Shown: positions 1 through 64,000 of the stretch, piece by piece
Layout of the letters: every line of letters begins with the position of its first letter
How positions within the stretch are numbered: the stretch's first letter is position 1
Made by a program: the position numbers and the translations under genes
From: Pontiella agarivorans
GTDB lineage: Bacteria > Verrucomicrobiota > Kiritimatiellia > Kiritimatiellales > Pontiellaceae
Assembly (NCBI RefSeq): GCF_034531395.1
Contig: NZ_JARVCO010000007.1
Span: 186,001 to 250,000, forward strand
Reading direction: 5' to 3'
DNA: 64,000 bases
Notes under the pieces: model-generated
What the model saw: only the letters and a program-made list of their open reading frames with translations
Told to the model about the DNA's origin: nothing
Database searches by the model: none

Positions 1-1
1 C

Positions 2-991
2 AACGTCGACCACTGGAAATATAAGAATCTCGATCTGTCCCCGATCCTGCATAAGGAAACCATCGGGGCTGAAGAAGGCGGAACCTACCACTGCAAAAGC
101 CAGAACCACATGCTTGAAAGCGTGATCGACTGGAAACTGATCGATGCCGCCAAGGGGGCCATTGAAAACGGCGAAAGCGCCAGCGGCGAATTCGACGTTA
201 TCAACACCGATCGTTCAGTCGGCACGATTCTGTCGAACGAACTGACCAAAGCGACCGAAGGCAAGGGCCTTCCGGATGGAACCATTAAGTTCAAGCTGAA
301 CGGTTCCATCGGCCAGTCCATGGGGGCATTCATGTGTAAAGGGATTGAGCTGGAACTCGAGGGCGATGCCAACGACTATGTGGGAAAAGGGCTCTCCGGC
401 GGTCAGCTGGCGATCTACCCGAGCAAAGGCGCACCCTTTGCTGCCGAAGAGAATATCCTCGTCGGAAATGTCTGTTTCTACGGAGCAACGGCCGGCAAAG
501 CCTATATCCGCGGCGTAGCCGGTGAACGTTTCTGCGTTCGTAACTCCGGTGCTGAAGTGGTGGTTGAAGGGATTGGAGACCACGGCTGCGAATATATGAC
601 CGGCGGTAAGGCGATCATCCTTGGCCGTACCGGCCGTAACTTCGGCGCAGGTATGTCCGGCGGTGTTGCGTATGTTTACGATGTCGACGGCGACTTTGCC
701 GAAAAGTGTAACATGGAGATGATCGAGCTCGAAAAGGTTCATGTGGTCAGAGAGATCGAAGACCTTAAGGCCATGATCACTGTGCATCAGCAGAAGACCG
801 GTTCGACCGTTGCGGCCGCTATGCTGGCCGACTGGGATGACGCACTGGCAAAATTCGTGAAGGTCATCCCTACGGACTATAAGCGTATGCTCGAGTATAT
901 CGAACAGGCGCGCGACACCGGCGAATATGAAACTGAAGAACAAATCATCGATGCAGCGTTCGATATGCATATCGCGTCGCTCAACGCCTAA
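2..991 (+). CDS. gltB: Glutamate synthase large subunit, C-terminal part (5' truncated by window edge)
   Basis: The reading frame is open from base 2, so the gene starts outside the window; 329 residues are visible. They match the C-terminal GXGXG beta-helix domain of glutamate synthase: repeated Gly-rich turns such as GKGLSGGQLAIYP, NVCFYGATAGKAYIRGVAGE and GGKAIILGRTGRNFGAGMSG. In the family this domain joins the amidotransferase and synthase sites, which make two glutamates from glutamine and 2-oxoglutarate. The stop is followed 23 bases later by gltD, behind a good AAGGAG ribosome site, so the two form an operon. The identification is safe; only the N-terminal and FMN domains cannot be checked. 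Confidence 0.95.
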   Translation, partial: NVDHWKYKNLDLSPILHKETIGAEEGGTYHCKSQNHMLESVIDWKLIDAAKGAIENGESASGEFDVINTDRSVGTILSNELTKATEGKGLPDGTIKFKLNGSIGQSMGAFMCKGIELELEGDANDYVGKGLSGGQLAIYPSKGAPFAAEENILVGNVCFYGATAGKAYIRGVAGERFCVRNSGAEVVVEGIGDHGCEYMTGGKAIILGRTGRNFGAGMSGGVAYVYDVDGDFAEKCNMEMIELEKVHVVREIEDLKAMITVHQQKTGSTVAAAMLADWDDALAKFVKVIPTDYKRMLEYIEQARDTGEYETEEQIIDAAFDMHIASLNA

Positions 992-1014
992 TTGATTTGT
1001 AAGGAGATTTAGTT

Positions 1015-2502
1015 ATGGGAAAGCCAACTGGATTTTTAGAATATGTTAGAAGCACCAATCCCATGCGCCCTGAAGAAGAGCGCGTGAAGGATTGGGACGA
1101 GGTGTATGTCCTGCGCGACGAGCAGACCTGCCAGGAGCAGGGCGCCCGCTGTATGGACTGCGGTGTTCCGTTCTGCCATCGCGGCGAACTGATGCAGGGC
1201 GGCGCAAGCGGCTGCCCGATCAACAACCTGATTCCCGAGTGGAATGACCTGATCTACCGCAACCGCTGGCGCGAAGCGCTCGACCGCCTGCACCACACCA
1301 ATAATTTTCCGGAAGTCACTGGGCGTGTATGCCCGGCGCCGTGTGAAGCAGGTTGTGTGCTAGGCATCAACGAGCCGTCGGTAACGATTCACGACAACGA
1401 ACGCACTATCATCGATAAAGGCTTTGAAAACGGCTGGGTTGTTCCCGAGCCGCCGGAAGTCCGTACCGATAAAAAGGTCGCAGTAGTCGGTTCCGGTCCG
1501 GCCGGTCTGTCCTGCGCTCAGCAGCTCAACCGCGCCGGCCACAACGTCACGCTGTTCGAACGGTCTGACCGTATCGGCGGGTTGATGATGTACGGCATTC
1601 CGAACATGAAGCTCGATAAAGGCGTTATGCAGCGTCGTATCGACATCATTGAAAAAGAAGGCGTTGTCTATAAAACCAGCACTGAAGTCGGCAAGGACAT
1701 TTCGGCTGCGGAACTCAAGAACGAGTTTGATGCCGTGATTCTGACCACCGGCGCCACGAAACCGCGTGATCTTCCGGTGGAAGGCCGTGGGCTGAAGGGC
1801 GTCTATTTTGCGATGGAATTCCTCCACGCCAACACCAAGTCGCTGCTCGACAGTAATCTTGAAGACGGCAAATTTATTTCCGCCAAGGACAAGAAAGTCA
1901 TCGTCATCGGCGGCGGCGACACCGGTACCGATTGTGTGGGCACCTCGCTCCGTCATCGGTGCGAAAGTGTTGCACAGCTTGAAATTATGCCGAAGCCGGA
2001 AACTGACCGTAACCGCGTTTCCAACCCTTGGCCGCAGTGGCCCGCCAATCTCAAGACCGACTATGGTCAGCAGGAAGCCATTGCTCTGCAGGGGACCGAC
2101 CCGCGGACGTTCTCCGTGATGACCACTAAATTCGAAGGCAATGAAGCCGGTGAACTGGCCGCCATCCACACCGTGGAAGTCGAATGGGTCGATAACGGAA
2201 ACGGTGGGAAAATGCCGAAGGCTGTCGAGGGAACGGAAAAGCGCACCGAAGCAGACCTTGTGCTGCTTGCCATGGGTTTTCTCGGTCCGGAAGATCCGGT
2301 GGCTGAACAGCTCGGCGTTGAGCGCGATGCCCGTTCCAACTATAAAGCCGAACACGAAGTCTATACCACCAACGTAGACGGCGTATTCGCCGCCGGCGAC
2401 TCCCGTCGCGGTCAGTCACTCGTCGTCTGGGCCATCAACGAAGGCCGCGGCTGTGCACGTGAGGTCGATAAATACCTCATGGGTGACACCGTCCTTCCGT
2501 AA
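1015..2502 (+). CDS. gltD: Glutamate synthase small subunit, NAD(P)H-dependent
   Basis: A 495-residue protein of normal GltD length. The N-terminal Fe-S ligand region shows [23 protein letters not shown] and [12 protein letters not shown]. An FAD Rossmann motif ([11 protein letters not shown], about residue 155) is followed by a pyridine-nucleotide motif ([11 protein letters not shown], about 295) and a second FAD contact ([11 protein letters not shown], about 455). It passes electrons from NAD(P)H through FAD and Fe-S clusters to GltB for ammonia assimilation. The ATG has AAGGAGA eight bases upstream. A Rho-independent terminator at 2525 closes the operon. Confidence 0.96.
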
Positions 2503-2524
2503 TCAGTTCTCCGCTAATTCGACA

Positions 2525-2556
2525 AACCCGTTTCTGTTTCAGGAGCGGGTTTTTTC
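2525..2556 (+). terminator. Rho-independent terminator after gltBD
   Basis: The inverted arms AACCCG and CGGGTT enclose a 15-base loop and are followed by a run of T, 23 bases after the gltD stop. Position and form fit the end of the gltBD transcript. Confidence 0.8.
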
Positions 2557-2585
2557 GTAAAAAAGGCCAAGAGGAGCATTAGATA

Positions 2586-2864
2586 TCAGGGATCGTGGGT
2601 ATGGAGTTCTTCTTCGGCGAAGATTTTGTTTTTTATGATGCCCATTTCTTCACAGAGCAGCTCGCCGATGGCGTTTTCTTTTGAAATCCGGCGAGTGAAA
2701 TCTTCGGTTTTTTCGTAAATAGTCTTAGGGTGATCGGCACCGGGGGCGATTCGGCGGACTTCGAACCGGTATTCATTTTCCGCGCCGTCGGCTTGCGTGA
2801 CGAACAGGTGATGATCATTTCCCAGATGAATGAATTTATCTTCAGCAATAATGTGACCTCGCAT
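2586..2864 (-). CDS. Small conserved-looking protein of unknown function
   Basis: A 92-residue cytoplasmic protein with no signal peptide or membrane segment. It is charged, with a His-containing N-terminal half (IHLGNDHHLFVTQADG) and an acidic C-terminus (EEELHTHDP). A strong GGAGG lies seven bases before the ATG, which supports real translation. It is convergent with gltBD and divergent from the kinase-aldolase gene at 2959. I do not recognise the family. The composition suggests a small beta-rich domain, but that is a guess. Confidence 0.6.
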   Translation of the reverse strand: MRGHIIAEDKFIHLGNDHHLFVTQADGAENEYRFEVRRIAPGADHPKTIYEKTEDFTRRISKENAIGELLCEEMGIIKNKIFAEEELHTHDP

Positions 2865-2958
2865 AATAAACCTCCATTGAATGGGCTGAGCATAATGGTC
2901 TTTTCAAAGATTGGAAAGCGGGTTTTACTGCCTTTGGAAAAGCGGTATATTTGCCGGC

Positions 2959-4455
2959 ATGCATAAAAATAAAACCCATATTGCGGTAAAAAACGGAACG
3001 CACCATGCGGCGGAAAAAATTGTGGCGGAGCTGTTAATGCGGGAGTTTGCACAGGATGATTCTGTGCTGGTGGCCATTGGGGGTCCGGGAGGTACGGGGA
3101 AGTCAACCTTTGCACGGGTATTGGCAGACGGGCTTCCAGATGCGGTTATACTGCGGCTGGATGACTATAAAACATCGCGGGTGCTGCGGGCGGAAAAGCA
3201 GGTTTTCGGCCCGCACCCGGAAGCGAATAAGCTGGATTTAATGCAGGAGCATTTTGCTGAGATTAAAGCCGGCCGGACGTTTCAGAAACCGGTATATGAT
3301 TCGCCTACAGGAGAAGCCCGGCAGACTGAGGCCTTCGTTCCGCGGCAGTTTAATCTACTGGATGGTGAGGTTTCGACCTATCCTGCATTTCGCGAGCAGG
3401 TTGACTTTTCAATTTTTATTGATTCCGATTGGAAGACGCAGCTGGCCACGCGGATTGACCGCGATATTGAAACGCGGGGGTATGATCGGGAGAAAGCAAT
3501 TGCCACATTTCTGCAGAGTAATCTGCGCGAATTTTCCGAATATGGTGCGGAAAGTAAAAAATGGGCAGACCTGCATCTTTATTGTGACGAGGACTATCAT
3601 CTGGAAATTGAGTCCGTGTCCGATACGGTTTTCTTACAGCATCATGATCTTTTTGATTCTGATTATGCAGAAGTGGGACTGAAGGGGCTGGTGGTGCCGG
3701 TGCTGACGCCGTTTTCCGAGAATTGGAAAATCGATGAACGTGCATTTATCCGGCACCTTGAATTTTTAGCGCAGCATGGGGTGCACCGGATTATGGTGAA
3801 TGGTACGACGGCGGAATTTTTCTCGCTGCTGCCGGAGGAGCGGAAACAGCTGCTGAAACTGGCGCGGCGGTATTTTCCGGGAATGATTATCCAGCATGCG
3901 GGAGGAACCGGGCTGGAGCAGAATAAAACCGAAGTCCGCTGGGCGAACGATTTCGGGGCGGATGCGGTAGCGGTTCTGCCGCCGATCTATCCGTCGGGAT
4001 TGCCGGAAGCCGGTATCATTCAGTATTTCCAGGCATTGGAAGCTGAGGCGGATGTTCCGTTTCTGCTTTATAATTTCCCGAAACATACGGGGAACGGAAT
4101 TACCCCGAAAATACTCCGTGAAGTGCCGCACTACGGGCTGAAGGATTCTGCGCGGAATTTTGAACTGATGGAACACACGCCGAACTATTTTGTGGGATCG
4201 AGTACGACTGTTTTCGAGCCGGTGCAGCAGGGTGCTGCAGGTTTTGTTTCGGCCACGGCCAACGTGCGGCCCGAACTCTATGCCGCCTTTGAAATGCTGC
4301 TGGTCGATGCAAAAGTAGAGGAAGCTGCGGTGATGCAGCAGGAGGTCAAGGCCTACTCGGCGCGCTTCAGTGCCGGTGGTATTCCAATGCTTAAGGAGAG
4401 CCTGGCGCGTAAACTGGACGGCTATCCGACGCGCGTACGCGCGCCGCTGATTTAG
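2959..4455 (+). CDS. Fusion of a uridine-kinase-like P-loop domain and a DapA/NAL-family aldolase
   Basis: A protein of about 498 residues with two enzyme domains. Residues about 1-225 hold a Walker A loop (GGPGGTGKST, about 41-50) and the layout of the uridine kinase/phosphoribulokinase family (RLDDYK after the first strand, later IFIDSDWKTQLATR). Residues about 240-498 are a class I aldolase of the dihydrodipicolinate synthase/N-acetylneuraminate lyase family: GTT near 282, Tyr in LLYNFP near 371 and a Schiff-base Lys in YGLKDSA near 395. Kinase plus aldolase suggests sequential steps on a sugar acid or keto acid, but the substrate is unknown. A TTG at 2911 would add 16 residues; I prefer the ATG at 2959. 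No frameshift joins the halves. Confidence 0.85.
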   Translation: MHKNKTHIAVKNGTHHAAEKIVAELLMREFAQDDSVLVAIGGPGGTGKSTFARVLADGLPDAVILRLDDYKTSRVLRAEKQVFGPHPEANKLDLMQEHFAEIKAGRTFQKPVYDSPTGEARQTEAFVPRQFNLLDGEVSTYPAFREQVDFSIFIDSDWKTQLATRIDRDIETRGYDREKAIATFLQSNLREFSEYGAESKKWADLHLYCDEDYHLEIESVSDTVFLQHHDLFDSDYAEVGLKGLVVPVLTPFSENWKIDERAFIRHLEFLAQHGVHRIMVNGTTAEFFSLLPEERKQLLKLARRYFPGMIIQHAGGTGLEQNKTEVRWANDFGADAVAVLPPIYPSGLPEAGIIQYFQALEAEADVPFLLYNFPKHTGNGITPKILREVPHYGLKDSARNFELMEHTPNYFVGSSTTVFEPVQQGAAGFVSATANVRPELYAAFEMLLVDAKVEEAAVMQQEVKAYSARFSAGGIPMLKESLARKLDGYPTRVRAPLI

Positions 4456-4465
4456 TGCCACCGCT

Positions 4466-5704
4466 CTAGAAGCTGTACCGAAGACTCAGGCCGAGATTGC
4501 TGTTGTCCTGCAACTGGCCGAAAAAGGTATAGTCGTGCTCGCCGAGAAATACGTTTGCGTAGGCCGAGGCCTGCCAGTGGTCGGAAATTGTATAGGTCGC
4601 ATTCGGACGGATGTAAGTGTCTTGATCGGATGGCGAATAGAAGGTAAAGAGGCTGAGCATTAGGTTCTGGTTCATGGCCATTTTGGTCAGGCGAAGGGTC
4701 AGCACATGGCGGAATTCATCGCGCGTGCCGGAATAGCCGCCATAATCCTGCATCCACTCAACATAGTACTGAAAGCCGGCGGTCAGTTCGTTGCCGATTT
4801 CCCGCTCGTAGCCGGAGAGGAAGCGGACTTCATCGTTGGGAACATTTTTAAAGGCACTGGAATTTTCGCGGGAGTCGTAATAGCCGATCTCCACGTTCAT
4901 GAGTGTGTTGCCGACAGCACCTCTGGCGCTGGCGCCGTAGACGTTCAGTCGCGGAAAATAATAGTCGTTTGCGCTGAGGTCATAGCCGACGGGGCTTTTC
5001 CAGAATCCGTGATAGGCATAAAGCGAACCCTCCCAGCTCAGTACCGGGCGGTAAAAACGTGCTGAAAATTCGTGGTCCTTAAACCATTCATTACGTTTCT
5101 CTGCGGTAAATTCATCGCCGGTGATATCCATGCCGTTCCAGTAGGAGAGGCGGGAGCCGTCGACATAGCGGTCGGGATCAAATTTCGGCATATAGGCAAA
5201 GTCGAAACTTCCAATGGCTGGAAACCAGCTGACAAAGAGGGCATCCGACGGGGCTTTCAGATAGTCCTCATCGCGCCCGAGCAGGAAGGAATTCCAGTCC
5301 TTGGGAAACAGGTCGTTGATGAAGAGCAGGTCGCCGGTGCCCCAGGTCAGAATCTGCCGGCCGATTTTGACGTCGGCGGAAGGGATCGGCGTAAACAGGA
5401 GATTGAGTTCCCGCAGGTCCATAAAGCCGGTGCCCCGGTCCAGGTCGATTTTGTGGAGGTCATCCTGCAGTCCGTCGTAGAGGAAATCGGTGCGGATCTG
5501 GAGTTCCGCCGCATCGAAATAGGTCAGCGCATCGAGCTGCAGCCGCGTTTCGCCGAGGCTCATCTGGTTCTGCGCCGGATCATCCTGCGTCCGGGCCCCG
5601 GCACGCGTCTCGGCAAAACCGTGCAGTTCGGTATCGAGCGCGAAGCTTGAAACCTGGACGGTGAAAGTTGAAATGAGAAAGAGAAGGATCTTTTTAATTT
5701 TCAT
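4466..5704 (-). CDS. Outer-membrane beta-barrel protein, partner of an RND exporter
   Basis: About 412 residues with a signal peptide (MKIKKILLFLISTFTVQVSS) and then many alternating aromatic/polar strands, ending in SLRYSF, a typical C-terminal Phe for BAM insertion. It resembles the DUF1302/alginate-export-like barrels found beside MMPL/RND transporters. I start at 5704 because an upstream ATG at 5764 would put an unlikely leader, lying in an inverted repeat, before a clean signal peptide. It is the last gene of the minus-strand set RND, LolA-like, barrel, and probably completes a path that moves a lipid or hydrophobic molecule to the outer membrane. Exact family uncertain. Confidence 0.75.
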   Translation of the reverse strand: MKIKKILLFLISTFTVQVSSFALDTELHGFAETRAGARTQDDPAQNQMSLGETRLQLDALTYFDAAELQIRTDFLYDGLQDDLHKIDLDRGTGFMDLRELNLLFTPIPSADVKIGRQILTWGTGDLLFINDLFPKDWNSFLLGRDEDYLKAPSDALFVSWFPAIGSFDFAYMPKFDPDRYVDGSRLSYWNGMDITGDEFTAEKRNEWFKDHEFSARFYRPVLSWEGSLYAYHGFWKSPVGYDLSANDYYFPRLNVYGASARGAVGNTLMNVEIGYYDSRENSSAFKNVPNDEVRFLSGYEREIGNELTAGFQYYVEWMQDYGGYSGTRDEFRHVLTLRLTKMAMNQNLMLSLFTFYSPSDQDTYIRPNATYTISDHWQASAYANVFLGEHDYTFFGQLQDNSNLGLSLRYSF

Positions 5705-5716
5705 GCTGCTTCCAAT

Positions 5717-5788
5717 GTAGACGAAGCTTCCCGCTTCGTTGGGTGTGCCTGGCTTTGCGTGCATGACGAAGCTGGAAGCTTCGTCTAC
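5717..5788. repeat. REP-like inverted repeat
   Basis: Two 23-base arms (5717-5739 and 5766-5788) are reverse complements with one mismatch, around a 26-base loop. The arm reads GTAGACGAAGCTTCC followed by (C/A)GCTTCGT. It fills the gap between two genes of one operon and lacks a T run, so it looks more like a repetitive extragenic palindrome or mRNA-stability hairpin than a terminator. Confidence 0.7.
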
Positions 5789-5792
5789 GACG

Positions 5793-6575
5793 TTAGCGCG
5801 TTACTTCCCTCGGCGGTCTTCTCAGGAAGCGTTCGGTGAAGATGTTTTCCTTCAGGCCGATGTCATAGTTGATGTCGGAGAAGGTGTTGACCGTTTTGCC
5901 GCCCGTATTCAGATCGGAGACGACGGATTCGATGACGGTCGGATAGCCCTGGATCGTTTCCACTTTCGTGGCCTCGACGGTGCGGTAGAGCTTGCCGGTT
6001 TTATCGTAATATTCCGCGTGCCGCGGCAGGAAAGTATCCTTGTCGATCTTCATGGTGTAGTAGGAAAACTCCACGCTGTCCGGATCCTTCGGCACGTTCT
6101 TGATGATATACTGCGTATCAGTGGTTTCGATCAGTTCATGGGTATCTTCGCTCAGGTTGCGGCCGGAAACATCTTCATAGACAAAGTCGGAGCCGACAAA
6201 CGACGTGCGTTTATCGCCCGGCGCAATTTCGCGTTTCAGATTGAGGGCGGGGAGCCACATCCAACGCGAATCATTTTTACCTTCGCCGGTTTCCTTCCAG
6301 ACGAGGAAGACCTGCTTATAGAGATCGGCCGGTTGTTTGAAGTAGACATAAAACTTCTGGTTGCCGTCCTTCACATTCATGCGCAGCAGGGTGAATTCGC
6401 GGGTGCGGGTGGAGCCGGACTTGTCGATGATCTTCATCTCAACATCGGCCTTGCCGTCGTTCCCGGCATAGTAGGACGCTTCGTTGGCTTTGTTGACGAT
6501 ATCGTTCACGCTCATTTCAGCATAGGCACCGAGGGCCAGTGTAACTGCGGTAATTGCTGTAATTAACTTTTTCAT
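5793..6575 (-). CDS. LolA-like outer-membrane lipoprotein-sorting protein
   Basis: About 260 residues with a signal peptide (MKKLITAITAVTLALGAYA) followed by a LolA/LolB-type beta sheet domain: DVEMKIIDKSGSTRTREF, KFYVYFKQPADLYKQVFLVW, RWMWLPALNLKREI and DFVYEDVSGR. COG2834-type proteins of this kind often sit beside RND/MMPL exporters and are thought to carry a lipid or lipoprotein through the periplasm. The ATG at 6575 has GGAG eight bases upstream; the longer frame from 6620 lacks a signal peptide at its start. It lies between the RND gene and the barrel gene in one operon. Confidence 0.85.
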   Translation of the reverse strand: MKKLITAITAVTLALGAYAEMSVNDIVNKANEASYYAGNDGKADVEMKIIDKSGSTRTREFTLLRMNVKDGNQKFYVYFKQPADLYKQVFLVWKETGEGKNDSRWMWLPALNLKREIAPGDKRTSFVGSDFVYEDVSGRNLSEDTHELIETTDTQYIIKNVPKDPDSVEFSYYTMKIDKDTFLPRHAEYYDKTGKLYRTVEATKVETIQGYPTVIESVVSDLNTGGKTVNTFSDINYDIGLKENIFTERFLRRPPREVTR

Positions 6576-6645
6576 TTTTATTCTCCGATTTACGAACCAC
6601 TGATTTCTACTCATCGACACTTATCAGATTCACTATTCGTGAAGA

Positions 6646-9594
6646 TCAGTACGAATCAGTGGTTTCCTTATTCTTAAATAACCATTTCTGCAGGCCGGAG
6701 ATTAAAGCGGCCAGAATAAAGAGGGTGGCGAGCCAGGAAACGGCCATGATGGTGGCGAGAAAGAACCCGACCGTTTTGTAGGGCACCAGCGGTGCAAACA
6801 GCAGCGGCGTAAAGCCGATCGAAATTATGATGGCGTTGCGGCTGATGGCCATGGCCGGTTCCTCGAACATCTGGCCGACCGCGTCTTTCCAGTTGCCGGC
6901 TTTTCCGGTCAGCTCGCGCGAGCGCTGCAGAAAGTGGATGGCAAAGTCGACGCTGAGGCCGAGGGTCAGCGAAGAGAGCACCGCCACCGGCATGTCGTAA
7001 TCCTTGCCGACCCAGCCGATCAGCCCGTAGATGAAGGTGATGGTTACGGTCAGCGGCAGCATGGCCAGCAGCCCGAAGAGCGGCGAGCGGAACAGCACCA
7101 TCATCATGATGAGGACCACCACGAAGGAGCTGAGCAGCGCATTCATCATGCCGGCCACCATCTTGTCCTGCCATACGACGTTGAGATAGGTGAGTCCCGC
7201 CCAGCCGGTTTCGAGTTGAACCGGTGCGGGATTTTCGGACATCCAGTTTTCGATGTCGTCCACGACGGCGACCATGTCGGTATTGTCGCCGCTCTTGAGC
7301 TGAATCCAGATATTCACCTCGTTGTAATCCTTGGTGACCAGATGAAACAGACTGTCCTTTTTCTTCATGCCCTCGAGCTGGATGAAGACCTGCGCGGCGG
7401 CGGAGGGATTCGGCGGGATGGAATTAAACTGTTGGTTCTGCTCAGCGGAGGCCTCGGCCATGTAGTTCAGTTCATAGTTCGCCTTCTTGAGCGAGTCTAC
7501 CGCCGAACTTGATTTTCCAATGCCTGGAACCGTTTTCATATAATCCTGCAGGTGCTCGACATAGGCCAGGATTTCCGGGCGCTTAAAAGCCGGGGCATTG
7601 GCTGTGGCGCGCGCTTCGTAAAGGAAGTCGGTGAAGGAGAGTTCCAGAAAACGGTCGCAGAAATTCAGTGCGGCATTCTGCAGTTCAGCTCCAGCCAGCT
7701 CACCCTGATCCGACAGATACTGGATGAGGTGATTTACAGATGCTTTGTCGCCGGCCTTACGGATGGCTTCAACCAGTTTTTCTTTTGTGAGGCCTTCGGG
7801 ATCGAGATAAATAATTTCGTCGGCGAGGTCGTTCCAGACTCCGGATGTTTTCCGGTCCAGCGCTTCGGCTTTTTGAACGAGGTCAACAAAGCAGCGTTCC
7901 TCATCCTGTTTAAATTCCGCGGTGGACAGGATGGATTCAAATTCGGCATAGGCTTTCGGCAGCGCCTCGGCAAAACGGGCTTCGGCATCGGCTTTCATTG
8001 TTTCAATCCGTTCATCGCACGTTGCGGCCAGCACCTGCGCCGGTTTGAGCGTGAGGTAGGCGGTGTATGTGCCGCCGAAGTGGTCGTTCATCACGCGGTC
8101 GGCCACGCGGATCCGGTGGTTCCGGGTGAACCATTTGACCGGGTTGTCGTTCACAGTGATTCTGGATATGCCGATGACGGAAACCACGAGCAGAAGCAAG
8201 GTTGCGGACAGAATCAGCTTCCAGCGCAGGAAGGAAAACCGGCCCAGTCCGTGGAGGGTGCGGTTAAGCCGCGAGGGCGAAACATCGCAGCTGTCCTGGT
8301 CCTGTACGTGGCACACCGCTTCCAGGGATTTCGATCGTACAAACAGCATAATGTAGGCGGGAACAAAAGTCATGGTCAGCAGCCAGGCGAGGGCCACACC
8401 GAACGCGACGTGCAGGCCGAACACCTGTACCGGCGGGATCGGGGTGGTGCCCAGCGAGGCAAACCCGGCGATGGTGGTCAGCGAGGTGTACAGCATCGGC
8501 ATGAAGAGATGCCCGATGACGTGGCGGATCGTGTCCGCCTTGTTGTGGAACTTATGATAGGTGTCGAAAAATTCGCTGAGAATGTGCACGGAATCGGCCA
8601 CGGCGATCGGCATCAGAAAGATGGCAATCATGGAGCTCATGATGTGCACGTCGTAGCCCAGCCCGATCAGCAGGCCCATGGTGGCCACAACGCTCACGAC
8701 GGCGACGATCATCGGCGCAATAATCAGGGAAATGCGGCGGAAGAAGAAAAGCAGCAGCAGGAAAATCGCCAGGCCGGCCATCGGGGCGGAGGTGGCCATC
8801 TGCACCAGCATTTCCACGCCGAAGGTATCCTGCGCCACGGGCTGGCCGGTAATGTAGACCTGGTCGGCGTTGTCCCAGCCGGCCGTCAGTTTTTCAATCA
8901 GGTTGGCGACGTTGTAGGAATAGGTCTTTTCCTGAATCGGAATATAGAGGGCAATCGCTTTGCCGTCGGCGGAAACCAGCGTGTCTTTATAGAGCGGGTT
9001 GTTCATCGCGTCGCGTTTGATGGAGAGCGCTTCCGCGCGGGTGGTCGGCGGCACTTCCATCAGGTATTCGATGGCCAGCTGACCGCGGTCGGCCTGCTTG
9101 ATGTTATCCACCACACTCGGACTGATGATTTCCGGCGCAATGATGGCCGAGGAGCCGTCCTCGGTGAAGAGGCGGTTGACATCGTTCCCGAATACGCCCG
9201 CCAGCCCGCGCTCCCAGGCACTGTCCGATTCAAGCGCCGGGGCATAGGGCTCGCCGTTGCGGATCACTTCCGGCTGGCCGTCGGCATTCCGGTGCAGGCT
9301 GATCAGTTCGCGGGTGAGGGCATCAATTCTGCCCAGCGTCTCCACATTAAAAATGCCGTCCTCATGCTCCTCGTTCACGATGCCGACGATGACGAAATCG
9401 TAGAGGTTGTAGCGTGCTTTGACCTCGTTGTGGAACACGCGGATGTGTTCATCCTCCGCCAGCATGTTTTCCGGATCGTTGTCAAAGCTCACCTTCGGGA
9501 ACTGCGCCCCGAAAAAGAGGGTGACGGCCGTGACGACCAGCAGGATGATCCAGGGAAAGCGGATGCTGAGCGATGTCATTTTCAAGCGTTTCAT
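6646..9594 (-). CDS. RND/MMPL superfamily exporter
   Basis: About 982 residues with the duplicated RND plan: TM1 near residue 12, a large periplasmic domain, a five-helix bundle (MAGLAIFLLLLFFFRRI through MTFVPAYIMLFV), then TM7, a second periplasmic domain and a second bundle (ALLSSFVVVLIMMMVLF through ATLFILAALISG). The short-loop MMPL/COG1033 form suits export of lipids or hopanoid-like molecules rather than drugs. Start at 9594 is chosen for the GAGAGG ribosome site; the frame is open to 9645. Stop and next start are 70 bases apart. It is the first gene of the operon with 5793 and 4466. Confidence 0.9.
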   Translation of the reverse strand: MKRLKMTSLSIRFPWIILLVVTAVTLFFGAQFPKVSFDNDPENMLAEDEHIRVFHNEVKARYNLYDFVIVGIVNEEHEDGIFNVETLGRIDALTRELISLHRNADGQPEVIRNGEPYAPALESDSAWERGLAGVFGNDVNRLFTEDGSSAIIAPEIISPSVVDNIKQADRGQLAIEYLMEVPPTTRAEALSIKRDAMNNPLYKDTLVSADGKAIALYIPIQEKTYSYNVANLIEKLTAGWDNADQVYITGQPVAQDTFGVEMLVQMATSAPMAGLAIFLLLLFFFRRISLIIAPMIVAVVSVVATMGLLIGLGYDVHIMSSMIAIFLMPIAVADSVHILSEFFDTYHKFHNKADTIRHVIGHLFMPMLYTSLTTIAGFASLGTTPIPPVQVFGLHVAFGVALAWLLTMTFVPAYIMLFVRSKSLEAVCHVQDQDSCDVSPSRLNRTLHGLGRFSFLRWKLILSATLLLLVVSVIGISRITVNDNPVKWFTRNHRIRVADRVMNDHFGGTYTAYLTLKPAQVLAATCDERIETMKADAEARFAEALPKAYAEFESILSTAEFKQDEERCFVDLVQKAEALDRKTSGVWNDLADEIIYLDPEGLTKEKLVEAIRKAGDKASVNHLIQYLSDQGELAGAELQNAALNFCDRFLELSFTDFLYEARATANAPAFKRPEILAYVEHLQDYMKTVPGIGKSSSAVDSLKKANYELNYMAEASAEQNQQFNSIPPNPSAAAQVFIQLEGMKKKDSLFHLVTKDYNEVNIWIQLKSGDNTDMVAVVDDIENWMSENPAPVQLETGWAGLTYLNVVWQDKMVAGMMNALLSSFVVVLIMMMVLFRSPLFGLLAMLPLTVTITFIYGLIGWVGKDYDMPVAVLSSLTLGLSVDFAIHFLQRSRELTGKAGNWKDAVGQMFEEPAMAISRNAIIISIGFTPLLFAPLVPYKTVGFFLATIMAVSWLATLFILAALISGLQKWLFKNKETTDSY

Positions 9595-9912
9595 TTCTAA
9601 CCTCTCGATGCAGTCTTTTATAAACCCGTATAAATTAACCCGCAATTAAAGTCTATTTATTTCGGCTCCCCGGCGGTCGGGGAGCACGGGAATAAACATA
9701 TTCAGATATTTTAATGAGTCAATGTATAATAATATTAAAATTTCATTATATATGGATTGAATGGGGCTTGGGAAAGGGACGGTTCTCGGCCGGAGGTTGT
9801 GATCTCACCCGGCCGCAGCGATGAGGAAGAATTTTCAACCCGGTACGCCTCCTGCGGATTTCTGCTGAGAGGAAAGGCCCTGGAAAGCGTAAAAAAGAGA
9901 GAAGCGAAAAAT
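9595..9912. other. Intergenic stretch upstream of the RND operon
   Basis: No gene is convincing here. It holds a perfect 8 bp hairpin with a five-base loop at 9665-9685 (GCTCCCCG/CGGGGAGC), 70 bases before the RND start, then an AT-rich block at about 9710-9755 suited to a promoter for the minus-strand operon. The remainder to 9912 shows no motif that I recognise. Confidence 0.5.
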
Positions 9913-10118
9913 AGGCCTGACACGAATGGCACGAAGTTAAATGTAAATCATCCTCTTTACAGGGCAGGCCGGCGGCCTGCGATACAAACCTGTACCCCGC
10001 CGTTTAGGTGGCTTCGGGGCCTGCTGGAAGCGGGCGACACGGCAATCGTACCGCAAGGCGGCTCGCCTGCACTTTTAGAGGGAAAGCCTATTCAAATGAT
10101 CTAAACTTCGTGCCATTC
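9913..10118. repeat. Inverted-repeat-bounded repeat unit A (MITE-like)
   Basis: The unit starts with CCTGACACGAATGGCACG and AAGTTAA and ends with AACTTCGTGCCATTC, so the ends form terminal inverted repeats around GAATGGCACGAAGTT. Inside is a GC-rich palindrome (GCAGGCC-GGC-GGCCTGC near 9964). There is no transposase. The first ~87 bases recur 206 bases later in unit B with about three changes. It looks like a non-autonomous mobile or hairpin element. Confidence 0.65.
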
Positions 10119-10275
10119 AGGCCTGACACGAATGGCATGAAGTTAAATGTAAATCATCCTCTTTACGGGGCAGGCCGGCGGCCTGCGATACAAACCAGTA
10201 CCGCAGACGGCTCGTCTGCATGCTCTAAGTTGAAGCACATTCATATGTTCTTAACTTAGTGCCATTCAGGACTGA
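10119..10275. repeat. Inverted-repeat-bounded repeat unit B (MITE-like)
   Basis: The second tandem copy. It begins with the same GCCTGACACGAATGGCA and ends AACTTAGTGCCATTC then AGGACTGACAC. Relative to unit A it lacks about 50 central bases, so one unit gained or lost an internal block. The shared direct word CCTGACAC or CTGACAC separates the units. No coding potential. Confidence 0.65.
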
Positions 10276-10285
10276 CACCTTTTCT

Positions 10286-10357
10286 CTCATGACCCGCTTG
10301 GGAAATAAACGTTACCTAATCAACTGGCGTTGGCCAAGTAGATGCTATGGCTGGTTC
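10286..10357 (-). repeat. Cassette-end element 2 (attC-like imperfect palindrome)
   Basis: Read on the minus strand this begins four bases after the stop of the gene at 10361. It shares with the element at 11147 the words AACCAGC, ACTTGG-N-CAACGCC and TTCCCAAGCGGGT-ATGAG in the same order. CTTGG near one end can pair with CCAAG near the other. Same orientation and same place after a gene are what integron attC sites do, but the exact GTTRRRY core is not present, so this is a suggestion only. Confidence 0.4.
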
Positions 10358-10360
10358 GAA

Positions 10361-11122
10361 TCACTTTATTATAACACGGTAGAAATAAGTGTTAGTCTCT
10401 ATTGAATTCGTCCAGCGAAGTCTTGAGTCATTTCCGCTAATTGGGAGGCCAACATCGATCCATGTATTGAGATCAGAAGAAGATTGGATTTGATACTGCT
10501 CGCCACTTATAGAATCCCATGAAATTACAAAATTCGATTGCTGCTGACCCGATATAACTCCTCCGGCTAATTGGGGTGAATCTGCATTTAGAGAGTATTT
10601 TATAAGTGTGGTGTTTGTATGCGAGTAGTCGTAGAACGTCGCTATGTTATCAAACACACTGTGAGCATTAAAAATTCCACCTCTGTAAGGTGCATCATAT
10701 TTGGAGTAGTCTGATGTTTCACCAATTGATTCGCTTATAATTGTCGAGTTACTTACTGAGCAGAGCAGGACATCGCTACCCCCTTCTGAAAAGGAGTATA
10801 TGACTAGGAATTTATCGATTGAGTGATTCGAACGGATTGCAATGTCATCATAAATTCGTTGCGTGGTTTCAATGTCGGATTGCGCTAAATAATCTCCATT
10901 ATCATCTAAGACAATAATGTGAATATTTGTATACGTTGGTAAGCTGATTAGTGCAGTTTCCCCTGAAGGGAATTCTGCGATATCAACGATTTCTCCATCA
11001 AACGGCAATCCATTAGTGGGTATATCACTCAAGTCAGATTCCCATAGCTGAGTGAGCTGTGCTGCTGCTGTTCCTAATTGAAAAAGTAAGGGTAGACTTA
11101 TAAGTGCAATTGTAATTTTCAT
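10361..11122 (-). CDS. Secreted protein of unknown function with C-terminal 'YQIQSSSDLNTW' module
   Basis: 253 residues with a signal peptide (MKITIALISLPLLFQLGTAAA). The middle suggests beta-strand repeats of a propeller kind (GETALISLPTYTNIHIIVLDDNGDYL). The C-terminus, SWDSISGEQYQIQSSSDLNTW followed by TYFYRVIIK at the very end, is the module that ends many secreted Verrucomicrobiota-type proteins. The gene is clearly more AT-rich than its neighbours, is alone between two matching repeat elements, and so looks acquired. Function unknown. Confidence 0.7.
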   Translation of the reverse strand: MKITIALISLPLLFQLGTAAAQLTQLWESDLSDIPTNGLPFDGEIVDIAEFPSGETALISLPTYTNIHIIVLDDNGDYLAQSDIETTQRIYDDIAIRSNHSIDKFLVIYSFSEGGSDVLLCSVSNSTIISESIGETSDYSKYDAPYRGGIFNAHSVFDNIATFYDYSHTNTTLIKYSLNADSPQLAGGVISGQQQSNFVISWDSISGEQYQIQSSSDLNTWIDVGLPISGNDSRLRWTNSIETNTYFYRVIIK

Positions 11123-11146
11123 TTGGCTTCCTTAATTCGAGCGTTA

Positions 11147-11220
11147 CTCATAACCCGCTTGGGAATTATACATTGCCTTCAAAACGGGCGTTGTCCAAGT
11201 AAGGGGCTACTCGCTGGTTA
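11147..11220 (-). repeat. Cassette-end element 1 (attC-like imperfect palindrome)
   Basis: On the minus strand it starts four bases after the stop of the gene at 11225 and ends about 24 bases before the start of the gene at 11122. The blocks AACCAGC, TAGC, ACTTGGACAACGCC and CCCAAGCGGGTTATGAG match the element at 10286. An integron attC site is the best comparison by placement; the core triplets are imperfect and no integrase is in the window. Confidence 0.4.
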
Positions 11221-11224
11221 GCAG

Positions 11225-11830
11225 TTATTTGTATTTTTCTTCCAGTTGATCCATCCAACCTCTTTTGTATGGTTCTTCTGAGGCTGCTTTTTGAAAATCT
11301 TCGTTTTTTAGTAAATCCTTGTGTTTCCACAATCCACGTCTGTTTGGTGTCTCATTTGTGATTTCAAGTTTGTGATAATTCTTGCCTAAAGGGTTGGTAA
11401 AAGAGCGTTCACGGTTTAAATGAACAGCAAAAAAGAATGAGTCTCCTTCGATCATGTAAATATAAAAATTTGGTGCTCCATTAGGAACCTTCTGGGGATC
11501 GAATTTAAAATCTACTTTCCGCTCTAACCCTTTCTCCAAAACGCTTCGGAATTTCTCAACATCTGTAACATCGAATTGTTCAGGAGTTCCCTTCGCATAT
11601 TTTTGTTGGTGTGGAGCCGCAATCAGTACGTAATGCTGGGTTTTGCTTTCTCCTTGCAACGGATATTTACCAGTCTTTTTGTGATATTCCTCAATCAACT
11701 CTCCATAATATTTCATATGATTAAGTCGATAAATATCTGCATCGTGTTGATATTTTTTCTCCATCCCAAATAGAGCGAAAGAATTGGAGGATATGCAGAT
11801 GAGTATGAGTATTGCTGTGAATCGTTTCAT
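11225..11830 (-). CDS. Small secreted protein of unknown function, gene-cassette-like
   Basis: 201 residues with a signal peptide (MKRFTAILILICISSNSFA). It contains YYGELIEEYHKKTGKYPLQG, FKFDPQKVPNGAPNFYIYMI and DSFFFAVHLNRERSF, and ends in a charged tail (MDQLEEKYK). My recollection, not checked, is that proteins with this KTGKYPLQGE pattern are common in integron gene cassettes. The gene is AT-rich, stands between unrelated operons, and is followed at once by a repeat element. Function unknown. Confidence 0.7.
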   Translation of the reverse strand: MKRFTAILILICISSNSFALFGMEKKYQHDADIYRLNHMKYYGELIEEYHKKTGKYPLQGESKTQHYVLIAAPHQQKYAKGTPEQFDVTDVEKFRSVLEKGLERKVDFKFDPQKVPNGAPNFYIYMIEGDSFFFAVHLNRERSFTNPLGKNYHKLEITNETPNRRGLWKHKDLLKNEDFQKAASEEPYKRGWMDQLEEKYK

Positions 11831-12129
11831 ATATTTATCCTGCTAACAGTGTGTTAGACGGACAACCGTAATTCAGGGTGTTATATGGGGGTCCGTAATC
11901 TCCGATATGATCGGGTTGCGAGCCATTTTTTATAAAGAATAAAATTAATTGTTTCTATATAGAATTTATATTTTTTTAAAAAACCGATTGAATGGAAAAA
12001 TCGGTCGGCTGTGGCCCTGCTGGCGGGATGGGGCGCGGGGAAGGGGAGCGCGGGGTTTGTAATTTATGCTGAATCCCGGCAGGATGATCTGAATGACAAA
12101 CGATGCGTCACGGATTATGGAGAGATTGC
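11831..12129. other. AT-rich intergenic stretch with a possible minus-strand terminator
   Basis: No gene is seen. Next to the start of the gene at 11830 lies a small palindrome (CTAACA-CAC-TGTTAG, near 11840-11855). At about 11975-12005 a CCGAT/ATCGG stem, read on the minus strand, is followed by TTTTTT and could end a transcript entering the island. The remainder up to the ilvA ribosome site is AT-rich, then GC-rich near 12010-12055, marking the island edge. Confidence 0.4.
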
Positions 12130-13332
12130 ATGTTAACCATTGATAGAATTAAAGATGCGGCAAACACCCTGGAGAATGTGGTGCTGCATACCGAGCTGAT
12201 TCACAGTCCGGTGTTCAGCGAGGAGTCGGGAAATCAGGTTTATCTGAAACCGGAAAACCTGCAGCTGACCGGAGCATTCAAGTTACGCGGGGCCTATTTT
12301 AAAATGGCGAATCTGAACGATGCGGAAAAGGCGTGCGGTGTGATTTCTTCATCGGCCGGAAACCATGCGCAGGGCGTGGCTCTGGCGGCGCAGAAGCTGG
12401 GGGTGAAGGCGACGATTGTGATGCCGAAAAATACGCCGCTGATTAAAATCGAGGCGACGCGGCGATATGGAGCTTCGGTTGTTCTGGCGGGCGATTTTTA
12501 TGACGAGGCGTATGCCGAAGCGCGGCGCCTGGAAAAAGAAAAAGGCCATGTTTTCATTCATCCGTTCGATGATGAAGAGGTGATGGCCGGTCAGGGGACA
12601 ATCGGACTGGAAATTCTCCAGGATCTGGAACATGTGGATGCGATTCTGGTGCCGATCGGCGGTGGGGGACTGATTGCCGGAATTGCGACGGCGGTGAAGG
12701 CATTGCGGCCGGAGGTCAAGGTGATCGGCGTGGAACCGGAGGGGGCGTGTGCGATGAAGAAATCGCTCGAAGCCGGGCGCATTGTTCCCATGAAAAAAGT
12801 GGATACGATTGCCGATGGCGTGGCGGTGAAAAATCCGGGGGTGAAGACCTTTGAAATTATCCGGGATCTGGTGGACGACATTATTACGGTTCCGGACACC
12901 GGACTGATGGAATCGTTTCTCCTGCTGCTGGAACGCCATAAACTGGTGGCGGAAAATTCGGGGGTGCTGGCACTGGCGGCGCTGCATGAGCTGGGTTCCA
13001 AAGGCTGGAATGTGGTGCCGGTGGTGAGCGGCGGAAATATCGATGTGGTAACGATGTCGGCCATGATTGATAACGGTCTGGTGCGACGCGGCCGCATCTG
13101 TTGTTTTTCGGTTAATCTGCCCGATGAGCCGGGCCAGCTGCTGGCGGTTTCAAACATTCTTTCGGATGAAAATGCCAATATCATTAAGCTTGATCATAAC
13201 CAGTTTAAGTCGCTCGACCGCCTGAAAGAGGTGCAGCTGGAAGTGACGGTGGAAACGAACGGCCATGCCCACGTCGGCTCCATTCTCGGTGCGCTCGAAC
13301 AGCACGGTTATCAGGTCGACCGGATCTATTAG
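12130..13332 (+). CDS. ilvA: Threonine ammonia-lyase with ACT domain
   Basis: About 400 residues. The PLP Lys is in TGAFKLRGA (about 50), the Gly-rich phosphate loop is VPIGGGGLIAG (about 175), and SSAGNHAQGVA is also typical of the fold. Residues about 325-400 form one ACT domain (VNLPDEPGQLLAVSNILSD). It deaminates threonine to 2-oxobutanoate, the first step to isoleucine, or serves threonine catabolism (TdcB-like). The single-ACT, ~400-residue form is the shorter IlvA type. Start 12130 has GGAGAG upstream; the frame is open to 12103. It appears to be a single-gene unit. Confidence 0.93.
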   Translation: MLTIDRIKDAANTLENVVLHTELIHSPVFSEESGNQVYLKPENLQLTGAFKLRGAYFKMANLNDAEKACGVISSSAGNHAQGVALAAQKLGVKATIVMPKNTPLIKIEATRRYGASVVLAGDFYDEAYAEARRLEKEKGHVFIHPFDDEEVMAGQGTIGLEILQDLEHVDAILVPIGGGGLIAGIATAVKALRPEVKVIGVEPEGACAMKKSLEAGRIVPMKKVDTIADGVAVKNPGVKTFEIIRDLVDDIITVPDTGLMESFLLLLERHKLVAENSGVLALAALHELGSKGWNVVPVVSGGNIDVVTMSAMIDNGLVRRGRICCFSVNLPDEPGQLLAVSNILSDENANIIKLDHNQFKSLDRLKEVQLEVTVETNGHAHVGSILGALEQHGYQVDRIY

Positions 13333-13436
13333 CCTTTTTGGTGAACGTGCCCAGCGGGGCGGTCTGCACTGGGCGCCAGCGCCCGCTGTAACGTGGGGGA
13401 TGAGGAGAAACCCACGGTTTTTCAGGGTTCCGGCGA

Positions 13437-13451
13437 TGGCACGGTGCATGC
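13437..13451 (+). promoter_or_regulatory. Sigma-54 (-24/-12) promoter before the DUF2202 gene
   Basis: TGGCACG-GTGC-ATGC matches the sigma-54 consensus TGGCACG-N4-TTGC at all positions but one, with exact spacing. It would start transcription near 13463 and leave a 25-base leader holding the AAGGAGG site. A sigma-54 response regulator gene lies just downstream, and a like site lies at 18289. Confidence 0.75.
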
Positions 13452-13487
13452 GGGTATGTCTTCAGGTAAAAACCAAGGAGGCAGACC

Positions 13488-14102
13488 ATGACACCTAAAT
13501 TATTCCTGGTGCTCGTACTGGGCAGTATAACCGCCGGTTGGATGCTGCAACCGGCTCTGGCCGGAAAAGGAAGAGGAAAAGGAAGAGGCGGACAGACTGT
13601 TGCCGTGATCGCGGAAGCGGAAATCGCGGATTTGCTCTTCATGCGCGAAGAGGAAAAACTGGCGCGCGATGTCTACATCTCGCTTTTTGCTGAGTGGGGG
13701 ACCGGTGTGTTTGACCGTATCTCCGCTTCTGAGCAGAAGCACATGGATGCCGTGCTTGGGCTGATCAATAAATACGGACTCGCTGATCCTGCTCTGGATT
13801 TCGGCCATTTTGCCGATCCGGAGCTGCAGGAACTTTCTGAGTCGCTGGTGGTGGCCGGGTTGGGATCCGAGCTCGAAGCTCTTTATGTCGGTGCCTTGAT
13901 CGAGGAAGTCGATATGGAGGATATTGTTGATGCAATGGGGCGTACGGACAAAACCGACATTCTGAATGTGTATGGCAACCTGCTGGCCGGTTCTGAAAAC
14001 CATCTCCGGGCCTTTGTGCGGAATATCGAGGCCATCACCGGCGCAGCGTACGAAGCGCAGTGGATTTCCCAGACTGAGGTCGACGACATTCTGGGGCGTT
14101 GA
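13488..14102 (+). CDS. Secreted DUF2202 (ferritin-like) protein
   Basis: 204 residues with a signal peptide (MTPKLFLVLVLGSITAGWM to ALAG) and a basic Gly-rich linker (GKGRGKGRGG), then a DUF2202 domain: LLFMREEEKLARDVYISLFAEW, SEQKHMDAVLGLINKYG, AGLGSELEALYVGALIEEVD and SENHLRAFVRNIE. The paired Glu and Glu/His of the helices are the ligands of ferritin-like di-metal folds, so metal binding is likely; the reaction is unknown. A strong AAGGAGG precedes the ATG. It has its own sigma-54 promoter and terminator, and precedes the RR-barrel-HK operon that probably controls it. Confidence 0.9.
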   Translation: MTPKLFLVLVLGSITAGWMLQPALAGKGRGKGRGGQTVAVIAEAEIADLLFMREEEKLARDVYISLFAEWGTGVFDRISASEQKHMDAVLGLINKYGLADPALDFGHFADPELQELSESLVVAGLGSELEALYVGALIEEVDMEDIVDAMGRTDKTDILNVYGNLLAGSENHLRAFVRNIEAITGAAYEAQWISQTEVDDILGR

Positions 14103-14124
14103 GCACCCGGACCCGGGAGGAGGT

Positions 14125-14175
14125 TCCGGCCGCGGTTTGATTTTCTCCTTTCAGCGGCCGGATTTTTCTTTTTTT
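14125..14175 (+). terminator. Rho-independent terminator after the DUF2202 gene
   Basis: A perfect 9 bp stem (TCCGGCCGC at 14125-14133, GCGGCCGGA at 14153-14161) is followed by a long T run. It isolates the DUF2202 transcript from the regulator operon that follows. Confidence 0.88.
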
Positions 14176-14234
14176 AAATCCGCATATATCTATACGGAAT
14201 ATCGCTTCTTTCGGCGGAGATTGGGCTATACGTT

Positions 14235-15644
14235 ATGCACATGAGTAGAGATGAGCTTTCACTGAGCGGTCTGGGGGTGTTGGTGGTGGATGACGAGGGC
14301 ATCCTGCGGCGCAGGATTTCCTCGTATCTGCGTAAACTGGGTGCTGATACCACGGAAGCGGAATCGCTTACGGTTGCCCGCGAACTGCTGACGGAAATGG
14401 AGTTCGACTTTATCATGCTCGATATTCATCTACCCGACGGGGTGGGGCTGGACCTGATGCGCAAGCGGGAAATTCCGGATTCAACCGGCGTGCTGGTGAT
14501 GACCGCGCAGGGCGGGGTGGAAGGTGCAGTTGAAGCGATGCAGCTCGGGGCGCTGGACTATCTGGTGAAGCCGTTTGATCCCGAACTGCTTCCGCTGGTG
14601 ATGGAGCGTGCACGGGGTACCCGCCAGCGGGAACGGGTGACCGAGCATGAGCGCGAGGCGGATGAGGGTGCAGGGTTCTTTTTCGGCGAGTCGCTGAATC
14701 CGCTGTATCAGCAGATGCAGAAAATTATCGCGGCAGACCTGCGGCTGGTCAACCATCTGCCGCCGATCCTCATTACAGGGGAAACCGGATCGGGGAAATC
14801 GAGCATTGCACGGTGGCTGCACCATCATGGTTCACGTTCCGACCAGCCGATGATTGAGGTCAACTGTTCCGCCCTGCCGGATACGCTGGCGGAGTCGGAG
14901 TTGTTCGGCTGCGAAAAGGGGGCGTATACCGATGCCCGGGCCACGCGGCAGGGCCTGTTTGAAGCGGCCCACGGCGGTACGCTGTTTCTGGATGAAATTC
15001 CAAGTTTATCGCCGGCGGTACAGGCCAAGGTGCTGACGGCGATTGAGGACCGGACGATCCGGCGCATTGGCGGCACAAAGGGGATTGATGTGGATGTGCG
15101 TGTGATTGCCGCAACGAACTGCGATCTGCGCGAGTCGGTGGAATCGGGCGAGTTTCGCGAGGACCTGCTGCACCGTCTGGATCTGTTCCGGCTCAACCTG
15201 CCTGCACTGCGGGAGCGGGGGGAGGATATCCTGAATCTGGCGGAGCAGATTCTGGAGCGTCTCTGTATTCGGCACCGCATTCCGCAACGTCAGATTGCGG
15301 AGGAGGGCAAGCGGCGGCTGCGGGCATACGGCTGGCCGGGTAATGTTCGTGAACTGGCCCATGAGCTGGAACGTGAACTGGTTTTTGAAGATGCGGCCGC
15401 GCTGGACTTTTCCCGGCTTCCACTGGTTGGAAACGGGGCCTCGGCACTGGACCCGATGGATTGGCTGAACCCGAATTATGATTTCGGCAAAGAGGAGTTT
15501 GTGCTGGAGGACGCCATCAACCGCCTGGTGCAGCTGGCGCTGAAGAAAACCAATGGGAACACCTCGGCTGCGGCTCGCATGCTGGGGGTGACGCGGGACT
15601 TTATCCGCTACCGCCTGCACGGAGACCGAAAGGAAAAGGTGTAA
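14235..15644 (+). CDS. Sigma-54-dependent response regulator (NtrC family)
   Basis: 469 residues: a receiver (VLVVDDEG, phospho-Asp in FIMLDIHLPDG near residue 62, Lys in DYLVKPF), an AAA+ domain (Walker A GETGSGKSS, Walker B GGTLFLDEI, arginine region EFREDLLHRLDLFRLNLP) and a C-terminal Fis-type helix-turn-helix (NGNTSAAARMLGVTRDFIRYRL). The sigma-54 contact loop is GAYTDA rather than GAFTGA, an unusual change. The stop overlaps the next start as TAATG, so the barrel gene is translationally coupled. It probably acts at the -24/-12 promoters at 13437 and 18289, with the kinase at 16739. Confidence 0.95.
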   Translation: MHMSRDELSLSGLGVLVVDDEGILRRRISSYLRKLGADTTEAESLTVARELLTEMEFDFIMLDIHLPDGVGLDLMRKREIPDSTGVLVMTAQGGVEGAVEAMQLGALDYLVKPFDPELLPLVMERARGTRQRERVTEHEREADEGAGFFFGESLNPLYQQMQKIIAADLRLVNHLPPILITGETGSGKSSIARWLHHHGSRSDQPMIEVNCSALPDTLAESELFGCEKGAYTDARATRQGLFEAAHGGTLFLDEIPSLSPAVQAKVLTAIEDRTIRRIGGTKGIDVDVRVIAATNCDLRESVESGEFREDLLHRLDLFRLNLPALRERGEDILNLAEQILERLCIRHRIPQRQIAEEGKRRLRAYGWPGNVRELAHELERELVFEDAAALDFSRLPLVGNGASALDPMDWLNPNYDFGKEEFVLEDAINRLVQLALKKTNGNTSAAARMLGVTRDFIRYRLHGDRKEKV

Positions 15645-16735
15645 TGGAAGGCCGTCTCGTATACGGGGCGGCCGGGATGATCGGCCTGCTTTCTGCTGTA
15701 TCGATCCTCGCGGAACCTGCGGCCGTCGAATGGGACCTCGAGGGCGAAGCGGCTGTTTCGGCGGGATATAAAAACAATATGCTGCAGTCGAGCGTGACGG
15801 ATGAAAGCAGCGCATTTATCCGCACGGCGGTGGATGCCAGCATGATGCGGTTTTCAGAGACGGGGTCGTATCTGCTGTTTTATCTTTTCGGCGAAGATAC
15901 GCGCTATTCCGATGCGCCGTCCGTGAATTATGAGCAGATGATTTCGGCACTGTTCAATGGTGCGGTTCCGGCCGGAACGGATGACCGGCTGGGTGCGGAG
16001 GTGATGTATCTGTATCTGCATCAGATTTATGATGCTTCGGAAACTCAGGTGGACCGGCGGCGGCTGCTGGTGCTCGGGCATTCGCTTTCTGTGCGGCCTT
16101 ATTGGGATCATGAATTCAGCGATACATGGAGCCATCGGTTTGAATTTTCGGTTTCCCGGCAGATCTATGAAGTGGCACTGGATGATTACCGCGAAACGGG
16201 GGGGCGCTTTCTGCTGACGCGCAAATACGGCCACCGTTCGGAACTGTCGGCCGGGTTCCGGTATATGCAGCGCGATTATGATACCCGCGAACAGTTTGAT
16301 GGTGACGGACTGGCGCTTCCCGGAACGGATCTTCTGTATTTTCAGCACGAGTTGCAGGGAGAGTGGCGGCACTATTTTGATGCGGACCGGCACTGGCGCA
16401 GTCTGGCCAAATGGAGCGGGATGATGAATCGCGACAACGGTTCGGGCTACTTTGATTATGACCGCCTGCTGCTGCGGGAACAGCTGCGCTGGGATAACGA
16501 GCTGTGGCGGGTGAAAAGCAACGTTCGGTTCGGATGGTATTTCTATAAGGTTCAGCAGGTTTCCGGTGCGCGGCGTGAACGTTCATATGTTTCGGCGGAT
16601 CTGCGTATCGAACGGCGGTTCGGGGAGCATATTTCCCTGTTTGCGGAAGCGGAGCATGCGTGGAATTTCAGTAATGACCCGTTGGATGAATACAACACAT
16701 GGACCGCGCATACCGGTTTCATGGTTTCAATGTGA
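15644..16735 (+). CDS. Predicted outer-membrane beta-barrel protein inside a two-component operon
   Basis: 363 residues. The hydrophobic N-terminal stretch ends in ILAEPAA, a plausible signal peptide. The rest is alternating aromatic strands, for example EFSDTWSHRFEFSVSRQIYE and SELSAGFRYMQRDYDTREQF, ending HTGFMVSM. No known family is recognised. Its start overlaps the regulator stop and its stop lies three bases before the kinase frame, so it is made together with both. A barrel between a regulator and its kinase suggests an outer-membrane sensor or output of the pathway. Confidence 0.7.
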   Translation: MEGRLVYGAAGMIGLLSAVSILAEPAAVEWDLEGEAAVSAGYKNNMLQSSVTDESSAFIRTAVDASMMRFSETGSYLLFYLFGEDTRYSDAPSVNYEQMISALFNGAVPAGTDDRLGAEVMYLYLHQIYDASETQVDRRRLLVLGHSLSVRPYWDHEFSDTWSHRFEFSVSRQIYEVALDDYRETGGRFLLTRKYGHRSELSAGFRYMQRDYDTREQFDGDGLALPGTDLLYFQHELQGEWRHYFDADRHWRSLAKWSGMMNRDNGSGYFDYDRLLLREQLRWDNELWRVKSNVRFGWYFYKVQQVSGARRERSYVSADLRIERRFGEHISLFAEAEHAWNFSNDPLDEYNTWTAHTGFMVSM

Positions 16736-16738
16736 GCG

Positions 16739-18175
16739 GTGGGCATGAGGGATCAGATGACAGGCTGGGAAAAGTATAGTCCGAAGACCCGGCGGAATTT
16801 TGTGCTGGGGGTGGGGATTGCCCTGATCATTCTGCTGGCCACCATTTTATCGGGGCTGCTGATTATGCGCCGACTGGTGCGTGAACAGATTGTACAGCGG
16901 GATGGCGATGCGCTGTATGCAACGACCCTGATGGAGCAGCTCGATTTTTCCGAAATGGATGAAGATCCGCGCCCGGCGGAACAGATGAGCTTTGATGCTG
17001 CGGTACGTTCATCCCGGCTCCGCGGGGTGATGGGGATCCGGTTTTTTAATCCCGAGGGCGGATTCAGCGACACGTTTCCGGCCACGGTAATGCCGCATCC
17101 CCTCGGCGCGGATGCCTTGTCGGCCATCCGGCAGCTTGAACCGCACAGTCGGTTTGTTGCTTCGATGTCGATGGATGACATCTTTATTTATCTCCCGCAG
17201 TTTTCCAAGGGCCGGATCAGCCGCATTCCGGTTGTGCTGGTAACCGTTCCACTGCATGCGCGGGAAACCCGGGAGCTGAACGGAGCGGCCCAGTTTATTA
17301 TTGAAGGGCACAGTATGGCGGATGAGTTTATGCGATTGGACCGCCGGCTTTGCCAGATCGGTTTGATTACTTTCGCGATCTCCGGATCTCTGTTGGTTGC
17401 CATGCTGTGGCCGGCGTTCAGCCGTTCGCAGAAGCTGACCCGGGAACTGGCTCAGCGCAGTGAGCGGCTGCAGCGGGCCAATGATGAGCTGGCGCTCGCG
17501 GCGCGCGTTTCCGCGGTTGGTGCCATATCCTCGCACCTGATGCACGGGTTGCGGAATCCGCTGGCGAGCCTGTCGGAGTTTATTGCCGGGCAGCATGCGG
17601 ACGATCACGATATTGACCGCGATGATCTAGAGGATGCGCTGAGCGCATCGAGGCGTATGCAGACGCTGGTGGAACACACGGTGCAGGTGTTGAGTGATGC
17701 CAAGGGTGACCCGGCCTATGAACTGACCGTGCCGGAGCTTGGCGAGGACGTGCTCAGCCGGGTGAAAGGGGCCGCGGAGAAGCGGGATGTTGAGCTGGTG
17801 TTTTCGGCGGACGGCCGCTGCGCGCTCTCGGGGCGGGTGGCCAATCTGCTGGGGCTGATTCTGGTGAATCTGCTCGAAAATTCCATCGAAGCCTCCGGGC
17901 GGAACGGCACCGTGGCACTGAAGGTTTCGCGACTGGATGATTGGTTGCGGTTTCGCGTCGAGGATACCGGTAGCGGGATTCCCGGGGTTGTGCAGGAGCG
18001 CCTTTTCCTGCCGGGAAAATCTTCGCGCGAGGGCGGGAGCGGGATCGGGCTGGCCATCTCCAAACAGATTGCGGACTACCTCGATGCCCGGCTGGTGCTG
18101 GAGGATTCGACCGAGGCGGGGTCGGTGTTTCTGCTGGAACTCCCGATGACGGTCTGTATGGAAACCGATCTTTAA
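16739..18175 (+). CDS. Membrane sensor histidine kinase
   Basis: 478 residues: TM1 about residues 20-44 (FVLGVGIALIILLATILSG), an extracytoplasmic domain of about 150 residues, TM2 about 205-225 (LITFAISGSLLVAMLWPAF), a short coil, and a kinase core. The H box is SSHLMHGLRNPLASL, a variant with no Glu after His; the N box is LVNLLENSIEASG, with G boxes DTGSGIP and GGSGIGLAISK. The start is GTG at 16739 or ATG at 16745. It is the likely partner of the response regulator at 14235. Confidence 0.93.
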   Translation: MGMRDQMTGWEKYSPKTRRNFVLGVGIALIILLATILSGLLIMRRLVREQIVQRDGDALYATTLMEQLDFSEMDEDPRPAEQMSFDAAVRSSRLRGVMGIRFFNPEGGFSDTFPATVMPHPLGADALSAIRQLEPHSRFVASMSMDDIFIYLPQFSKGRISRIPVVLVTVPLHARETRELNGAAQFIIEGHSMADEFMRLDRRLCQIGLITFAISGSLLVAMLWPAFSRSQKLTRELAQRSERLQRANDELALAARVSAVGAISSHLMHGLRNPLASLSEFIAGQHADDHDIDRDDLEDALSASRRMQTLVEHTVQVLSDAKGDPAYELTVPELGEDVLSRVKGAAEKRDVELVFSADGRCALSGRVANLLGLILVNLLENSIEASGRNGTVALKVSRLDDWLRFRVEDTGSGIPGVVQERLFLPGKSSREGGSGIGLAISKQIADYLDARLVLEDSTEAGSVFLLELPMTVCMETDL

Positions 18176-18176
18176 C

Positions 18177-18194
18177 CGGGCGTATGCGCCCGGA
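18177..18194 (+). terminator. Hairpin after the histidine kinase gene
   Basis: CCGGGCG-TATG-CGCCCGG forms a perfect 7 bp stem two bases after the kinase stop. Only a short T stretch follows, so termination may be partial. Confidence 0.5.
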
Positions 18195-18235
18195 TTTCGT
18201 CCCCGGGGGTTGGGTGTGCCCACCCGGAATTCCTT

Positions 18236-18252
18236 ATTCGCCGGCCGCGAAT
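18236..18252. promoter_or_regulatory. Palindrome upstream of the sigma-54 promoter at 18289
   Basis: ATTCGC-CGGCC-GCGAAT is a dyad centred about 70 bases before the predicted transcription start at 18315. It is placed where an enhancer site for an NtrC-type activator might be. The same word is not found near the 13437 promoter, so the assignment is weak. Confidence 0.35.
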
Positions 18253-18288
18253 GGTTGAAAAACAAGGGGTTTTCGCCTTTCCGGCCGC

Positions 18289-18303
18289 TGGCACAGTGTC
18301 TGC
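18289..18303 (+). promoter_or_regulatory. Sigma-54 (-24/-12) promoter before the secreted coiled-coil gene
   Basis: TGGCACA-GTGT-CTGC has the sigma-54 GG and GC pairs at the right spacing. Transcription would start near 18315, 38 bases before the ATG at 18353, with a GGAG site between. Confidence 0.75.
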
Positions 18304-18352
18304 AATAGGGTGAGGCAGGCATAGGGCCGTCGAGAGAATAAGGAGCAGGAAA

Positions 18353-18799
18353 ATGAAAGCATGGATTACAACATTGGCCGTTCTGGCACTTGCAGGAAGC
18401 GTGGTTGCAGGCAATGGACCGGGCGATGGTACCGGCAGCGGGACTTCGTCTCAGGATAAACAGCAGGTGAAGGATCAGTTGAATACCTCCGACCCGAGTC
18501 TGGAAAAAGAGTGTAAGCTGGATGGGGTTCCGGATGAAGTGAAGGACTGCGTTCAGGACATGACTCAGGCCCGTCAGCAGTATCAGAACCAGCTGCAGAC
18601 ATGCAAAGAGGAAATGGCCAACTGCACGGATGAAGAACGTGAACAGCTTCGCGAGCAGCTCAAGGAACAGCTGAAAGACCGGGCGTGCGATCGTGAACAG
18701 CTTCGTGAGCGCCTGCGCGAAATGCGTGAATGCCTGCCGGATCATCAGGAACTGATGGAAGAAGCCCAGGAGCAGGCCAAAAAACGCCGCGGCGAATAG
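18353..18799 (+). CDS. Small secreted Cys-containing coiled-coil protein
   Basis: 148 residues with a signal peptide (MKAWITTLAVLALAGSVVAG), a Gly/Ser-rich start (NGPGDGTGSGTSS) and then a highly charged helix (DEEREQLREQLKEQL, REQLRERLREMREC) with six Cys spread along it. Pairs of Cys could staple helices in the periplasm or outside. No family is recognised. A GGAG site precedes the ATG and a sigma-54 promoter lies upstream, so it is probably a target of the two-component system next door. Confidence 0.8.
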   Translation: MKAWITTLAVLALAGSVVAGNGPGDGTGSGTSSQDKQQVKDQLNTSDPSLEKECKLDGVPDEVKDCVQDMTQARQQYQNQLQTCKEEMANCTDEEREQLREQLKEQLKDRACDREQLRERLREMRECLPDHQELMEEAQEQAKKRRGE

Positions 18800-18815
18800 G
18801 GGTTTGAATAAATTT

Positions 18816-18851
18816 CAGCCTCCGGAAGGGTGGGTGCCCTGCCGGAGGCTG
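18816..18851 (+). terminator. Hairpin after the coiled-coil gene
   Basis: A 10 bp perfect stem (CAGCCTCCGG/CCGGAGGCTG) with a 16-base loop lies 16 bases after the stop. The T run is poor (GGATTTA), so it may attenuate rather than end transcription into 18881. Confidence 0.6.
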
Positions 18852-18880
18852 TCGGATTTAAAGAACGGACGGGGATCGGC

Positions 18881-21016
18881 ATGAAGGGTGGAGTTGACAG
18901 TTTGAAGTTCCGGAGGGTTTTCCTTTTGGGTCTGGTCGGTCTGATGTTCCCTGCATTTTCGGCGGTACCCCGTGCCGAACGCTGGCGCTGGTCAAATCCG
19001 GCACCGCACGGAAACAATATTCTGGATATGACGGCGGAGGTGCAGGTCGGGGACGGCGGTGCCATTCATGTGCTGCAGCCCGATGGCCGATGGGCGCCGG
19101 TGAATACCGGGCGGGATGAGTACCTGCGCAGTACCGCCGTGCTGGACGGACGCATCCTTGTGACCGGCGAAAGCGGTCTGATTCTCTGGTCGGATGACGG
19201 TTCGGATTTTCAGACCTCGGAACTCTCCCCGGACGATTCGGCGGACTGGTTCGAGGGCGTTTGTGCTTCCGGCACACGGGCTGTCGCGGTCGGCGATTAC
19301 GGTGCCGTTTATACCAGTCTTGACGGCATGCAGTGGACGGCATCGGATTCCGGAACCGATGAATGGCTGCGCGGGGTGGCTTTCGGCGGCAATGCTTTTG
19401 TGGCGGTGGGTGAAAACGGCACGGTTCTTAAATCGAATACGGCGGCCGGAACCTGGAACAGTCAGACCGGCGGAACTGCGGAGCATCTGAACCGGGTGCG
19501 CTATCTCGAGGATTCATCCGGCGGCACTTTTTACGCGGTCGGGAACAGCGGGGTGCTGCTGCAGAGCCCCGACGGAGCTGTCTGGACGGCACTGGACAGC
19601 GGAACCACCAACGACCTGTACGACATTGCCCTGAATAACTCCGGACTGCTGGTGGTGGGCGATCAGGAAGTACTGCTGAGTTCGAACGGCGGATCCAGCT
19701 GGGTTGACCAGACCGCACTCTCCACGAACGGGGCCCCGGACTGGACCTATCTTTCAGCGTACGGCAAAGGCAATGCCTGGCGGGCGGGCGGTCGCACGGG
19801 CCTGCTGGTGGAGGGCGGCGTTTCGCAGGGCGAGACCTCCACGGCCTGGACCCTTTCTCCTTCAAGTTCCTCCCATGCCTGGATCTGGGATATGACGGTG
19901 TGCCGCGGCCTGCGCGTCGCAGTCGGCGACCTGGCAAACATACAAACCAGCCTCGACGGGATTCTATGGACCAGCGAAGCTGTGCCGCTTCCGGCAACGA
20001 ATACGGTCCTGCTGGGGGTGGGAGGAACATCCAATCTGCTGGTGGCGGTCGGGAATGAGGGAAACCTGCTCGTCAGCGAAGCGGGCCCGATTGAGGTTGC
20101 CGTCACCAATGATGCGGGAACGGTAACGAACATGGCGGTTGAAGGGTTCGGCGTGGTCTGGAGCAATCTGCCGGCGTTCACCGCGGAATCCCTCCAGGGT
20201 GTCGATGCCGCTGAGGGGCTGTTTCTGGTTTGCGGCGGCAGTGGGGAACTCTATTCGAGCGCAGACGGTACGAACTGGACCTTGCGTGCAACACCGGTCA
20301 GCTCCTTTCTTTCCGGGATCGCCATCGGTCCGGCCTCGTGCGTGGCGGTGGGTGCCGGCGGTACTCTGCTCAAGGGATCCGCCGACGGCACGGTCTGGAC
20401 GGCGGTATCCAGCGGAACGTCGGATTGGATCTACCGCGTCCGATGGCTGGAAGACCGGTTTGTTGCGCTCGGGGAAAACGGCCTGATCATGACCAGCCCC
20501 GACGGGCAGGACTGGACGTCCCGATCTTCGGGAACTTCTAAATGGCTGACGGATGTCACGTATCTGAACGGCCGGTGGTATGTCAGCGGGTATCAGGGCA
20601 CCTTGCTCACGAGTACCGATCCGGCCGCATGGAGTCCGGTATATGTGCCGACCGGCAAGTCTCTTTTTGCGGCGCAGGCCTATGGCGGACAGCTGATTCT
20701 TGCCGGGGTTGAGGGGGTTATTCTGCGCAACCAGGTTGAGGCTGAAACAACGCCGGTTGAAATTCTGGATTACAGCTACTCCGCGACGGCAGATACGAAC
20801 GGGGTGCAAAGTGTTTACGAAGTGGTGCTGTTCGGCGGCCAACCCGATCAGCTTTTCACATTTAACTCCTGCACCAACCTGGCCGATGCCGGCTGGACCA
20901 ATCTGAACGGTACCCTCGAACTGTATGACGCTTCCGGTACGCTCTATGCCATTCGCTCCCGCGATGCCTCCAACGCTCCGCCGGTTGAATTCTACACCAC
21001 CGAACTCATCCCCTGA
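18881..21016 (+). CDS. Secreted Ycf48/BNR-like beta-propeller protein
   Basis: About 711 residues with a signal peptide (VFLLGLVGLMFPAFSA) and many tandem repeats of the form W-x-x-V-A-V-G-x-x-G-x-x-L-x-S-x-D-G-x-x-W-T (for example FVAVGENGTVLKSNT, DGQDWTSRSSGTSKWLTDV). These are BNR/Ycf48-type propeller blades. The last ~90 residues are a separate beta domain (LFTFNSCTNLADAGWTNLNG), as at the ends of other secreted proteins of this group. I start at the ATG at 18881; the frame is open from 18830 but that start lies inside a hairpin. It follows the sigma-54 gene and may be read with it. Role unknown. Confidence 0.8.
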   Translation: MKGGVDSLKFRRVFLLGLVGLMFPAFSAVPRAERWRWSNPAPHGNNILDMTAEVQVGDGGAIHVLQPDGRWAPVNTGRDEYLRSTAVLDGRILVTGESGLILWSDDGSDFQTSELSPDDSADWFEGVCASGTRAVAVGDYGAVYTSLDGMQWTASDSGTDEWLRGVAFGGNAFVAVGENGTVLKSNTAAGTWNSQTGGTAEHLNRVRYLEDSSGGTFYAVGNSGVLLQSPDGAVWTALDSGTTNDLYDIALNNSGLLVVGDQEVLLSSNGGSSWVDQTALSTNGAPDWTYLSAYGKGNAWRAGGRTGLLVEGGVSQGETSTAWTLSPSSSSHAWIWDMTVCRGLRVAVGDLANIQTSLDGILWTSEAVPLPATNTVLLGVGGTSNLLVAVGNEGNLLVSEAGPIEVAVTNDAGTVTNMAVEGFGVVWSNLPAFTAESLQGVDAAEGLFLVCGGSGELYSSADGTNWTLRATPVSSFLSGIAIGPASCVAVGAGGTLLKGSADGTVWTAVSSGTSDWIYRVRWLEDRFVALGENGLIMTSPDGQDWTSRSSGTSKWLTDVTYLNGRWYVSGYQGTLLTSTDPAAWSPVYVPTGKSLFAAQAYGGQLILAGVEGVILRNQVEAETTPVEILDYSYSATADTNGVQSVYEVVLFGGQPDQLFTFNSCTNLADAGWTNLNGTLELYDASGTLYAIRSRDASNAPPVEFYTTELIP

Positions 21017-21045
21017 GACACTTTCAGCCGGGCCGAATTTACTGA

Positions 21046-22065
21046 TCAGGTGCGGAGATCATCGTTCTTATAGTATTCGACTTTACCGGCTTCGGCAAAT
21101 GCCGCGACTTTGTTTGCAAGAGCCAGACGCTGTTCTTCGGAAAGGCGGGAAAAGTTCCGGACCATGGAAGCCTTCTCTTCGACCAGCTGCGGGTTTTCCG
21201 CTCCGGTAATCAGCACACTGACAGGAAGCGAGAGGGCAAAGTGAATGCACTCTTCGATGGATAGCACATCGGGAACAACCGGTTCATTGAGGGTCCACGT
21301 TGTTTTTCCGTTCATCATTTTGCGGCCGAAAAAGCGGCCGTCGGCCAGTGTCTTCATCGCGAGTATACCAAAATTATTTTTCTGAAGAGCCGGCAGGGTG
21401 TGTTCAATAAAGCTGTGATGTGACGCGGCATCCACCGGGTTGATCGGAAACTGACAGGTGGCGCAGTTTTCCAGAACCTCCCTGTGCTGGGTCATCCGGA
21501 TATGGGCATAGGGTGATGCGTGTCCGGTAAATCCGATATGGCGGATTTTACCTTCTTCTTTCGCTTTGATTGCGACTTCAAGAACACCGGCCTGAAGTCG
21601 TGCATCGGCGTCTGCCGGGTCATCCAGAGAATGAAGTTGCCAGAGATCAATATGGTCGGTTTTGAGGCGGCGCAGCGAACCTTCGAGATGTTCGCGGGCC
21701 GTTTGGGCATCTCGTGCACCGGTTTTGGTCATCAGGAATATGTGGTCGCGATAACGTGGGATTAAATATTTGCCATACCGTTCTTCGCTGCGCCCTTTGC
21801 CGTAACTTTCAGCGGTGTCAAAAAAACGGATGCCGACCTCAAGCGCTTTTTCAATGGTCGCCTGGGCGACCGATTCATCGTCCGGCCAGCCGATGTGGTA
21901 TCCGCCGAGTCCGAGACAGGTGACCGGTCCTCCGGTTTTCCCCAGCCTGCGGGTTGGCAGCACGGTGCCAGCGGGGTCGGGGTGCGAGGTTCCGGTCATG
22001 GCTGCCGGGGGAGCCAGCACCGTTCCGGCAACGGCCATCTGCTGAAGCAATTCACGTCTTTTCAT
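21046..22065 (-). CDS. Tat-exported aldo/keto reductase
   Basis: 339 residues. The N-terminus is a twin-arginine-like signal (MKRRELLQQMAVAGTVLAPPAA), then an AKR barrel: TRRLGKTGGPVTCLGLGGYH, the catalytic Asp/Tyr region FFDTAESYGKGRSEERYG, a Lys in LMTKTG, and WQLHS with the active-site His. NADPH-dependent carbonyl reduction is the family's reaction; the substrate is unknown. It starts nine bases after the TonB-dependent receptor stop and is probably in the same operon. Export of a cofactor-binding AKR would need the Tat system. Confidence 0.9.
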   Translation of the reverse strand: MKRRELLQQMAVAGTVLAPPAAMTGTSHPDPAGTVLPTRRLGKTGGPVTCLGLGGYHIGWPDDESVAQATIEKALEVGIRFFDTAESYGKGRSEERYGKYLIPRYRDHIFLMTKTGARDAQTAREHLEGSLRRLKTDHIDLWQLHSLDDPADADARLQAGVLEVAIKAKEEGKIRHIGFTGHASPYAHIRMTQHREVLENCATCQFPINPVDAASHHSFIEHTLPALQKNNFGILAMKTLADGRFFGRKMMNGKTTWTLNEPVVPDVLSIEECIHFALSLPVSVLITGAENPQLVEEKASMVRNFSRLSEEQRLALANKVAAFAEAGKVEYYKNDDLRT

Positions 22066-22074
22066 GTTTATCTT

Positions 22075-24174
22075 TTACAGCGTCCAGTAAACCGAGGCAT
22101 AGAAGAATCTTCCAGGCATTGGAACTTTTTCACCGGCGGCCAGGTCGCCGGCGGGAAGGACGGTTTCGCGGCTGAGGTGTTCGGTATAGTCCTGATCGAA
22201 CAGGTTTTCAATACCGGCTTCGAGGTTGCAGCCGCCGGGCAATTGTATACCGCCGCGCAGATCAACCACCTGATATCCGGGGGTTTCGGTTTCGGGATAA
22301 CGCGAATCGATCCGGTCCTGTTTTGCGGCCATGCGCAGCATGGCTTCCGCCCAGGGATGGACCGATTTATCCCATTCCCAGCGCACGCCCAAATGGCCGT
22401 TGAGCGGCGGGATCAGCGGAAGGTTTTTGTGTTCCGAAACATCGCGACCGCGGACATAGGCGGCGGAAAACGGAATGCTCCAATGATCGGAAAGCAGAAT
22501 GGTTCCGTCGATTTCGCCCCCGGCAAGGACGGCATCGGTATTTACAAAACCGCGGATGAGATCCGGGGTCAGATCGCCGTTGACGTCTTCCGAAGCGATA
22601 CCGGTTTCGAGAATATAGTCCCGGACACAGGAGGTGAAAAGCTGTGCGCTGAGTTCAACGTGTTCGTTGAAAAAATACCCGCCGATATTGAATTCAAATT
22701 TGGTTTCGGGATCGAGGTCGGGATTGCCGATGAGGTAGCCGCCGGGCGCCGGCGCAAACGAATAGTAGCGCTCGGTAACGCTGGCGGCACGCTGCACCGC
22801 ACCGGCTCCGAGGAACCACTGAAGATGGTCCGTCTGCGGTATTTCCCACAGGGCGTTTCCGGAAACCAGAAATTCGGTCCGGTCTGTATCCCGGGCATCT
22901 TCCCCGTAAAAATAGGCGTAGGCATCATTGACGGTTCCGAAGGCTGCGAGCGGGGGATCGAGCGGTTCGCTGCCTTTGCCGATGGCACTGTCAACGCCGT
23001 CAAAACGAAGGCCCAGCCGCAGCCGCTGGTCATTTGAAAATACGGCAGTACGTTCGGCAAAGAGACCGAGCTGTCCCTGTGCAGCATCCGGCCAGATGGG
23101 ATCGTAGAAGGTTGTTCCGGGGGCGACCATATAACGTTCGCGCAGGGCATCGCGGGTTAAATAGTGTCCGTCTGTGCCGATGATCCAGTCCGTATCCGGG
23201 CTGAAGTTCCATTCGGTGGCGATTCGTCCGCCGAAAGTCTGCGATTCAGTAACCGCTTTCGCTTCCATTATACCGCGATTCGGTTTCCGGCTGTTGTCCA
23301 TGGTGTGATCAATGTCGGAAAATCCGGCCTGCCATTCCAGAGCCTGGAAGCTATCGCGGTTGGCCTGATGGCGGGAACCGAAGGTTATTGTATTTGAATC
23401 CACATCGGTGGCATCCATTGGAAGTGCCGGGTAGTCGAGGTGGCTGATATGGTGTCCGCTCCAGTTGAACCAGTATCCGTTGTCTGCATCGGGTGTCCAG
23501 CGCAGGGTTGCACCGGCACCGTAGGAGCGGTTTTCGCCGGGAACGGTTTGGCCGGATCCGGATTCATAGTCGCCGAAATCAATGGTGTTGGCCGAGATTC
23601 CGGCTTCAACGGTTCCGTCACCGACCTTTCCGCCGGCGCGGGCGGAGAAGCCGTCGCGTCCGCCGTTATAGGTGGCCGAAGCATGAGCCGATGCCCCGTT
23701 GAGGGCCGGCTGTGCCGGGTCGGTTACGGTACGCGCCATGATGCGTCCGCCGGTTCCGCCGGGACCGTAGGTTACGGAGGGCATTCCTTTGACGATGATG
23801 AGATTTTCAATGGCTTCCGGTGTGAGATAAACGGTGGGCGGATCCATGCGCGCGGGGCAGCTTCCATAGATCGGAAGAAAATCAAGCTGCGTGGTCACCC
23901 GCTCCCAGCCGAGTCCGCGGATGGAAGGTTCCGGCGCATCAACCGATGCGCATGACACTGAAATTCCGGGAATCGTTTTTGCGGTATGACCGGCATCAAG
24001 ATTCCGGGCATCATCCAGCAGTTCCGCCTGAGTCAGATCATAAGCCGTCGGACGGATCGACTGCCCGTGAACCACGATGGTTTCCAGCGGATGGTATGGC
24101 AGGGAATTGGTGAGGTCTCCCCATACAGGGAGGCACAGGTAAACGGCCAGAGGCAGGGCATATGCTGTTTTCAT
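22075..24174 (-). CDS. TonB-dependent receptor, copper (OprC-like) type
   Basis: 699 residues: a signal peptide, a plug domain (PGISVSCASVDAPEPSIRGLG to NLIIVKGMPSVTYGPGGTGGR) and a 22-strand barrel ending in FYASVYWTL. The plug contains GSCPARMDPPT, a C-x3-M pair, and the barrel has IDHTMDN, an H-x-M pair; both resemble the Cu-binding residues known in OprC. It therefore probably imports copper or a copper complex. It is divergent from a TonB energising operon 126 bases away, which may power it. The aldo/keto reductase gene follows. Confidence 0.88.
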   Translation of the reverse strand: MKTAYALPLAVYLCLPVWGDLTNSLPYHPLETIVVHGQSIRPTAYDLTQAELLDDARNLDAGHTAKTIPGISVSCASVDAPEPSIRGLGWERVTTQLDFLPIYGSCPARMDPPTVYLTPEAIENLIIVKGMPSVTYGPGGTGGRIMARTVTDPAQPALNGASAHASATYNGGRDGFSARAGGKVGDGTVEAGISANTIDFGDYESGSGQTVPGENRSYGAGATLRWTPDADNGYWFNWSGHHISHLDYPALPMDATDVDSNTITFGSRHQANRDSFQALEWQAGFSDIDHTMDNSRKPNRGIMEAKAVTESQTFGGRIATEWNFSPDTDWIIGTDGHYLTRDALRERYMVAPGTTFYDPIWPDAAQGQLGLFAERTAVFSNDQRLRLGLRFDGVDSAIGKGSEPLDPPLAAFGTVNDAYAYFYGEDARDTDRTEFLVSGNALWEIPQTDHLQWFLGAGAVQRAASVTERYYSFAPAPGGYLIGNPDLDPETKFEFNIGGYFFNEHVELSAQLFTSCVRDYILETGIASEDVNGDLTPDLIRGFVNTDAVLAGGEIDGTILLSDHWSIPFSAAYVRGRDVSEHKNLPLIPPLNGHLGVRWEWDKSVHPWAEAMLRMAAKQDRIDSRYPETETPGYQVVDLRGGIQLPGGCNLEAGIENLFDQDYTEHLSRETVLPAGDLAAGEKVPMPGRFFYASVYWTL

Positions 24175-24300
24175 TTAAATATATTACAAATGATTACGGG
24201 TATAATCAATTTATATATTTGAAACCGTGAAACACATTGGTTTTTAAACGGTATTTGATACGTTGTTCATTTATTCGTCTTGAAGGGGCGGTCTGAGAAA

Positions 24301-25044
24301 ATGAGTAGATATTCAGTCATAATTTTATGGGCTCTGATTACCGGAGTGAATGCCGAAGAGGTGCCGTTGCACAAACAGGTGGAGACTCATCTGGCTGAGG
24401 CCAACCGCCTGCGCAGTGTAAAGGATGCCGAGTATCAGGCCTGGCAGGAGAACAGGGCGAAAATGGAAACGCTGCTGGCCGGCCTTGAATCGGTGGCCAG
24501 ACAAACCGAAGCCGCGGCTGAAGCCGATCGCCAACAGGCGGCTCAGTATAAAGCGGCTTCGGCTGAACTTCGGCGTAATCAGGAAACGGGGGCCATGGTG
24601 CAGCAGGCGTGCATGGATCTGATGAGCGACATTCATAAAACGCTGGATGAAATTGCCGCAGCGTCTATTCCCGGTACCGTGCCTGCCAGAGAGAAAGCCT
24701 ATGGTGAATTGAAGGAACAGTGGCAGCAGACCATGTCGCGCTGGAAAGCCGTCGAAGATGCCATGCAGCGGATTGAAGTCCGGGTTACCGTTGGGCTGCT
24801 CAATAACGAGGCGGTGAAAGTGAAAGCTCTTTTGGTGGGGACTTCGCTGGGCTGGTGGCTGGATCAGAATACCGGCCGTGCCGGATTTCTTGTTCCGCCG
24901 ACTCATGAGGGTGAAGCGGTTGAGCTTATTGAATTTCCAATGTCCGGAACTGCACAGGCGGAACTGCGTAAAGCCTTTCAGATTATCGAAGGCCGGCGCG
25001 CCCCGCACTGGATTTATCTTCCGTTTCAGGGGGTGGAAAAGTGA
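24301..25044 (+). CDS. DUF3450-family periplasmic protein of TonB system 1
   Basis: About 247 residues with a signal peptide (MSRYSVIILWALITGVNA) and a long coiled coil (RSVKDAEYQAWQENRAKMETLLAGLESV), then a C-terminal beta region (VKALLVGTSLGWWLDQNTGRAGF). This is the DUF3450 plan, a family that heads TtpC-type TonB operons. The true start is likely the ATG at 24301, though a TTG at 24280 is in frame. The stop overlaps the next start (GTGA). It probably helps the energising complex bridge the periplasm. Confidence 0.85.
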   Translation: MSRYSVIILWALITGVNAEEVPLHKQVETHLAEANRLRSVKDAEYQAWQENRAKMETLLAGLESVARQTEAAAEADRQQAAQYKAASAELRRNQETGAMVQQACMDLMSDIHKTLDEIAAASIPGTVPAREKAYGELKEQWQQTMSRWKAVEDAMQRIEVRVTVGLLNNEAVKVKALLVGTSLGWWLDQNTGRAGFLVPPTHEGEAVELIEFPMSGTAQAELRKAFQIIEGRRAPHWIYLPFQGVEK

Positions 25045-26366
25045 AACGGGAAATTGGCAATTGGAAACCTGAAGCGGGAAGCGGGAAGGGCCTTGTATTC
25101 TTCGCGGCTTCGTGGTTAGCCCTGCATGCGGTGGCACAGGATGCCTCCGGTTTATTGGATAAGGCGAAGGAAAAGGAATCGGCGGCTTCTGAAGAACTGG
25201 CTGCGTTGCGGCGGGATATTCAGGAGGAGCATGCGGCATTGCAGGAAAAGATCCGGAAGGCTTATGCGGCGCTGGAAGCGGCAAAGACGGCGGCGTCGGA
25301 AGCCGAACTGGAGCGTGTGCGGGCGGAAGAGGAATTCAAGGAACTGAAACTGCGCAATTCGCTGGCGTCGGTGAAGGATCAGCAGCTGCTGCGGGAACTG
25401 TTGATTGCGGCCCGAGTGCCGGTGATGCCGGATCAGTCGTGGAGTGAAATACATCGTGCGTTGAAGCAGGGGATTCAGGATGAACTGGATGCAATGCGGG
25501 AACGGGCGGCACTGCATCGGCACGAGGTGGAACTGCTGGATCATGCGGGTAAAGCCGCGACCGTTCCGGTGCTGGAGATCGGAGCGGTTCAGACGGTGGC
25601 GCTGGGCGCGGGCCCGCTGCAGCGGGGGCTGGTTGAACGTACTCCGGACGGCCGTGCTTATCTGGTCGGTATTGCCCCGGAAAACGTGGGCAGCGGCATG
25701 ATCCCGATCGATGTCAGCGGGCGGCTGGCTTCAGCTCCGCCGCAGAAAAGTTTTCTGCAGCACTATCTGTCGGCCGGCGGCATTTTCCTTTATCCGATCA
25801 TTGCGGTGGGCCTGTTCGGTTTTGTGCTGGTGGGCGAGCGGCTGGTGAATACTTTCCGGCACCGCAGTCCGCCGGAGCTGCTGGATGCCGTAATCGGTGC
25901 AGCCAGAAGCAGCGATTGGAAAAAGGTGCACGAACTGGTTGAAAGACAGGCCACGCCGCTGCAGCGGGTTTTACATGAAGGGATTCAGGCCCGCGGCATG
26001 GCGAGCGATAAAATGGAAGCCTGTATTGAAAATGCGATTCTTGAAGAAGTGCCGCGGCTGGAGCGCTCGATGACCATGATTGCCGCGTGTGCCGCCATTG
26101 CGCCGCTGCTGGGGCTGCTGGGTACGGTGACCGGCATGATTCAGACGTTTAAATCGCTGGGGCTCGATGCCGGCGGCGATGCGCTTTCGCAGGGTATTTC
26201 GGAAGCACTGATTACGACGCAGGTCGGGCTGGTGGTTGCGGTTCCTTTGCTGCTGCTGCATGCTTCATTCAATCGGTTGATTGACCGCCGGGTGATCCGG
26301 CTGGAACAGGCGGGTCATGCCATGATGGCCGTAATTGCTGAGCAGAGCGGGGGGGAGAACCAGTGA
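25041..26366 (+). CDS. ttpC: TtpC: ExbB/TolQ-type protein with periplasmic N-terminal extension (system 1)
   Basis: 441 residues. A signal-like N-terminus (VFFAASWLALHAVA) precedes a coiled coil (ASEELAALRRDIQEEHAALQ), a beta region, and from about residue 245 an ExbB/MotA/TolQ channel: TM FLYPIIAVGLFGFVLVGERL, then MTMIAACAAIAPLLGLLGTVTGMI and ITTQVGLVVAVPLLLLHASF. In Vibrio TonB2 systems TtpC is the fourth essential part. It starts with GTG overlapping the previous stop. Confidence 0.92.
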   Translation: MKREIGNWKPEAGSGKGLVFFAASWLALHAVAQDASGLLDKAKEKESAASEELAALRRDIQEEHAALQEKIRKAYAALEAAKTAASEAELERVRAEEEFKELKLRNSLASVKDQQLLRELLIAARVPVMPDQSWSEIHRALKQGIQDELDAMRERAALHRHEVELLDHAGKAATVPVLEIGAVQTVALGAGPLQRGLVERTPDGRAYLVGIAPENVGSGMIPIDVSGRLASAPPQKSFLQHYLSAGGIFLYPIIAVGLFGFVLVGERLVNTFRHRSPPELLDAVIGAARSSDWKKVHELVERQATPLQRVLHEGIQARGMASDKMEACIENAILEEVPRLERSMTMIAACAAIAPLLGLLGTVTGMIQTFKSLGLDAGGDALSQGISEALITTQVGLVVAVPLLLLHASFNRLIDRRVIRLEQAGHAMMAVIAEQSGGENQ

Positions 26367-26869
26367 TGGGAACGGTGCTTTCCTGGTTTAAAGCCGGCGG
26401 TCCCTGGCTCTATATCATCGGTGCCCTGGGTCTGCTTCTGTTTGTTCTGCTGTTTGAACGAGGGTGCGAGGCACTGTCTCCCTATTGGAAAAGCAGTCGA
26501 CGGAAACAGGCCTGGAACGATCAGCTGAACACCGTTTACCGGGATTGGAAGCGCGGGGATGCTCTGGAGGATCTGCTGACCCGCGAAAAGAAAAGGCTGA
26601 CGGCCGGAACGACGTTTATTGCCGGTCTCGTGCAGGTGCTGATTATGCTCGGCCTGCTCGGCACCGTCAGTGGTCTGATGAGCGCCTATCAGGCGCAGAC
26701 CGGTGGAATGGAAGGGGGGATTGATAAGGCGCTGCTGACTACGCAGTATGCGTTGGTGCTCGCCATTCCCGGTATGTTTTTCCATCGCCTGTGGAGCCGT
26801 CGTTCCGACCTGCTCTATGATCGCGGCCGTCAGTTGGTGAATGAATTTCTGCTGGAGACGGAATCATGA
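26366..26869 (+). CDS. exbB: ExbB/TolQ-type proton channel protein (system 1)
   Basis: About 167 residues with three membrane helices: GPWLYIIGALGLLLFVLLFE, a second in LVQVLIMLGLLGTVSGLMSA, and ALLTTQYALVLAIPGMFFHR. The conserved TT before the third helix is present. It forms the proton-driven stator with ExbD. The start overlaps the TtpC stop (a GTG three bases upstream is possible) and its stop overlaps exbD (ATGA). Confidence 0.93.
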   Translation: MGTVLSWFKAGGPWLYIIGALGLLLFVLLFERGCEALSPYWKSSRRKQAWNDQLNTVYRDWKRGDALEDLLTREKKRLTAGTTFIAGLVQVLIMLGLLGTVSGLMSAYQAQTGGMEGGIDKALLTTQYALVLAIPGMFFHRLWSRRSDLLYDRGRQLVNEFLLETES

Positions 26870-27267
26870 GACGCCGGGTCCGTTCCCGAAACAAGGACGT
26901 CGCCTCCATCGATATGGGCCCCATGATCGATATGGTGTTTCTGCTGCTGATTTTCACTTTGGTGACGGCGCGCATGACCGAAGAATCGGTGGTGGAGCTG
27001 GATCCGCCGGCAAGCACGCAGGCGAAGCGTGTTCAGGATCATGCGGTACATGTCGCGGTGGATCGCCGCGGTGATATTTATGTCGGGAGCGAGCTGGTTG
27101 GTCATTTTGCCCAGGCGGCCATTGCGCAGCAATTGGCGAAGAAGGGGACCGACCATGTGGTTCTTCATGCAGACGGCCGGACGAGTACGGCCGATCTGAT
27201 GCACGCAATGGATGTCAGCCGGGAGGCGGGGGCCACGCATGTCGACCTTGCAGCTGCAACTGAATAG
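26866..27267 (+). CDS. exbD: ExbD/TolR-type protein (system 1)
   Basis: 133 residues: a short basic cytoplasmic tail, one membrane helix with the essential Asp (SIDMGPMIDMVFLLLIFTLV) and a periplasmic domain (AVHVAVDRRGDIYVGSELVG). The Asp in PMIDMVF is the proton-carrying residue of the family. It overlaps exbB by four bases, and the tonB start lies inside its 3' end. Confidence 0.94.
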   Translation: MRRRVRSRNKDVASIDMGPMIDMVFLLLIFTLVTARMTEESVVELDPPASTQAKRVQDHAVHVAVDRRGDIYVGSELVGHFAQAAIAQQLAKKGTDHVVLHADGRTSTADLMHAMDVSREAGATHVDLAAATE

Positions 27268-27931
27268 GGAAACCTCCTGGATACGCTGGCCGATTGCGGT
27301 GGTATTCAGTCTGGCGATGAACCTGCTGCTGCTCGGTTCGATTATTCAGCAGACGAAACCGGAGGCGGTCAGTGAACCGGTTTATACGGCATCCGTTTTT
27401 GAAGAGCCGCCTCCGCCGGAACCGCAGCCTCAAACACAGGTTTCGGCCGGAGCCTCTTCCAGTGCCTGGAAACCGGTTCTGCCTTCCGCGGCGGATGTGC
27501 CCGCCCGGCCGCCGGTTTCTGATATTCCTTTTGATATGCATGCGCCGCTGGAGGTCGATCTTTCCGCACTTCCAGTGCCCGGACATTTTTCTCCAGACCT
27601 TGGAAACTATGTGATTGCGGCTGAGACGGGGGGGCGCGTAAACCTTGACCGGGAGGCCAGCATGCTGAACCGGTCGGTCTTTGACCGGTTTTACCCCAGT
27701 GCCGCGCGCGTCCGGCGCATCAGGGGGGTATCGGTCATTGAATTCGATATTTCTGAAAGCGGAAAGGTGACGGGAGCGCGGCTTATTTCTTCGGAGCCGC
27801 GCGGAATTTTTGATAAAGCCGCCCTCAAAGGGGCAGGCTATGCCCGGTTTCAGCCGGCCGTGGCCGATGGGAAACCGGTGGCGGTAACGAAACGTATACG
27901 GCTGGAATGGGTTCCGCCGGGAGCACGATGA
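27239..27931 (+). CDS. tonB: TonB-family protein (system 1)
   Basis: About 230 residues: an N-terminal membrane anchor (WPIAVVFSLAMNLLLLGSI), a Pro-rich linker (EEPPPPEPQPQTQ) and a C-terminal TonB domain (RVRRIRGVSVIEFDISESGKV, GAGYARFQPAVADGKPVAVT). It carries energy from ExbBD to outer-membrane receptors. I use the ATG at 27239 because a GGGAGGCGGG site stands at the right distance; the frame opens at 27212 inside exbD. The stop overlaps the TPR gene (ATGA). Confidence 0.92.
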   Translation: MSTLQLQLNRETSWIRWPIAVVFSLAMNLLLLGSIIQQTKPEAVSEPVYTASVFEEPPPPEPQPQTQVSAGASSSAWKPVLPSAADVPARPPVSDIPFDMHAPLEVDLSALPVPGHFSPDLGNYVIAAETGGRVNLDREASMLNRSVFDRFYPSAARVRRIRGVSVIEFDISESGKVTGARLISSEPRGIFDKAALKGAGYARFQPAVADGKPVAVTKRIRLEWVPPGAR

Positions 27932-29145
27932 TGAAACCAAACCTATTGTATTTAATCCTGATGTTAGCTGTTCCAACCTTTGGAAATATCCCGACGATTT
28001 CTCCGGAGCTTGGGGAAATGCTGGAAAAGGTGCAGGTTGCACTGGATGAAGAACAGTGGGACGAAGCGGTTGCGGCGCTGAACACGTTCGCGGGCGAAAA
28101 GAATGCGGTTTGGTATAACGCGCTGGGTCAGGTGTATATGGCGCAGGATAAATGGCCGGAAGCGGAAGTGGCGCTGCGCGAGGCATACAAACGTAATGCA
28201 GATCAATCGTTCGGTCTGGCGCTGGCGGTCTGTCTGATGGAGCGGAATAAAAATGGCGAGGCCTTACAGCTGTTCGGAAAACATATTGATTTTTCCAACT
28301 GCGATCAAGGGGCGCTGGAATCGTACCTGAGTCTCGCATCGCAGAGCGGGGATACGCGTCTGGTGCAGGAGATTACGCGTTGGGGCCTGATCCGTTTTCC
28401 CGATTCCCGCTATATCCGTGAAATGGATATCCGGCTGGCTGTCGAAGCTGAAGATGATGTGGCGCTGTTGCGTGCCACAGAGGCTATGCTGATTAAAGAA
28501 CCGTTGGAAATACGGTGGTGGCAGAGCCGTGCGGCGGGATCAAAAGACCGGAGCGATTTACAGCTGGCACGGCTGGAAGCGGCGGTGCTGGCCGATCCGG
28601 AAAATATGGAAATGCGGCGGATGCATCTGTCGGCCCAGCTGGCCGCCGGACATTATGGCGAAGCGTTGGCTCAGGCCGGTGTGCTGATGCAGCATGCGCC
28701 GGATCAGAGCGTTGCACTCTACTGTGTGCAGGCCGCAGTGATGGCCGAGGACTTTGAGACGGCGTTCCAATGGTTGAAAAAAACCGACGCATCGGACGAT
28801 GCCGATTATTGGCGGGTCGTGGCGGTGGTGGCGCTTGAAAACCATGATTTTGAAAAAGCGGATGAGGCCCTGTCGGCCATGTTGCATTTTCCGGAGCCGA
28901 ATCCTTCGCTTTGGCGCTGGGCCGCAAGGGCGGCTGTGGATGCTGAATCTCCGCTGGCTGAGAAGTGGCTGATGCAGGGGCTGACACTGGATCCGGAATA
29001 TAAAACCGCCATGGCTCTCGATTATGCCCGCTGGCTGATCCGTGAGGCGCGTATGGACGAGGCCGCCCATACCCTTCAGGTCTATCTGGGCCGGCATTCC
29101 GCTGATCCGACCGCGTTGGCGCTGTTGAAATTAACGCAGGACTGA
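27928..29145 (+). CDS. Periplasmic TPR protein of TonB system 1
   Basis: About 405 residues with a signal peptide (LLYLILMLAVPTFG) and several tetratricopeptide repeats (EEQWDEAVAALNTFAGEKNAVW, KWPEAEVALREAYKRNADQ, DFEKADEALSAMLHFPEPN). TPR proteins close many TtpC-type TonB operons; their partner is not known. The start codon overlaps the tonB stop, so all six genes from 24301 form one coupled operon. Confidence 0.88.
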   Translation: MMKPNLLYLILMLAVPTFGNIPTISPELGEMLEKVQVALDEEQWDEAVAALNTFAGEKNAVWYNALGQVYMAQDKWPEAEVALREAYKRNADQSFGLALAVCLMERNKNGEALQLFGKHIDFSNCDQGALESYLSLASQSGDTRLVQEITRWGLIRFPDSRYIREMDIRLAVEAEDDVALLRATEAMLIKEPLEIRWWQSRAAGSKDRSDLQLARLEAAVLADPENMEMRRMHLSAQLAAGHYGEALAQAGVLMQHAPDQSVALYCVQAAVMAEDFETAFQWLKKTDASDDADYWRVVAVVALENHDFEKADEALSAMLHFPEPNPSLWRWAARAAVDAESPLAEKWLMQGLTLDPEYKTAMALDYARWLIREARMDEAAHTLQVYLGRHSADPTALALLKLTQD

Positions 29146-29147
29146 TG

Positions 29148-29230
29148 GGAGGGTGAGGCGCTGTCCGAACCACATGTACGTTCGGCAGGCCTGCTGTGCG
29201 GCGGTTGGCTCGGACAGAGCCTCGCCCTCC
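29148..29230. repeat. Large REP-like inverted repeat
   Basis: Two 24-base arms (29148-29171 and 29207-29230) match in reverse complement with three differences, around a 35-base loop. The arm begins GGAGGGTGAGGCGCTGTCC. It lies two bases after the TPR stop, so it can fold in the system 1 mRNA and protect or end it. There is no T run. Confidence 0.7.
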
Positions 29231-29235
29231 AGATA

Positions 29236-29264
29236 CTGAAAAACCCCGCTCGAAGGCGGGGTTT
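29236..29264 (-). terminator. Terminator of ferredoxin gene 1
   Basis: AAACCCCGC-N5-GCGGGGTTT is a 9 bp stem. Read on the minus strand it is followed by more T, which fits the end of the ferredoxin transcript; it may also act on the plus-strand operon. Confidence 0.75.
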
Positions 29265-29289
29265 CGCATATTCAGTCTTTGGATAAAGA

Positions 29290-29460
29290 CTAGCCTGCAG
29301 AGATGGCTTCCATCGGGCAGGTGGATTCGCAGGCGCCGCAATCGGTGCAGGTATCCGCATCGATTACATATTTGCCTTCCCCTTCGCTGATGGCTTCCAC
29401 CGGGCAACCTGCTTCGCAGGCACCACAGCTGGTGCACTCGTCCGAAATAACATAGGCCAT
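29290..29460 (-). CDS. 2[4Fe-4S] ferredoxin 1
   Basis: 56 residues with two clusters of ligands: CTSCGACEAGCPVEAI and CTDCGACESTCPMEAI, each C-x2-C-x2-C-x3-CP. This is the clostridial-type ferredoxin, a low-potential electron carrier. The start is the ATG at 29460 with AAGGAG upstream; the frame continues to 29520 but without a fitting leader. A close paralogue lies at 38646, and both share the same promoter layout. It stands between the two TonB operons, transcribed on its own. Confidence 0.95.
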   Translation of the reverse strand: MAYVISDECTSCGACEAGCPVEAISEGEGKYVIDADTCTDCGACESTCPMEAISAG

Positions 29461-29488
29461 GATAAGCTCCTTGGTTAAAGTTAACGCC

Positions 29489-29529
29489 GCAGAAGGTAGC
29501 ATGGGCTTGACGGGATGCACGTTAAAACA
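29489..29529 (-). promoter_or_regulatory. Promoter of ferredoxin gene 1, conserved with ferredoxin gene 2
   Basis: On the minus strand: TGTTTTAACGTGCATC, 12 variable bases, TGCTACCTTC(T/G)GC. The same two blocks with the same 12-base spacer precede the paralogue at 38863. TTTTAAC and TACCTT may be the -35 and -10 hexamers. Conservation in two places supports function. Confidence 0.7.
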
Positions 29530-29654
29530 GCGGTTTCGCGAAATTTGAACAGCGTATCAAAATTAGGCATGCTGAAAAAATCAATGAGAAATAGGCCATC
29601 GTACCGGGTTTCAGTGCATGCACGTCCCGGCTCAAGATCAACCCGGCACTCCAT

Positions 29655-30971
29655 TCAGGAGTGCCGCTGCAGGCTGCGGATGGCGGCGATGTATTCCGAA
29701 ACGGACGGGTTGGGTTGAAGGCGGTAGGCTTTTTCCAACGTCTGAATGGCGTCGTCGAACCGACCCTGTTCGGCGAAGACCTGTCCGAGCATCAGCAGGG
29801 CTTCAATTTCGGTGGTTTTTCCCCGCGCCGCCTGTTCCAGAATCAGGGTCGATTTTTCCCATTGGCCGGTCTGTCGGTAAGCCTTGCCCAGCATCAGCAG
29901 GGCTTCGAAATCCAGGGGATTTTTTGAAACCACGTGTTCCAATGTCCGGATGCCGGCGGGTATTTCTCCGGATTGAATCTGGATGAAGGCTTTGGCCCGT
30001 TTTACTTCCGGACCTGTGACAGGCATTGCGGGGATCAGCGTTTCGGCCTGTTTCCACTGTCTGGCCGCGATGAGGCGGTTAAGGGCCTCCATGGCCGCCG
30101 CCGGTTCAACATCGGCAATGGATTCGAGGTAACAATCCAGCGCCGGGTTCGGCAGGTCGATGCTAAGATAAAGGTGCCCGAGTACCAGCCGTTCATCGGG
30201 ATTCAGTTTATCCATGCCGCGAACAATTTCGCGGTTGGCAATAGCCTGCTCGATTTTTCCGTCGGCCAGAAAAGCATCCGCCTGTGCAAGCCATAGCTGT
30301 TCATTTTCCGGCTGCCGGGCGATCAGTTCGCCGAAGTGTTTTGCGGCGGCGGAATATGCTTCCAAGGCCAGCAGCGTATTGGCTTCGCCGAGTTTCCACT
30401 GCCATTCATCGGGCATCAGCAGCTGTGCCTGCCGATAGGCCTGCAGCGCGGAGGCATACTGCCCGGCATCGCTGTGTACATAGGCCAGCAGTCCATAGGT
30501 CAGACCGTCAGCGGCGCGCAGTTCAATGGCGCGGACCAGCGGTTCCATTGCTTCACGGGTACGGCCTTCCTGCACGAGCGCCAGGGCCAGATTACGATAG
30601 GCATCGCGAAAAGAGGGATAAAGCGAAACGGCTTTTTCAAAGTGCGGGACGGCTTCGGCCGTGCGGTTTTCTTCCGTCAGCAGATTGGCCAGGGTAAACT
30701 GCAATGCGGGACTATCTGAAAGTCGGATGTTTTCTTTTAATTTAAGAATGGCCCCGTTGCGGTCTTCCTCCTGCATCTTTCCGGCTACGGCATCAAGGAT
30801 CTGTTTTTCCTCCGGAGAAATACGCGGTTCAACAGCGGCATCGATGCCGTAACTTGCGGTGAATTGTTTGCGGAATGTTTCGGATTTCCAAAGGCTGGAA
30901 ACCGGAATCGGCACCTGCGGTAAAGCATTTAATGCGGATGAGAGTACAAGGAGGAAGAGCAAAGGTTTCAT
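29655..30971 (-). CDS. Periplasmic TPR protein of TonB system 2
   Basis: 438 residues with a signal peptide (MKPLLFLLVLSSALNALP) and about ten TPR units (NGAILKLKENIRLSDSPALQF, RTAEAVPHFEKAVSLYPSFRD, RFDDAIQTLEKAYRLQPNPS). It is the last gene of the minus-strand TonB operon, two bases after tonB, and matches the role of the TPR gene at 27928 in system 1. Similarity to that protein is in plan only. Confidence 0.88.
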   Translation of the reverse strand: MKPLLFLLVLSSALNALPQVPIPVSSLWKSETFRKQFTASYGIDAAVEPRISPEEKQILDAVAGKMQEEDRNGAILKLKENIRLSDSPALQFTLANLLTEENRTAEAVPHFEKAVSLYPSFRDAYRNLALALVQEGRTREAMEPLVRAIELRAADGLTYGLLAYVHSDAGQYASALQAYRQAQLLMPDEWQWKLGEANTLLALEAYSAAAKHFGELIARQPENEQLWLAQADAFLADGKIEQAIANREIVRGMDKLNPDERLVLGHLYLSIDLPNPALDCYLESIADVEPAAAMEALNRLIAARQWKQAETLIPAMPVTGPEVKRAKAFIQIQSGEIPAGIRTLEHVVSKNPLDFEALLMLGKAYRQTGQWEKSTLILEQAARGKTTEIEALLMLGQVFAEQGRFDDAIQTLEKAYRLQPNPSVSEYIAAIRSLQRHS

Positions 30972-30973
30972 GA

Positions 30974-31675
30974 TTATCTCGAAAGGTTAACGGTCCAGGT
31001 GAAACGGGTGGTGACGGGGCGGCCGTCTTTTACGGGCGGGGTAAAGCGGGCGCGTTGCGCGTATTGCCGCGCCATTTTTTCAAGTTCCGGGTAATCGCAG
31101 ACGACAAACTGCTCGACCTTCGGCCGTCCGTCCGGACCCAGCTCAATAATCAGTTTAACGGTGCTGTTGAGAACGCCCTGCCGCGCGAGTGAAGCGGGAT
31201 AGGGCACGCGGGGTTTATTGAGCGGAACCGGGTGGCGGTCGAGTTCGTTTAATGCATACATCCGCGGTTCATGTCCAAGATCAATGGCGGGAGCTGCGAC
31301 CGGCTGCGGTGTGGACTGCAGTTCAAATTCGGTTTCGAAGAGCGGCGGCCTGATGACGGGTTTAAGCCGGGCCTTCAGCGGCGGGGCGGTGTACGCCGGG
31401 TTAACGTCAAGCTGCGGCAGATCAGGCCATTCCGGTTCGGGCGGAGTCTGTGCGGGAGGAGGGGGCGCCGGGGGAGGAGGGGCGATGGGCTCCAGCGTTT
31501 CCAATGTCCGGATGGTCTGTTTCGGAATCCGGTGATTTTCCTTCCAGCGCATCCAGCTGAGAAACAGCAGCATCAACGCGGTCAGCGCCAGTGCGCCGAG
31601 GCTGTGCATGCCGATCCCGGCCAAATGGTCGAACGGTCCGGATTTCCGATGTCTGGAAAAGGTATACTGCGGCAT
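30974..31675 (-). CDS. tonB: TonB-family protein (system 2)
   Basis: 233 residues: a membrane anchor (GALALTALMLLFLSWM), a Pro-rich stretch (APPPPAPPPPAQTPPEPEWP) and a C-terminal TonB domain (PYPASLARQGVLNSTVKLII, ARFTPPVKDGRPVTTRFTW). It is two bases after the exbD stop. It differs clearly from the TonB at 27239, so the two systems may serve different receptors. Confidence 0.93.
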   Translation of the reverse strand: MPQYTFSRHRKSGPFDHLAGIGMHSLGALALTALMLLFLSWMRWKENHRIPKQTIRTLETLEPIAPPPPAPPPPAQTPPEPEWPDLPQLDVNPAYTAPPLKARLKPVIRPPLFETEFELQSTPQPVAAPAIDLGHEPRMYALNELDRHPVPLNKPRVPYPASLARQGVLNSTVKLIIELGPDGRPKVEQFVVCDYPELEKMARQYAQRARFTPPVKDGRPVTTRFTWTVNLSR

Positions 31676-31677
31676 GG

Positions 31678-32097
31678 TTATTCGGAGAGGGTGGAGACAA
31701 AAACCTGTTCTGCGCCGGCACTGCGCGCTTCGTCGAGCACGGCAATGGTCCGGTCGGTGGGGGTGCGGCGGTCGGCCTGAATGATGACGGGCATGAGTTC
31801 CTGCCGCAGCAGGCGGCCCACGACCGCGCGGACCCCGCCGATGCCGATTTCACGACCGTTGTAATGAACCGCACCCTGCGGATCGATCCCGATCAGGATG
31901 CTGTTCCGTTCAATATCCTGCTGGGTGGCGGCGCGCGGTTTTTCAATTTCCAGGCCGGTTTCATCAACGAATACCGTGGTGACGATGAAGAAGATCAGCA
32001 GGATAAAGACAATATCGATGAGCGGAGAAATATTAATTTCGCCGTCATGGTGAAACATCCGTTTTTTATAACGTGGAAATCCCCGGCCCATCGTCAT
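31678..32097 (-). CDS. exbD: ExbD/TolR-type protein (system 2)
   Basis: 139 residues with the single helix and essential Asp (INISPLIDIVFILLIFFIVT) and a periplasmic domain that ends GAEQVFVSTLSE. The start overlaps the exbB stop by four bases. It works with ExbB as the proton-driven motor of TonB. Confidence 0.95.
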   Translation of the reverse strand: MTMGRGFPRYKKRMFHHDGEINISPLIDIVFILLIFFIVTTVFVDETGLEIEKPRAATQQDIERNSILIGIDPQGAVHYNGREIGIGGVRAVVGRLLRQELMPVIIQADRRTPTDRTIAVLDEARSAGAEQVFVSTLSE

Positions 32098-32666
32098 CCC
32101 CGCTGTTGTTTGACGGCGGCTTCCAACCGCAGAAAGCCGGATTTGAGCTGTTCATAGCGAAAGCGCATGATCGAGCAGATGAAGAGAGAGGCCACGCCGA
32201 TGACAAGCCCGGCCTGCGTGGTGATGAGGGCTTCGGAAACGCCGGCGGACACGGCGTCGACCGACACCGCATGTGCAGAGCCCATGCCGCTGAAGGTGGT
32301 GAGCATACCGGAAACCGTGCCGAGCAGTCCGATGAGCGGAGCGGTGCCGATGAGAACAAAGGCGAACGGAAACCGGCGCTCCAGATTGGCGAACAGCTGA
32401 TGATCGAGTTCGTGAAAATGTTCATCGGGTTTATCCGGATCAAGCGCATTGGCCAGCTGATGAATCATTCGAGGCGGGATGTCGCGGCGTGAAAGCATGT
32501 ATTGCCATTGGTGCTGCGGAAGAACGGGGGCGCCCGGCAGCAGCAGGGCGTGGGAGATGGAGATCAGGGCATAGGCAATGGCGAAGGCCAGTGCGACCAG
32601 GGCATAAAATGCAAAGCCGCCCTGGCTCGAAAGAGCCGTGAGTTCCTGAAGCAGTTCGCGGATCAT
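32094..32666 (-). CDS. exbB: ExbB/TolQ-type proton channel protein (system 2)
   Basis: 190 residues with helices FYALVALAFAIAYALISI, FVLIGTAPLIGLLGTVSGML and ALITTQAGLVIGVASLFICS, including the conserved GLLGTVSGM and TTQ. It overlaps both neighbours by four bases (ATGA), showing a tightly coupled operon with ttpC before and exbD after. Confidence 0.95.
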   Translation of the reverse strand: MIRELLQELTALSSQGGFAFYALVALAFAIAYALISISHALLLPGAPVLPQHQWQYMLSRRDIPPRMIHQLANALDPDKPDEHFHELDHQLFANLERRFPFAFVLIGTAPLIGLLGTVSGMLTTFSGMGSAHAVSVDAVSAGVSEALITTQAGLVIGVASLFICSIMRFRYEQLKSGFLRLEAAVKQQRG

Positions 32667-33982
32667 GGACGCTCCTTTTTCTGCAGGCCGTTGACAAAGG
32701 CCAGACTGGTCAGTTCCATCGAGGTGCGGATGCCCTGTACGCGGCGCGAAAGCAGCGCATGCATGATCAGTGCGGGAATGGCGACCACGAGGCCCATTTC
32801 CGTAGTGATCAGGGCTTCCGAAATTCCGGAGGCCAGCGATTTGGCATCGCCGGTACCGAAGACATTAATGAGCCGGAACGTATAGATCATGCCGGTAACG
32901 GTGCCGAGCAGTCCGAGCAGCGGCGCGGTGGCGGACGTGATGGCAATAAAGGATAATCCGCGCTGGAGACCGGGTTCGGCTTCCAGAAATTTTTCATACA
33001 TCCCTTCTTCAATATCGCTCGGTCTGCGGTTGCTCAGTTCAATGCCGCGCTGCAGCAGGGCCTTTGAAGGATGTTTAACTTTTTCGAGTGCCGTCTCGGC
33101 TTTGAGCCGATCCTCTGCTTTCAGGGCTTCCAGCACATTACGGATCACATCGGGACTGAGTTCGCGTATGCAGGCGAGCTGTCCCCATTTTCCAAGAGCG
33201 GCTATCGTGGAAATCAGGGCCAGCGCCAGAATGGGGTAGACCCAGAATCCGCCTTTCTGAATATGGCCGATCCAGCTGTCGGAGGTTTTATCCAGCGCAA
33301 TGGCGGAGCCTTCGGTGGGATCGAACCGGGGCCGGGCGGTTTGGCCGTTTAACAGTTTTTTCAGTTCCTCGAGATGGTCGGTTCCCGGGACCAGTTCCGG
33401 AAGCAGGTTGCGGTTTTCAACGGTGAGTCCGCCGTTTTTCCGGTCGCTGGAAATAAACCAGGTAATCGGTCCGGCCTGCAGAAAGCGGCCTTCGTGTGCC
33501 CGGCCTTCGGCGTCGAGTGCTTCACCGTCGAAGGTGAAAATGCTGCAGGTTTCGTCAAAGTGACGGATCGCCTGTTCGATCAGATCCAGGCGGGCGGTCA
33601 GGTTCCGGTCGGCTTCGAGCAGGGCAGTTCGCCGGGTTTCGGCGACGGCCGAAGGAAGTTGGGTTTCGAACTGTTTGCGGTAATCGAACAGGAGGTTGTC
33701 GATATAACTGAATTCATTATCCAGCTCGGAAATCCGCTGCGTGAGGGTGTTGAGTTTCTGCTGAAATTCGCTGCGGTCGAGTTCGATGAATTCCACCTCG
33801 CGCCGTTTAACAGACAGGTCGGAGGCGATCCGGGCGGTCTCTTCGGCGAGGGTCGGTTTTTGCGCGGCGATGGTTTTCCGCAGTTCGGACAATCTGTTGA
33901 GTTCAGCTTGCAGTTCCGGATCGGCGGGCGCAGCCGCGAACACGGTGAGAGCTGTGGAAAAGAGGGGAATGAATAGGTTCAT
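32663..33982 (-). CDS. ttpC: TtpC: ExbB/TolQ-type protein with periplasmic extension (system 2)
   Basis: About 439 residues: a signal peptide (MNLFIPLFSTALTVFAAAPA), a coiled coil (LNRLSELRKTIAAQKPTLAEE), a beta region, and a C-terminal channel with FWVYPILALALISTIAALG, ITSATAPLLGLLGTVTGMIY and ITTEMGLVVAIPALIMHALL. The start overlaps the DUF3450 stop as TAATG. The frame continues to 34099 but that part lies in the upstream gene. Confidence 0.93.
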   Translation of the reverse strand: MNLFIPLFSTALTVFAAAPADPELQAELNRLSELRKTIAAQKPTLAEETARIASDLSVKRREVEFIELDRSEFQQKLNTLTQRISELDNEFSYIDNLLFDYRKQFETQLPSAVAETRRTALLEADRNLTARLDLIEQAIRHFDETCSIFTFDGEALDAEGRAHEGRFLQAGPITWFISSDRKNGGLTVENRNLLPELVPGTDHLEELKKLLNGQTARPRFDPTEGSAIALDKTSDSWIGHIQKGGFWVYPILALALISTIAALGKWGQLACIRELSPDVIRNVLEALKAEDRLKAETALEKVKHPSKALLQRGIELSNRRPSDIEEGMYEKFLEAEPGLQRGLSFIAITSATAPLLGLLGTVTGMIYTFRLINVFGTGDAKSLASGISEALITTEMGLVVAIPALIMHALLSRRVQGIRTSMELTSLAFVNGLQKKERP

Positions 33983-34737
33983 TATCTGCCCTCCGGGTGA
34001 AGCGTCAGTGCGGTGAATGCAGGCGGATCCTGTTTTGACGCGATGGCTATGGCGGACCGGACCTGCCCGGCTAAGGAGGGATCTTCGGTCCATTTCCAAG
34101 CGTTGGAAGTGGGGATGCCGTAGCCGGCGCGGGTCCCGGTGCGGTTGACATACCAGGCCCGGGCGAGCCCGAGATAGAGGATGTCCACTTCGCTTCTGCC
34201 GTCTTCCGTTTCGCGGATTTCGGTGTCGAGGGTGAGGGTTGCGTTGAAGTCACCGATTTCGGTCAGGATAACGGTGAGGTCGCGGTAGCGGTCCTGCAGC
34301 GGCCGGTCGGGCTGTCCGAGCAGCGCAATTTCGGTGCTGAGTTTTTCGGAGAGGGGAGCCGGCAGTTTTCGGACAAGGGGAAGCAGCTTTTTTTCGAAAG
34401 CATCGATACGCTGAGCCAGCTGCCTGCGGCGTTCCGAAAATTCTTCCGCTTCCGCCTGTTTGTTTTCGAGCAGTTTACGGTTTTCGGTGCGCAGGGTTTT
34501 GGAGCGGGCGAGTAGTTGGTCGAGCTGTTCGATCTCTTTAAGCCGGATGGCATTCAGGTTGGTGAGCTGTTGTTTTTCGGCTTCCCAGTCTGCGGCTTCC
34601 GCGCTGATGGTTTTTTGAATTTCGATGCGTTCGAGCCATTTTTCCTGCACCGTTTCCGGAGTGTTCTGTCCGGCAGTCTGGAGGACGGGAGAGAGCAAAA
34701 TGACGGCTGAGATGAAGGGTAGGCTTTTTCTGTTCAT
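33982..34737 (-). CDS. DUF3450-family periplasmic protein of TonB system 2
   Basis: About 251 residues with a signal peptide (MNRKSLPFISAVILLSPVLQT), a coiled coil (EIEQLDQLLARSKTLRTENRK) and a beta domain (EVDILYLGLARAWYVNRTGTR). It is the first gene of the second, minus-strand TonB operon. The start is uncertain: no clear ribosome site is seen, and the ATG at 34755 is an alternative. The signal peptide supports 34737. Confidence 0.83.
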   Translation of the reverse strand: MNRKSLPFISAVILLSPVLQTAGQNTPETVQEKWLERIEIQKTISAEAADWEAEKQQLTNLNAIRLKEIEQLDQLLARSKTLRTENRKLLENKQAEAEEFSERRRQLAQRIDAFEKKLLPLVRKLPAPLSEKLSTEIALLGQPDRPLQDRYRDLTVILTEIGDFNATLTLDTEIRETEDGRSEVDILYLGLARAWYVNRTGTRAGYGIPTSNAWKWTEDPSLAGQVRSAIAIASKQDPPAFTALTLHPEGR

Positions 34738-35221
34738 GAACTGATGAAGCGTCATATGGAGCGGAAAACCGCGCATTTTTATTTTGCTCATACGTTTCGC
34801 CGCGAAACCGTAAGAACTGTTTATCAAATGAGTTATGAAGCTTCGGGCTCATCCCGACCGCTGATTTTCCATCCTTTTTCATGGAGTGGAAAACCGGGAG
34901 GAATATTGCGAGGTCACGGGGCTAAATCAATTGAAAATTGAGCTTATTTAGATCTAGTCTCAGAATTAGGCTTTACAAACAATTTGGGGCCTGTAGATTT
35001 TTGCGCATCGAAAGTTCAGGTGGCCTAACATTTTCTGAATATGGAAAACAGGCTTCCGGACGAGTCCTGTCAGGGTGGTCCTGAAGGTGTTTGGATATAG
35101 ACCGGCAAGCGGGTTCCGCGGTGGAACAGCAAACCGGAAACCGGCCGACGGCAAGCACTGAGCAGGACAGCATTCCTCCTTCTTCCCATCGGCACACCAT
35201 TTCCAGCAGAGGATGACCGAT
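34738..35221. other. Divergent intergenic region between TonB system 2 and the AraC gene
   Basis: No gene. It holds a perfect dyad TCAATT-GAA-AATTGA at 34927-34941 and a looser TTTTCCA...TGGAAAA dyad at about 34864-34888. The stretch 35030-35190 is GC-rich with several small inverted words near the AraC start, but I recognise no known riboswitch. Confidence 0.5.
34927..34941. promoter_or_regulatory. Possible operator (15 bp dyad)
   Basis: TCAATT-GAA-AATTGA is a perfect inverted repeat in the AT-rich part of the divergent region. An iron, heme or AraC-type regulator could bind here and control both TonB system 2 and the heme island. It does not match the Fur consensus well. Confidence 0.35.
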
Positions 35222-36181
35222 ATGAAGAAAAATGTAACATTCAATGAGTCGGCCAAGAGGCCGTTTGAGGCCCCGGTGGCGTATGATATGCCGGTTTCCG
35301 GCGCGCGGCTTCGGGGGCATCATGTCCGGGTTCGTGCCGGCATTAAACTCCATGAAGCGGAACTGCTGCCGGATGCCCGCTGCAGTTTCACGGTGGCGTT
35401 CGGGGCCGACTCGGTTTGGCTCGGCTATGTACGGCGCGGCACAAAAACGGTGCAGCTTCCGGACCTTGGACGTATCAGCGTGAAGGCCGGCGAATGGTTT
35501 ATCGCCCGGGTTGAAGAGATGCAGCTGCTGGCCGAGAAAGAGGCGGATGTTGAATTGATGTCCTTTTCCATGTGTCCGCATGTGATGGGTTCGCTGGTGG
35601 ATCTCTGCCGGACCGATACCGCGGAAAAACTGCACTGTTTTGCCTGTATGAATCAGCATAAACCGACGGTGCTGCACGGTAAAGCGGGACAGAAACTTCA
35701 GTGGCTGTCCGAACAGATTTCAATTGCTTCGGCTTCCGATCTTAAAGGCCGTATGGAGCTGGAGGCCCGCAGCCTGGAGTGGATCAGTGAACTGGTGAAC
35801 CAGCCGTCGCTGGCTGAAAAAGATAAAAAAGAATTCGGCTGTTCAACGCATGATGCCGAGGCGCTGCGTAATGTGGCGGCCTATCTGGAAGCCCATCTGG
35901 AAGAGGAGCATTCGCTGGCGGATCTCTGCCGCCGGTTCTATATCAACGAATTTAAACTGAAGCGTAATTTCAAGGCGATGTACGGCATTACGGTGTTCGG
36001 CTATCTGCGGGAACTGCGCTTCCAGCGGGCGGAACAGCTGCTTAAAAAAGGCGAGCTGTCCGTCATCGAAATTGCCAATGAGGTTGGCTACAGCAATCCC
36101 AGCCATTTTGCACGGGGGTTCCAGGAACGTTTCGGTATGAAGCCGAAGGCCTTCCAGAACATGCATCAGGCCGGGGAATAA
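35222..36181 (+). CDS. AraC-family regulator, PchR-like
   Basis: About 319 residues. The C-terminal ~100 residues hold two helix-turn-helix units (SLADLCRRFYINEFKLKRNFKAMYG and VIEIANEVGYSNPSHFARGFQERFG). The N-terminal half (AELLPDARCSFTVAFG, VWLGYVRRG) resembles ligand domains of PchR-type siderophore regulators. I choose the ATG at 35222, nine bases after AGAGG; an ATG at 35213 touches that site. It heads a set with flavodoxin, DUF2023 and the HutW-like gene and probably activates the heme or TonB genes around it. Confidence 0.88.
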   Translation: MKKNVTFNESAKRPFEAPVAYDMPVSGARLRGHHVRVRAGIKLHEAELLPDARCSFTVAFGADSVWLGYVRRGTKTVQLPDLGRISVKAGEWFIARVEEMQLLAEKEADVELMSFSMCPHVMGSLVDLCRTDTAEKLHCFACMNQHKPTVLHGKAGQKLQWLSEQISIASASDLKGRMELEARSLEWISELVNQPSLAEKDKKEFGCSTHDAEALRNVAAYLEAHLEEEHSLADLCRRFYINEFKLKRNFKAMYGITVFGYLRELRFQRAEQLLKKGELSVIEIANEVGYSNPSHFARGFQERFGMKPKAFQNMHQAGE

Positions 36182-36219
36182 AACGGTAGGAAATCAAACA
36201 GATCAAGGGAAAGGAAGAA

Positions 36220-36714
36220 ATGATGAAGCGTGTAATTGTCTATGGAAGCATGACGGGAAATACGCAGGCCGGTGCAGAGGATCTGGCTGCATTGCTCGGC
36301 GGTAAAGCGGTCGCGGCGGCCGATGCCGATGCCGCGACGCTGGCTGGCTGTGATCTGCTGGTGCTGGGAGCGTCCACGTGGGGCATGGGCGAGCTGCAGG
36401 ATGATATGGCCGACTTTCTTTCCGGTTTTGCTGCGATGGATGTGACGGTATCGGCGGGGGCGGTGTTTGGTCTGGGCGATCAGTTCGGCTATGGCGATTC
36501 GTTTGTGGACGGTATCGCCGATATGGCTGAAGCACTGAAAGATAAAGGGATCAGACTGGTGGGCCGCTGGCCGACGGCCGGTTATGGATTTTCAGCATCC
36601 CGCGCACAGGACGGTGATGAGTTCCTCGGTCTGGCGCTGGATCAGGACAACGAAGAAGAAAAAACCGCCGGCCGTCTGCGTGGCTGGGCGGAACAGATTA
36701 AAGCAGAGGTATAA
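36220..36714 (+). CDS. Flavodoxin
   Basis: 164 residues. The FMN phosphate loop is GSMTGNTQ (residues about 9-16), with aromatic stacking loops near GASTWGMGE and GLGDQFGYGDSF. It is an electron carrier. The next gene is DUF2023, four bases later, and then a radical SAM gene. Flavodoxin is a plausible electron donor for the radical SAM enzyme. AGGAAG lies before the start codon; ATGs at 36220 and 36223 are both possible. Confidence 0.93.
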   Translation: MMKRVIVYGSMTGNTQAGAEDLAALLGGKAVAAADADAATLAGCDLLVLGASTWGMGELQDDMADFLSGFAAMDVTVSAGAVFGLGDQFGYGDSFVDGIADMAEALKDKGIRLVGRWPTAGYGFSASRAQDGDEFLGLALDQDNEEEKTAGRLRGWAEQIKAEV

Positions 36715-36718
36715 AAAT

Positions 36719-37081
36719 ATGAGCATGCAGGTTTTTGGGCATCACGTGTATGAATATCGCAAGGGGTTGCGCAATCTGGTGCTGCACACGGTGCACATTG
36801 ATGAGCTTGAGGCCGCGATCCACCGACTCGATATTGCGGACATTGAGTATCAGACCTATCCGGTGAAAAATACGGACCGGGTGAATATCTTTTTCGGGGC
36901 CCGCGACAGCGTGGAGGTCATTCGCGTGATCGGTAAAGAGGATCTGAATGAGTATACCCCGGAAGAGGATTTTATGCTGGGCACCATGCTCGGGTATGAT
37001 CGTCGGCAGCAGTGCGAGCGCTATCTGGAACAGCGGGCCAAGTGGGAAAAACGTCAGGCCCGGCTTGCGGAAAAACAGTGA
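36719..37081 (+). CDS. DUF2023-family protein
   Basis: 120 residues: FGHHVYEYRKGLRNLVLHT at the N-terminus, then VNIFFGARDSVEVIRVIG and EEDFMLGTMLGYDRRQQCERYL. These words match the DUF2023 family, which in my knowledge often stands beside flavodoxin. The N-terminal HHVYEY could bind metal or heme. The start is the ATG at 36719, four bases after the flavodoxin stop, and the stop overlaps the HutW-like start (TGATG). A role in heme use is inferred from context. Confidence 0.88.
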   Translation: MSMQVFGHHVYEYRKGLRNLVLHTVHIDELEAAIHRLDIADIEYQTYPVKNTDRVNIFFGARDSVEVIRVIGKEDLNEYTPEEDFMLGTMLGYDRRQQCERYLEQRAKWEKRQARLAEKQ

Positions 37082-38565
37082 TGATATGGACTGAAGAAGC
37101 TGAAGAACTGCTGGGAGCGGCTCCCGCTTTCGTGCGGGGGCAGATTCGCGAAAAGACGGAAGCGCAGGCACGCGGGGCGCAGCGTACGGAAATTGATGCG
37201 GCCTTTGTTAAATCCCTGCAGTCCGGCGGCAGGCATCCCGGCGATAATTTTCCGCCGCCGCGGGTGACGGAGGATCCCATTCATGGAGCGTTTGACCGGA
37301 AGTACGGTGTGCATGCCGGGATGTCCGGGGGATCCGCGGTTACAGAAAATCCTGCTGATCTCTTTTTCCAATGTCTGGAAAATACGGCGGATACGAATGC
37401 GCCGGCCATGGCTTATCTGCATGTGCCGTTCTGCTGTACCCGCTGTCTTTTCTGCGGATTTTATGCCGAGACCACCGAGCCGACCGCGATTGCCAGTTAT
37501 ACGGATGCGGTAGTGCGGGATATCGAACTGACCGGATCCGTACTTCGGCATACAGGACGCAAACTTTCGGCTGTTTATTTCGGCGGCGGCACGCCGACAG
37601 ATCTGCAGGCGGATGAACTGGACAAACTGATCCGGACGATCCGCCGGGAGCTGCCACTTACCGATGATTGTGAAATTACGGTGGAAGGCCGGCTTTATGA
37701 TTTTACCGATGAAAAAGTTTCTGCGGCACTGGATGCCGGAGCGAACCGCTTTTCGTTCGGCGTGCAGAGTTTCGATACCAAAATCCGCCGTATGATGGGT
37801 CGGATTCTCGGGCGGGAAGAGTTAATTGAACGATTGAACCGTATGGTTGAGCTGGGCGATCCGTATAATGCGGCGGTGGTCATAGACCTGATTTACGCTC
37901 TTCCGGGCCAGCGCGAAGCGGAGTGGGTCGACAGTATAGACTGCGGTGTGAATGAGACCGGAATTCACGGGCTGGACCTGTATCAGATCAATCTGCTTCC
38001 GGCGACCCCGCTGATGAAAAAGCTGCATGCGTTGCCGCCGATGGCGGATCTGAAGCAGCAGGCGGATCTGTTCCTGGCCGGGCGGGCGCGGATGATGGAA
38101 CATGGATTTGATCGCCTTTCCATTGCGCACTGGGGACGCGATCCGCGGGAGCGGAACCGGTATAATCTCTGGAATAAACGGGATGTGGATTGTGTGCCGC
38201 TGGGTGCGGGGGCCGGAGGGCGCTGGAGCGGCTGCCGGTTTTTTCAGCAGAGTGATGTGCACCGTTTCAGCGGGTCGGTTGCCGAAAAACTTAAACCGGT
38301 CATATCGGCATCGCGGAATCCGGCCTGTGCATCCGTGATCGCTGAGGCGACCGGACAGATTGAACAGCGTATAATTGATATTCCTGTTCTGGAAGCCTGT
38401 GCAGGCCGATCGCTGGGAAAATTGCTGTTTCCGATGCTTGGAGAATGGAAGCGGGCAGGGCTGCTGGAAGGAGAGGACCCTTTTCGGCTGACGGCAGCCG
38501 GAGAATTCTGGAGTGTAAACCTTCAGAAACTGATGGGGCTGAAACTGATGAAGTTGGCCGGATGA
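37081..38565 (+). CDS. hutW: Radical SAM protein of ChuW/HutW heme-degradation type with N-terminal PCP_red-like domain
   Basis: 494 residues. Residues 1-46 (WTEEAEELLGAAPAFVRGQI, AQRTEIDAAFVKSL) look like the small PCP_red domain first known from protochlorophyllide reductase. Next comes a HemN/HutW-type radical SAM domain: Cys118-x3-Cys122-x2-Cys125 (CCTRCLFC), YFGGGTPTDLQADEL and RFSFGVQSFD. The C-terminal part resembles ChuW/HutW, which open heme anaerobically, rather than HemN. The context (flavodoxin, DUF2023, heme receptor, HmuSTUV) supports this. Start overlaps the DUF2023 stop. Confidence 0.87.
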   Translation: MIWTEEAEELLGAAPAFVRGQIREKTEAQARGAQRTEIDAAFVKSLQSGGRHPGDNFPPPRVTEDPIHGAFDRKYGVHAGMSGGSAVTENPADLFFQCLENTADTNAPAMAYLHVPFCCTRCLFCGFYAETTEPTAIASYTDAVVRDIELTGSVLRHTGRKLSAVYFGGGTPTDLQADELDKLIRTIRRELPLTDDCEITVEGRLYDFTDEKVSAALDAGANRFSFGVQSFDTKIRRMMGRILGREELIERLNRMVELGDPYNAAVVIDLIYALPGQREAEWVDSIDCGVNETGIHGLDLYQINLLPATPLMKKLHALPPMADLKQQADLFLAGRARMMEHGFDRLSIAHWGRDPRERNRYNLWNKRDVDCVPLGAGAGGRWSGCRFFQQSDVHRFSGSVAEKLKPVISASRNPACASVIAEATGQIEQRIIDIPVLEACAGRSLGKLLFPMLGEWKRAGLLEGEDPFRLTAAGEFWSVNLQKLMGLKLMKLAG

Positions 38566-38595
38566 TGCGGCTGTCTGTTCACCGGAGCAAAAAGA

Positions 38596-38623
38596 AACCC
38601 CGCTGGAAACGGCGGGGTTTTTT
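38596..38623. terminator. Bidirectional terminator between the HutW-like gene and ferredoxin 2
   Basis: A 10 bp stem (AACCCCGCTG/CGGCGGGGTT) closed by a GAAA tetraloop, with T runs on both strands. It ends both the plus-strand transcript and the minus-strand ferredoxin transcript. Confidence 0.9.
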
Positions 38624-38645
38624 GTTTACTGATTTCGGAGCAGAG

Positions 38646-38816
38646 TCAGCCGGCGGAAATAGCGTCAACCGGGCAGACTGCTTCGCAGGCCCCGCAGTCG
38701 GTGCAGGCATCTGCATTGATAACGTATTTGCCGTCGCCTTCGCTGATGGCGTCGACCGGGCATTCGCTTTCGCAGGCCCCGCAGCTGGTGCAGTCGTCTG
38801 AGATTACATAGGCCAT
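38646..38816 (-). CDS. 2[4Fe-4S] ferredoxin 2
   Basis: 56 residues: MAYVISDDCTSCGACESECP, then VDAISEGDGKYVINADAC and TDCGACEAVCPVDAISAG. It is a near twin of the ferredoxin at 29290, differing at about a dozen positions. The ATG at 38816 has a GGAGG site upstream. It lies inside the heme island on the opposite strand and may supply electrons to the radical SAM enzyme or to flavodoxin. Shared promoter blocks at 38863 show common control with ferredoxin 1. Confidence 0.94.
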   Translation of the reverse strand: MAYVISDDCTSCGACESECPVDAISEGDGKYVINADACTDCGACEAVCPVDAISAG

Positions 38817-38862
38817 GATAACCCTCCTTGGTTAGGTTGTGCGGAGTTCCGCATTGATTTAA

Positions 38863-38903
38863 GCCGAAGGTAGCACTCCGGAAGGATGATGCACGTTAAA
38901 ACA
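38863..38903 (-). promoter_or_regulatory. Promoter of ferredoxin gene 2, conserved with ferredoxin gene 1
   Basis: On the minus strand TGTTTTAACGTGCATC, a 12-base spacer and TGCTACCTTCGGC, 47 bases before the ATG. Both blocks and spacing match 29489-29529 while the spacer differs, the mark of a conserved promoter rather than a recent duplication of the whole region. Confidence 0.7.
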
Positions 38904-38966
38904 CGTTGAATTCCAAATTGATACAAGATTTAAGTTTTAGGAAATCTTAACTTCAGGGGCTCCGTT

Positions 38967-38998
38967 CCGGGCTGTTTTTGCTCCGCGGTCGGGTAGAG
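38967..38998 (+). repeat. Direct repeat, left copy, flanking a putative RNA
   Basis: Begins CCGGGCTGTTTTTGCTCCGC; the first 21 bases recur exactly at 39199, and the last ten (CGGGTAGAG region) with few changes. The two copies are 232 bases apart and enclose the terminator-bearing segment at 39000-39166. Confidence 0.7.
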
Positions 38999-38999
38999 A

Positions 39000-39166
39000 C
39001 GGGAGCGGGGGTCCGTTAGGGTGTATGCATGATCAATTGACGGACAGAGCTATCCCCTCTGAACCATCCGACTGCTTGATTAAACCTTGGTTAGTTATGT
39101 GTGACGCTTCCTCGGCGTTCATGTACGGGCCGGGCGGGTGTGGCTCCTCGCCCGGCCCTTTTTATA
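39000..39166 (+). ncRNA. Possible small RNA or leader ending in a strong terminator
   Basis: Between the two ferredoxin/PEP-CTERM genes there is no reading frame, yet a strong terminator stands at 39127-39163. Upstream, GTCCGT at 39010 and ACGGAC at 39040 can pair to form another stem. A transcript of about 150 bases could be a small RNA or an attenuated leader of the gene at 39288. I do not recognise a known class. Confidence 0.35.
39127..39163 (+). terminator. Strong Rho-independent terminator with no gene before it
   Basis: A perfect 10 bp GC stem (GGGCCGGGCG/CGCCCGGCCC) with a 12-base loop and TTTTT directly after. No gene on the plus strand ends here; the nearest plus-strand stop is at 38565 and already has its own terminator. 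Confidence 0.88.
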
Positions 39167-39198
39167 TGCAGGGGCAGTGGGTGTTTCCGCACTCCGCC

Positions 39199-39230
39199 CC
39201 GGGCTGTTTTTGCTCCGCGACGGAGTAGAG
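39199..39230 (+). repeat. Direct repeat, right copy, flanking a putative RNA
   Basis: Second copy of the word at 38967, starting CCGGGCTGTTTTTGCTCCGC and ending CGGAGTAGAG. In this copy CTCCG-CGA-CGGAG can form a small hairpin about 60 bases before the PEP-CTERM gene. Confidence 0.7.
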
Positions 39231-39287
39231 GCCGCTGGCGGAAATGCGTATCAACAGCGCTTTACTTTTAAACCCAAGGAGAAATGC

Positions 39288-39980
39288 ATGAATTCAAAAC
39301 TTAAAGTATGGGTTGTGGCGGTGATGGCTGCGGCTGCAGCACAGGCTTCGTTGACCGACTTCGGTCTGGGCGGGAATAAACTATATGATGGATGGGACGG
39401 GCTGAGTGCAAGTCACTATCCGGGCTACGGTTCGTATCCGGGGGCCGGAACATGGCCGGGATCGATGGTTGCGAATGAGGCGGGATCCAACGGCGGAGAG
39501 CTGGCGAAAATCTCAGGAACCGGTTATGCGGGCGGTTCCTCTCTTTATTCTTCGGCCGGCGGGGTTTTTGAAGTCTCGCAGGACAGTGTGGTTTCCGGTC
39601 TGGAGACGATCGTTTTTGCGGTGGGTTATGGCGCGGGCACTTCAGCAAGCTTTACCAACGGGCCTACGCTGATGATCAACGGGTCAACCGTTGTCGGTGC
39701 TGCGGACTCTTCCTTCAATCTGGGTTCCTATGACGACAATATCGGGGGCTATGACGTTACGCTGACCACGGATGTCTTTCAGTGGGATCTGAGCAGCCTG
39801 GGCGAAACAGTTTCTTCATTCTCTATCAGTTATGATGTCGGTGAGCATGCACAGCAGTATGGCCTGCAGCTGGAACAGAGCGACACGTATACCGAAGCGA
39901 TTCCGGAACCGGCCACGATAGTGCTGATCGGTGGTGCCGGCGGGGCCCTGTTTATGCTGCGCCGTATGCGTATCTGCTAA
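39288..39980 (+). CDS. PEP-CTERM surface protein
   Basis: About 230 residues: a signal peptide (VWVVAVMAAAAAQASL), a Gly/Ser/Tyr-rich beta domain (SHYPGYGSYPGAGTWPG, FGLGGNKLYDGWDG) and a C-terminal sorting signal: AIPEPATIVLIGGAGGALFM followed by LRRMRIC. PEP, a helix and Arg are what exosortase/EpsH-type systems cut. No exosortase is in the window. An AAGGAG site precedes the ATG at 39288. It lies upstream of a second surface protein and the heme receptor, so a role in catching heme proteins is possible but unproven. Confidence 0.88.
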   Translation: MNSKLKVWVVAVMAAAAAQASLTDFGLGGNKLYDGWDGLSASHYPGYGSYPGAGTWPGSMVANEAGSNGGELAKISGTGYAGGSSLYSSAGGVFEVSQDSVVSGLETIVFAVGYGAGTSASFTNGPTLMINGSTVVGAADSSFNLGSYDDNIGGYDVTLTTDVFQWDLSSLGETVSSFSISYDVGEHAQQYGLQLEQSDTYTEAIPEPATIVLIGGAGGALFMLRRMRIC

Positions 39981-40013
39981 CTGAAATCTGCGTCGATACA
40001 GGGAATACATGTG

Positions 40014-40823
40014 ATGAATACAAAACTTCTGCCGTTTTTTGCCGCTGTTTCCGGCCTCGTTCAGAGTGTATCGGCGCAGACTTTTCTTGATCCCGGATAT
40101 ACGGGGGAAACCCAGTTTGCGCAGTGGTCGAGTTTTACCTATGCCGAGACCAACGCCGGGGTGAATATCCCGCAATGGGAAACGGGGTCGCCGAATCTGG
40201 AGCTGCGGCAGTTTAATCCGGCGTTGATCACGAGCAGTGGAAATATATACAGCTTTTCCTCGAATCTTTCATTCGAGCTGACCGGTTCTTCGACGAATGT
40301 ACTGGGAAAGGTTGGTCTACAGTTTTTTACCTGGGGCGAGGCCGATGCGCTGTCGAATGAAACGGTGCGACTGGAGCTGGATGGCGGCATGTCATTATCT
40401 CCGGACAGCCTGACGAATTTTTATCAGTTTGTGGATGACCAGGGTTCGTATGGGGCGTACCACACGCTGGGCTATAAACTGGAATGGGATCTGTCGGGAC
40501 TGAACGCAACCAATTATACGATCCGGTTTGATACGGTGATCCACTCCAGTCTGGATGAGCTGCGTCTGGATACCGAGGCGGGTGTGCCGGCCGCCCCGGT
40601 ACCTGAGCTGGAAATCACATTCAGCGGTTCGGACCCGGTGCTGCATTTTACGGGTGAGCCGGGCGTGCTCTATCAACTGATCTGCTCGCAGTCCCTCACC
40701 AATGCGCTGACGGAATGGGCGGTTGTTGCCGGTCCGGTTTCCGGCGACGGATCAACGGTTTCAATAACCAATTCCACGCTGAACGCCCAGGGGTTCTATG
40801 CCGTGGAGGCCTGGTTGGAGTAA
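40014..40823 (+). CDS. Secreted surface protein of unknown function, upstream of the heme receptor
   Basis: About 269 residues with a signal peptide (LPFFAAVSGLVQSVSA) and beta-rich sequence (FTYAETNAGVNIPQWETGSP, LGYKLEWDLSGLNATNYTIRF). The C-terminus (SDPVLHFTGEPGVLYQLICS to GFYAVEAWLE) is the 'YQL.. SLTN.. FY.V' module found at the ends of other secreted proteins here. Its stop lies inside the ribosome site of the receptor gene, so the two are co-translated. That coupling is the best clue to a receptor-linked role. Confidence 0.8.
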   Translation: MNTKLLPFFAAVSGLVQSVSAQTFLDPGYTGETQFAQWSSFTYAETNAGVNIPQWETGSPNLELRQFNPALITSSGNIYSFSSNLSFELTGSSTNVLGKVGLQFFTWGEADALSNETVRLELDGGMSLSPDSLTNFYQFVDDQGSYGAYHTLGYKLEWDLSGLNATNYTIRFDTVIHSSLDELRLDTEAGVPAAPVPELEITFSGSDPVLHFTGEPGVLYQLICSQSLTNALTEWAVVAGPVSGDGSTVSITNSTLNAQGFYAVEAWLE

Positions 40824-40827
40824 TATT

Positions 40828-43014
40828 TTGTACGTATCATTCAGAGCCACATTAATTATTCTGGCCGGATGTTGTGCCGGGATAGCGCAACAGGGCCGGG
40901 CGGGGGAAGAGCTTCCGCCTGAGCTGGGTATTACCGAAGTCACCGGATCGCAGCATGACAATGATACGGACCGGATGCCGGCTTCCGTAGTCCGCATGGA
41001 TTTTGATTCGCATACAGGGGACCCGATTTCCGATGCCGGAGATGTTGCCCGCTATCAGCCCGGCGTATCCATTCCTGCCGATCTTGTCGGTGCGGATCCC
41101 AATGTTCCGTATGGAAATAACGGATTTACCAGTTATCAGATCCGAGGCGTCGGCGGAAACCGGATCCTGATGACCATCGACGGCATTCGTCAGCCGCCGG
41201 AATTTGAGCAGAGCGGCGGAATGGGCCGGACGTTTTTTGATCCGCGGGTGTATGGCGGCGTGGATATTCTGAAAGGGCCGGGTTCCGCACAATATGGCAG
41301 TGAGGCACTTGGTGGCGCAGTGATGTTCCGAAGTAAATCACTGACGGAAGAACTGGAATATTCGCCGGAGCCCTGGCTGCTGCGGGGCAGTACCACGTTG
41401 AAGTCGGTGGATCAGAGTATTAACGGACTGCTGAGTGCCGGGGTGCGCGGGGACGACATGTACATCACGGTCAGTGAGTCCTACACCGAAGGGCAGGAGG
41501 TTGAAAACGCCAAAGGGGATGTCGATGCCAACCCGTTGGACTATCAGCAGAATCATGTGCTGGGCACGATATCCTGGATTCCGGATGAGCAGAATCGGGT
41601 ATGGCTGACGGCCGAGAATTTTGTCTATCAGGGCGATACGCAACTGCACAGTTCGGAGGTGGGCGATGTGGTGTATGCCGCTTCGCAGCATACGAATGAA
41701 CGTTCGCGGATCAGTTTCGATTATGTCAGCACCCCGGATTCCGGCTGGTGGGACCGGCTGGCGGTTAAGACCTATTTTCAGAAGGCGGAATCGGAGAGCA
41801 TAAACCACCGGAATTCATTCTGGGTGGATCCCGCTCCGCCGGGTTTCGATCCGCTGACCAACGATCTGCGCCGTACCGACCATATCGGTTTTGATCATGA
41901 GCTGATCGGTACCACGGCAGGGGTTCAGCATTTTTTTGATACGGGTGCATTTGAACATGAACTCAACTATGGGTTGGAACTGGGTTATGAGCATGCAGAG
42001 AATGCGTTTCAACGGGATATCGTTTATAATGAAGCGCCGAGCCCGTCGAGCTCGCCCAATGCGTTTGATCCTTCGGATTTATACCGCTTCGAAGCCTACG
42101 TGGAAGATGCGGTTTCGCGGGGCCGCTGGAATGTGATCGGCGGGGTCCGGCTGATTGACTATACCATCAGCCCGGGGAACGATCCGGACTATCTGGCCGC
42201 AACGGGAACCGATGCCAAGGCCGATTATCATAACTTCGCGGTTTCTCCGAGTGTATCGGCCGATTACCTGCTGTCGCGCAATGCCATGCTCTGGGCACGC
42301 TATGCCCATAATGTGCGGAATCCATCGCTGGAAAATTATGTGGGTTACTTTGATCACGGCGATTTTGAACAGCTTCCAAATCCGGGGCTGAAAGAGGAAA
42401 CCGCTGACGGTTTCGAAGTGGGATTCAAAGGCGGGGGAGGGGCGGTCTCTTTCGATACTTCGGTCTATTACACCTACTATCAGGATTTTATCGAAGAGGT
42501 CATTTTGTCGTCCAGCAGCCGCCAGGTGCAGAATGTCGGAAACGTGGAAATCTATGGGGTGGAGGCCGGCATTGATTATCGTCTGGGAAACTGCTGGGCG
42601 CTGCTCGATGGGTTTTCAACAGGTATCCGGGCGGTCTGGTCGGACGGCTATAACCGAACGGATGAGGATGCGGTGAATTCGGTTGATCCGTTCGAAGCGG
42701 TGCTCTATTTCGCATACGACCATGCTTCCGGGAAATGGGGTTCGCGCATCACCGGAATATATCACGCAGAAAAAGACAACGTTTCCGATGACTGGACCTG
42801 GTACGTTCCGCCGGCCTCGTTTGTGGTCGACTGGACGGGATACTGGAACATCACGAAGCGAATCTCTATCGAAGCCGCCATTCGCAACCTGACCGATGAA
42901 AAATACTGGCTCTGGCCCAATGCCGGACGGGTGGATCATGCCGATCTGGAAAATCCGGAACTGGCCGTTCAGCCCGGAATCAACGGATTGCTCACCCTGA
43001 ATGTTGCATTTTAA
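40828..43014 (+). CDS. TonB-dependent heme/hemoglobin-type receptor
   Basis: About 728 residues: a signal peptide, a plug (YQPGVSIPADL to VDILKGPGSAQYGSEALGGA) and a barrel ending in LLTLNVAF. The strand with WARYAHNVRNPSLENYVGYF and LPNPGLKEETADGFEVGF stands where heme receptors have FRAP/PxL and NPNL. I place the start at the TTG at 40828, eight bases after GGAG; an ATG at 40798 would overlap the previous gene and give no better leader. With HmuSTUV downstream it is most likely the heme gate. Confidence 0.88.
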   Translation: MYVSFRATLIILAGCCAGIAQQGRAGEELPPELGITEVTGSQHDNDTDRMPASVVRMDFDSHTGDPISDAGDVARYQPGVSIPADLVGADPNVPYGNNGFTSYQIRGVGGNRILMTIDGIRQPPEFEQSGGMGRTFFDPRVYGGVDILKGPGSAQYGSEALGGAVMFRSKSLTEELEYSPEPWLLRGSTTLKSVDQSINGLLSAGVRGDDMYITVSESYTEGQEVENAKGDVDANPLDYQQNHVLGTISWIPDEQNRVWLTAENFVYQGDTQLHSSEVGDVVYAASQHTNERSRISFDYVSTPDSGWWDRLAVKTYFQKAESESINHRNSFWVDPAPPGFDPLTNDLRRTDHIGFDHELIGTTAGVQHFFDTGAFEHELNYGLELGYEHAENAFQRDIVYNEAPSPSSSPNAFDPSDLYRFEAYVEDAVSRGRWNVIGGVRLIDYTISPGNDPDYLAATGTDAKADYHNFAVSPSVSADYLLSRNAMLWARYAHNVRNPSLENYVGYFDHGDFEQLPNPGLKEETADGFEVGFKGGGGAVSFDTSVYYTYYQDFIEEVILSSSSRQVQNVGNVEIYGVEAGIDYRLGNCWALLDGFSTGIRAVWSDGYNRTDEDAVNSVDPFEAVLYFAYDHASGKWGSRITGIYHAEKDNVSDDWTWYVPPASFVVDWTGYWNITKRISIEAAIRNLTDEKYWLWPNAGRVDHADLENPELAVQPGINGLLTLNVAF

Positions 43015-43025
43015 AGGATCGTACG

Positions 43026-43457
43026 ATGACGGTATCAAACAGAGGATTAAGCGCCGCGAGCATCATGCTTTGTATTGCAGAGAACCGCCATATCTACCCG
43101 CTTTCCAAAACTTTTCTGGCCGGCCGGACCGGCATCACAGTGGCCTACATCGGGCAGCTTTTAATGCCGTTGAAAAATGCCGGTCTGGTCCGCAGTCAAC
43201 GCGGAATGTACGGGGGATACCGGCTGGCATGCCGTGCCGATGATATCACGCTGTATGACATCATTATTGCGGCAGAGGGAACGCTTGATGTGGTGGGACA
43301 GCTTGAACGCTGCAGTCGGTGTGCACAGCCCTGCATGAATAATCTGTGGTGCGGAGCGAGCAAAACACTGCGGGATTATTTCCGCGGCATCACGTTAAAG
43401 CAATTGATGGAACAGCAGGATGAAGCGGAATGGGTGCAGCCGCCGCTGGCCGTTTGA
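43026..43457 (+). CDS. Rrf2-family regulator with Cys cluster
   Basis: 143 residues: an N-terminal winged helix (AASIMLCIAENRHIYPLSKTF, GLVRSQRGMYGGYRLACRAD) and a Cys-rich loop CSRCAQPCMNNLWC. The C-x6-C-x5-C spacing is close to the C-x7-C-x5-C that holds the Fe-S cluster in NsrR/RirA. It is 11 bases after the receptor stop and 31 before hmuS, so it is probably an iron, heme or nitric-oxide sensor that controls this operon from within it. Confidence 0.88.
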   Translation: MTVSNRGLSAASIMLCIAENRHIYPLSKTFLAGRTGITVAYIGQLLMPLKNAGLVRSQRGMYGGYRLACRADDITLYDIIIAAEGTLDVVGQLERCSRCAQPCMNNLWCGASKTLRDYFRGITLKQLMEQQDEAEWVQPPLAV

Positions 43458-43488
43458 AGAGCAGCAGTTTTAAACCAAGGAGAAAACC

Positions 43489-44565
43489 ATGAACCAAGTA
43501 CATACAAATGAAGCCGCAGCGGAACTGCGGGAGAACTACCGTAAGCTGATCGAAGAAAAGCCGATGCGCATCCGCAATGCCGCAGCCGCTCTCGGCGTGT
43601 CCGAAGGTCAGCTGCTCGCCAGCCGGGTGGGAGAAAATGTGATCCGTCTGAAAAGCGAAGCGCAGGCGATTCTGGAACAGATGGAGCCGCTTGGAAAAGT
43701 CATGGCGCTGACCCGTAACGAGGACTGTGTGAACGAACGGAAAGGGGTATACAAAAACTATAACTTTTCGAAACACGGCCCGATGGTGGTCGGAACCTTT
43801 GTGGGAGCTGATATTGATCTACGCCTGTTTATGAACCATTGGAATTTCTGTTTCGCTGTAACGGATCAGGTGCAGGACCGTACGATGCGCAGTCTGCAGT
43901 TTTTTGATAAGTCCGGCACGGCTGTACATAAAATCTATATGACCGATGAGTCGAACCTGGATGAATATGAAAAACTGGTTGAACGGTTTACCTCCGACGA
44001 ACAGCCGTGCTGGATTGAGGTTGAAGCCTATGATCCGCCGGCCGCTCCGCCGGAAGACGGCGAAGTCGACTGGCAAAAATTCCGTGCGGCCTGGGAGGCC
44101 ATGCGCGACACCCACGATTTTTTCCCGCTGCTGCGCAAATATAAGGTGGACCGCCAGCAGGCCTTCCGGAATGTGGGCGATGACATCGCCTATCCGGTCA
44201 GCAACGATGCATCGAAACGGCTGCTCGAAGCAGCTCGGGATAAAAACTGTGAGATCATGGTGTTTGTCGGCAATCGCGGCTGCATCGGCATTCATACCGG
44301 CCCGGTTCAGAAACTGGTCGAAAGGGATGGGTGGTACAATGTGCTTGATCCGGACTTCAACCTGCATCTGAAAACCACGTCGATTGCCAACACCTGGGTT
44401 ACGCGAAAGCCGACCGAGGCCGGTCACGTTACGGCGGTTGAAGTGTTTGATGCCGAGGGTGAACTGATTGTTACCTTTTTCGGGAAGCGCAAACCCGGAA
44501 TTCCGGAGCTCGAACTGTGGCGCGAAATTGTTGCGGAATTACCGCGCGAAGAGGTGACCGCATGA
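43489..44565 (+). CDS. hmuS: Hemin-degrading/heme-transfer factor HmuS
   Basis: 358 residues with the duplicated HemS/ChuS fold. The first half has RIRNAAAALGVSEGQLLASR and VYKNYNFSKHGPMVVG; the second has DTHDFFPLLRKYKVDRQQAF, whose His matches the heme ligand of ChuS, and CIGIHTGPVQKLVERDGWYN. Members bind, move or open heme in the cytoplasm. AAGGAG precedes the ATG, and the stop overlaps hmuT (ATGA). It works with the HmuTUV importer and maybe the radical SAM enzyme. Confidence 0.94.
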   Translation: MNQVHTNEAAAELRENYRKLIEEKPMRIRNAAAALGVSEGQLLASRVGENVIRLKSEAQAILEQMEPLGKVMALTRNEDCVNERKGVYKNYNFSKHGPMVVGTFVGADIDLRLFMNHWNFCFAVTDQVQDRTMRSLQFFDKSGTAVHKIYMTDESNLDEYEKLVERFTSDEQPCWIEVEAYDPPAAPPEDGEVDWQKFRAAWEAMRDTHDFFPLLRKYKVDRQQAFRNVGDDIAYPVSNDASKRLLEAARDKNCEIMVFVGNRGCIGIHTGPVQKLVERDGWYNVLDPDFNLHLKTTSIANTWVTRKPTEAGHVTAVEVFDAEGELIVTFFGKRKPGIPELELWREIVAELPREEVTA

Positions 44566-45383
44566 GGCCGTTTATTATTCTGATGCTGCTCGCCGTTGCA
44601 TCCATCGGCCGCGCGGCACCGGAGCGGCTGGTGGTGGTCGGCGGAGCCGTGAATGAAATCGTCTATGCGCTGGGCGCCGATGATCTGCTCGTTGGAAACT
44701 GCGTGTCGAGTTATTACCCGCCGGAGGCTAACCGACTTCCAAAGGTTGGATACCAACGGATGCTTCCGGCAGAGGGGATTATTTCCCTTAATCCGGATCT
44801 GGTGATTCTGACGGATAAGGCGGGGCCGCCGCCGGTGATTCGGCAGTTGGAAAGCACGGGCGTGGAAATCCTTAAACTCGATGCGGCGGAAACCTTTGAC
44901 GGTGTACTGGAGAATATCCGGGATATAGGAGCCAAACTGGGAAAAGCCGATGAAGCGGCTGCGCTGATTGAAAAACTGAAAACGGAAAAAGCTGCTCTCG
45001 ATGCTGAACGGGCGGAAGTGGAAAACAAACCCCGTGTACTTTTTCTCCTGACGCATGGCGGAGCACCGCAGGCGGGAGGTAAAGGGACGACGGCGGATGA
45101 AATGATCACCTTGTCCGGTGCCGAAAATGTGGCCGTTGAATTTCAAGGTTATAAACCGCTTTCCCCTGAAGAGCTGGTTGAGCTGAAGCCGGATTATATT
45201 CTGACTTCGTCTACCGGTATTCAGGCTCCGGGACAGCTGAAGAATGTGCTGGCCATTCCCGGGGTAGCGTTGACGCCGGCGGGGAAGAATAAAAAATTCA
45301 TTGAAATGGATTCGCTGTTGCTTCTCGGTTTCGGGCCGCGGGTGATTGAAGCGGCGACGGAACTGCATCGTTCCTATGAATAA
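44562..45383 (+). CDS. hmuT: Heme ABC transporter periplasmic binding protein HmuT
   Basis: About 273 residues with a signal peptide (MRPFIILMLLAVASIGRAA). The class III solute-binding fold shows LVVVGGAVNEIVYALGADD, VGYQRMLPAEGIISLNPDLV and a long helix. A Tyr in VGYQRM matches the heme-ligand Tyr of HmuT/ShuT. It overlaps hmuS and hmuU, so the whole set is translated as one operon. Confidence 0.94.
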   Translation: MRPFIILMLLAVASIGRAAPERLVVVGGAVNEIVYALGADDLLVGNCVSSYYPPEANRLPKVGYQRMLPAEGIISLNPDLVILTDKAGPPPVIRQLESTGVEILKLDAAETFDGVLENIRDIGAKLGKADEAAALIEKLKTEKAALDAERAEVENKPRVLFLLTHGGAPQAGGKGTTADEMITLSGAENVAVEFQGYKPLSPEELVELKPDYILTSSTGIQAPGQLKNVLAIPGVALTPAGKNKKFIEMDSLLLLGFGPRVIEAATELHRSYE

Positions 45384-46383
45384 AAACGGAAAGCAGATCC
45401 GCTGGCTTTGCATACTGGCTGTGCTGCTGGTCATCGCCGTTTTGGTGGCGGTGTCCGTGGGTGCGGTTTCCATTCCGGTATCCGCCTTGCTGAGTGGGCA
45501 ACTGGATGATCTGCAGCATGCGGTTTTGTTTTCCATACGGATTCCACGGATGCTTCTCGGCGTCATCGTCGGATCCGCTTTGGCTGTATCCGGCGGTGCG
45601 ATGCAGGGGCTGTTCCGGAACCCGCTGGCGGATCCCGGGTTGATCGGGATCACCAGCGGGGCTTCGCTCGCAGTGGCCGTCATGATTGTGCTGATCGGTC
45701 CGACCGCCGGTTTTCCGGGTATCTATGGGCTCAGCATGGCCGCTTTTTCCGGAGCCATTTTTACCTGTTTTGTGATCATGCGTTTTGCGCGGGCTTCGCA
45801 ATCGGTATCGGTGCTTTACATGCTGCTGGCCGGTATTGCCGTCAATGCCATTGCCGGTTCCGCAACCGGATTTCTGACCTATATCAGTGATGATCAGCAG
45901 CTGCGCACACTCACGTTCTGGACCATGGGCAGTCTGGCCAATGCGCTGTGGCCTACCGTGATTGTTTCCGCAACCTGCGTAGTGCCGGCAACGATTCTGA
46001 TCATCAGAAATGCGCGCAGCCTGAATATGCTGATGCTGGGCGAAGAAGATGCCGGCTATCTCGGCGTCGACTGCGATAAACTGAAAAACCGGCTGGTCAT
46101 CATGATTGCACTGGCGGTCGGAGCGGGGGTGGCTGTCAGTGGTTTTATCGGATTTGTCGGACTGGTTGTGCCGCATCTGATCCGCCTGTTTATCGGGCCG
46201 GATCATCGCATTCTGCTTCCGGCCTCTGCTTTGCTGGGGGCCGCCATGCTGCTGGCGGCCGACACGGTTTCGCGCACGGTTGTGGCTCCGGCTGAAATTC
46301 CGGTGGGAATTATTACGAGCCTGATCGGCGGGCCGTTTTTTCTTTGGCTGCTGATCCGGCAGTATGCAGGGAGGGCGTCATGA
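45376..46383 (+). CDS. hmuU: Heme ABC transporter permease HmuU
   Basis: About 335 residues with about ten membrane helices of the FecCD family (WLCILAVLLVIAVLVAVSVG, IPRMLLGVIVGSALAVSGGA, GFIGFVGLVVPHLIRLF). GLVVPHLIRL is the motif that contacts the ATPase. The start overlaps the hmuT stop (ATGAATAA) and the stop overlaps hmuV (ATGA). Confidence 0.95.
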   Translation: MNKNGKQIRWLCILAVLLVIAVLVAVSVGAVSIPVSALLSGQLDDLQHAVLFSIRIPRMLLGVIVGSALAVSGGAMQGLFRNPLADPGLIGITSGASLAVAVMIVLIGPTAGFPGIYGLSMAAFSGAIFTCFVIMRFARASQSVSVLYMLLAGIAVNAIAGSATGFLTYISDDQQLRTLTFWTMGSLANALWPTVIVSATCVVPATILIIRNARSLNMLMLGEEDAGYLGVDCDKLKNRLVIMIALAVGAGVAVSGFIGFVGLVVPHLIRLFIGPDHRILLPASALLGAAMLLAADTVSRTVVAPAEIPVGIITSLIGGPFFLWLLIRQYAGRAS

Positions 46384-47147
46384 TCAAAGCGGAACAGATT
46401 CATTTTTCTGTGGGCTCAAAACAGATTCTTAAGCCGGTCAATGTTGAACTTTCCGGGGCGGGTATAACCGTGGTGCTCGGGCCGAACGGTGCCGGAAAGT
46501 CGACCCTGCTGAAATGTCTGAGCGGGGCCAACCGGTTGAGCGGCGGAACGGTTTCCATCGATGGAAAAACGCTGCAGGCGTATTCCCGGAAAGCGTTGGC
46601 GCTGCGCCGCGCTGTGCTGTCGCAATCCACCGAAATTGCCTTTCCGTTTAAAGTGCACGAAGTGGTGATGATGGGCCGGAATCCGCATAGTGTACGGGGA
46701 GAAACCGAAGCGGATCATCAGATTGTCGAAGAGGCGCTGCGGCATGTGGATGCATCCGATTTGAGCGATCGTGAATTTTCGACCCTTTCCGGCGGCGAAA
46801 AACAGCGGGTGCAGCTGGCGCGGGTACTGGCTCAGGTCTGGGAGCGTAAAGGTGCACTCCTGATGCTGGACGAGCCAACGTCCGCACTGGATCTCCGGCA
46901 CCAGAGCCAGATCCTCGGTTATGTCCGGCGGCAGGTGGAACAGTTCGGCATGACCGTGCTGTGTATTCTGCACGACATCAATCTGGCCGCGTCATATGCC
47001 GACCGTATCATTCTCATGAAAGACGGTGAGATTGTGAAACACGGTGATGCCGATGCTGTTCTGACATCGGACCATCTCAGTGCGGTTTATGATATTCCGG
47101 TGAGCCGTCACGAACTGGCCGGACAGGCCCGTTTTTTCATTGATTAA
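46380..47147 (+). CDS. hmuV: Heme ABC transporter ATP-binding protein HmuV
   Basis: About 255 residues. Walker A is LGPNGAGKST, the Q loop is near LSQSTEIAFPF, the signature is TLSGGEKQRV, Walker B is LLMLDEPTSALD, and the switch His is LCILHDINLAA. This is the energising subunit of HmuTUV. The stop is four bases from the convergent stop at 47144, so the plus-strand heme operon ends here, overlapping the next gene's 3' end. Confidence 0.96.
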   Translation: MIKAEQIHFSVGSKQILKPVNVELSGAGITVVLGPNGAGKSTLLKCLSGANRLSGGTVSIDGKTLQAYSRKALALRRAVLSQSTEIAFPFKVHEVVMMGRNPHSVRGETEADHQIVEEALRHVDASDLSDREFSTLSGGEKQRVQLARVLAQVWERKGALLMLDEPTSALDLRHQSQILGYVRRQVEQFGMTVLCILHDINLAASYADRIILMKDGEIVKHGDADAVLTSDHLSAVYDIPVSRHELAGQARFFID

Positions 47148-48319
47148 ATGCCGAATGCGCGCAGGAATTTTTCGGTGTCAAAATGCTCTTCGAAGAGGTT
47201 CACAATCTTCTGGTGTTTCATTTTGTCGTACAGCTGAATTTTGGTGTCGTTGAAGCATTTATAGAGCATGGCATCGGTTTCGGCGGTATCCTGCATGACG
47301 GCAATCGTCGGCAGGCAGCTTTCGGCCACCAAAGCTTCGGCAGCTGCATCGGGCCGTTTATCGCTGGAGCAGGTGAGGATGAGGCCTCCCAGTTTTTTTT
47401 CGGCGGGTTGCGCATTATTCCAGTCGATTACCTTTTTAAGGCGGCGGTGGGATGCCGCGCCGAGTACGGCGATGTCGCGCGGACGCAGAGCGTGGACGGG
47501 ACTGAAGTTTTCAAAATCCAATGAGATAATCTTCACTTTCCGGCAGGCCCGGTGCCAGGCTCCGGCGCATTTGCCACCTTTGATTGCCCGGTGGTTTTTG
47601 AAGCTTTTGCTGATCAGCTGCATCGATGGATTGTTCAGATATTTCACAATCGGCATATGACCGAATACACTCAATTTCGGGCTCCATTCCGGAAAGATGC
47701 GGTTCAGCGCTTTTTCCGTGATGACCTCTTTCATCTGGTCCAGCTTTTTCGGCAGGACCTTATTGAACAGCACACCGGCCACTTTGCTTTTGTGATGAGA
47801 GAAATAGGAAAAATCCACTTCCAGTTCATCTATGGTTCGGCCGATGCCTCCACCAACCAGATAAAGGATTTTTGCATCGATCATATTTGCAACGCGTGCG
47901 TTGGACAGGCCGACCACCGAACCGACACCGGGATGACCGGTTCCTTCGGCAATGATGATTTTTTTATCCGCCAGCGATTCCATGGTATCACGAATATTTT
48001 TCTCAAACTTTGCCGTGATCTCCGCCTGGTTGGTGCCGGAAATATAATCACGGGTAACGCCGGAGACCACACGCACCGGGGAAAGAATGCCCATGTCCGG
48101 CATATCCAGTCCGGTGAATTCCTTGACGATGCGGACGTCCTTATCAATTTTCTGTCCGTTCGGCAGCGTGGTCATTTCCTGACCCACCGGTTTGAAATAA
48201 CCGATATCTTCAGGGGCAAAGTGTTTGCTGAGAGCCGAAATGACACCCAGGCTCGTGACGGTTTTTCCGGCGTGCTGGCGTTCGCCGGCAATGAAAACGA
48301 CAGGGGGCTTTTTACTCAT
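47144..48319 (-). CDS. BioD-like P-loop protein with DRTGG-type C-terminus
   Basis: About 391 residues. The N-terminal half is a BioD/Pta-N-type ATPase (VFIAGERQHAGKTVTSLGVI as the P loop, IIIAEGTGHPGVGSVVGLSN as a substrate loop). The C-terminal part (ALRPRDIAVLGAASHRRL, GLILTCSSDKRPDAAAEALV) resembles the DRTGG domain. COG0857 proteins of this kind are usually called phosphotransacetylase-like but have no acetyltransferase domain. The start overlaps the stop of the flavoprotein gene, so the two act together; the function is not known. Confidence 0.8.
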   Translation of the reverse strand: MSKKPPVVFIAGERQHAGKTVTSLGVISALSKHFAPEDIGYFKPVGQEMTTLPNGQKIDKDVRIVKEFTGLDMPDMGILSPVRVVSGVTRDYISGTNQAEITAKFEKNIRDTMESLADKKIIIAEGTGHPGVGSVVGLSNARVANMIDAKILYLVGGGIGRTIDELEVDFSYFSHHKSKVAGVLFNKVLPKKLDQMKEVITEKALNRIFPEWSPKLSVFGHMPIVKYLNNPSMQLISKSFKNHRAIKGGKCAGAWHRACRKVKIISLDFENFSPVHALRPRDIAVLGAASHRRLKKVIDWNNAQPAEKKLGGLILTCSSDKRPDAAAEALVAESCLPTIAVMQDTAETDAMLYKCFNDTKIQLYDKMKHQKIVNLFEEHFDTEKFLRAFGI

Positions 48320-50082
48320 TAACTGTTCTCCGTATTTTCCCCAGTGTTGTTGATATTTGTGTCGGTGCAAAGCGAAACTTTCTGGAGGCTGATGGCGTCG
48401 ACCGGGCAGGCTTTCTGGCAGGCTCCGCAACGGATGCATTCATCCTGATTGATCCAGATCAGGTTCATTTCGCGAACATAGTCGGTCGATTCCCAGGAAA
48501 CCGCGCGGCCTTCGCCGTCATGTTCGATCGATTTGAGCATCAGAATACATTCCGGCCGCGGTTTGGCTTTCAGGCACCAGTCGCACTTGATGCACTTATC
48601 CTGATCAATCTCAAATTTATAGTGGCAGCGGTAGCAGCGGTTGGCTTCGGAAACAGCGTCTTTTTCGCGGTAACCCGTTTCCACCTCGCCGTGCAGGCTG
48701 CGCTCGGCGACGGGCAGCATCGGCATGCGGTTGCGCGGAATACGGTTCATTTCAATCGGCCGTCCGGTGGTTTTCGCGGGTTCCACCAACACCGATTTTT
48801 CCATCCGTTTTTCGCCCATCAGAAATTCATCCACCTTTTCAGCCACCTCTTTTGCGTGGCCGATGGCATCAATCAGCGACGAAGCTCCCGAGGCATAATC
48901 GCCCACGGCGAAAACCTTCTGGAAATGTTCCAGAGTCTGGAATGCTTCAGGTTCGCATTCCCAGCTGTGGTCCGGAAACTGGCCGGTGGCCAGCAGGACG
49001 GTATCGGCCGGGATCTCAAATTCCTCGTGGGTTCCGGTCCGGTGAAATTTCATGCCGGAAAGCCGACCGTTATTTTCGAGATAGGCAATCGGCGTGGCGT
49101 GGCATTCGAGCGGAATACCTTCGGTGTCGAGTTCTTCAAGCTCGCCGGGCGTCACGCGCATCACCTCTTTCGAGCGGCGATACAAAACCTTCAAATCCCA
49201 CTGAGCGGTTTCCGCACCAAGCCGGCGGGTGGTGCGCGCGCAGTCCATCGCCGTAAAACCGCCGCCGATGACGAGGACATTTTTTCCAATGTCCGGAACG
49301 TGGCCTTCATTGACCTGCAGCAGGAAATCAAGGCCGTGCATAATGCCGGGGAGGTCGTGGTTCGGCAGGTTCAGGAGGTTGGGTTTCAGCGTTCCGGCGG
49401 CCATGATGACGGCGTCATTTTCGGCAACAAGCTGGGTCAGTGTTATGTCGTCCCCAATTGAAATGCCGCATTGGATTTCAATCCCGAGGCCGGTAATCTG
49501 AGCAATTTCGCGGTCGATGATTTCGCGGGGCAGGCGGAATTCGGGAATACCCTGATTCAGCATGCCGCCGGGCTTTTCATGTTTTTCATAGACCGTAACG
49601 GCGTGGCCCATAAGTTTGAGCTGGCGGGCGATGGTGAGACCGGCGACTCCGGCGCCGATGACGGCCGCTTTTTTCCCGGAGTCCGGAAACCACGGGTTGA
49701 GCATTACCGGCTCGGAATTCTTAAAATCGTCGGCGGAGCGTTTCGAAAAACAGATGGCGACGGGGTCGCCGAGGCCGTCGTAGCCGTGGCGGCAGGCGGA
49801 TTCGCACGGGCGGGCGCAGACGCGGCCGAGCACGGCGGGGAATACATTGTCGACCAGATTGATGCGATAGGCCTTTTCATATTCGCCTTCGGCAATCGCC
49901 GAGAGATAACCGGGAATATCGGTTCCCGCCGGGCAGGCGGCCTGGCAGGGAATATTGGTTTGCAGCCATTGGAAATCTTTTTTGGCGCAGCCTTTTCCCG
50001 TCTTCACTGAAAGTTCAGCGGTGGGGGAATGGGGGCGTTCTTTGGGTTTGAAGAGTTTGCCGATCTGTCCTGATAAATCCAT
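48319..50082 (-). CDS. GltD-like NAD(P)H flavoprotein with N- and C-terminal Fe-S domains
   Basis: About 587 residues: an N-terminal Fe-S ligand part (CQAACPAGTDIPGYLSAI, CARPCESACRHG), FAD motif VIGAGVAGLTIARQ, NAD(P) motif VIGGGFTAMDCART, second FAD contact VFAVGDYASGASS, and a C-terminal ferredoxin-like tail (CIKCDWCLKAKPRPEC and CIRCGACQKACPVDAI). It is like GltD but not next to a gltB, so it probably feeds electrons to another acceptor. I start at 50082, with AGGA upstream; 50121 is the limit of the open frame. Coupled to the DRTGG gene. Confidence 0.87.
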   Translation of the reverse strand: MDLSGQIGKLFKPKERPHSPTAELSVKTGKGCAKKDFQWLQTNIPCQAACPAGTDIPGYLSAIAEGEYEKAYRINLVDNVFPAVLGRVCARPCESACRHGYDGLGDPVAICFSKRSADDFKNSEPVMLNPWFPDSGKKAAVIGAGVAGLTIARQLKLMGHAVTVYEKHEKPGGMLNQGIPEFRLPREIIDREIAQITGLGIEIQCGISIGDDITLTQLVAENDAVIMAAGTLKPNLLNLPNHDLPGIMHGLDFLLQVNEGHVPDIGKNVLVIGGGFTAMDCARTTRRLGAETAQWDLKVLYRRSKEVMRVTPGELEELDTEGIPLECHATPIAYLENNGRLSGMKFHRTGTHEEFEIPADTVLLATGQFPDHSWECEPEAFQTLEHFQKVFAVGDYASGASSLIDAIGHAKEVAEKVDEFLMGEKRMEKSVLVEPAKTTGRPIEMNRIPRNRMPMLPVAERSLHGEVETGYREKDAVSEANRCYRCHYKFEIDQDKCIKCDWCLKAKPRPECILMLKSIEHDGEGRAVSWESTDYVREMNLIWINQDECIRCGACQKACPVDAISLQKVSLCTDTNINNTGENTENS

Positions 50083-50142
50083 GGCCGATATCCTATGCAT
50101 CGGAAAATAGAATGCGAGCAATTTAGATTATGTCTTAACACT

Positions 50143-50172
50143 AAAAAAGGCCGCCCCGCCGGAGCGGGACGA
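50143..50172 (-). terminator. Terminator of the giant phosphoesterase gene
   Basis: On the minus strand GTCCCGC-TCCG-GCGGGGC, then GGCC and TTTTTT. It lies about 25 bases after the stop of the gene at 50196 and 60 bases before the start of the flavoprotein gene. Confidence 0.8.
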
Positions 50173-50195
50173 CCCCTGAGTGCAGCCAGGAGGTG

Positions 50196-53100
50196 TTATT
50201 CCGCTTTTATACGGTAGAACATCTGGTTATAGGCTTCATGAACCGTGTCGGTGTAAACCCCGTCCACAATATTGGACGCCACCGGTTCGAATGCGCCGGC
50301 GGTGAGGTTGGTGGCGAATTCAACCGTGTAGGTTTTGCCGGATGAGGTCACCCATTCCAGCACACCATCGTTGAACCCGGTGATCACCAGCCAGGAGGAA
50401 CCGTCGATCGGCGAGGTGCCGGCATAGAACTCGTCGGCATTGGAAATTCCGTCGCCGTCGAAATCATCGCTGCCGAGCACATCGTAGATGTCATTGATGG
50501 CGTCACCGCCGTCGGCATCCACGATCTGCTGTTCGAATGCATCGTCGAGCCCGTCGTTGTCGGCATCCGGGAAGATCTCAAGGTCAAGCCAGACCAGGCG
50601 ATGGTCGGAGCTTCCGTCGGCCTTCGTGAGGTAGTAGTGGATGTCGGTACGGGACGGCCAGTAGACCCCGCCGCTGAACAGCTTGATGCCGTAGCTGATG
50701 CCCGGCAGCACATAGTCTGCGCGCAGGCCCCAGCTGGCGGTATCATCTGTGTCGCCGGTGCTTTCCAGGCTGCCTTCGCTTTCCGGAACAAAGGCGGCGT
50801 TGATGTTGACGTTGGTCAGCAGCTGGTTGATGGCGGCGTTATAGCTATCGCCTTCGTCCGCATCCGCATTCTGGTCGCCCATAATCACGAAGCGTGATCC
50901 GGCAGCCAGCTGGTTGGTGACCCCGTTGTCGTCGTAGATGTAGGAACCCGCACCCGGCGTAACGTAGTCCGCCCAGAAGCGGATTTCGTCGTGGTTGCGT
51001 TTTCCGTTCCAGTCAAACACATTGGCGTCAATGTCGGCGTCGCCGTCATCGAATACCGGCGGAGTCGGGTGCGAAGCCAGCACGTGAACCATCTCGCCGT
51101 CCACATTCACCGGCACATCCCAATGACTCTTCGAGGAGAGTCGGACAACGTCCAGTTCAGCGGCGGAATAGTAATCCGTTGTGCCGTCGTTCGGCAACAG
51201 GGCGCCCGGCATATCTTTCCAGAGGAATTTCTGGAAGGTGCGGACGTTTTCGGTGTCGATCGGGTATTTGGAGAGGACCACCATACCGTACTGCCCCGGG
51301 AATTCCCCGAAGCCGAAGCAATCATCGGCCGTGCCGAAACTGCCGTCGTTGTTCAGGTCGTAGCCGGAATCGATACCCGTGTTGGATTCCGCAAGGAACA
51401 TATAGGGGAATACGATTGGCGGCGCACCGTTCTGGCTGATTTCCAGATAGTTGGACTTCAGCCGTTCCACAGCCTGCGTCGTGGCGTCGTAGTCGAACTC
51501 GTTGAGCAGGATAATGTCCGGATTGGTGCGCTGGATGATCTCCGCCACTTTCTGAACCTGCTCGCTGTCGCGCGACGCGAGCTCGGCGGTGATGTCGCCT
51601 TCCGCACTGCGGTTCAGGTAGGCATTGTATGTGGCGATCCGAAGGTTGCCCTGTTTGCCCGGCAGTACCGAGCCGTAAGTCACCTGATAGACCTGCACGA
51701 GATCCGCCTGGGTCTGTACCATCTGATTGGTTTCCGCATCCGTCACCGTCAGCGAAACGGTGTAGAGGCCGGCATTTTCATACAGGTGGATCGGGCTGGC
51801 CTCGGTGGAGGTTTCGCCGTCGCCGAAGTTCCAGAGGTAGGAATAGGGCTCCGTGCCGCTGGTTACAAACGGAACAAACGTTACCGGTTCGATGGTGGTG
51901 TAGTCCGACTGGTCGATCGTGAAATTCACGCTCAGGCCCATGCCGCCGGTCCGCACAATGCGGATGTTGTCCACACCCAGCAGACGCCCGTCGCCGGGGC
52001 CTGTGCCGGTGGTGGTGTAGCGGAAGGCCACGGTCACTGGGCCGAGGTAGGAGGACAGATCGACGGAAGCTGAGGTCCAGGCGTCGTACAGATCGCCTGT
52101 ATCGATTTCCGTGGCCTGCCAGGTGCCGTTGGTGACATCCACCGGATAGTCGGTGGTCACCATCACTTCGAGGGATGGGCCGCCGTATTTGCTGAAGACA
52201 TCAAATTGCAGCTCGGCATTAGCTCCGGCTTCGAGTTTCACGGTCGGGCCGACCAGCCAGTCGATGCTGTTGGTGTCTGCACCATATCCGTTGGCGAAGG
52301 CGCCTTTCTGCTCGGCTTCGGTATCGAGGCCCCAGTCGGCATTACTCAGCAGGCTGTTGGCGGTGAAACTGGAGTCGCCGAGCGTGTCGGCATCGTCGAA
52401 GTCTTCGCTCATGTAGGTGTGGGCATTGGCGCGGAGGACGATATTGTCTACTTCCCATACCCGGCTCTGGCCGCCGCCGGTTCCGGTGCTGGTATAGAGG
52501 AAGGCCACACGAACGTTTTCGCTTTCCGACTCCACCTTCACGTTGTCTACGCCGATACGTGCACCGCCACCGCTTCCGGTGCCGGTGGTGGTGTAGCGGA
52601 AGGCTACATTCACGCTGGTTCCGGCATAGGCCGACAGGTCCACGGAAATGTCCTCCCAGGTATCCCAGAACAGATCACTGTCCGGCGGAACGGTGAAAGA
52701 ATCCCAGGTGCCGTTAGCCAGCGGATCGCCGGTTCCGGTGTAGTTGGTGGAGACCATGACTTCGAGGTCGGGTCTGCCGTATTTGTGGTACATCTGGAAT
52801 TTCAGGGCACCCGCCGCACCTTCCGGCAGCGCAAAGGCCGGGGAGATCAGCCAGTCATCGCTGAGGTCATCCGCACCGAATCCGTTGGCCACCATGCCCC
52901 ACTGGCCGGCACGCTGTTCGTGCACCCAGTCGGCATTGCTGGAACGGCTGTACTGCGTGAAGGAACCGATGCCGTCTTCAAAGTCTTCGAGCGGCGTAAG
53001 TGAGAAGTCGAGCTCACCGGTGGTTTCGAATGCATAGCCGCCGGTCGAAGGCATCATGGACGGAAGGGTCCACCAGTCGGCCTCGGACGGGCTGCTCATG

Positions 53101-55598
53101 GTTTCCGGATCATAGTTGCCGGAAGCCAGCACTTCAAGGAGCGGACCGTCGTAGTTGTAGGCCAGGTCGGCCGCAATGGTTTCTTCCATATAAACGCTCA
53201 GGTTGAACGCCGGGGTGATGAGCCAGTCGCGGCTGGCGGTATCGGCACCGTATCCGTTGATGCGCGCGAACCAGAGGCCGCTGCCGGATGGATATTCATA
53301 GGTGTGCCAATCGGTGTTGCTGGTATCGCTGTGCGTCAGCAGCGGGCCGAAACTTCCGGTATCGAAATCTTCGCTCCAGACCACCGGCACATTGGCGACC
53401 AGGGTGGTCACGGCCACGGTATCCGAGAAATCGGAAAGACCGAAGGGGCTGTAGGCGCGCACCTTGTAGGTGTACACCGTGTTTTCATTCAGCAGGCTGT
53501 CGGCATAGCCGTCGGTGTCCGGTACGAGGCGCGGCGCGTAGATTTCCCAGTTGCTGTCGCCCACTTTACGCCACAGTTCATAGCCCACTTCGTTGGTGGC
53601 CACGTCAGCCCAGGTAAGTTCAATGTCGGCTACGGAGAGGGCGGTGCCGACCAGGTTGGTCGGAGTTTCCGGTGCCGGTCCGATCACGCGGGATTCGGTG
53701 CCGATCAGGGAGAGGTCGAAACTGGTGTCGGAGCTGCCGCCGCTGCTCTGGTGCACTTCCACGGCGACCACGTTGGTTCCGGCTACGAGGAGCGACGGAT
53801 CAAGCGTGAGCTCGTAATATTCATTTTCATCGCCCGCATCGTTGGCGGTGGTGGTGTAGCTGATGTCTCCGTCCGGCATGCTGGAACGTGCGGCTTCGGT
53901 GCCGTTGATGTAAACTACGGCGCCGTCATCGCGCAGCAGCTGGGCGTTGAGTTTGATGACATCCGCCGGATCGGCAACACTGAATTCCTTGCGAAAGTAA
54001 GCGGTGATGTGCTTGTCGGATGCATTCGGGCCATAGCTGATGACGGTTACTTCGTCGCCGTCGCCATATCCGAGCTGGGCATCGCCGGCCATCCAGGTGC
54101 TGTCGTCGAAGGCCGGGCTGGTCCAGCTGGTGCCCTGATCGGAGCCGTCGTCGAGATATTTCCACTCGGCACCGGTGGCCACGTATTCATTCTGTTCCAC
54201 GTCCGCCCCGCGGAAAATTCCGCCGACGGAATCGTTCGGATAAATGGTGAGCACTTCGCCGGAGAGCGGCTTCCAGAGGTCGAGGCCGGCCGACATGGCG
54301 TAGGGATCGAGATCCTGTTCCGCCTGGGTGAGTGGGGTCACGGTTTCCGGATCGTAGAGGTTTCCGGCATTGAATTCATCGATGCTGCCGAAGCGGACGG
54401 TGCGGATATCCATTCTTGGTTCCGGCGCGGTGTGCACGTGAATCAGTTTAAACTGCCAGAAGGAGTCGGACGCGAGGGTCCAGGTTTTGTCGTCGTCCAT
54501 CGGACGGGTCGGAGCTCCCCAGCTGCCCTCACCGATGAACATCGTGCCGTCGATCAGGTTGCGGGTAAAGTCCTGGAAGCTGCCCGGCGCGGTGCTGGGT
54601 TCGAGCGGGTAGGTGTATTTGGTCATGTGGGTGTCGGATTCAACCGCCAGGTCCATGCCGTAGTTGTAGAAGGCGTCGGCCCAGGCCGCGATGCGGCCGG
54701 TGCCTTCCGCCTTGCCGCTGGTATGCGGGCGCATCGGGCGGTGATAACTGGCCACCTGCCAGGTAGCATAGTTGGACACTTTGGCAAGCTCATTGGAAAG
54801 CCATGCGGTCTGGGCACCCCAGGCCGAGGAATCCTGATTCTGAAACGCACCGTATCCCACGCCCGGCTCCAGTTCGGAGTTCAGGGCCCAGACGCGCATC
54901 TGGTTTCCGCCGATCGGGAAGTGGCCGTAGGCATTCGGGTTCCGGATGTTGAAGATGCGCTGCATCATGTCGAGCATGTCGTTCTCGTGGTTTCCATGCT
55001 GCGGAATGATGGGATAGATGCGGCCGTCGGAACTGATGGTGGCCTGCCACTCGTCGAGCCACTGGCGCCATTCGTCGTTCGTGCCGTTGTTCATGTAGTC
55101 GCCGCCGTAGACAATGAAGAGCGGGCGGATGCGCGAGATGAGATTCATGCCCCAGCGGCGCGGATCGTCGTTGGTCCGCGAGTCGCCGCCAGCCACAAAG
55201 GTGAAATCCGACGGCGTGTCCGGCGCGGTTTTAAACCACATGAGGGTGCTGGCGCCTTCGGAATCGAGGATTTCGAAGTAGTAGGCCGTGTCGGCCGAGA
55301 GGCCGGTCAGATCGATGAAGTGACTGGTGAAGGGCGAGCCTTCCGTCGTCAGAGTGTTGTCATAATAATGACTGACCACCGAGGTGTTGGTTGCGGCACC
55401 GGCCAGGCCTGCGTCGGTGCTGTAGCGCACGCCGACGGGGGGTCCGCTGGACTGTTCCCAGCCGATGGTTGCTGTTGTTGCCGGGTCGTCGGTCCAGACC
55501 AGTCGGTACCGTTCGGTTGCGGCGTTCACCAGCCCCGGCCCGGCCAGGCCCAGTGCGAGCAGCAGTGCGCCCGTTGTTGTATAATCAGGTATTTTCAT
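50196..55598 (-). CDS. Giant secreted multidomain phosphoesterase: metallophosphatase plus EEP nuclease/phosphatase
   Basis: 1800 residues with a signal peptide (TGALLLALGLAGPGLVNA). Order: a purple-acid-phosphatase-type FN3 and metallophosphoesterase (VAGGDSRTN, VYGGDYMNNG, QHGNHEND, SYHRPMRPH, ESDTHMT; residues about 30-400); a Gal-binding-like sandwich (DDSTWMAGDAQLGYGDG); FN3; three choice-of-anchor-J-like repeats (GYGADTASRDWLITPAF, GFGADDLSDDWLISPAF, GYGADTNSIDWLVGPTV); a PKD domain (YLWNFGDGETSTEASP); an EEP domain (IATYNAYLNRSAEGD, ILLNEFDYD, FVIMGDQNADADEGD, SSDHRLVWLDL); Ca-binding DxDxDG repeats; and a C-terminal YTVEFATNLT module. It likely strips phosphate from DNA, lipids or sugars outside the cell. 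Confidence 0.88.
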   Translation of the reverse strand: MKIPDYTTTGALLLALGLAGPGLVNAATERYRLVWTDDPATTATIGWEQSSGPPVGVRYSTDAGLAGAATNTSVVSHYYDNTLTTEGSPFTSHFIDLTGLSADTAYYFEILDSEGASTLMWFKTAPDTPSDFTFVAGGDSRTNDDPRRWGMNLISRIRPLFIVYGGDYMNNGTNDEWRQWLDEWQATISSDGRIYPIIPQHGNHENDMLDMMQRIFNIRNPNAYGHFPIGGNQMRVWALNSELEPGVGYGAFQNQDSSAWGAQTAWLSNELAKVSNYATWQVASYHRPMRPHTSGKAEGTGRIAAWADAFYNYGMDLAVESDTHMTKYTYPLEPSTAPGSFQDFTRNLIDGTMFIGEGSWGAPTRPMDDDKTWTLASDSFWQFKLIHVHTAPEPRMDIRTVRFGSIDEFNAGNLYDPETVTPLTQAEQDLDPYAMSAGLDLWKPLSGEVLTIYPNDSVGGIFRGADVEQNEYVATGAEWKYLDDGSDQGTSWTSPAFDDSTWMAGDAQLGYGDGDEVTVISYGPNASDKHITAYFRKEFSVADPADVIKLNAQLLRDDGAVVYINGTEAARSSMPDGDISYTTTANDAGDENEYYELTLDPSLLVAGTNVVAVEVHQSSGGSSDTSFDLSLIGTESRVIGPAPETPTNLVGTALSVADIELTWADVATNEVGYELWRKVGDSNWEIYAPRLVPDTDGYADSLLNENTVYTYKVRAYSPFGLSDFSDTVAVTTLVANVPVVWSEDFDTGSFGPLLTHSDTSNTDWHTYEYPSGSGLWFARINGYGADTASRDWLITPAFNLSVYMEETIAADLAYNYDGPLLEVLASGNYDPETMSSPSEADWWTLPSMMPSTGGYAFETTGELDFSLTPLEDFEDGIGSFTQYSRSSNADWVHEQRAGQWGMVANGFGADDLSDDWLISPAFALPEGAAGALKFQMYHKYGRPDLEVMVSTNYTGTGDPLANGTWDSFTVPPDSDLFWDTWEDISVDLSAYAGTSVNVAFRYTTTGTGSGGGARIGVDNVKVESESENVRVAFLYTSTGTGGGQSRVWEVDNIVLRANAHTYMSEDFDDADTLGDSSFTANSLLSNADWGLDTEAEQKGAFANGYGADTNSIDWLVGPTVKLEAGANAELQFDVFSKYGGPSLEVMVTTDYPVDVTNGTWQATEIDTGDLYDAWTSASVDLSSYLGPVTVAFRYTTTGTGPGDGRLLGVDNIRIVRTGGMGLSVNFTIDQSDYTTIEPVTFVPFVTSGTEPYSYLWNFGDGETSTEASPIHLYENAGLYTVSLTVTDAETNQMVQTQADLVQVYQVTYGSVLPGKQGNLRIATYNAYLNRSAEGDITAELASRDSEQVQKVAEIIQRTNPDIILLNEFDYDATTQAVERLKSNYLEISQNGAPPIVFPYMFLAESNTGIDSGYDLNNDGSFGTADDCFGFGEFPGQYGMVVLSKYPIDTENVRTFQKFLWKDMPGALLPNDGTTDYYSAAELDVVRLSSKSHWDVPVNVDGEMVHVLASHPTPPVFDDGDADIDANVFDWNGKRNHDEIRFWADYVTPGAGSYIYDDNGVTNQLAAGSRFVIMGDQNADADEGDSYNAAINQLLTNVNINAAFVPESEGSLESTGDTDDTASWGLRADYVLPGISYGIKLFSGGVYWPSRTDIHYYLTKADGSSDHRLVWLDLEIFPDADNDGLDDAFEQQIVDADGGDAINDIYDVLGSDDFDGDGISNADEFYAGTSPIDGSSWLVITGFNDGVLEWVTSSGKTYTVEFATNLTAGAFEPVASNIVDGVYTDTVHEAYNQMFYRIKAE

Positions 55599-55733
55599 TC
55601 CACAATACTCCCGTAATAAAGGGAGGTATGCTGACGTTCCGCCACCGGGCAGAACGCATCCTCCCGGAAACGTGGAATGAAGGATGGGGCGCGGGTGTTA
55701 GTGATGGACTAAAATCGCGTCCGCAATGGGTGT

Positions 55734-56420
55734 CTAATTGGTTGCGGATTTGTAAGTGGTCCGTGAGTCCGTGTTGGCAGTCAGTTTCGACTTGGTTAAA
55801 TCATCTCTTTTTCCAAAGGTTTTCAGCGAGGAAAGCATGGGATAATCGGTTTTCAGGTCGCCGCCTAGACGGCCGTATTCGATTATGGCCTGTTCATAGG
55901 ACCAGTCCTGGAATTTCATCCGGTATGCGGCTCCCAGAATACCTGCGCGGTGAGAACCGCCTTTGCAGTGGAGATACACCGGTGCCTTGCTGTTTTCCAG
56001 CACCTGAAAATAGAGCTCAAAATTGTTTTCGGTCGGCCCGCTGTCGCTGGTGAAGGGAACCTCGATGAGCTCAATCCCCGCGATTTCGCAAAAGGCGCGC
56101 TCTTCTTCCGTAGGGGTAATGCTGATGATGGTTTTAATACCGAGGGCTTCGAGCGATTGGAGGGCAAGGTCCGGTTCATAGGCCTGGCCGCCGCGGTAAA
56201 GGCTTTCATCATATTGTACCACATAGTTATTCAGTCCCTCCAGATGGCCCAGCACCTGATAATTTTCATTGGCTGGAGGCAGAACAATGCGGTCATGAGA
56301 AACGGTTGCGCCGGAAATACCATCTACATCGGCCTGTTTCGGAGGTTGCGTCTGACAGGCGGATAGCAGCAGCATTCCAAGGAGCGGGAGCGCATTGCGG
56401 ATGGCCGTACATCGTTTCAT
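55734..56420 (-). CDS. Lipoprotein tyrosine/dual-specificity phosphatase-like protein
   Basis: About 228 residues. The N-terminus is a lipoprotein signal (NALPLLGMLLLSAC) with lipid-bearing Cys. The phosphatase loop HCKGGSHRAG fits HC-x5-R, and YRGGQAYEPDLALQSLEALG is the typical DSP approach. It hydrolyses a phospho-tyrosine, phosphoinositide or similar ester in the periplasm or outer membrane. AGGAGA stands before the ATG at 56420. It is upstream of the giant phosphoesterase on the same strand, and may serve the same phosphate task. Confidence 0.87.
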   Translation of the reverse strand: MKRCTAIRNALPLLGMLLLSACQTQPPKQADVDGISGATVSHDRIVLPPANENYQVLGHLEGLNNYVVQYDESLYRGGQAYEPDLALQSLEALGIKTIISITPTEEERAFCEIAGIELIEVPFTSDSGPTENNFELYFQVLENSKAPVYLHCKGGSHRAGILGAAYRMKFQDWSYEQAIIEYGRLGGDLKTDYPMLSSLKTFGKRDDLTKSKLTANTDSRTTYKSATN

Positions 56421-56590
56421 GGAGATCTCCTGAAGGGTTGATACGCAATGTCCATGATTCGGGAGCAGTGGTAAAATCATCAATCGTTAAACGTTGGCCA
56501 TAAATCTAACGCGGTTCCAATGATTGGGAAAGAGGCAGAAAAGCAAAAAGTTAGTTGAGCTTAAAGTCTAGGGTTTGGTATGAACAACTC

Positions 56591-57076
56591 ATGCAAACGC
56601 CTGAACTGAGTGCCAGTCTGGAAGATTATCTGGAAACCATTTTTTTTCTTTCCCGCGAGGATGGGAGAGCACGGCCGAAGGATATTGCCGAAAAAATGAA
56701 TGTGCGTGCGGCTTCAGTGACCGGTGCGCTGAGATCGCTTTCCGAAAAGGGGCTGGTCAATTATGCTCCCTATGCCTCGGCCACACTTACGGAACATGGG
56801 CGTGAAGTGGCTTCAAAAATCGCGGTCAAACACGAGGCGCTGCTTGATTTCTTTAAGCAGGTGCTGGGTATTGAAGCGGAAGAGGCTGAAGAGTTTGCGT
56901 GTTCTATGGAGCACACGATTCCGGATCATATTCTGCAGCGTTTTGTGCAGTTTGCCGAATACACGAAGCACTGCGCCCGGTTTGATGCCAGCTGGCTGGA
57001 AAATGCCGAGGGGTATTTCTGCAAAGCCCATGGTCACGAACGTGCCCAGTGTGCGCAGTGCAAACTGAAGCAGTAG
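56591..57076 (+). CDS. DtxR/MntR-family metal-dependent regulator
   Basis: About 161 residues: an N-terminal winged helix (LEDYLETIFFLSREDGRARP, DIAEKMNVRAASVTGALRSL), a dimer domain with metal-ligand candidates (SMEHTIPDHILQRFVQF) and a Cys/His-rich tail (CKAHGHERAQCAQCKLK). It is probably a repressor of iron or manganese uptake. I use the ATG at 56591; a TTG at 56555 would add 12 residues. A copy of the TTCCAA...TTGG palindrome (56515) sits just upstream, a possible operator or chance copy of the dispersed word. Confidence 0.87.
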   Translation: MQTPELSASLEDYLETIFFLSREDGRARPKDIAEKMNVRAASVTGALRSLSEKGLVNYAPYASATLTEHGREVASKIAVKHEALLDFFKQVLGIEAEEAEEFACSMEHTIPDHILQRFVQFAEYTKHCARFDASWLENAEGYFCKAHGHERAQCAQCKLKQ

Positions 57077-57092
57077 AGCTCTCCCGGCTCCC

Positions 57093-59609
57093 TCAGCCGA
57101 CATAGCGGTTGATCATATCAAAAAGGGCTTCTTTTTTGACGGGCTTCGGTATGTAGTCATCCATTCCGGCACTGATGCATTTTTCCCGATCGCCCTGCAT
57201 GGCATTGGCAGTGAGGGCGATAATGGGCACATGTGAACCGGCCGGGGTATCTTCTTCGAGTTTTCGGATTTGGCGTGAAGCCTCATACCCATCCATTCTG
57301 GGCATTTGACAGTCCATAAAGATGAGGTCATACGTCGCGCCGTCTTTTACCTTGTTCAGTGCAATCTCTCCGTTTTCAGCAACATCGACTTCATAACCAC
57401 CTTTAGCGAGCATGCGTTTGGCGACGGTTTGGTTCACGATATTGTCCTCGGTCACAAGAATGCGGCGTGTGCCGGCGTTTTTGATGGTGGACAGTTCGAC
57501 CGTCGGCTGGGCATGGACTGTTTTGGGCGGATGCATCGAAAGGCTACTCAGTTGATAGCCTAGAATTTCGGCAATTTTCCATAACAGGTTACCGAGTCGT
57601 AGCGGTTTGACCAAATTGTCGGCCAGACCGGCTCCATCGAGTGTGCGCATGTCACGATTGGTAATCGAGCAGACGATGAGTTTGCCCAGCGCATCAAATT
57701 CAGGTTGTGTGAAAAGCGGGTTTTCGGTGTCGTAGGCCAGATGTTCTTCAATCAGGACAATACGGTGGTTGCCTTCGCTGATACGTTCGGCGGCTTCATC
57801 AACGGTACCAGCAACTTCGGGGTTCAAACCCCACCGGGTCATCCACTCGGAAATAGACTGCCCCATGATTTTCTTTTCATCGATAATCATGATCGGCTCA
57901 CCGTTGAATATGGGTTTATCAATTTCGGACTGCCGAGAGCGGTTGGCAACGGGGAGATTGAGGCGGAACCAGAATGTCGACCCTTTGCCGCGCTCACTTT
58001 CCATTCCGATTTTTCCGCCCATGAGGTTGACGAGCTGTTTGCAGATCGCCAGGCCAAGGCCTGTTCCGCCGAATTCACGCGTGGTGGATGAATCGCCCTG
58101 TGAAAATTTCTGGAACAGCTGAGGAAGTTCTTCGCGGGAGACTCCGATTCCGGTATCGGATACGGTAAAATTGATGGTGGTTTCTTTTTCGGTTCCGGCC
58201 ACCATTTCCACATTGAGATAAACATATCCCTTGCGGGTGAATTTAAGTGCATTACCGGCGAGGTTCATGAGTACCTGGCGGATGCGGCCGGCGTCGCCGA
58301 CCACAAAGGACGGCGTGTTGGGTGAAAAGCGCAGAATCAGGTCAATTCCTTTTTCCAGGGCGGTCGGAGTAAGCAGTTCGGTGATATGTTCGCAGGTTTC
58401 CCGAAGATCGAACGGCTGGGGTTCAAGATCCAGTTTGCCGGCCTCGATTTTAGAGAAATCGAGAATGTCATTGAGCAGGGTGAGCAGGGCATCGCCAGAC
58501 GTCTGGATGATACGGAGGTATTCCCGTTGTTCGGGATTGAGCACGGTGTCGTACAGCAGACTGGCTGTGCCGATAATGCCGTTCATCGGTGTGCGTATTT
58601 CGTGGGACATGGAAGCGAGGAAGTCCGATTTGGCCTGCGTGGCTTTTTCGGCTCGTTCGCGGGCAATAAGCAGCTGGCGGTTTGCGCTTTCGAGGCTTTC
58701 ACGCGCCTCGTTGGCATCTTCCATCATCCCCATAATGATGTGCTGGTTTTCCTCCAGTTCGCGGCTGCGTTTGTCGAGAAGGCGGTTGGCCTCCTTCATT
58801 TCCAGTTCATATTCTTTGCGGTCGGTAATATCCAGCAGGGTGCCGACCATCCGCAGAGGCTGCTGCTGTTCATCACGTTCGATGATGCGTCCGCGGTCGA
58901 GCACCCAGATCCAGTCATTGGAACCCCGATGAATGCGGTACTCGCAGTTGTAAGTGTCGGCCTTGCCATCTAAATGCAAATTCATGCTGTTCTGGATGGC
59001 TTTATAGTCCTCCGGTTCGGTGAGCTGTCTGCGCCAGTCCATATCGTTTGGCAGGTCTTCGAGGCGGTAGCCCAGTATGACGGCCAGCCGGTCATTAAAC
59101 GTACAGTTGTTTTTTTTCAGGTTCCAGTCCCAGTAGCCGAGATCGCCGCCATGGAGGATCAGGTCCATGTTGTCGCGTGCGCGGGCGGCTTCAGCTTCGA
59201 GGCGTTTACGCTCAATAATCTCATGTTTGAGCTCTTCATTGTAGCGTTCCGCATCCTCCATAATGCTGAGCAGGGCTTTGCGGTGTTTCTTGAGATCGAG
59301 GGTCTCGGTTTCAAGATATTCATTGGCTTTGATCAACTCATGAACCACTTTGAGGTTGTCATGAATTTCGGAATTGCGTTCATATTCGTCGCGTTCAAGA
59401 CCGCCGCCGATCAGACGACCGAGGATATAACCGAGGGCGATAACCATGATAACTGCCAGCGTGATCAGCCAGGAGGTATATGAACTGCCGGAGCGCATGA
59501 TGAAGTAAACAGCCACAGCGAATACCATGGCAATCAGCGAAAAAATGACTGCAAATATGCGGCCCAGCCGTCCTTTTATTTCGGGGAGTTTTAGTGTCGG
59601 TTCGTCCAT
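57093..59609 (-). CDS. Hybrid sensor histidine kinase with PAS and two receivers
   Basis: 838 residues: two N-terminal membrane helices (FAVIFSLIAMVFAVAVYFIM, WLITLAVIMVIALGYILG) with almost no periplasmic loop, a coil, a PAS/PAC domain (GYWDWNLKKNNCTFNDRL), HisKA (FLASMSHEIRTPMNGI), HATPase (LMNLAGNALKFTRKG, GGTGLGLAICKQ), a receiver-like domain in which the phospho-Asp is replaced by Glu (RIVLIEEHLA), and a real receiver (DLIFMDCQMPRMDG). It is two bases after the gene at 59612 and ends the operon. It lacks its own large sensor domain. Confidence 0.93.
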   Translation of the reverse strand: MDEPTLKLPEIKGRLGRIFAVIFSLIAMVFAVAVYFIMRSGSSYTSWLITLAVIMVIALGYILGRLIGGGLERDEYERNSEIHDNLKVVHELIKANEYLETETLDLKKHRKALLSIMEDAERYNEELKHEIIERKRLEAEAARARDNMDLILHGGDLGYWDWNLKKNNCTFNDRLAVILGYRLEDLPNDMDWRRQLTEPEDYKAIQNSMNLHLDGKADTYNCEYRIHRGSNDWIWVLDRGRIIERDEQQQPLRMVGTLLDITDRKEYELEMKEANRLLDKRSRELEENQHIIMGMMEDANEARESLESANRQLLIARERAEKATQAKSDFLASMSHEIRTPMNGIIGTASLLYDTVLNPEQREYLRIIQTSGDALLTLLNDILDFSKIEAGKLDLEPQPFDLRETCEHITELLTPTALEKGIDLILRFSPNTPSFVVGDAGRIRQVLMNLAGNALKFTRKGYVYLNVEMVAGTEKETTINFTVSDTGIGVSREELPQLFQKFSQGDSSTTREFGGTGLGLAICKQLVNLMGGKIGMESERGKGSTFWFRLNLPVANRSRQSEIDKPIFNGEPIMIIDEKKIMGQSISEWMTRWGLNPEVAGTVDEAAERISEGNHRIVLIEEHLAYDTENPLFTQPEFDALGKLIVCSITNRDMRTLDGAGLADNLVKPLRLGNLLWKIAEILGYQLSSLSMHPPKTVHAQPTVELSTIKNAGTRRILVTEDNIVNQTVAKRMLAKGGYEVDVAENGEIALNKVKDGATYDLIFMDCQMPRMDGYEASRQIRKLEEDTPAGSHVPIIALTANAMQGDREKCISAGMDDYIPKPVKKEALFDMINRYVG

Positions 59610-59611
59610 GG

Positions 59612-60496
59612 TCAGTCTATTTTATCGATCGTGTAACGTTTGTCGCGCTTCAGTTCCTTCAGCAGGTCATTGACTTCGGCCTTGAGTTCAATGATGCGTG
59701 ATTCACGGCCGGCAGAAACGGCGTTAAAGCGTTCGAGGTCTTTGATGGCATCCTTGAGTTCTTCTTCACGGGCTCGCTGGGAATCAACATCGTTCTGCAG
59801 CCGGTTATTCAGTTCGGTCAAATGCCGTGCTGCCAGACGCTGTGTCCGGTTGAAGAGCGTGATCAGCGGAATGGCCAGCAGCAGCATGCCGATGGCGGCG
59901 ATGCCCATACGCAGCAGCTGGTTGCCAAGCTGTTGTTCAATATGCCGGCTTTCCTGCGCCGTGGCATAAAGATGGCCCTGTTCCGGAGTATCGGGTTTGT
60001 AGATCAATGCATAGCGGATTTTCCCGAAGGCCGGGTGAATGGTTGTAAACATTTCGGTGGCATGCCGGCCTTCGGCGGCCATTTGAAGGATCCGGTTTTT
60101 CAGTTTTTCCGTCAGCAGCAGCTCGTGTGCAAGACTGCGCTGCTCTGAACGGCTCTCTGTTGAGCCCGAAATGATAATGTTGATTTGATTCTGTCGCACG
60201 GTTCCGGCGAGCACCGCGCTGAAGTTGCCGTGCAGGGCAACGCGTTCAAGCTGCTTGCTGGCGACCACAAATTCAGTATTTTCCGCGCTCGCATTCTGTT
60301 CAAGTTCTGTCAGCGCATTACAGTTCAGCAGTTCCTCCAGTGCAAATGCCGCATCGACCAGTGCTTTGTCGACATAGTTGTGGAGTGCACGGCTGTGGGC
60401 ATTGAAGGACCACAACGAAAATAGAATGACGCCGGCCACGTAAACTGCGGCAGCCAGAATAAATGTGCCATATCGATGGGTAGGCCGGTCAATCAT
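59612..60496 (-). CDS. Membrane sensor protein without kinase domain
   Basis: 294 residues: TM1 about 13-32 (FILAAAVYVAGVILFSLW), a periplasmic domain of about 160 residues, TM2 about 195-215 (MGIAAIGMLLLAIPLITLF), a coil and a C-terminal helix RFNAVSAGRESRIIELKAEV then NDLLKEL. That last helix matches the end of the protein at 60496. No PAS, HAMP or kinase part is seen. It probably senses a periplasmic signal and passes it to the hybrid kinase at 57093. Start and stop overlap neighbours. Confidence 0.85.
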   Translation of the reverse strand: MIDRPTHRYGTFILAAAVYVAGVILFSLWSFNAHSRALHNYVDKALVDAAFALEELLNCNALTELEQNASAENTEFVVASKQLERVALHGNFSAVLAGTVRQNQINIIISGSTESRSEQRSLAHELLLTEKLKNRILQMAAEGRHATEMFTTIHPAFGKIRYALIYKPDTPEQGHLYATAQESRHIEQQLGNQLLRMGIAAIGMLLLAIPLITLFNRTQRLAARHLTELNNRLQNDVDSQRAREEELKDAIKDLERFNAVSAGRESRIIELKAEVNDLLKELKRDKRYTIDKID

Positions 60497-62010
60497 TAGA
60501 GATCATCCGTTGTGGTTCGATATTTTTTAAACTGGCCAAGCTGCTGAAGCAGCTCGTTAACCTCGGCTTTGAGCTCCAGCGTTCTGCGTTCGCGGCCACG
60601 CATGAGCTGATTGAACCGTTCCATATCCTCGAGCGTTCGCTTGAGGCGTTCTTCGGCCCGGTTCTGTTCTGTGACATCGTGCCAGACATCGAGGACTCCT
60701 ACGGCGCGGCCTTTTTCGTCCCGCAATGGAATCTTGCTGATCTCCCTCCATGCGATGCTTCCATCCGGTCGGGCATAGGATTGTGTGAAATTATAAAGAG
60801 GATGATTATTCTGAATAATATCCTGATCGCGCTCAACAACAGCAAGGGCCTGTTTGGGGTCAAACAGGTCGTACGGCGTCTGGCCCACAACGGAATCAAG
60901 TGATTCAAGCCCGCATTCCCGGATATAGGTTTTGTTGCAGCCGAGATAGATGGAATCTTTATCTTTCCAGAAAACCGACATGGGAATGGAGTCCATGATC
61001 AGTTGCAGCATGCGCTGTGATTCCCTCCGGGCGTTTTCGGTCTGCTGCCGGCCGGCAATATCGCGGGCTACTCCGAAAACGGCTTTCCGGTTTTTCCAGA
61101 ATCCCTGGAAGATACTCATCTCTACGGGGATGGAGCCGCCGTTTTTAATCTGCAGCGGCATGTTGGCCGTGGTTGAGCGTTCGGTCTGCATGTAGGCCAT
61201 GAGGCGGTAGACTTCGTCGCGGGCTTCCTGAGGATAGAGCTCGAAGAGGCTCATTTCACGGAGCTCATCATGCGAATAGCCGAGCCGTTTTTCAACGGAA
61301 GGGTTGGCGTGCATCAGACGTCCATCGAGATCGCAGACCAGCAACAGGTCATCGATGGTTTCAAACAGGTTCTGGAAATTCCGGTTTTCTTCTATGAGGG
61401 CATCTTCGACACGTTTATTCAGCGAAATATCCTGAATCAATCCATTCCAGATCAGCTGGCCCTCTTCGGGATTCGCAATGGCGCTGATATACAGCCATTT
61501 GAGATTTCCCTCTTGATCCAGCAGGCGCAGTTCGAGCTGAATGGGGGAGCCGGTTCTGGACGTTTCGAGTGCCGCATTCAGGCGGGGAAGGTCATCTTCA
61601 TAGATATGATCATAAACCAGACGGGCATCCGCAAGAATCCGGTCATGGTCCACCCCGAGAATCTGCTCAACTCCCTGGCTCAGGTAACGGAATGAAAATG
61701 TTCCGTTTTCTGATTGTGTCAGCTGAAAGATGGCCACATTCGGAAGATGATCCTCCATCAGTTCAATATGATGAATACTTTTTTCCAGTGCCTGGGATTT
61801 CTCGGAAAGGACGGTGCGCAGCTGTCTGATCCAGAGGAGAAGGGCGATGATTGCAAGAACGGCTGCGGAAAACAGAACGGGACCCACGATGCCGGCCTGC
61901 AGCAATCCTGCTTGTTCCGGTTCCGTAGCATGGGCACACATTACGGTTCCCGGAATCCCAGCTGCTGCAAAAATCCATCTCAATCTGTTCATTCTGTTAG
62001 CCGTCGCCAT
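60496..62010 (-). CDS. Membrane PAS-domain sensor protein without kinase domain
   Basis: 504 residues: two membrane segments (WIFAAAGIPGTVMCAHA, VGPVLFSAAVLAIIALLLWI), then three PAS domains (FSFRYLSQGVEQILGVDHDR; LLVCDLDGRLMHANPSVEKR; SVFWKDKDSIYLGCNKTYIR) and a C-terminal helix RFNQLMRGRERRTLELKAEV then NELLQQL. There is no histidine kinase core. It overlaps the next sensor gene (TAATG). The C-terminal signalling helix, shared with the sensor at 59612, is a form usually found just before a kinase core. Confidence 0.88.
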   Translation of the reverse strand: MATANRMNRLRWIFAAAGIPGTVMCAHATEPEQAGLLQAGIVGPVLFSAAVLAIIALLLWIRQLRTVLSEKSQALEKSIHHIELMEDHLPNVAIFQLTQSENGTFSFRYLSQGVEQILGVDHDRILADARLVYDHIYEDDLPRLNAALETSRTGSPIQLELRLLDQEGNLKWLYISAIANPEEGQLIWNGLIQDISLNKRVEDALIEENRNFQNLFETIDDLLLVCDLDGRLMHANPSVEKRLGYSHDELREMSLFELYPQEARDEVYRLMAYMQTERSTTANMPLQIKNGGSIPVEMSIFQGFWKNRKAVFGVARDIAGRQQTENARRESQRMLQLIMDSIPMSVFWKDKDSIYLGCNKTYIRECGLESLDSVVGQTPYDLFDPKQALAVVERDQDIIQNNHPLYNFTQSYARPDGSIAWREISKIPLRDEKGRAVGVLDVWHDVTEQNRAEERLKRTLEDMERFNQLMRGRERRTLELKAEVNELLQQLGQFKKYRTTTDDL

Positions 62011-62061
62011 TTTTTCGGATTCACATTTCTCTACTGTTTAATAGCTAGAAAGATGCCACTG

Positions 62062-62631
62062 TTAAAGAGAAATCAATACTTCATGGATTTCGCAGAGGGG
62101 CAACCCGACGACATTGGTGTATGATCCGGATATTGCTTTCACCATGTGAAGTGCTCCGCCCTGAATTGCATACGCTCCCGCCTTATCCATCGGGCAGCCC
62201 GAAGCAATGTAGTCGACGATCTCCTGTTTTTCCAGTATTCGGAAAACCACCTGCGTGGTCACGGAGAAAACGTTGCTCTTTTCCTTTGTGCGGATACAGA
62301 CCCCGGTGATCACTTCGTGCGTACAGCCCGAAAGAGCGGAAAGCATTTCAAACGCATGGCCGCTGTCGCGGGGTTTTCCGAGAATCTGCCCGTTCAGAAC
62401 CACAATGGTGTCAGCCGCAATAACAGTTTCGCCGGGGGTGGCGGGAACAGCGGCTGCTTTTTCAGCGGCAAGTCGTTCTGCAAACGCACGGGGCGGCTCA
62501 TCAGCTCCGGGGGTTTCGTCAATATCGGGAATACGAACCTCAAATTCCACGCCGAGAGCCGCCAGCAGTTCGCGCCGGCGCGGCGAAGCGCTGCCGAGAA
62601 TCAGTTTTCCAAGGTTTGGATAATTTTGCAT
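62062..62631 (-). CDS. maf: Maf-family nucleotide pyrophosphatase
   Basis: About 189 residues: LILGSASPRRRELLAALG at the N-terminus, IAADTIVVLNGQILGKPRD with the catalytic Asp, and DKAGAYAIQGGA. Maf proteins hydrolyse non-canonical or dTTP/UTP-type nucleotides and guard against bad incorporation. The ATG at 62631 gives the family's usual length; the ATG at 62679 would add 16 residues encoded by a palindrome. No ribosome site is seen for either, so the mRNA may be leaderless. Confidence 0.92.
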   Translation of the reverse strand: MQNYPNLGKLILGSASPRRRELLAALGVEFEVRIPDIDETPGADEPPRAFAERLAAEKAAAVPATPGETVIAADTIVVLNGQILGKPRDSGHAFEMLSALSGCTHEVITGVCIRTKEKSNVFSVTTQVVFRILEKQEIVDYIASGCPMDKAGAYAIQGGALHMVKAISGSYTNVVGLPLCEIHEVLISL

Positions 62632-62646
62632 ATACGGAGAATATGT

Positions 62647-62678
62647 TGCAGAGCGGGCTTTTAAAAGCCCGATCTGCA
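62647..62678. promoter_or_regulatory. 32 bp palindrome between divergent maf and pyruvyl transferase genes
   Basis: TGCAGA-x-CGGGCTTTT and its mirror AAAAGCCCG-x-TCTGCA make a dyad with no loop and one unpaired pair, right between the two divergent starts. Its place suits an operator for both genes. It could also be a repetitive palindrome. Confidence 0.55.
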
Positions 62679-62693
62679 TGGCACAAGAAACGC

Positions 62694-63914
62694 ATGCAAA
62701 ACGTTAAAATCCTGCTGGGTGGAGTTCCGTTCGGCCGAAATAATGTGGGTGATGAAGCAATCCTTGAATGTGTAGTTGGATTGCTGAAAGAGCTTGCGCC
62801 CGGCTGTTCCATCACCGTCAGCACCGACAGCCAGCAGGAGACCGAAAACCGACTGAACGTACGAACGGTACCGCTGTTCGGTTTTCAGCCGGCCTACAGT
62901 CCCCGTCAGATGGAAGAGGAAATTGCCCGGGCGGATGTCTTCATCTGGGCCGGTGCAACCGGTCTTTCCGACTATCCGGAAATTCCGCTTTCCATGCTCG
63001 AAATTGCCCATCACCGGCAAACAAAAACGGTACTTTGGGGGGTCGGCATGAACGATGAGCTCAATCCGTATCTCTATAAAGTGCTGCCCGGGAAAAAAAG
63101 GCTGCTGTTGAGGCTGCTCACCGTGCTCACACTCAATCGCATCAATTTCATTCAACGTCTGGAAGAACGGCGCGAGGCGAGAGCCCGCAATAAGATTGTA
63201 GAAGAACTCAACCGCTGCGATCTGGTGGTGCTGCGCGATCCGGAGACGCTCAATGCAGTGCATCACTGCGGAGATGTTCCGGATGTAATGGTCGGTGCCG
63301 ATTCCGCCGAACTGCTCCAGCCGTCACCATGGGACCGGGTTTGTCTGACCCAGGAGGCCCGGGCGATACTCACATCCCCTGCGCGGAAGATCGGCCTGTG
63401 TATTTCCGCACAACGGCAGCTCGTGCATGAAAAGGAATTGATTGAATTTCTGGATCAGCTGGCCGACCGCGATTACCGCATTGTTTTTCTGCCCATGAAC
63501 CACGCAACCGATGCACCGCTGATGGAGTCCATGCGCGACCGGATGCAAAACAAAATGCACTCCGTAGTCATCGGCGGGAAACGCACCCCCGGTGAAATTC
63601 TGGCTATTGCCGGAAAGTTGGATCTGGTGATCAGCAGCCGTCTGCACCTGTTGATTCTGGCATCGGTACTGCATATTCCAATCATTGGAATCAGCCGCGG
63701 CAGTAAAGTGGATAATTTCCTCACCATGTTCGACCACGTTTCCGCCGGAAGTGTGGATGAATGCGACTTCGAACATATGCAGGCGGAACTCGACCGGCTG
63801 ATCGAAAGCCGGGCCGAATTCGAAGAGGTCAGTACCGCCGTGCACGACATGCTGCTCCAGCGATTGGAAGACGCTAAGGTGCGGTTGACCGAGGTGCTGA
63901 AACAATCCTTGTGA
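62694..63914 (+). CDS. Polysaccharide pyruvyl transferase family protein (CsaB-like)
   Basis: About 406 residues: LLGGVPFGRNNVGDEAILEC at the N-terminus, then FIWAGATGLSDYPEIPLSML, TVLWGVGMNDELNPYLYK and, near the C-terminus, DLVISSRLHLLILASVLHIP. These are the marks of the WcaK/CsaB pyruvyl transferase family, which put ketal pyruvate on cell-wall or exopolysaccharide sugars. The start is the ATG at 62694 without a clear ribosome site. It diverges from maf across the palindrome. Confidence 0.88.
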   Translation: MQNVKILLGGVPFGRNNVGDEAILECVVGLLKELAPGCSITVSTDSQQETENRLNVRTVPLFGFQPAYSPRQMEEEIARADVFIWAGATGLSDYPEIPLSMLEIAHHRQTKTVLWGVGMNDELNPYLYKVLPGKKRLLLRLLTVLTLNRINFIQRLEERREARARNKIVEELNRCDLVVLRDPETLNAVHHCGDVPDVMVGADSAELLQPSPWDRVCLTQEARAILTSPARKIGLCISAQRQLVHEKELIEFLDQLADRDYRIVFLPMNHATDAPLMESMRDRMQNKMHSVVIGGKRTPGEILAIAGKLDLVISSRLHLLILASVLHIPIIGISRGSKVDNFLTMFDHVSAGSVDECDFEHMQAELDRLIESRAEFEEVSTAVHDMLLQRLEDAKVRLTEVLKQSL

Positions 63915-63941
63915 ATTTCATACATTGCAATGTATGAAATT
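63914..63941. promoter_or_regulatory. Perfect 28 bp palindrome 1 (paired operator candidate)
   Basis: Reads AATTTCATACATTG then CAATGTATGAAATT with no loop. It starts at the last base of the pyruvyl transferase stop. The centre is 59 bases from that of palindrome 2. Confidence 0.75.
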
Positions 63942-63972
63942 ATAGAAAAGCTATAAAAATAAAGCCCCCTGT

Positions 63973-64000
63973 TTTTTCACACATTGCAATGTGTGAAAAA
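63973..64000. promoter_or_regulatory. Perfect 28 bp palindrome 2 (paired operator candidate), at the window edge
   Basis: Reads TTTTTCACACATTG then CAATGTGTGAAAAA. It shares the core TTCA-Y-ACATTGCAATGT-R-TGAA with palindrome 1; the one differing core position changed on both sides so that symmetry is kept. It may run past the window end. Confidence 0.75.

Follow-up and report, generated by a model that had tools for sequence, protein, structure and literature searches.

The usual KDG kinase is a PfkB-type protein, and the usual KDPG aldolase is of the Eda type. DHDPS, for its part, binds an acidic aldehyde through the Arg of its YNVPSRTG motif. The gene considered here joins old, well-known enzyme types in one chain, a putative P-loop kinase and a putative Schiff-base pyruvate aldolase. 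It lies in a 64,000-nt stretch of the Pontiella agarivorans genome (12 contigs, 4,436,865 bases), called the window below. No report of such a kinase-aldolase fusion, or of its kinase, was found in the accessible portion of the open-licence literature, and term searches of the available text of PMC10880615, PMC7356697, and PMC6388578 turned up no passage on the gene. The features of the locus are:

2901..2940, + strand: degenerate TTTCCAA-N3-TTGGAAA palindrome, two copies in tandem, immediately before the start codon, in a leader that fused and aldolase-only relatives share

2959..4455, + strand: kinase-aldolase fusion gene, 498 aa (single frame; full-length relatives)

3055..3612, + strand: kinase domain, ~aa 33-218, PRK/uridine-kinase superfamily, PF00485 (Pfam, NCBIfam, and PDB matches, alignment)

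Within 3055..3612, + strand: kinase motifs, namely the P loop (aa 41-50), LDDYKTSR (aa 67-74), and RIDRD (aa 165-169)

3613..3678, + strand: interdomain linker of ~22 residues, aa 219-240 (domain limits and alignment)

3679..4452, + strand: aldolase domain, aa 241-498, DHDPS/NAL superfamily, PF00701 (Pfam, NCBIfam, and PDB matches, alignment)

Within 3679..4452, + strand: aldolase motifs, namely NGTT (aa 281-284), Y371, K375-H376, and K395

The gene runs for 498 codons from an ATG at 2959 to a stop ending at 4455, with no internal stop, and matches both PF00485 and PF00701; the unbroken kinase-aldolase join and intact P loop (GGPGGTGKST) of the preliminary description are thus borne out. Both halves are under purifying selection (window vs. 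G380, dN/dS ~0.13 in the kinase part and ~0.12 in the aldolase part). By sequence, the catalytic signatures of each half are complete, and each half is conserved. An AlphaFold model (one job, two sequences) had a mean pLDDT of 43.6 and was unusable.

The kinase half falls within PF00485 (PRK; aa 38-205, E 7.8e-18, 65.4 bits against a cut-off of 22), and its Walker A P loop is kept across the kinase clade wherever this could be aligned. It had been called uridine-kinase-like, which needs one correction: in NCBIfam it scores 69 bits with TIGR00235 (cut-off 220.3) and 70.4 bits with NF004018 (cut-off 180), the two uridine kinase models, and comes nearer to phosphoribulokinase (NF005655), with 107.6 bits, itself well below a cut-off of 236. 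The best PDB matches, 6kev and 6hzk, are likewise phosphoribulokinase. By sequence, the N-terminal half is a P-loop kinase of a separate clade within the PRK/uridine-kinase superfamily.

The aldolase half falls within PF00701 (DHDPS; aa 241-482, E 2.3e-30, 105.8 bits against a cut-off of 22.1), and has the catalytic Tyr (Y371, in YNFP) and Schiff-base Lys (K395, in KDS) expected of the DapA/NAL-type aldolase that had been proposed. The Tyr, the Lys, and NGTT are invariant in all 33 aligned members of the aldolase clade, a count from which six more distant rows were set aside. The same 33 rows share a mark of their own, K/R375-H376 following YNFP (YNFA in one row), and the G803 protein also has Tyr, Lys, NGTT, and the K/R-His pair. 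This pair lies at the position of the aldehyde-binding Arg of DHDPS, with the His at the Arg position itself; by analogy, an anionic acceptor would be plausible.

Among curated models, archaeal KD(P)G aldolase (NF040954, NCBIfam) comes closest, with 122 bits where the cut-off is 390; five other clade members score 95.6-121.2 bits with it, also below the cut-off. DapA (TIGR00674) follows at 98.1 bits (cut-off 206.15), and the N-acetylneuraminate lyase models at 66.8 and 56.7 bits (cut-offs 281 and 382, respectively; NCBIfam). The eight relatives scored on NCBIfam gave the same family ranking as the window protein, except that the G203 aldolase is slightly nearer DapA (113 bits) than KD(P)G aldolase (109.4 bits). 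The closest solved structure is the Sulfolobus KDG aldolase 1w37; for both halves, the PDB matches rank the families as NCBIfam does. By sequence, the C-terminal half is a class I (Schiff-base) pyruvate aldolase of a separate clade within the DHDPS/NAL superfamily. Since neither domain comes near any of the NCBIfam cut-offs for named enzymes, each half is a member of its superfamily but of no named enzyme family.

Elsewhere in the genome are another PF00701 gene (on C10, 309.5 bits), presumably the real DapA, and two ordinary PF01081 (KDPG/KHG-type) aldolase genes. The fusion gene is thus not its sole candidate for aldol cleavage of a sugar acid, and these other genes probably take care of the ordinary KDPG and lysine routes.

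The gene does stand alone, as first described. Upstream on the same strand are gltB and gltD (named by eye); a 92-aa ORF without a Pfam match (2586-2864, - strand) is divergent from it, and a DUF1302 barrel gene is convergent. This barrel gene, a LolA-like gene, and an MMPL transporter gene occupy one strand (4466-9645, - strand) and are found together in several relatives, and the 92-aa ORF is kept beside the fusion or aldolase-only gene in many Pontiella-type genomes. As far as contigs permit, the fused and the aldolase-only genes of Pontiella-type genomes have the same surroundings (gltB, gltD, the 92-aa ORF, DUF1302, LolA-like, and MMPL), and often a common leader up to the start codon; on the 9.6-kb contig of G392, none of these shared neighbors is present. 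Neighbors at the compared loci were named by eye from their first residues, except for proteins run through Pfam. No sugar pathway neighbor was seen at the Pontiella-type loci, in G203, G653, or G803, in the next family of the order (f2), or at the kinase-only loci, and so the context gives no pathway and, as had been noted, no substrate.

The palindrome that precedes the start, TTTCCAA-N3-TTGGAAA, is hugely over-represented in the genome, with 1303 sites at up to two mismatches vs. 16 for a reversed control, and its 19-base form has 17 matches in the window vs. 0.26 expected. Many sites are inside crude ORF calls, and a few are just upstream of starts. Term searches of the available text of PMC7356697 and PMC6388578 found no mention of it.

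The search for the same architecture across genomes, suggested at the outset, found full-length fusions in eight genomes (including this one) from four families: five Pontiella-type, G203, G653, and G803. The fused relatives are 52-87% identical. Within the order, 30 of the 43 genomes searched have a relative, fused in 5 of the 30 and aldolase-only in the other 25. Within the class, 7 of 345 genomes have the fusion (the five Pontiella-type plus G203 and G653). The class of G119 has one in 384 (G803, 53%), its other four matches being kinase-only cousins, and the class of G150 has none with an intact aldolase in 197. A sample of 387 from the phylum yielded numerous ordinary DHDPS and kinase matches, ranking below the clade relatives. 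A single-sequence contig scan reaching beyond the phylum found one locus, in a Pontiella MAG, counted as one with C345 of G389 because the two contigs are equally long (4291 bases), and none of 72,556 plasmid records covers 80% of the fusion query.

These counts bear directly on one alternative, that a lost stop codon or an assembly error has joined two neighboring genes in the window sequence only. Aldolase-only relatives at the same locus are what might be expected in that case, but fusions are present in seven further assemblies and no locus read has the two as adjacent separate genes, leaving an artifact with next to no chance. One of the seven, in G047, is split at contig ends (between C146 and C100). 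The recurrence of the fusion excludes the case that was to have overturned it, namely separate genes in relatives with the stop codon missing from this sequence alone.

The two halves are also found apart. Of the 25 genomes in the order that have the aldolase alone, 13 are of the Pontiella family (the G245 gene is frameshifted) and 12 of f2; at E <= 1e-25, none of the 25 has a separate close kinase. Elsewhere in the class, one genome (G662) is aldolase-only and two (G635 and G189) have a kinase-only gene of the kinase clade. Kinase-only cousins outside this clade adjoin LemA-like or dusB-like genes, and two in another class (L053 in G210 and L083 in G131) adjoin LemA-like genes, all named by eye. 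No genome examined has kinase and aldolase as separate genes, some first-look candidates from the class having been only partly scored, and a shared pathway therefore gains no support of this kind.

One reading of this pattern is that the two are independent enzymes, joined in a single chain just for the sake of expression or stability and working in different pathways. It would account for either half being missing or dead in relatives, for the absence of co-occurrence as separate genes among the genomes examined, and for out-of-clade kinase-only cousins standing beside LemA-like or dusB-like rather than sugar genes. On the other hand, four families have retained the fusion with both of its active sites intact, which is hard to put down to chance co-expression, and we regard this reading as somewhat unlikely.

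In three genomes (G150, G269, and G439) the kinase, 43-57% identical to that of the window, is joined to an aldolase truncated after about five beta-alpha units and lacking NGTT, the Tyr, and the Lys; the G269 frame is broken. The other two are:

L082 3932-5131 (G439) and L043 8866-10044 (G150): kinase plus truncated, catalytically dead aldolase half-barrel

Profile comparison (126 columns, 99.1% probability) and BLAST (reaching 1e-15) against the aldolase clade show these decayed aldolases to be true relatives of it. A fourth match in the class of G150, in G299, is a distant aldolase. The cut barrels, with active site lost and kinase kept, raise another possibility, that the barrel is a structural or ligand-sensing module for the kinase, with any catalysis of its own secondary. 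Against this, the Pontiella-type and f2 genomes with aldolase alone keep its active site intact, which implies a function of its own there, and we regard this possibility as quite unlikely.

Fused and aldolase-only Pontiella are interleaved in the RpoB tree, requiring at least four changes, with fused G389 paired with aldolase-only G388 (support 96/88). In the aldolase tree, which is flagged for long branches, grouping of the five fused Pontiella-type rows in a single clade is rejected (AU p 0.0136). A kinase clade containing the fused and half-dead genes and the two kinase-only ones has 100/100 support. Because fusions or remnants of them occur in three classes, it seems likelier that the kinase half was lost several times than that it was precisely gained several times, and the dead-aldolase forms in another class likewise favor an old fusion followed by such losses; this is a preference as to direction, which the trees do not prove. 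A start like MNEELKGL recurs in several aldolase-only genes, so that an aldolase-only allele may also be old.

The reading we tentatively prefer, which we would put a little short of an even chance, is that of an old bifunctional enzyme, probably with a 2-keto-3-deoxy sugar acid as the substrate of its kinase and pyruvate aldolase, in which coupling of the two is facultative. The aldolase would make or split a 2-keto-3-deoxy sugar acid (to pyruvate plus an aldehyde) through a Schiff base at K395, and the kinase would use an NTP to phosphorylate the sugar acid or its aldehyde partner. In the most economical joint reaction, the sugar acid would be phosphorylated and split into pyruvate and a phosphorylated aldehyde, or these steps would run backward; the class of substrate and the order of the reactions are inferred. 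Phosphorylation and aldol cleavage of a sugar acid, the chemistry suggested when the gene was first described, would still make the most sense. That interpretation holds insofar as the fusion is real and recurrent, while an obligatory coupling is weakened by the aldolase-only, kinase-only, and dead-aldolase relatives. Because several lineages have kept one half only, coupling would seem to be useful but dispensable.

A more ambitious version of this proposal has the gene encoding an undescribed bifunctional enzyme that opens a new route linking pyruvate with a phosphorylated 2-keto-3-deoxy sugar acid, with the aldolase in one class reduced to a dead half-barrel, now just a module of the kinase, and every stage between the coupled enzyme and the pseudo-enzyme surviving side by side. 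We consider it distinctly unlikely in this full form. The intact, halved, and half-dead relatives allow assays to ask directly whether fusion of two domains means a shared pathway.

Compared with described enzymes, the kinase half is most like phosphoribulokinase, with the P loop, LDDY, PAN/PEAN, KP.Y...TG, and R..RD aligning in the same order. However, the alignment is limited to the first ~182 of the 343 residues of 6kev, the DDYH of phosphoribulokinase is DDYK in the window kinase, and the latter has a clade motif of its own (SNLREF..GAESKKWAD). With uridine kinase it has in common the superfamily and a kinase core of similar length, but falls far short of the TIGR00235 and NF004018 cut-offs. 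The aldolase half shares a DHDPS-type barrel, NGTT, the Tyr of YN-P, and the Schiff-base Lys with the archaeal KDG/KD(P)G aldolases. It differs in being fused to a kinase, in having IYPSGL in place of the YYYPRMS loop of 1w37, and in having K375-H376 in place of the T-A after YN-P. DapA (TIGR00674) has the barrel, Tyr, and Lys in common with it, but the Arg of YNVPSRTG is replaced by His376. If the proposed sequential chemistry is correct, the two halves would form a kinase/aldolase pair with no relationship to the usual one of PfkB-type KDG kinase and Eda-type KDPG aldolase.

Follow-up and report, generated by a model that had tools for sequence, protein, structure and literature searches.

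The two palindromes at the end of the window, the 64,000-nucleotide stretch of the Pontiella agarivorans genome analysed here, very probably form a paired operator of TF1, a putatively self-regulated protein with two ArsR-type winged helices (a dual wHTH protein) that is encoded elsewhere in the genome. We favour this reading because the pair belongs to a set of 25 sites, because the sites lie at orthologous positions in relatives, because regulator genes of the TF1 family are linked to palindromes, and because TF1 and the sites co-occur within the genus. The tie between TF1 and the sites consists of this co-occurrence together with an autoregulatory position, and on these sequence grounds the roughly 15 dispersed site clusters very probably have a single self-regulated DNA-binding protein as their binder.

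The palindrome pair and its neighbours

Two perfect palindromes with centres 59 bp apart, first described in an earlier note on this DNA, are confirmed, with lengths of 28 and 30 bp (Table 1). When 24-mers were allowed up to three mismatches, two were found compared with 0.00 expected in shuffled sequence. Palindrome A starts at the final base of the upstream gene's TGA stop codon; this gene we regard as a neighbour and not as part of the operator. The spacer measures 30 bp between the full palindromes and 35 bp between the 24-bp cores. The TATAG..CTATA dyad that had been pointed out between the palindromes is indeed present, but it is missing from the orthologous spacer of the relative G025 and is probably due to chance. 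The spacer was rejected as a conserved promoter or dyad since its sequence is not conserved between orthologues, and a search of it for a sigma-70-like match found none.

Table 1. Positions of the palindromes, the adjoining gene and the TF1 gene. Positions are those of the window except where a genome and contig are named.
Feature	Position	Strand	Remarks
Polysaccharide pyruvyl transferase gene (PF04230)	62694..63914	+	Neighbouring gene; stop codon touches palindrome A
Palindrome A, AATTTCATACATTGCAATGTATGAAATT	63914..63941	.	28 bp, perfect; one of 25 genome copies
Palindrome A, 24-bp operator core	63916-63939		Type T..A
AT-rich spacer	63942..63971	.	Holds the TATAG..CTATA dyad
Palindrome B, TTTTTTCACACATTGCAATGTGTGAAAAAA	63972..64000 and one base beyond the window	.	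30 bp, perfect
Palindrome B, 24-bp core	63975-63998		Type C..G
TF1 gene	G000:C12:340411-340962		184-aa protein, two ArsR-type winged helices; site pair just upstream

The pair had been thought to lie just before a gene starting after position 64,000, but the next gene, which encodes a rubredoxin-domain FAD oxidoreductase on the opposite strand, is transcribed towards the site and has its end some 23 bp beyond palindrome B, so that no gene starts there. The window pair thus sits between the 3' ends of two convergent genes and not in a promoter position. In Pontiellaceae bacterium B12227, the nearest named relative found, there is no site at this locus and the two convergent genes abut, leaving no such interval.

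Sites across the genome and in relatives

The source genome comprises 4.44 Mb in 12 contigs. The genome-wide search for the core that had been proposed earlier returned 25 copies of an 18-bp core at 15 loci, and the same genome held no degenerate copies at one or two mismatches. At 10 of the 15 loci the copies are paired 58-60 bp apart, and this spacing, to which the earlier note had already attached meaning, recurs in other species and upstream of regulator genes. All sites of the source genome have GC as their central dinucleotide, while spacers and flanks show no resemblance from copy to copy.

The change from T..A to C..G between the two window copies is real, but it does not prove selection on both halves as had been argued. 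The Y/R position is T..A in 14 of the 25 sites, C..G in 2 and mixed in 9, just as expected from independent half-sites (13.7, 1.7 and 9.6, respectively), and since half-sites vary independently the argument from a compensated change fails. Selection on the sites is evident from their sequence conservation at orthologous positions. In the single-contig genome of G025, every one of the 15 loci has a site in the orthologous interval. Across the 19 palindromes for which a comparison between the source genome and G025 was possible, the arms are identical at 380 of 418 positions (90.9%), the central dinucleotides share 0 of 38 bases, GC never occurring at the centre in G025, and the spacer interiors are 57% identical against a non-orthologous baseline of 53%. 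The set (19 palindromes, two species) has kept its arms and its places and changed every centre. Several of the loci are also shared by G017 and G024, with further core variants. A single match in G023 was taken as chance, as it lies inside an ORF in a 63%-complete genome that has no TF relative. The copies are many, which the earlier note had associated with a repetitive element where a link to promoters is lacking, but their positions are conserved and their spacers and flanks unrelated, and for these reasons we do not regard the sites as such an element.

The gene context of the 15 loci is convergent at six, divergent at three, codirectional at about five and intragenic at one (within dus), and these orientations differ from those of a plain promoter regulon. 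Since six loci are convergent and one lies inside dus, a role beyond promoter control is possible. No clear common pathway was found among the genes flanking the sites, and a single regulon theme was rejected, the genes being mixed, with what may be a loose redox flavour. CRISPR-like repeat-spacer units were ruled out as there is no array and the 25 copies are all that exist, and a phage origin was ruled out with 0 matches in viral contigs. The only Rfam RNAs near the loci were tRNAs.

The intragenic site is carried in frame by the dus linker, at a position kept in many species (L030:2193-2216; orthologues L221-L238), although the linker is variable and several species are without it. In the source genome, G025, G005, G019 and G021 the core of the dus site is that of a regulator operator of the same genome. 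The exception is G024, where the dus core is CTTGCAAG and the TF1 core ATTGCAAT. On sequence grounds it is difficult to account for this pattern unless binding has been selected for. That a regulator's sites should be retained between converging genes and within a tRNA-modification gene is a puzzle.

TF1 and its family

TF1 matches PF01022 (HTH_5) twice (E 5.7e-14) and scores 77 bits against NF033788, for which the cut-off is 55. Its best PDB match is SmtB (1r1t); the PDB matches cover one half of the protein, no solved structure matched both domains, and no known equivalog model reached its cut-off. The two sites at the TF1 gene have their centres approximately 27 and 86 bp upstream of the ATG, and this position supports TF1 autoregulation well. 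Within the genus, close TF1 orthologues (61-78% identity) are present only in G025, G024 and G017, which are exactly the genomes with the site set.

The same arrangement is seen throughout the family. Each of the 25 family regulators examined is preceded by a palindrome lying 13-53 bp from the start codon; many have another some 60 bp farther upstream, and the operator core differs by paralogue. Two paralogues in the source genome, TF2 and TF3, account for sites with odd cores elsewhere in that genome (CTTCGAAG and YTGCGCAR, respectively). As predicted, a search with the core of the operator before the G013 regulator gene found it again at five G013 loci, mostly paired. The G013 pairs are spaced 58 or 69-71 bp apart, the wider spacing occurring at L203 and L205-L207; the step from 59 to 70 bp adds about one turn of the helix. 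In the wider class, 14 of 28 regulators reach a score that was met in 22 of 4763 null windows. The family is present in 30 of the 116 genomes of the class that were sampled, and our literature search found nothing on dual-wHTH regulators of this kind. The dozens of paralogues, every one accompanied by a palindrome with its particular core, make up a natural record of protein-DNA co-evolution, and on sequence grounds this little-known family seems to offer a natural experiment in the joint evolution of a protein and its DNA sites.

The sites had been predicted to bind a protein dimer, and the sequence comparisons support this. A TF1 dimer would probably bind each 24-bp palindrome, its four winged helices covering about 2.3 helical turns, and two dimers 57-61 bp apart would probably interact, giving cooperative pairing. 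We infer a division of labour in which the constant outer arm, TTTCAYAC, is read by the C-terminal winged helix and the variable centre by the N-terminal one. In the first winged helix, PVASSYLR is common to the TF1 proteins of the source genome and G024 (GC centre), while PCTSVYLR is found in G025 and SAASTCLR in G017 (TA-type centres); in the second winged helix ISPQALYRH is constant, like the outer arms. With so few sequences, the possible tracking of the site centre by first-helix residues is a lead only. Binding to the sites before its own ATG would allow TF1 to repress itself, and at the divergent and upstream loci TF1 may control promoters directly. At the window copy it might serve as a barrier or an architectural clamp, a suggestion that we make tentatively and hold somewhat short of an even chance.

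TF1 resembles the ArsR/SmtB regulators in its type of winged helix and in having a palindromic site at the start of its own gene, as do the genes of its family (25/25). It differs from them in carrying two winged helices in one 184-aa chain, compared with a single domain of about 100 residues, and in that its putative operators occur in fixed pairs, between convergent genes and within a gene. TetR-type operators, such as that of AcrR, also consist of a 24-bp dyad with CATACATT-like half-sites, as here; however, the half-site spacing differs and the protein linked to the sites here is ArsR-type, not TetR-type.

Other readings of the sites

Several findings sit awkwardly with the operator reading. 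Six convergent loci and one inside dus are odd for the operator of a repressor, the neighbouring genes have no clear common pathway, the near-perfect symmetry up to the centre exceeds the need of a simple dimer, and in G024 the cores of dus and TF1 differ. It is conceivable, though rather unlikely, that the dual-winged-helix family, known so far from this bacterial class alone, binds fixed palindrome pairs at conserved places irrespective of promoters, as a DNA-bridging or boundary system in which all site centres have changed together with the protein.

Somewhat less likely still is that TF1 binds all of the sites but has bridging, segregation or division control as its main job and not transcription, in the manner of Noc, SlmA and MatP. 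The binder is the same in this reading and in the operator reading; the purpose differs. The folds of Noc, SlmA and MatP differ from that of TF1. Like the sites of these proteins, those of TF1 are short dispersed palindromes that are not tied to promoters; they are conserved in position, paired at a fixed distance and independent of gene orientation (6/15 convergent, 1 intragenic). Noc likewise binds sequences spread around the chromosome (PMC4331003). The sites of TF1 differ, however, in being paired at 59 bp and in occurring also at its own gene. The loci are only about 15 in number, TF1 looks autoregulated and its paralogues have small site sets of their own, all of which speak against such a role. 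In G025 no clean ori or ter exclusion zone was found; the loci divide 12 to 3 by replichore, a weak bias with ori (~3.35 Mb) and ter (~1.35 Mb) placed from coarse GC skew.

Since TF1 binding is inferred from sequence, the sites could in principle be operators of another protein. We consider this very unlikely, as 25 regulator genes of the family are each linked to a palindrome of their own core and TF1 co-occurs with the sites in the genus.

The palindromes had also been called poor RNA hairpins, yet each of the two in the window folds well as RNA, with a 12-bp stem and a 4-nt loop (-10.9 and -12.9 kcal/mol). On the minus strand, from 63950 to 64000 and about 12 bases beyond, palindrome B forms part of a longer stem with a U-rich run, TTTATTTTT, after it, and this stem, which is imperfect in G025, may be the terminator of the convergent gene. 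Both features would suit mRNA-end hairpins acting as terminators or mRNA stabilisers, but as an account of the sites this is highly improbable. A C-A mismatch interrupts the corresponding stem of palindrome B's orthologue in G025, sites are found upstream of genes too, and the primary sequence is constrained far beyond the needs of pairing. In G017, moreover, the inner positions of many sites do not complement each other (A..G, T..T), and this favours a protein dimer since a dimer tolerates such mismatches and an RNA stem does not.

The least probable reading, in which a transposase has recently carried a mobile palindrome of the REP/REPIN or MITE type to 15 places, is largely refuted: paired short palindromes that are lineage-specific and mostly intergenic, as in REP/REPIN elements with their RAYT transposases (PMC3116915), the five Y1-type transposases of the source genome and the abutting genes of B12227 would all fit it, but the sites keep fixed orthologous positions from species to species even though every centre changes, their spacers and flanks are unrelated, degenerate copies are lacking, and none of the five Y1 genes adjoins a site.

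Further members of the family

A third dual-wHTH subfamily is encoded immediately downstream of an RsmE-like gene (GPEGGW motif) at L212 (G000:C2:239806-240240), L151-L153, L169 and L170, and it has either one operator or two that are 22-33 bp apart. Palindromes of the TF2/TF3 type also lie within coding genes (L208, L209, L102 and L101), those of L102 and L101 reading in frame as FHTFEGVK and FHTCASVK, respectively.
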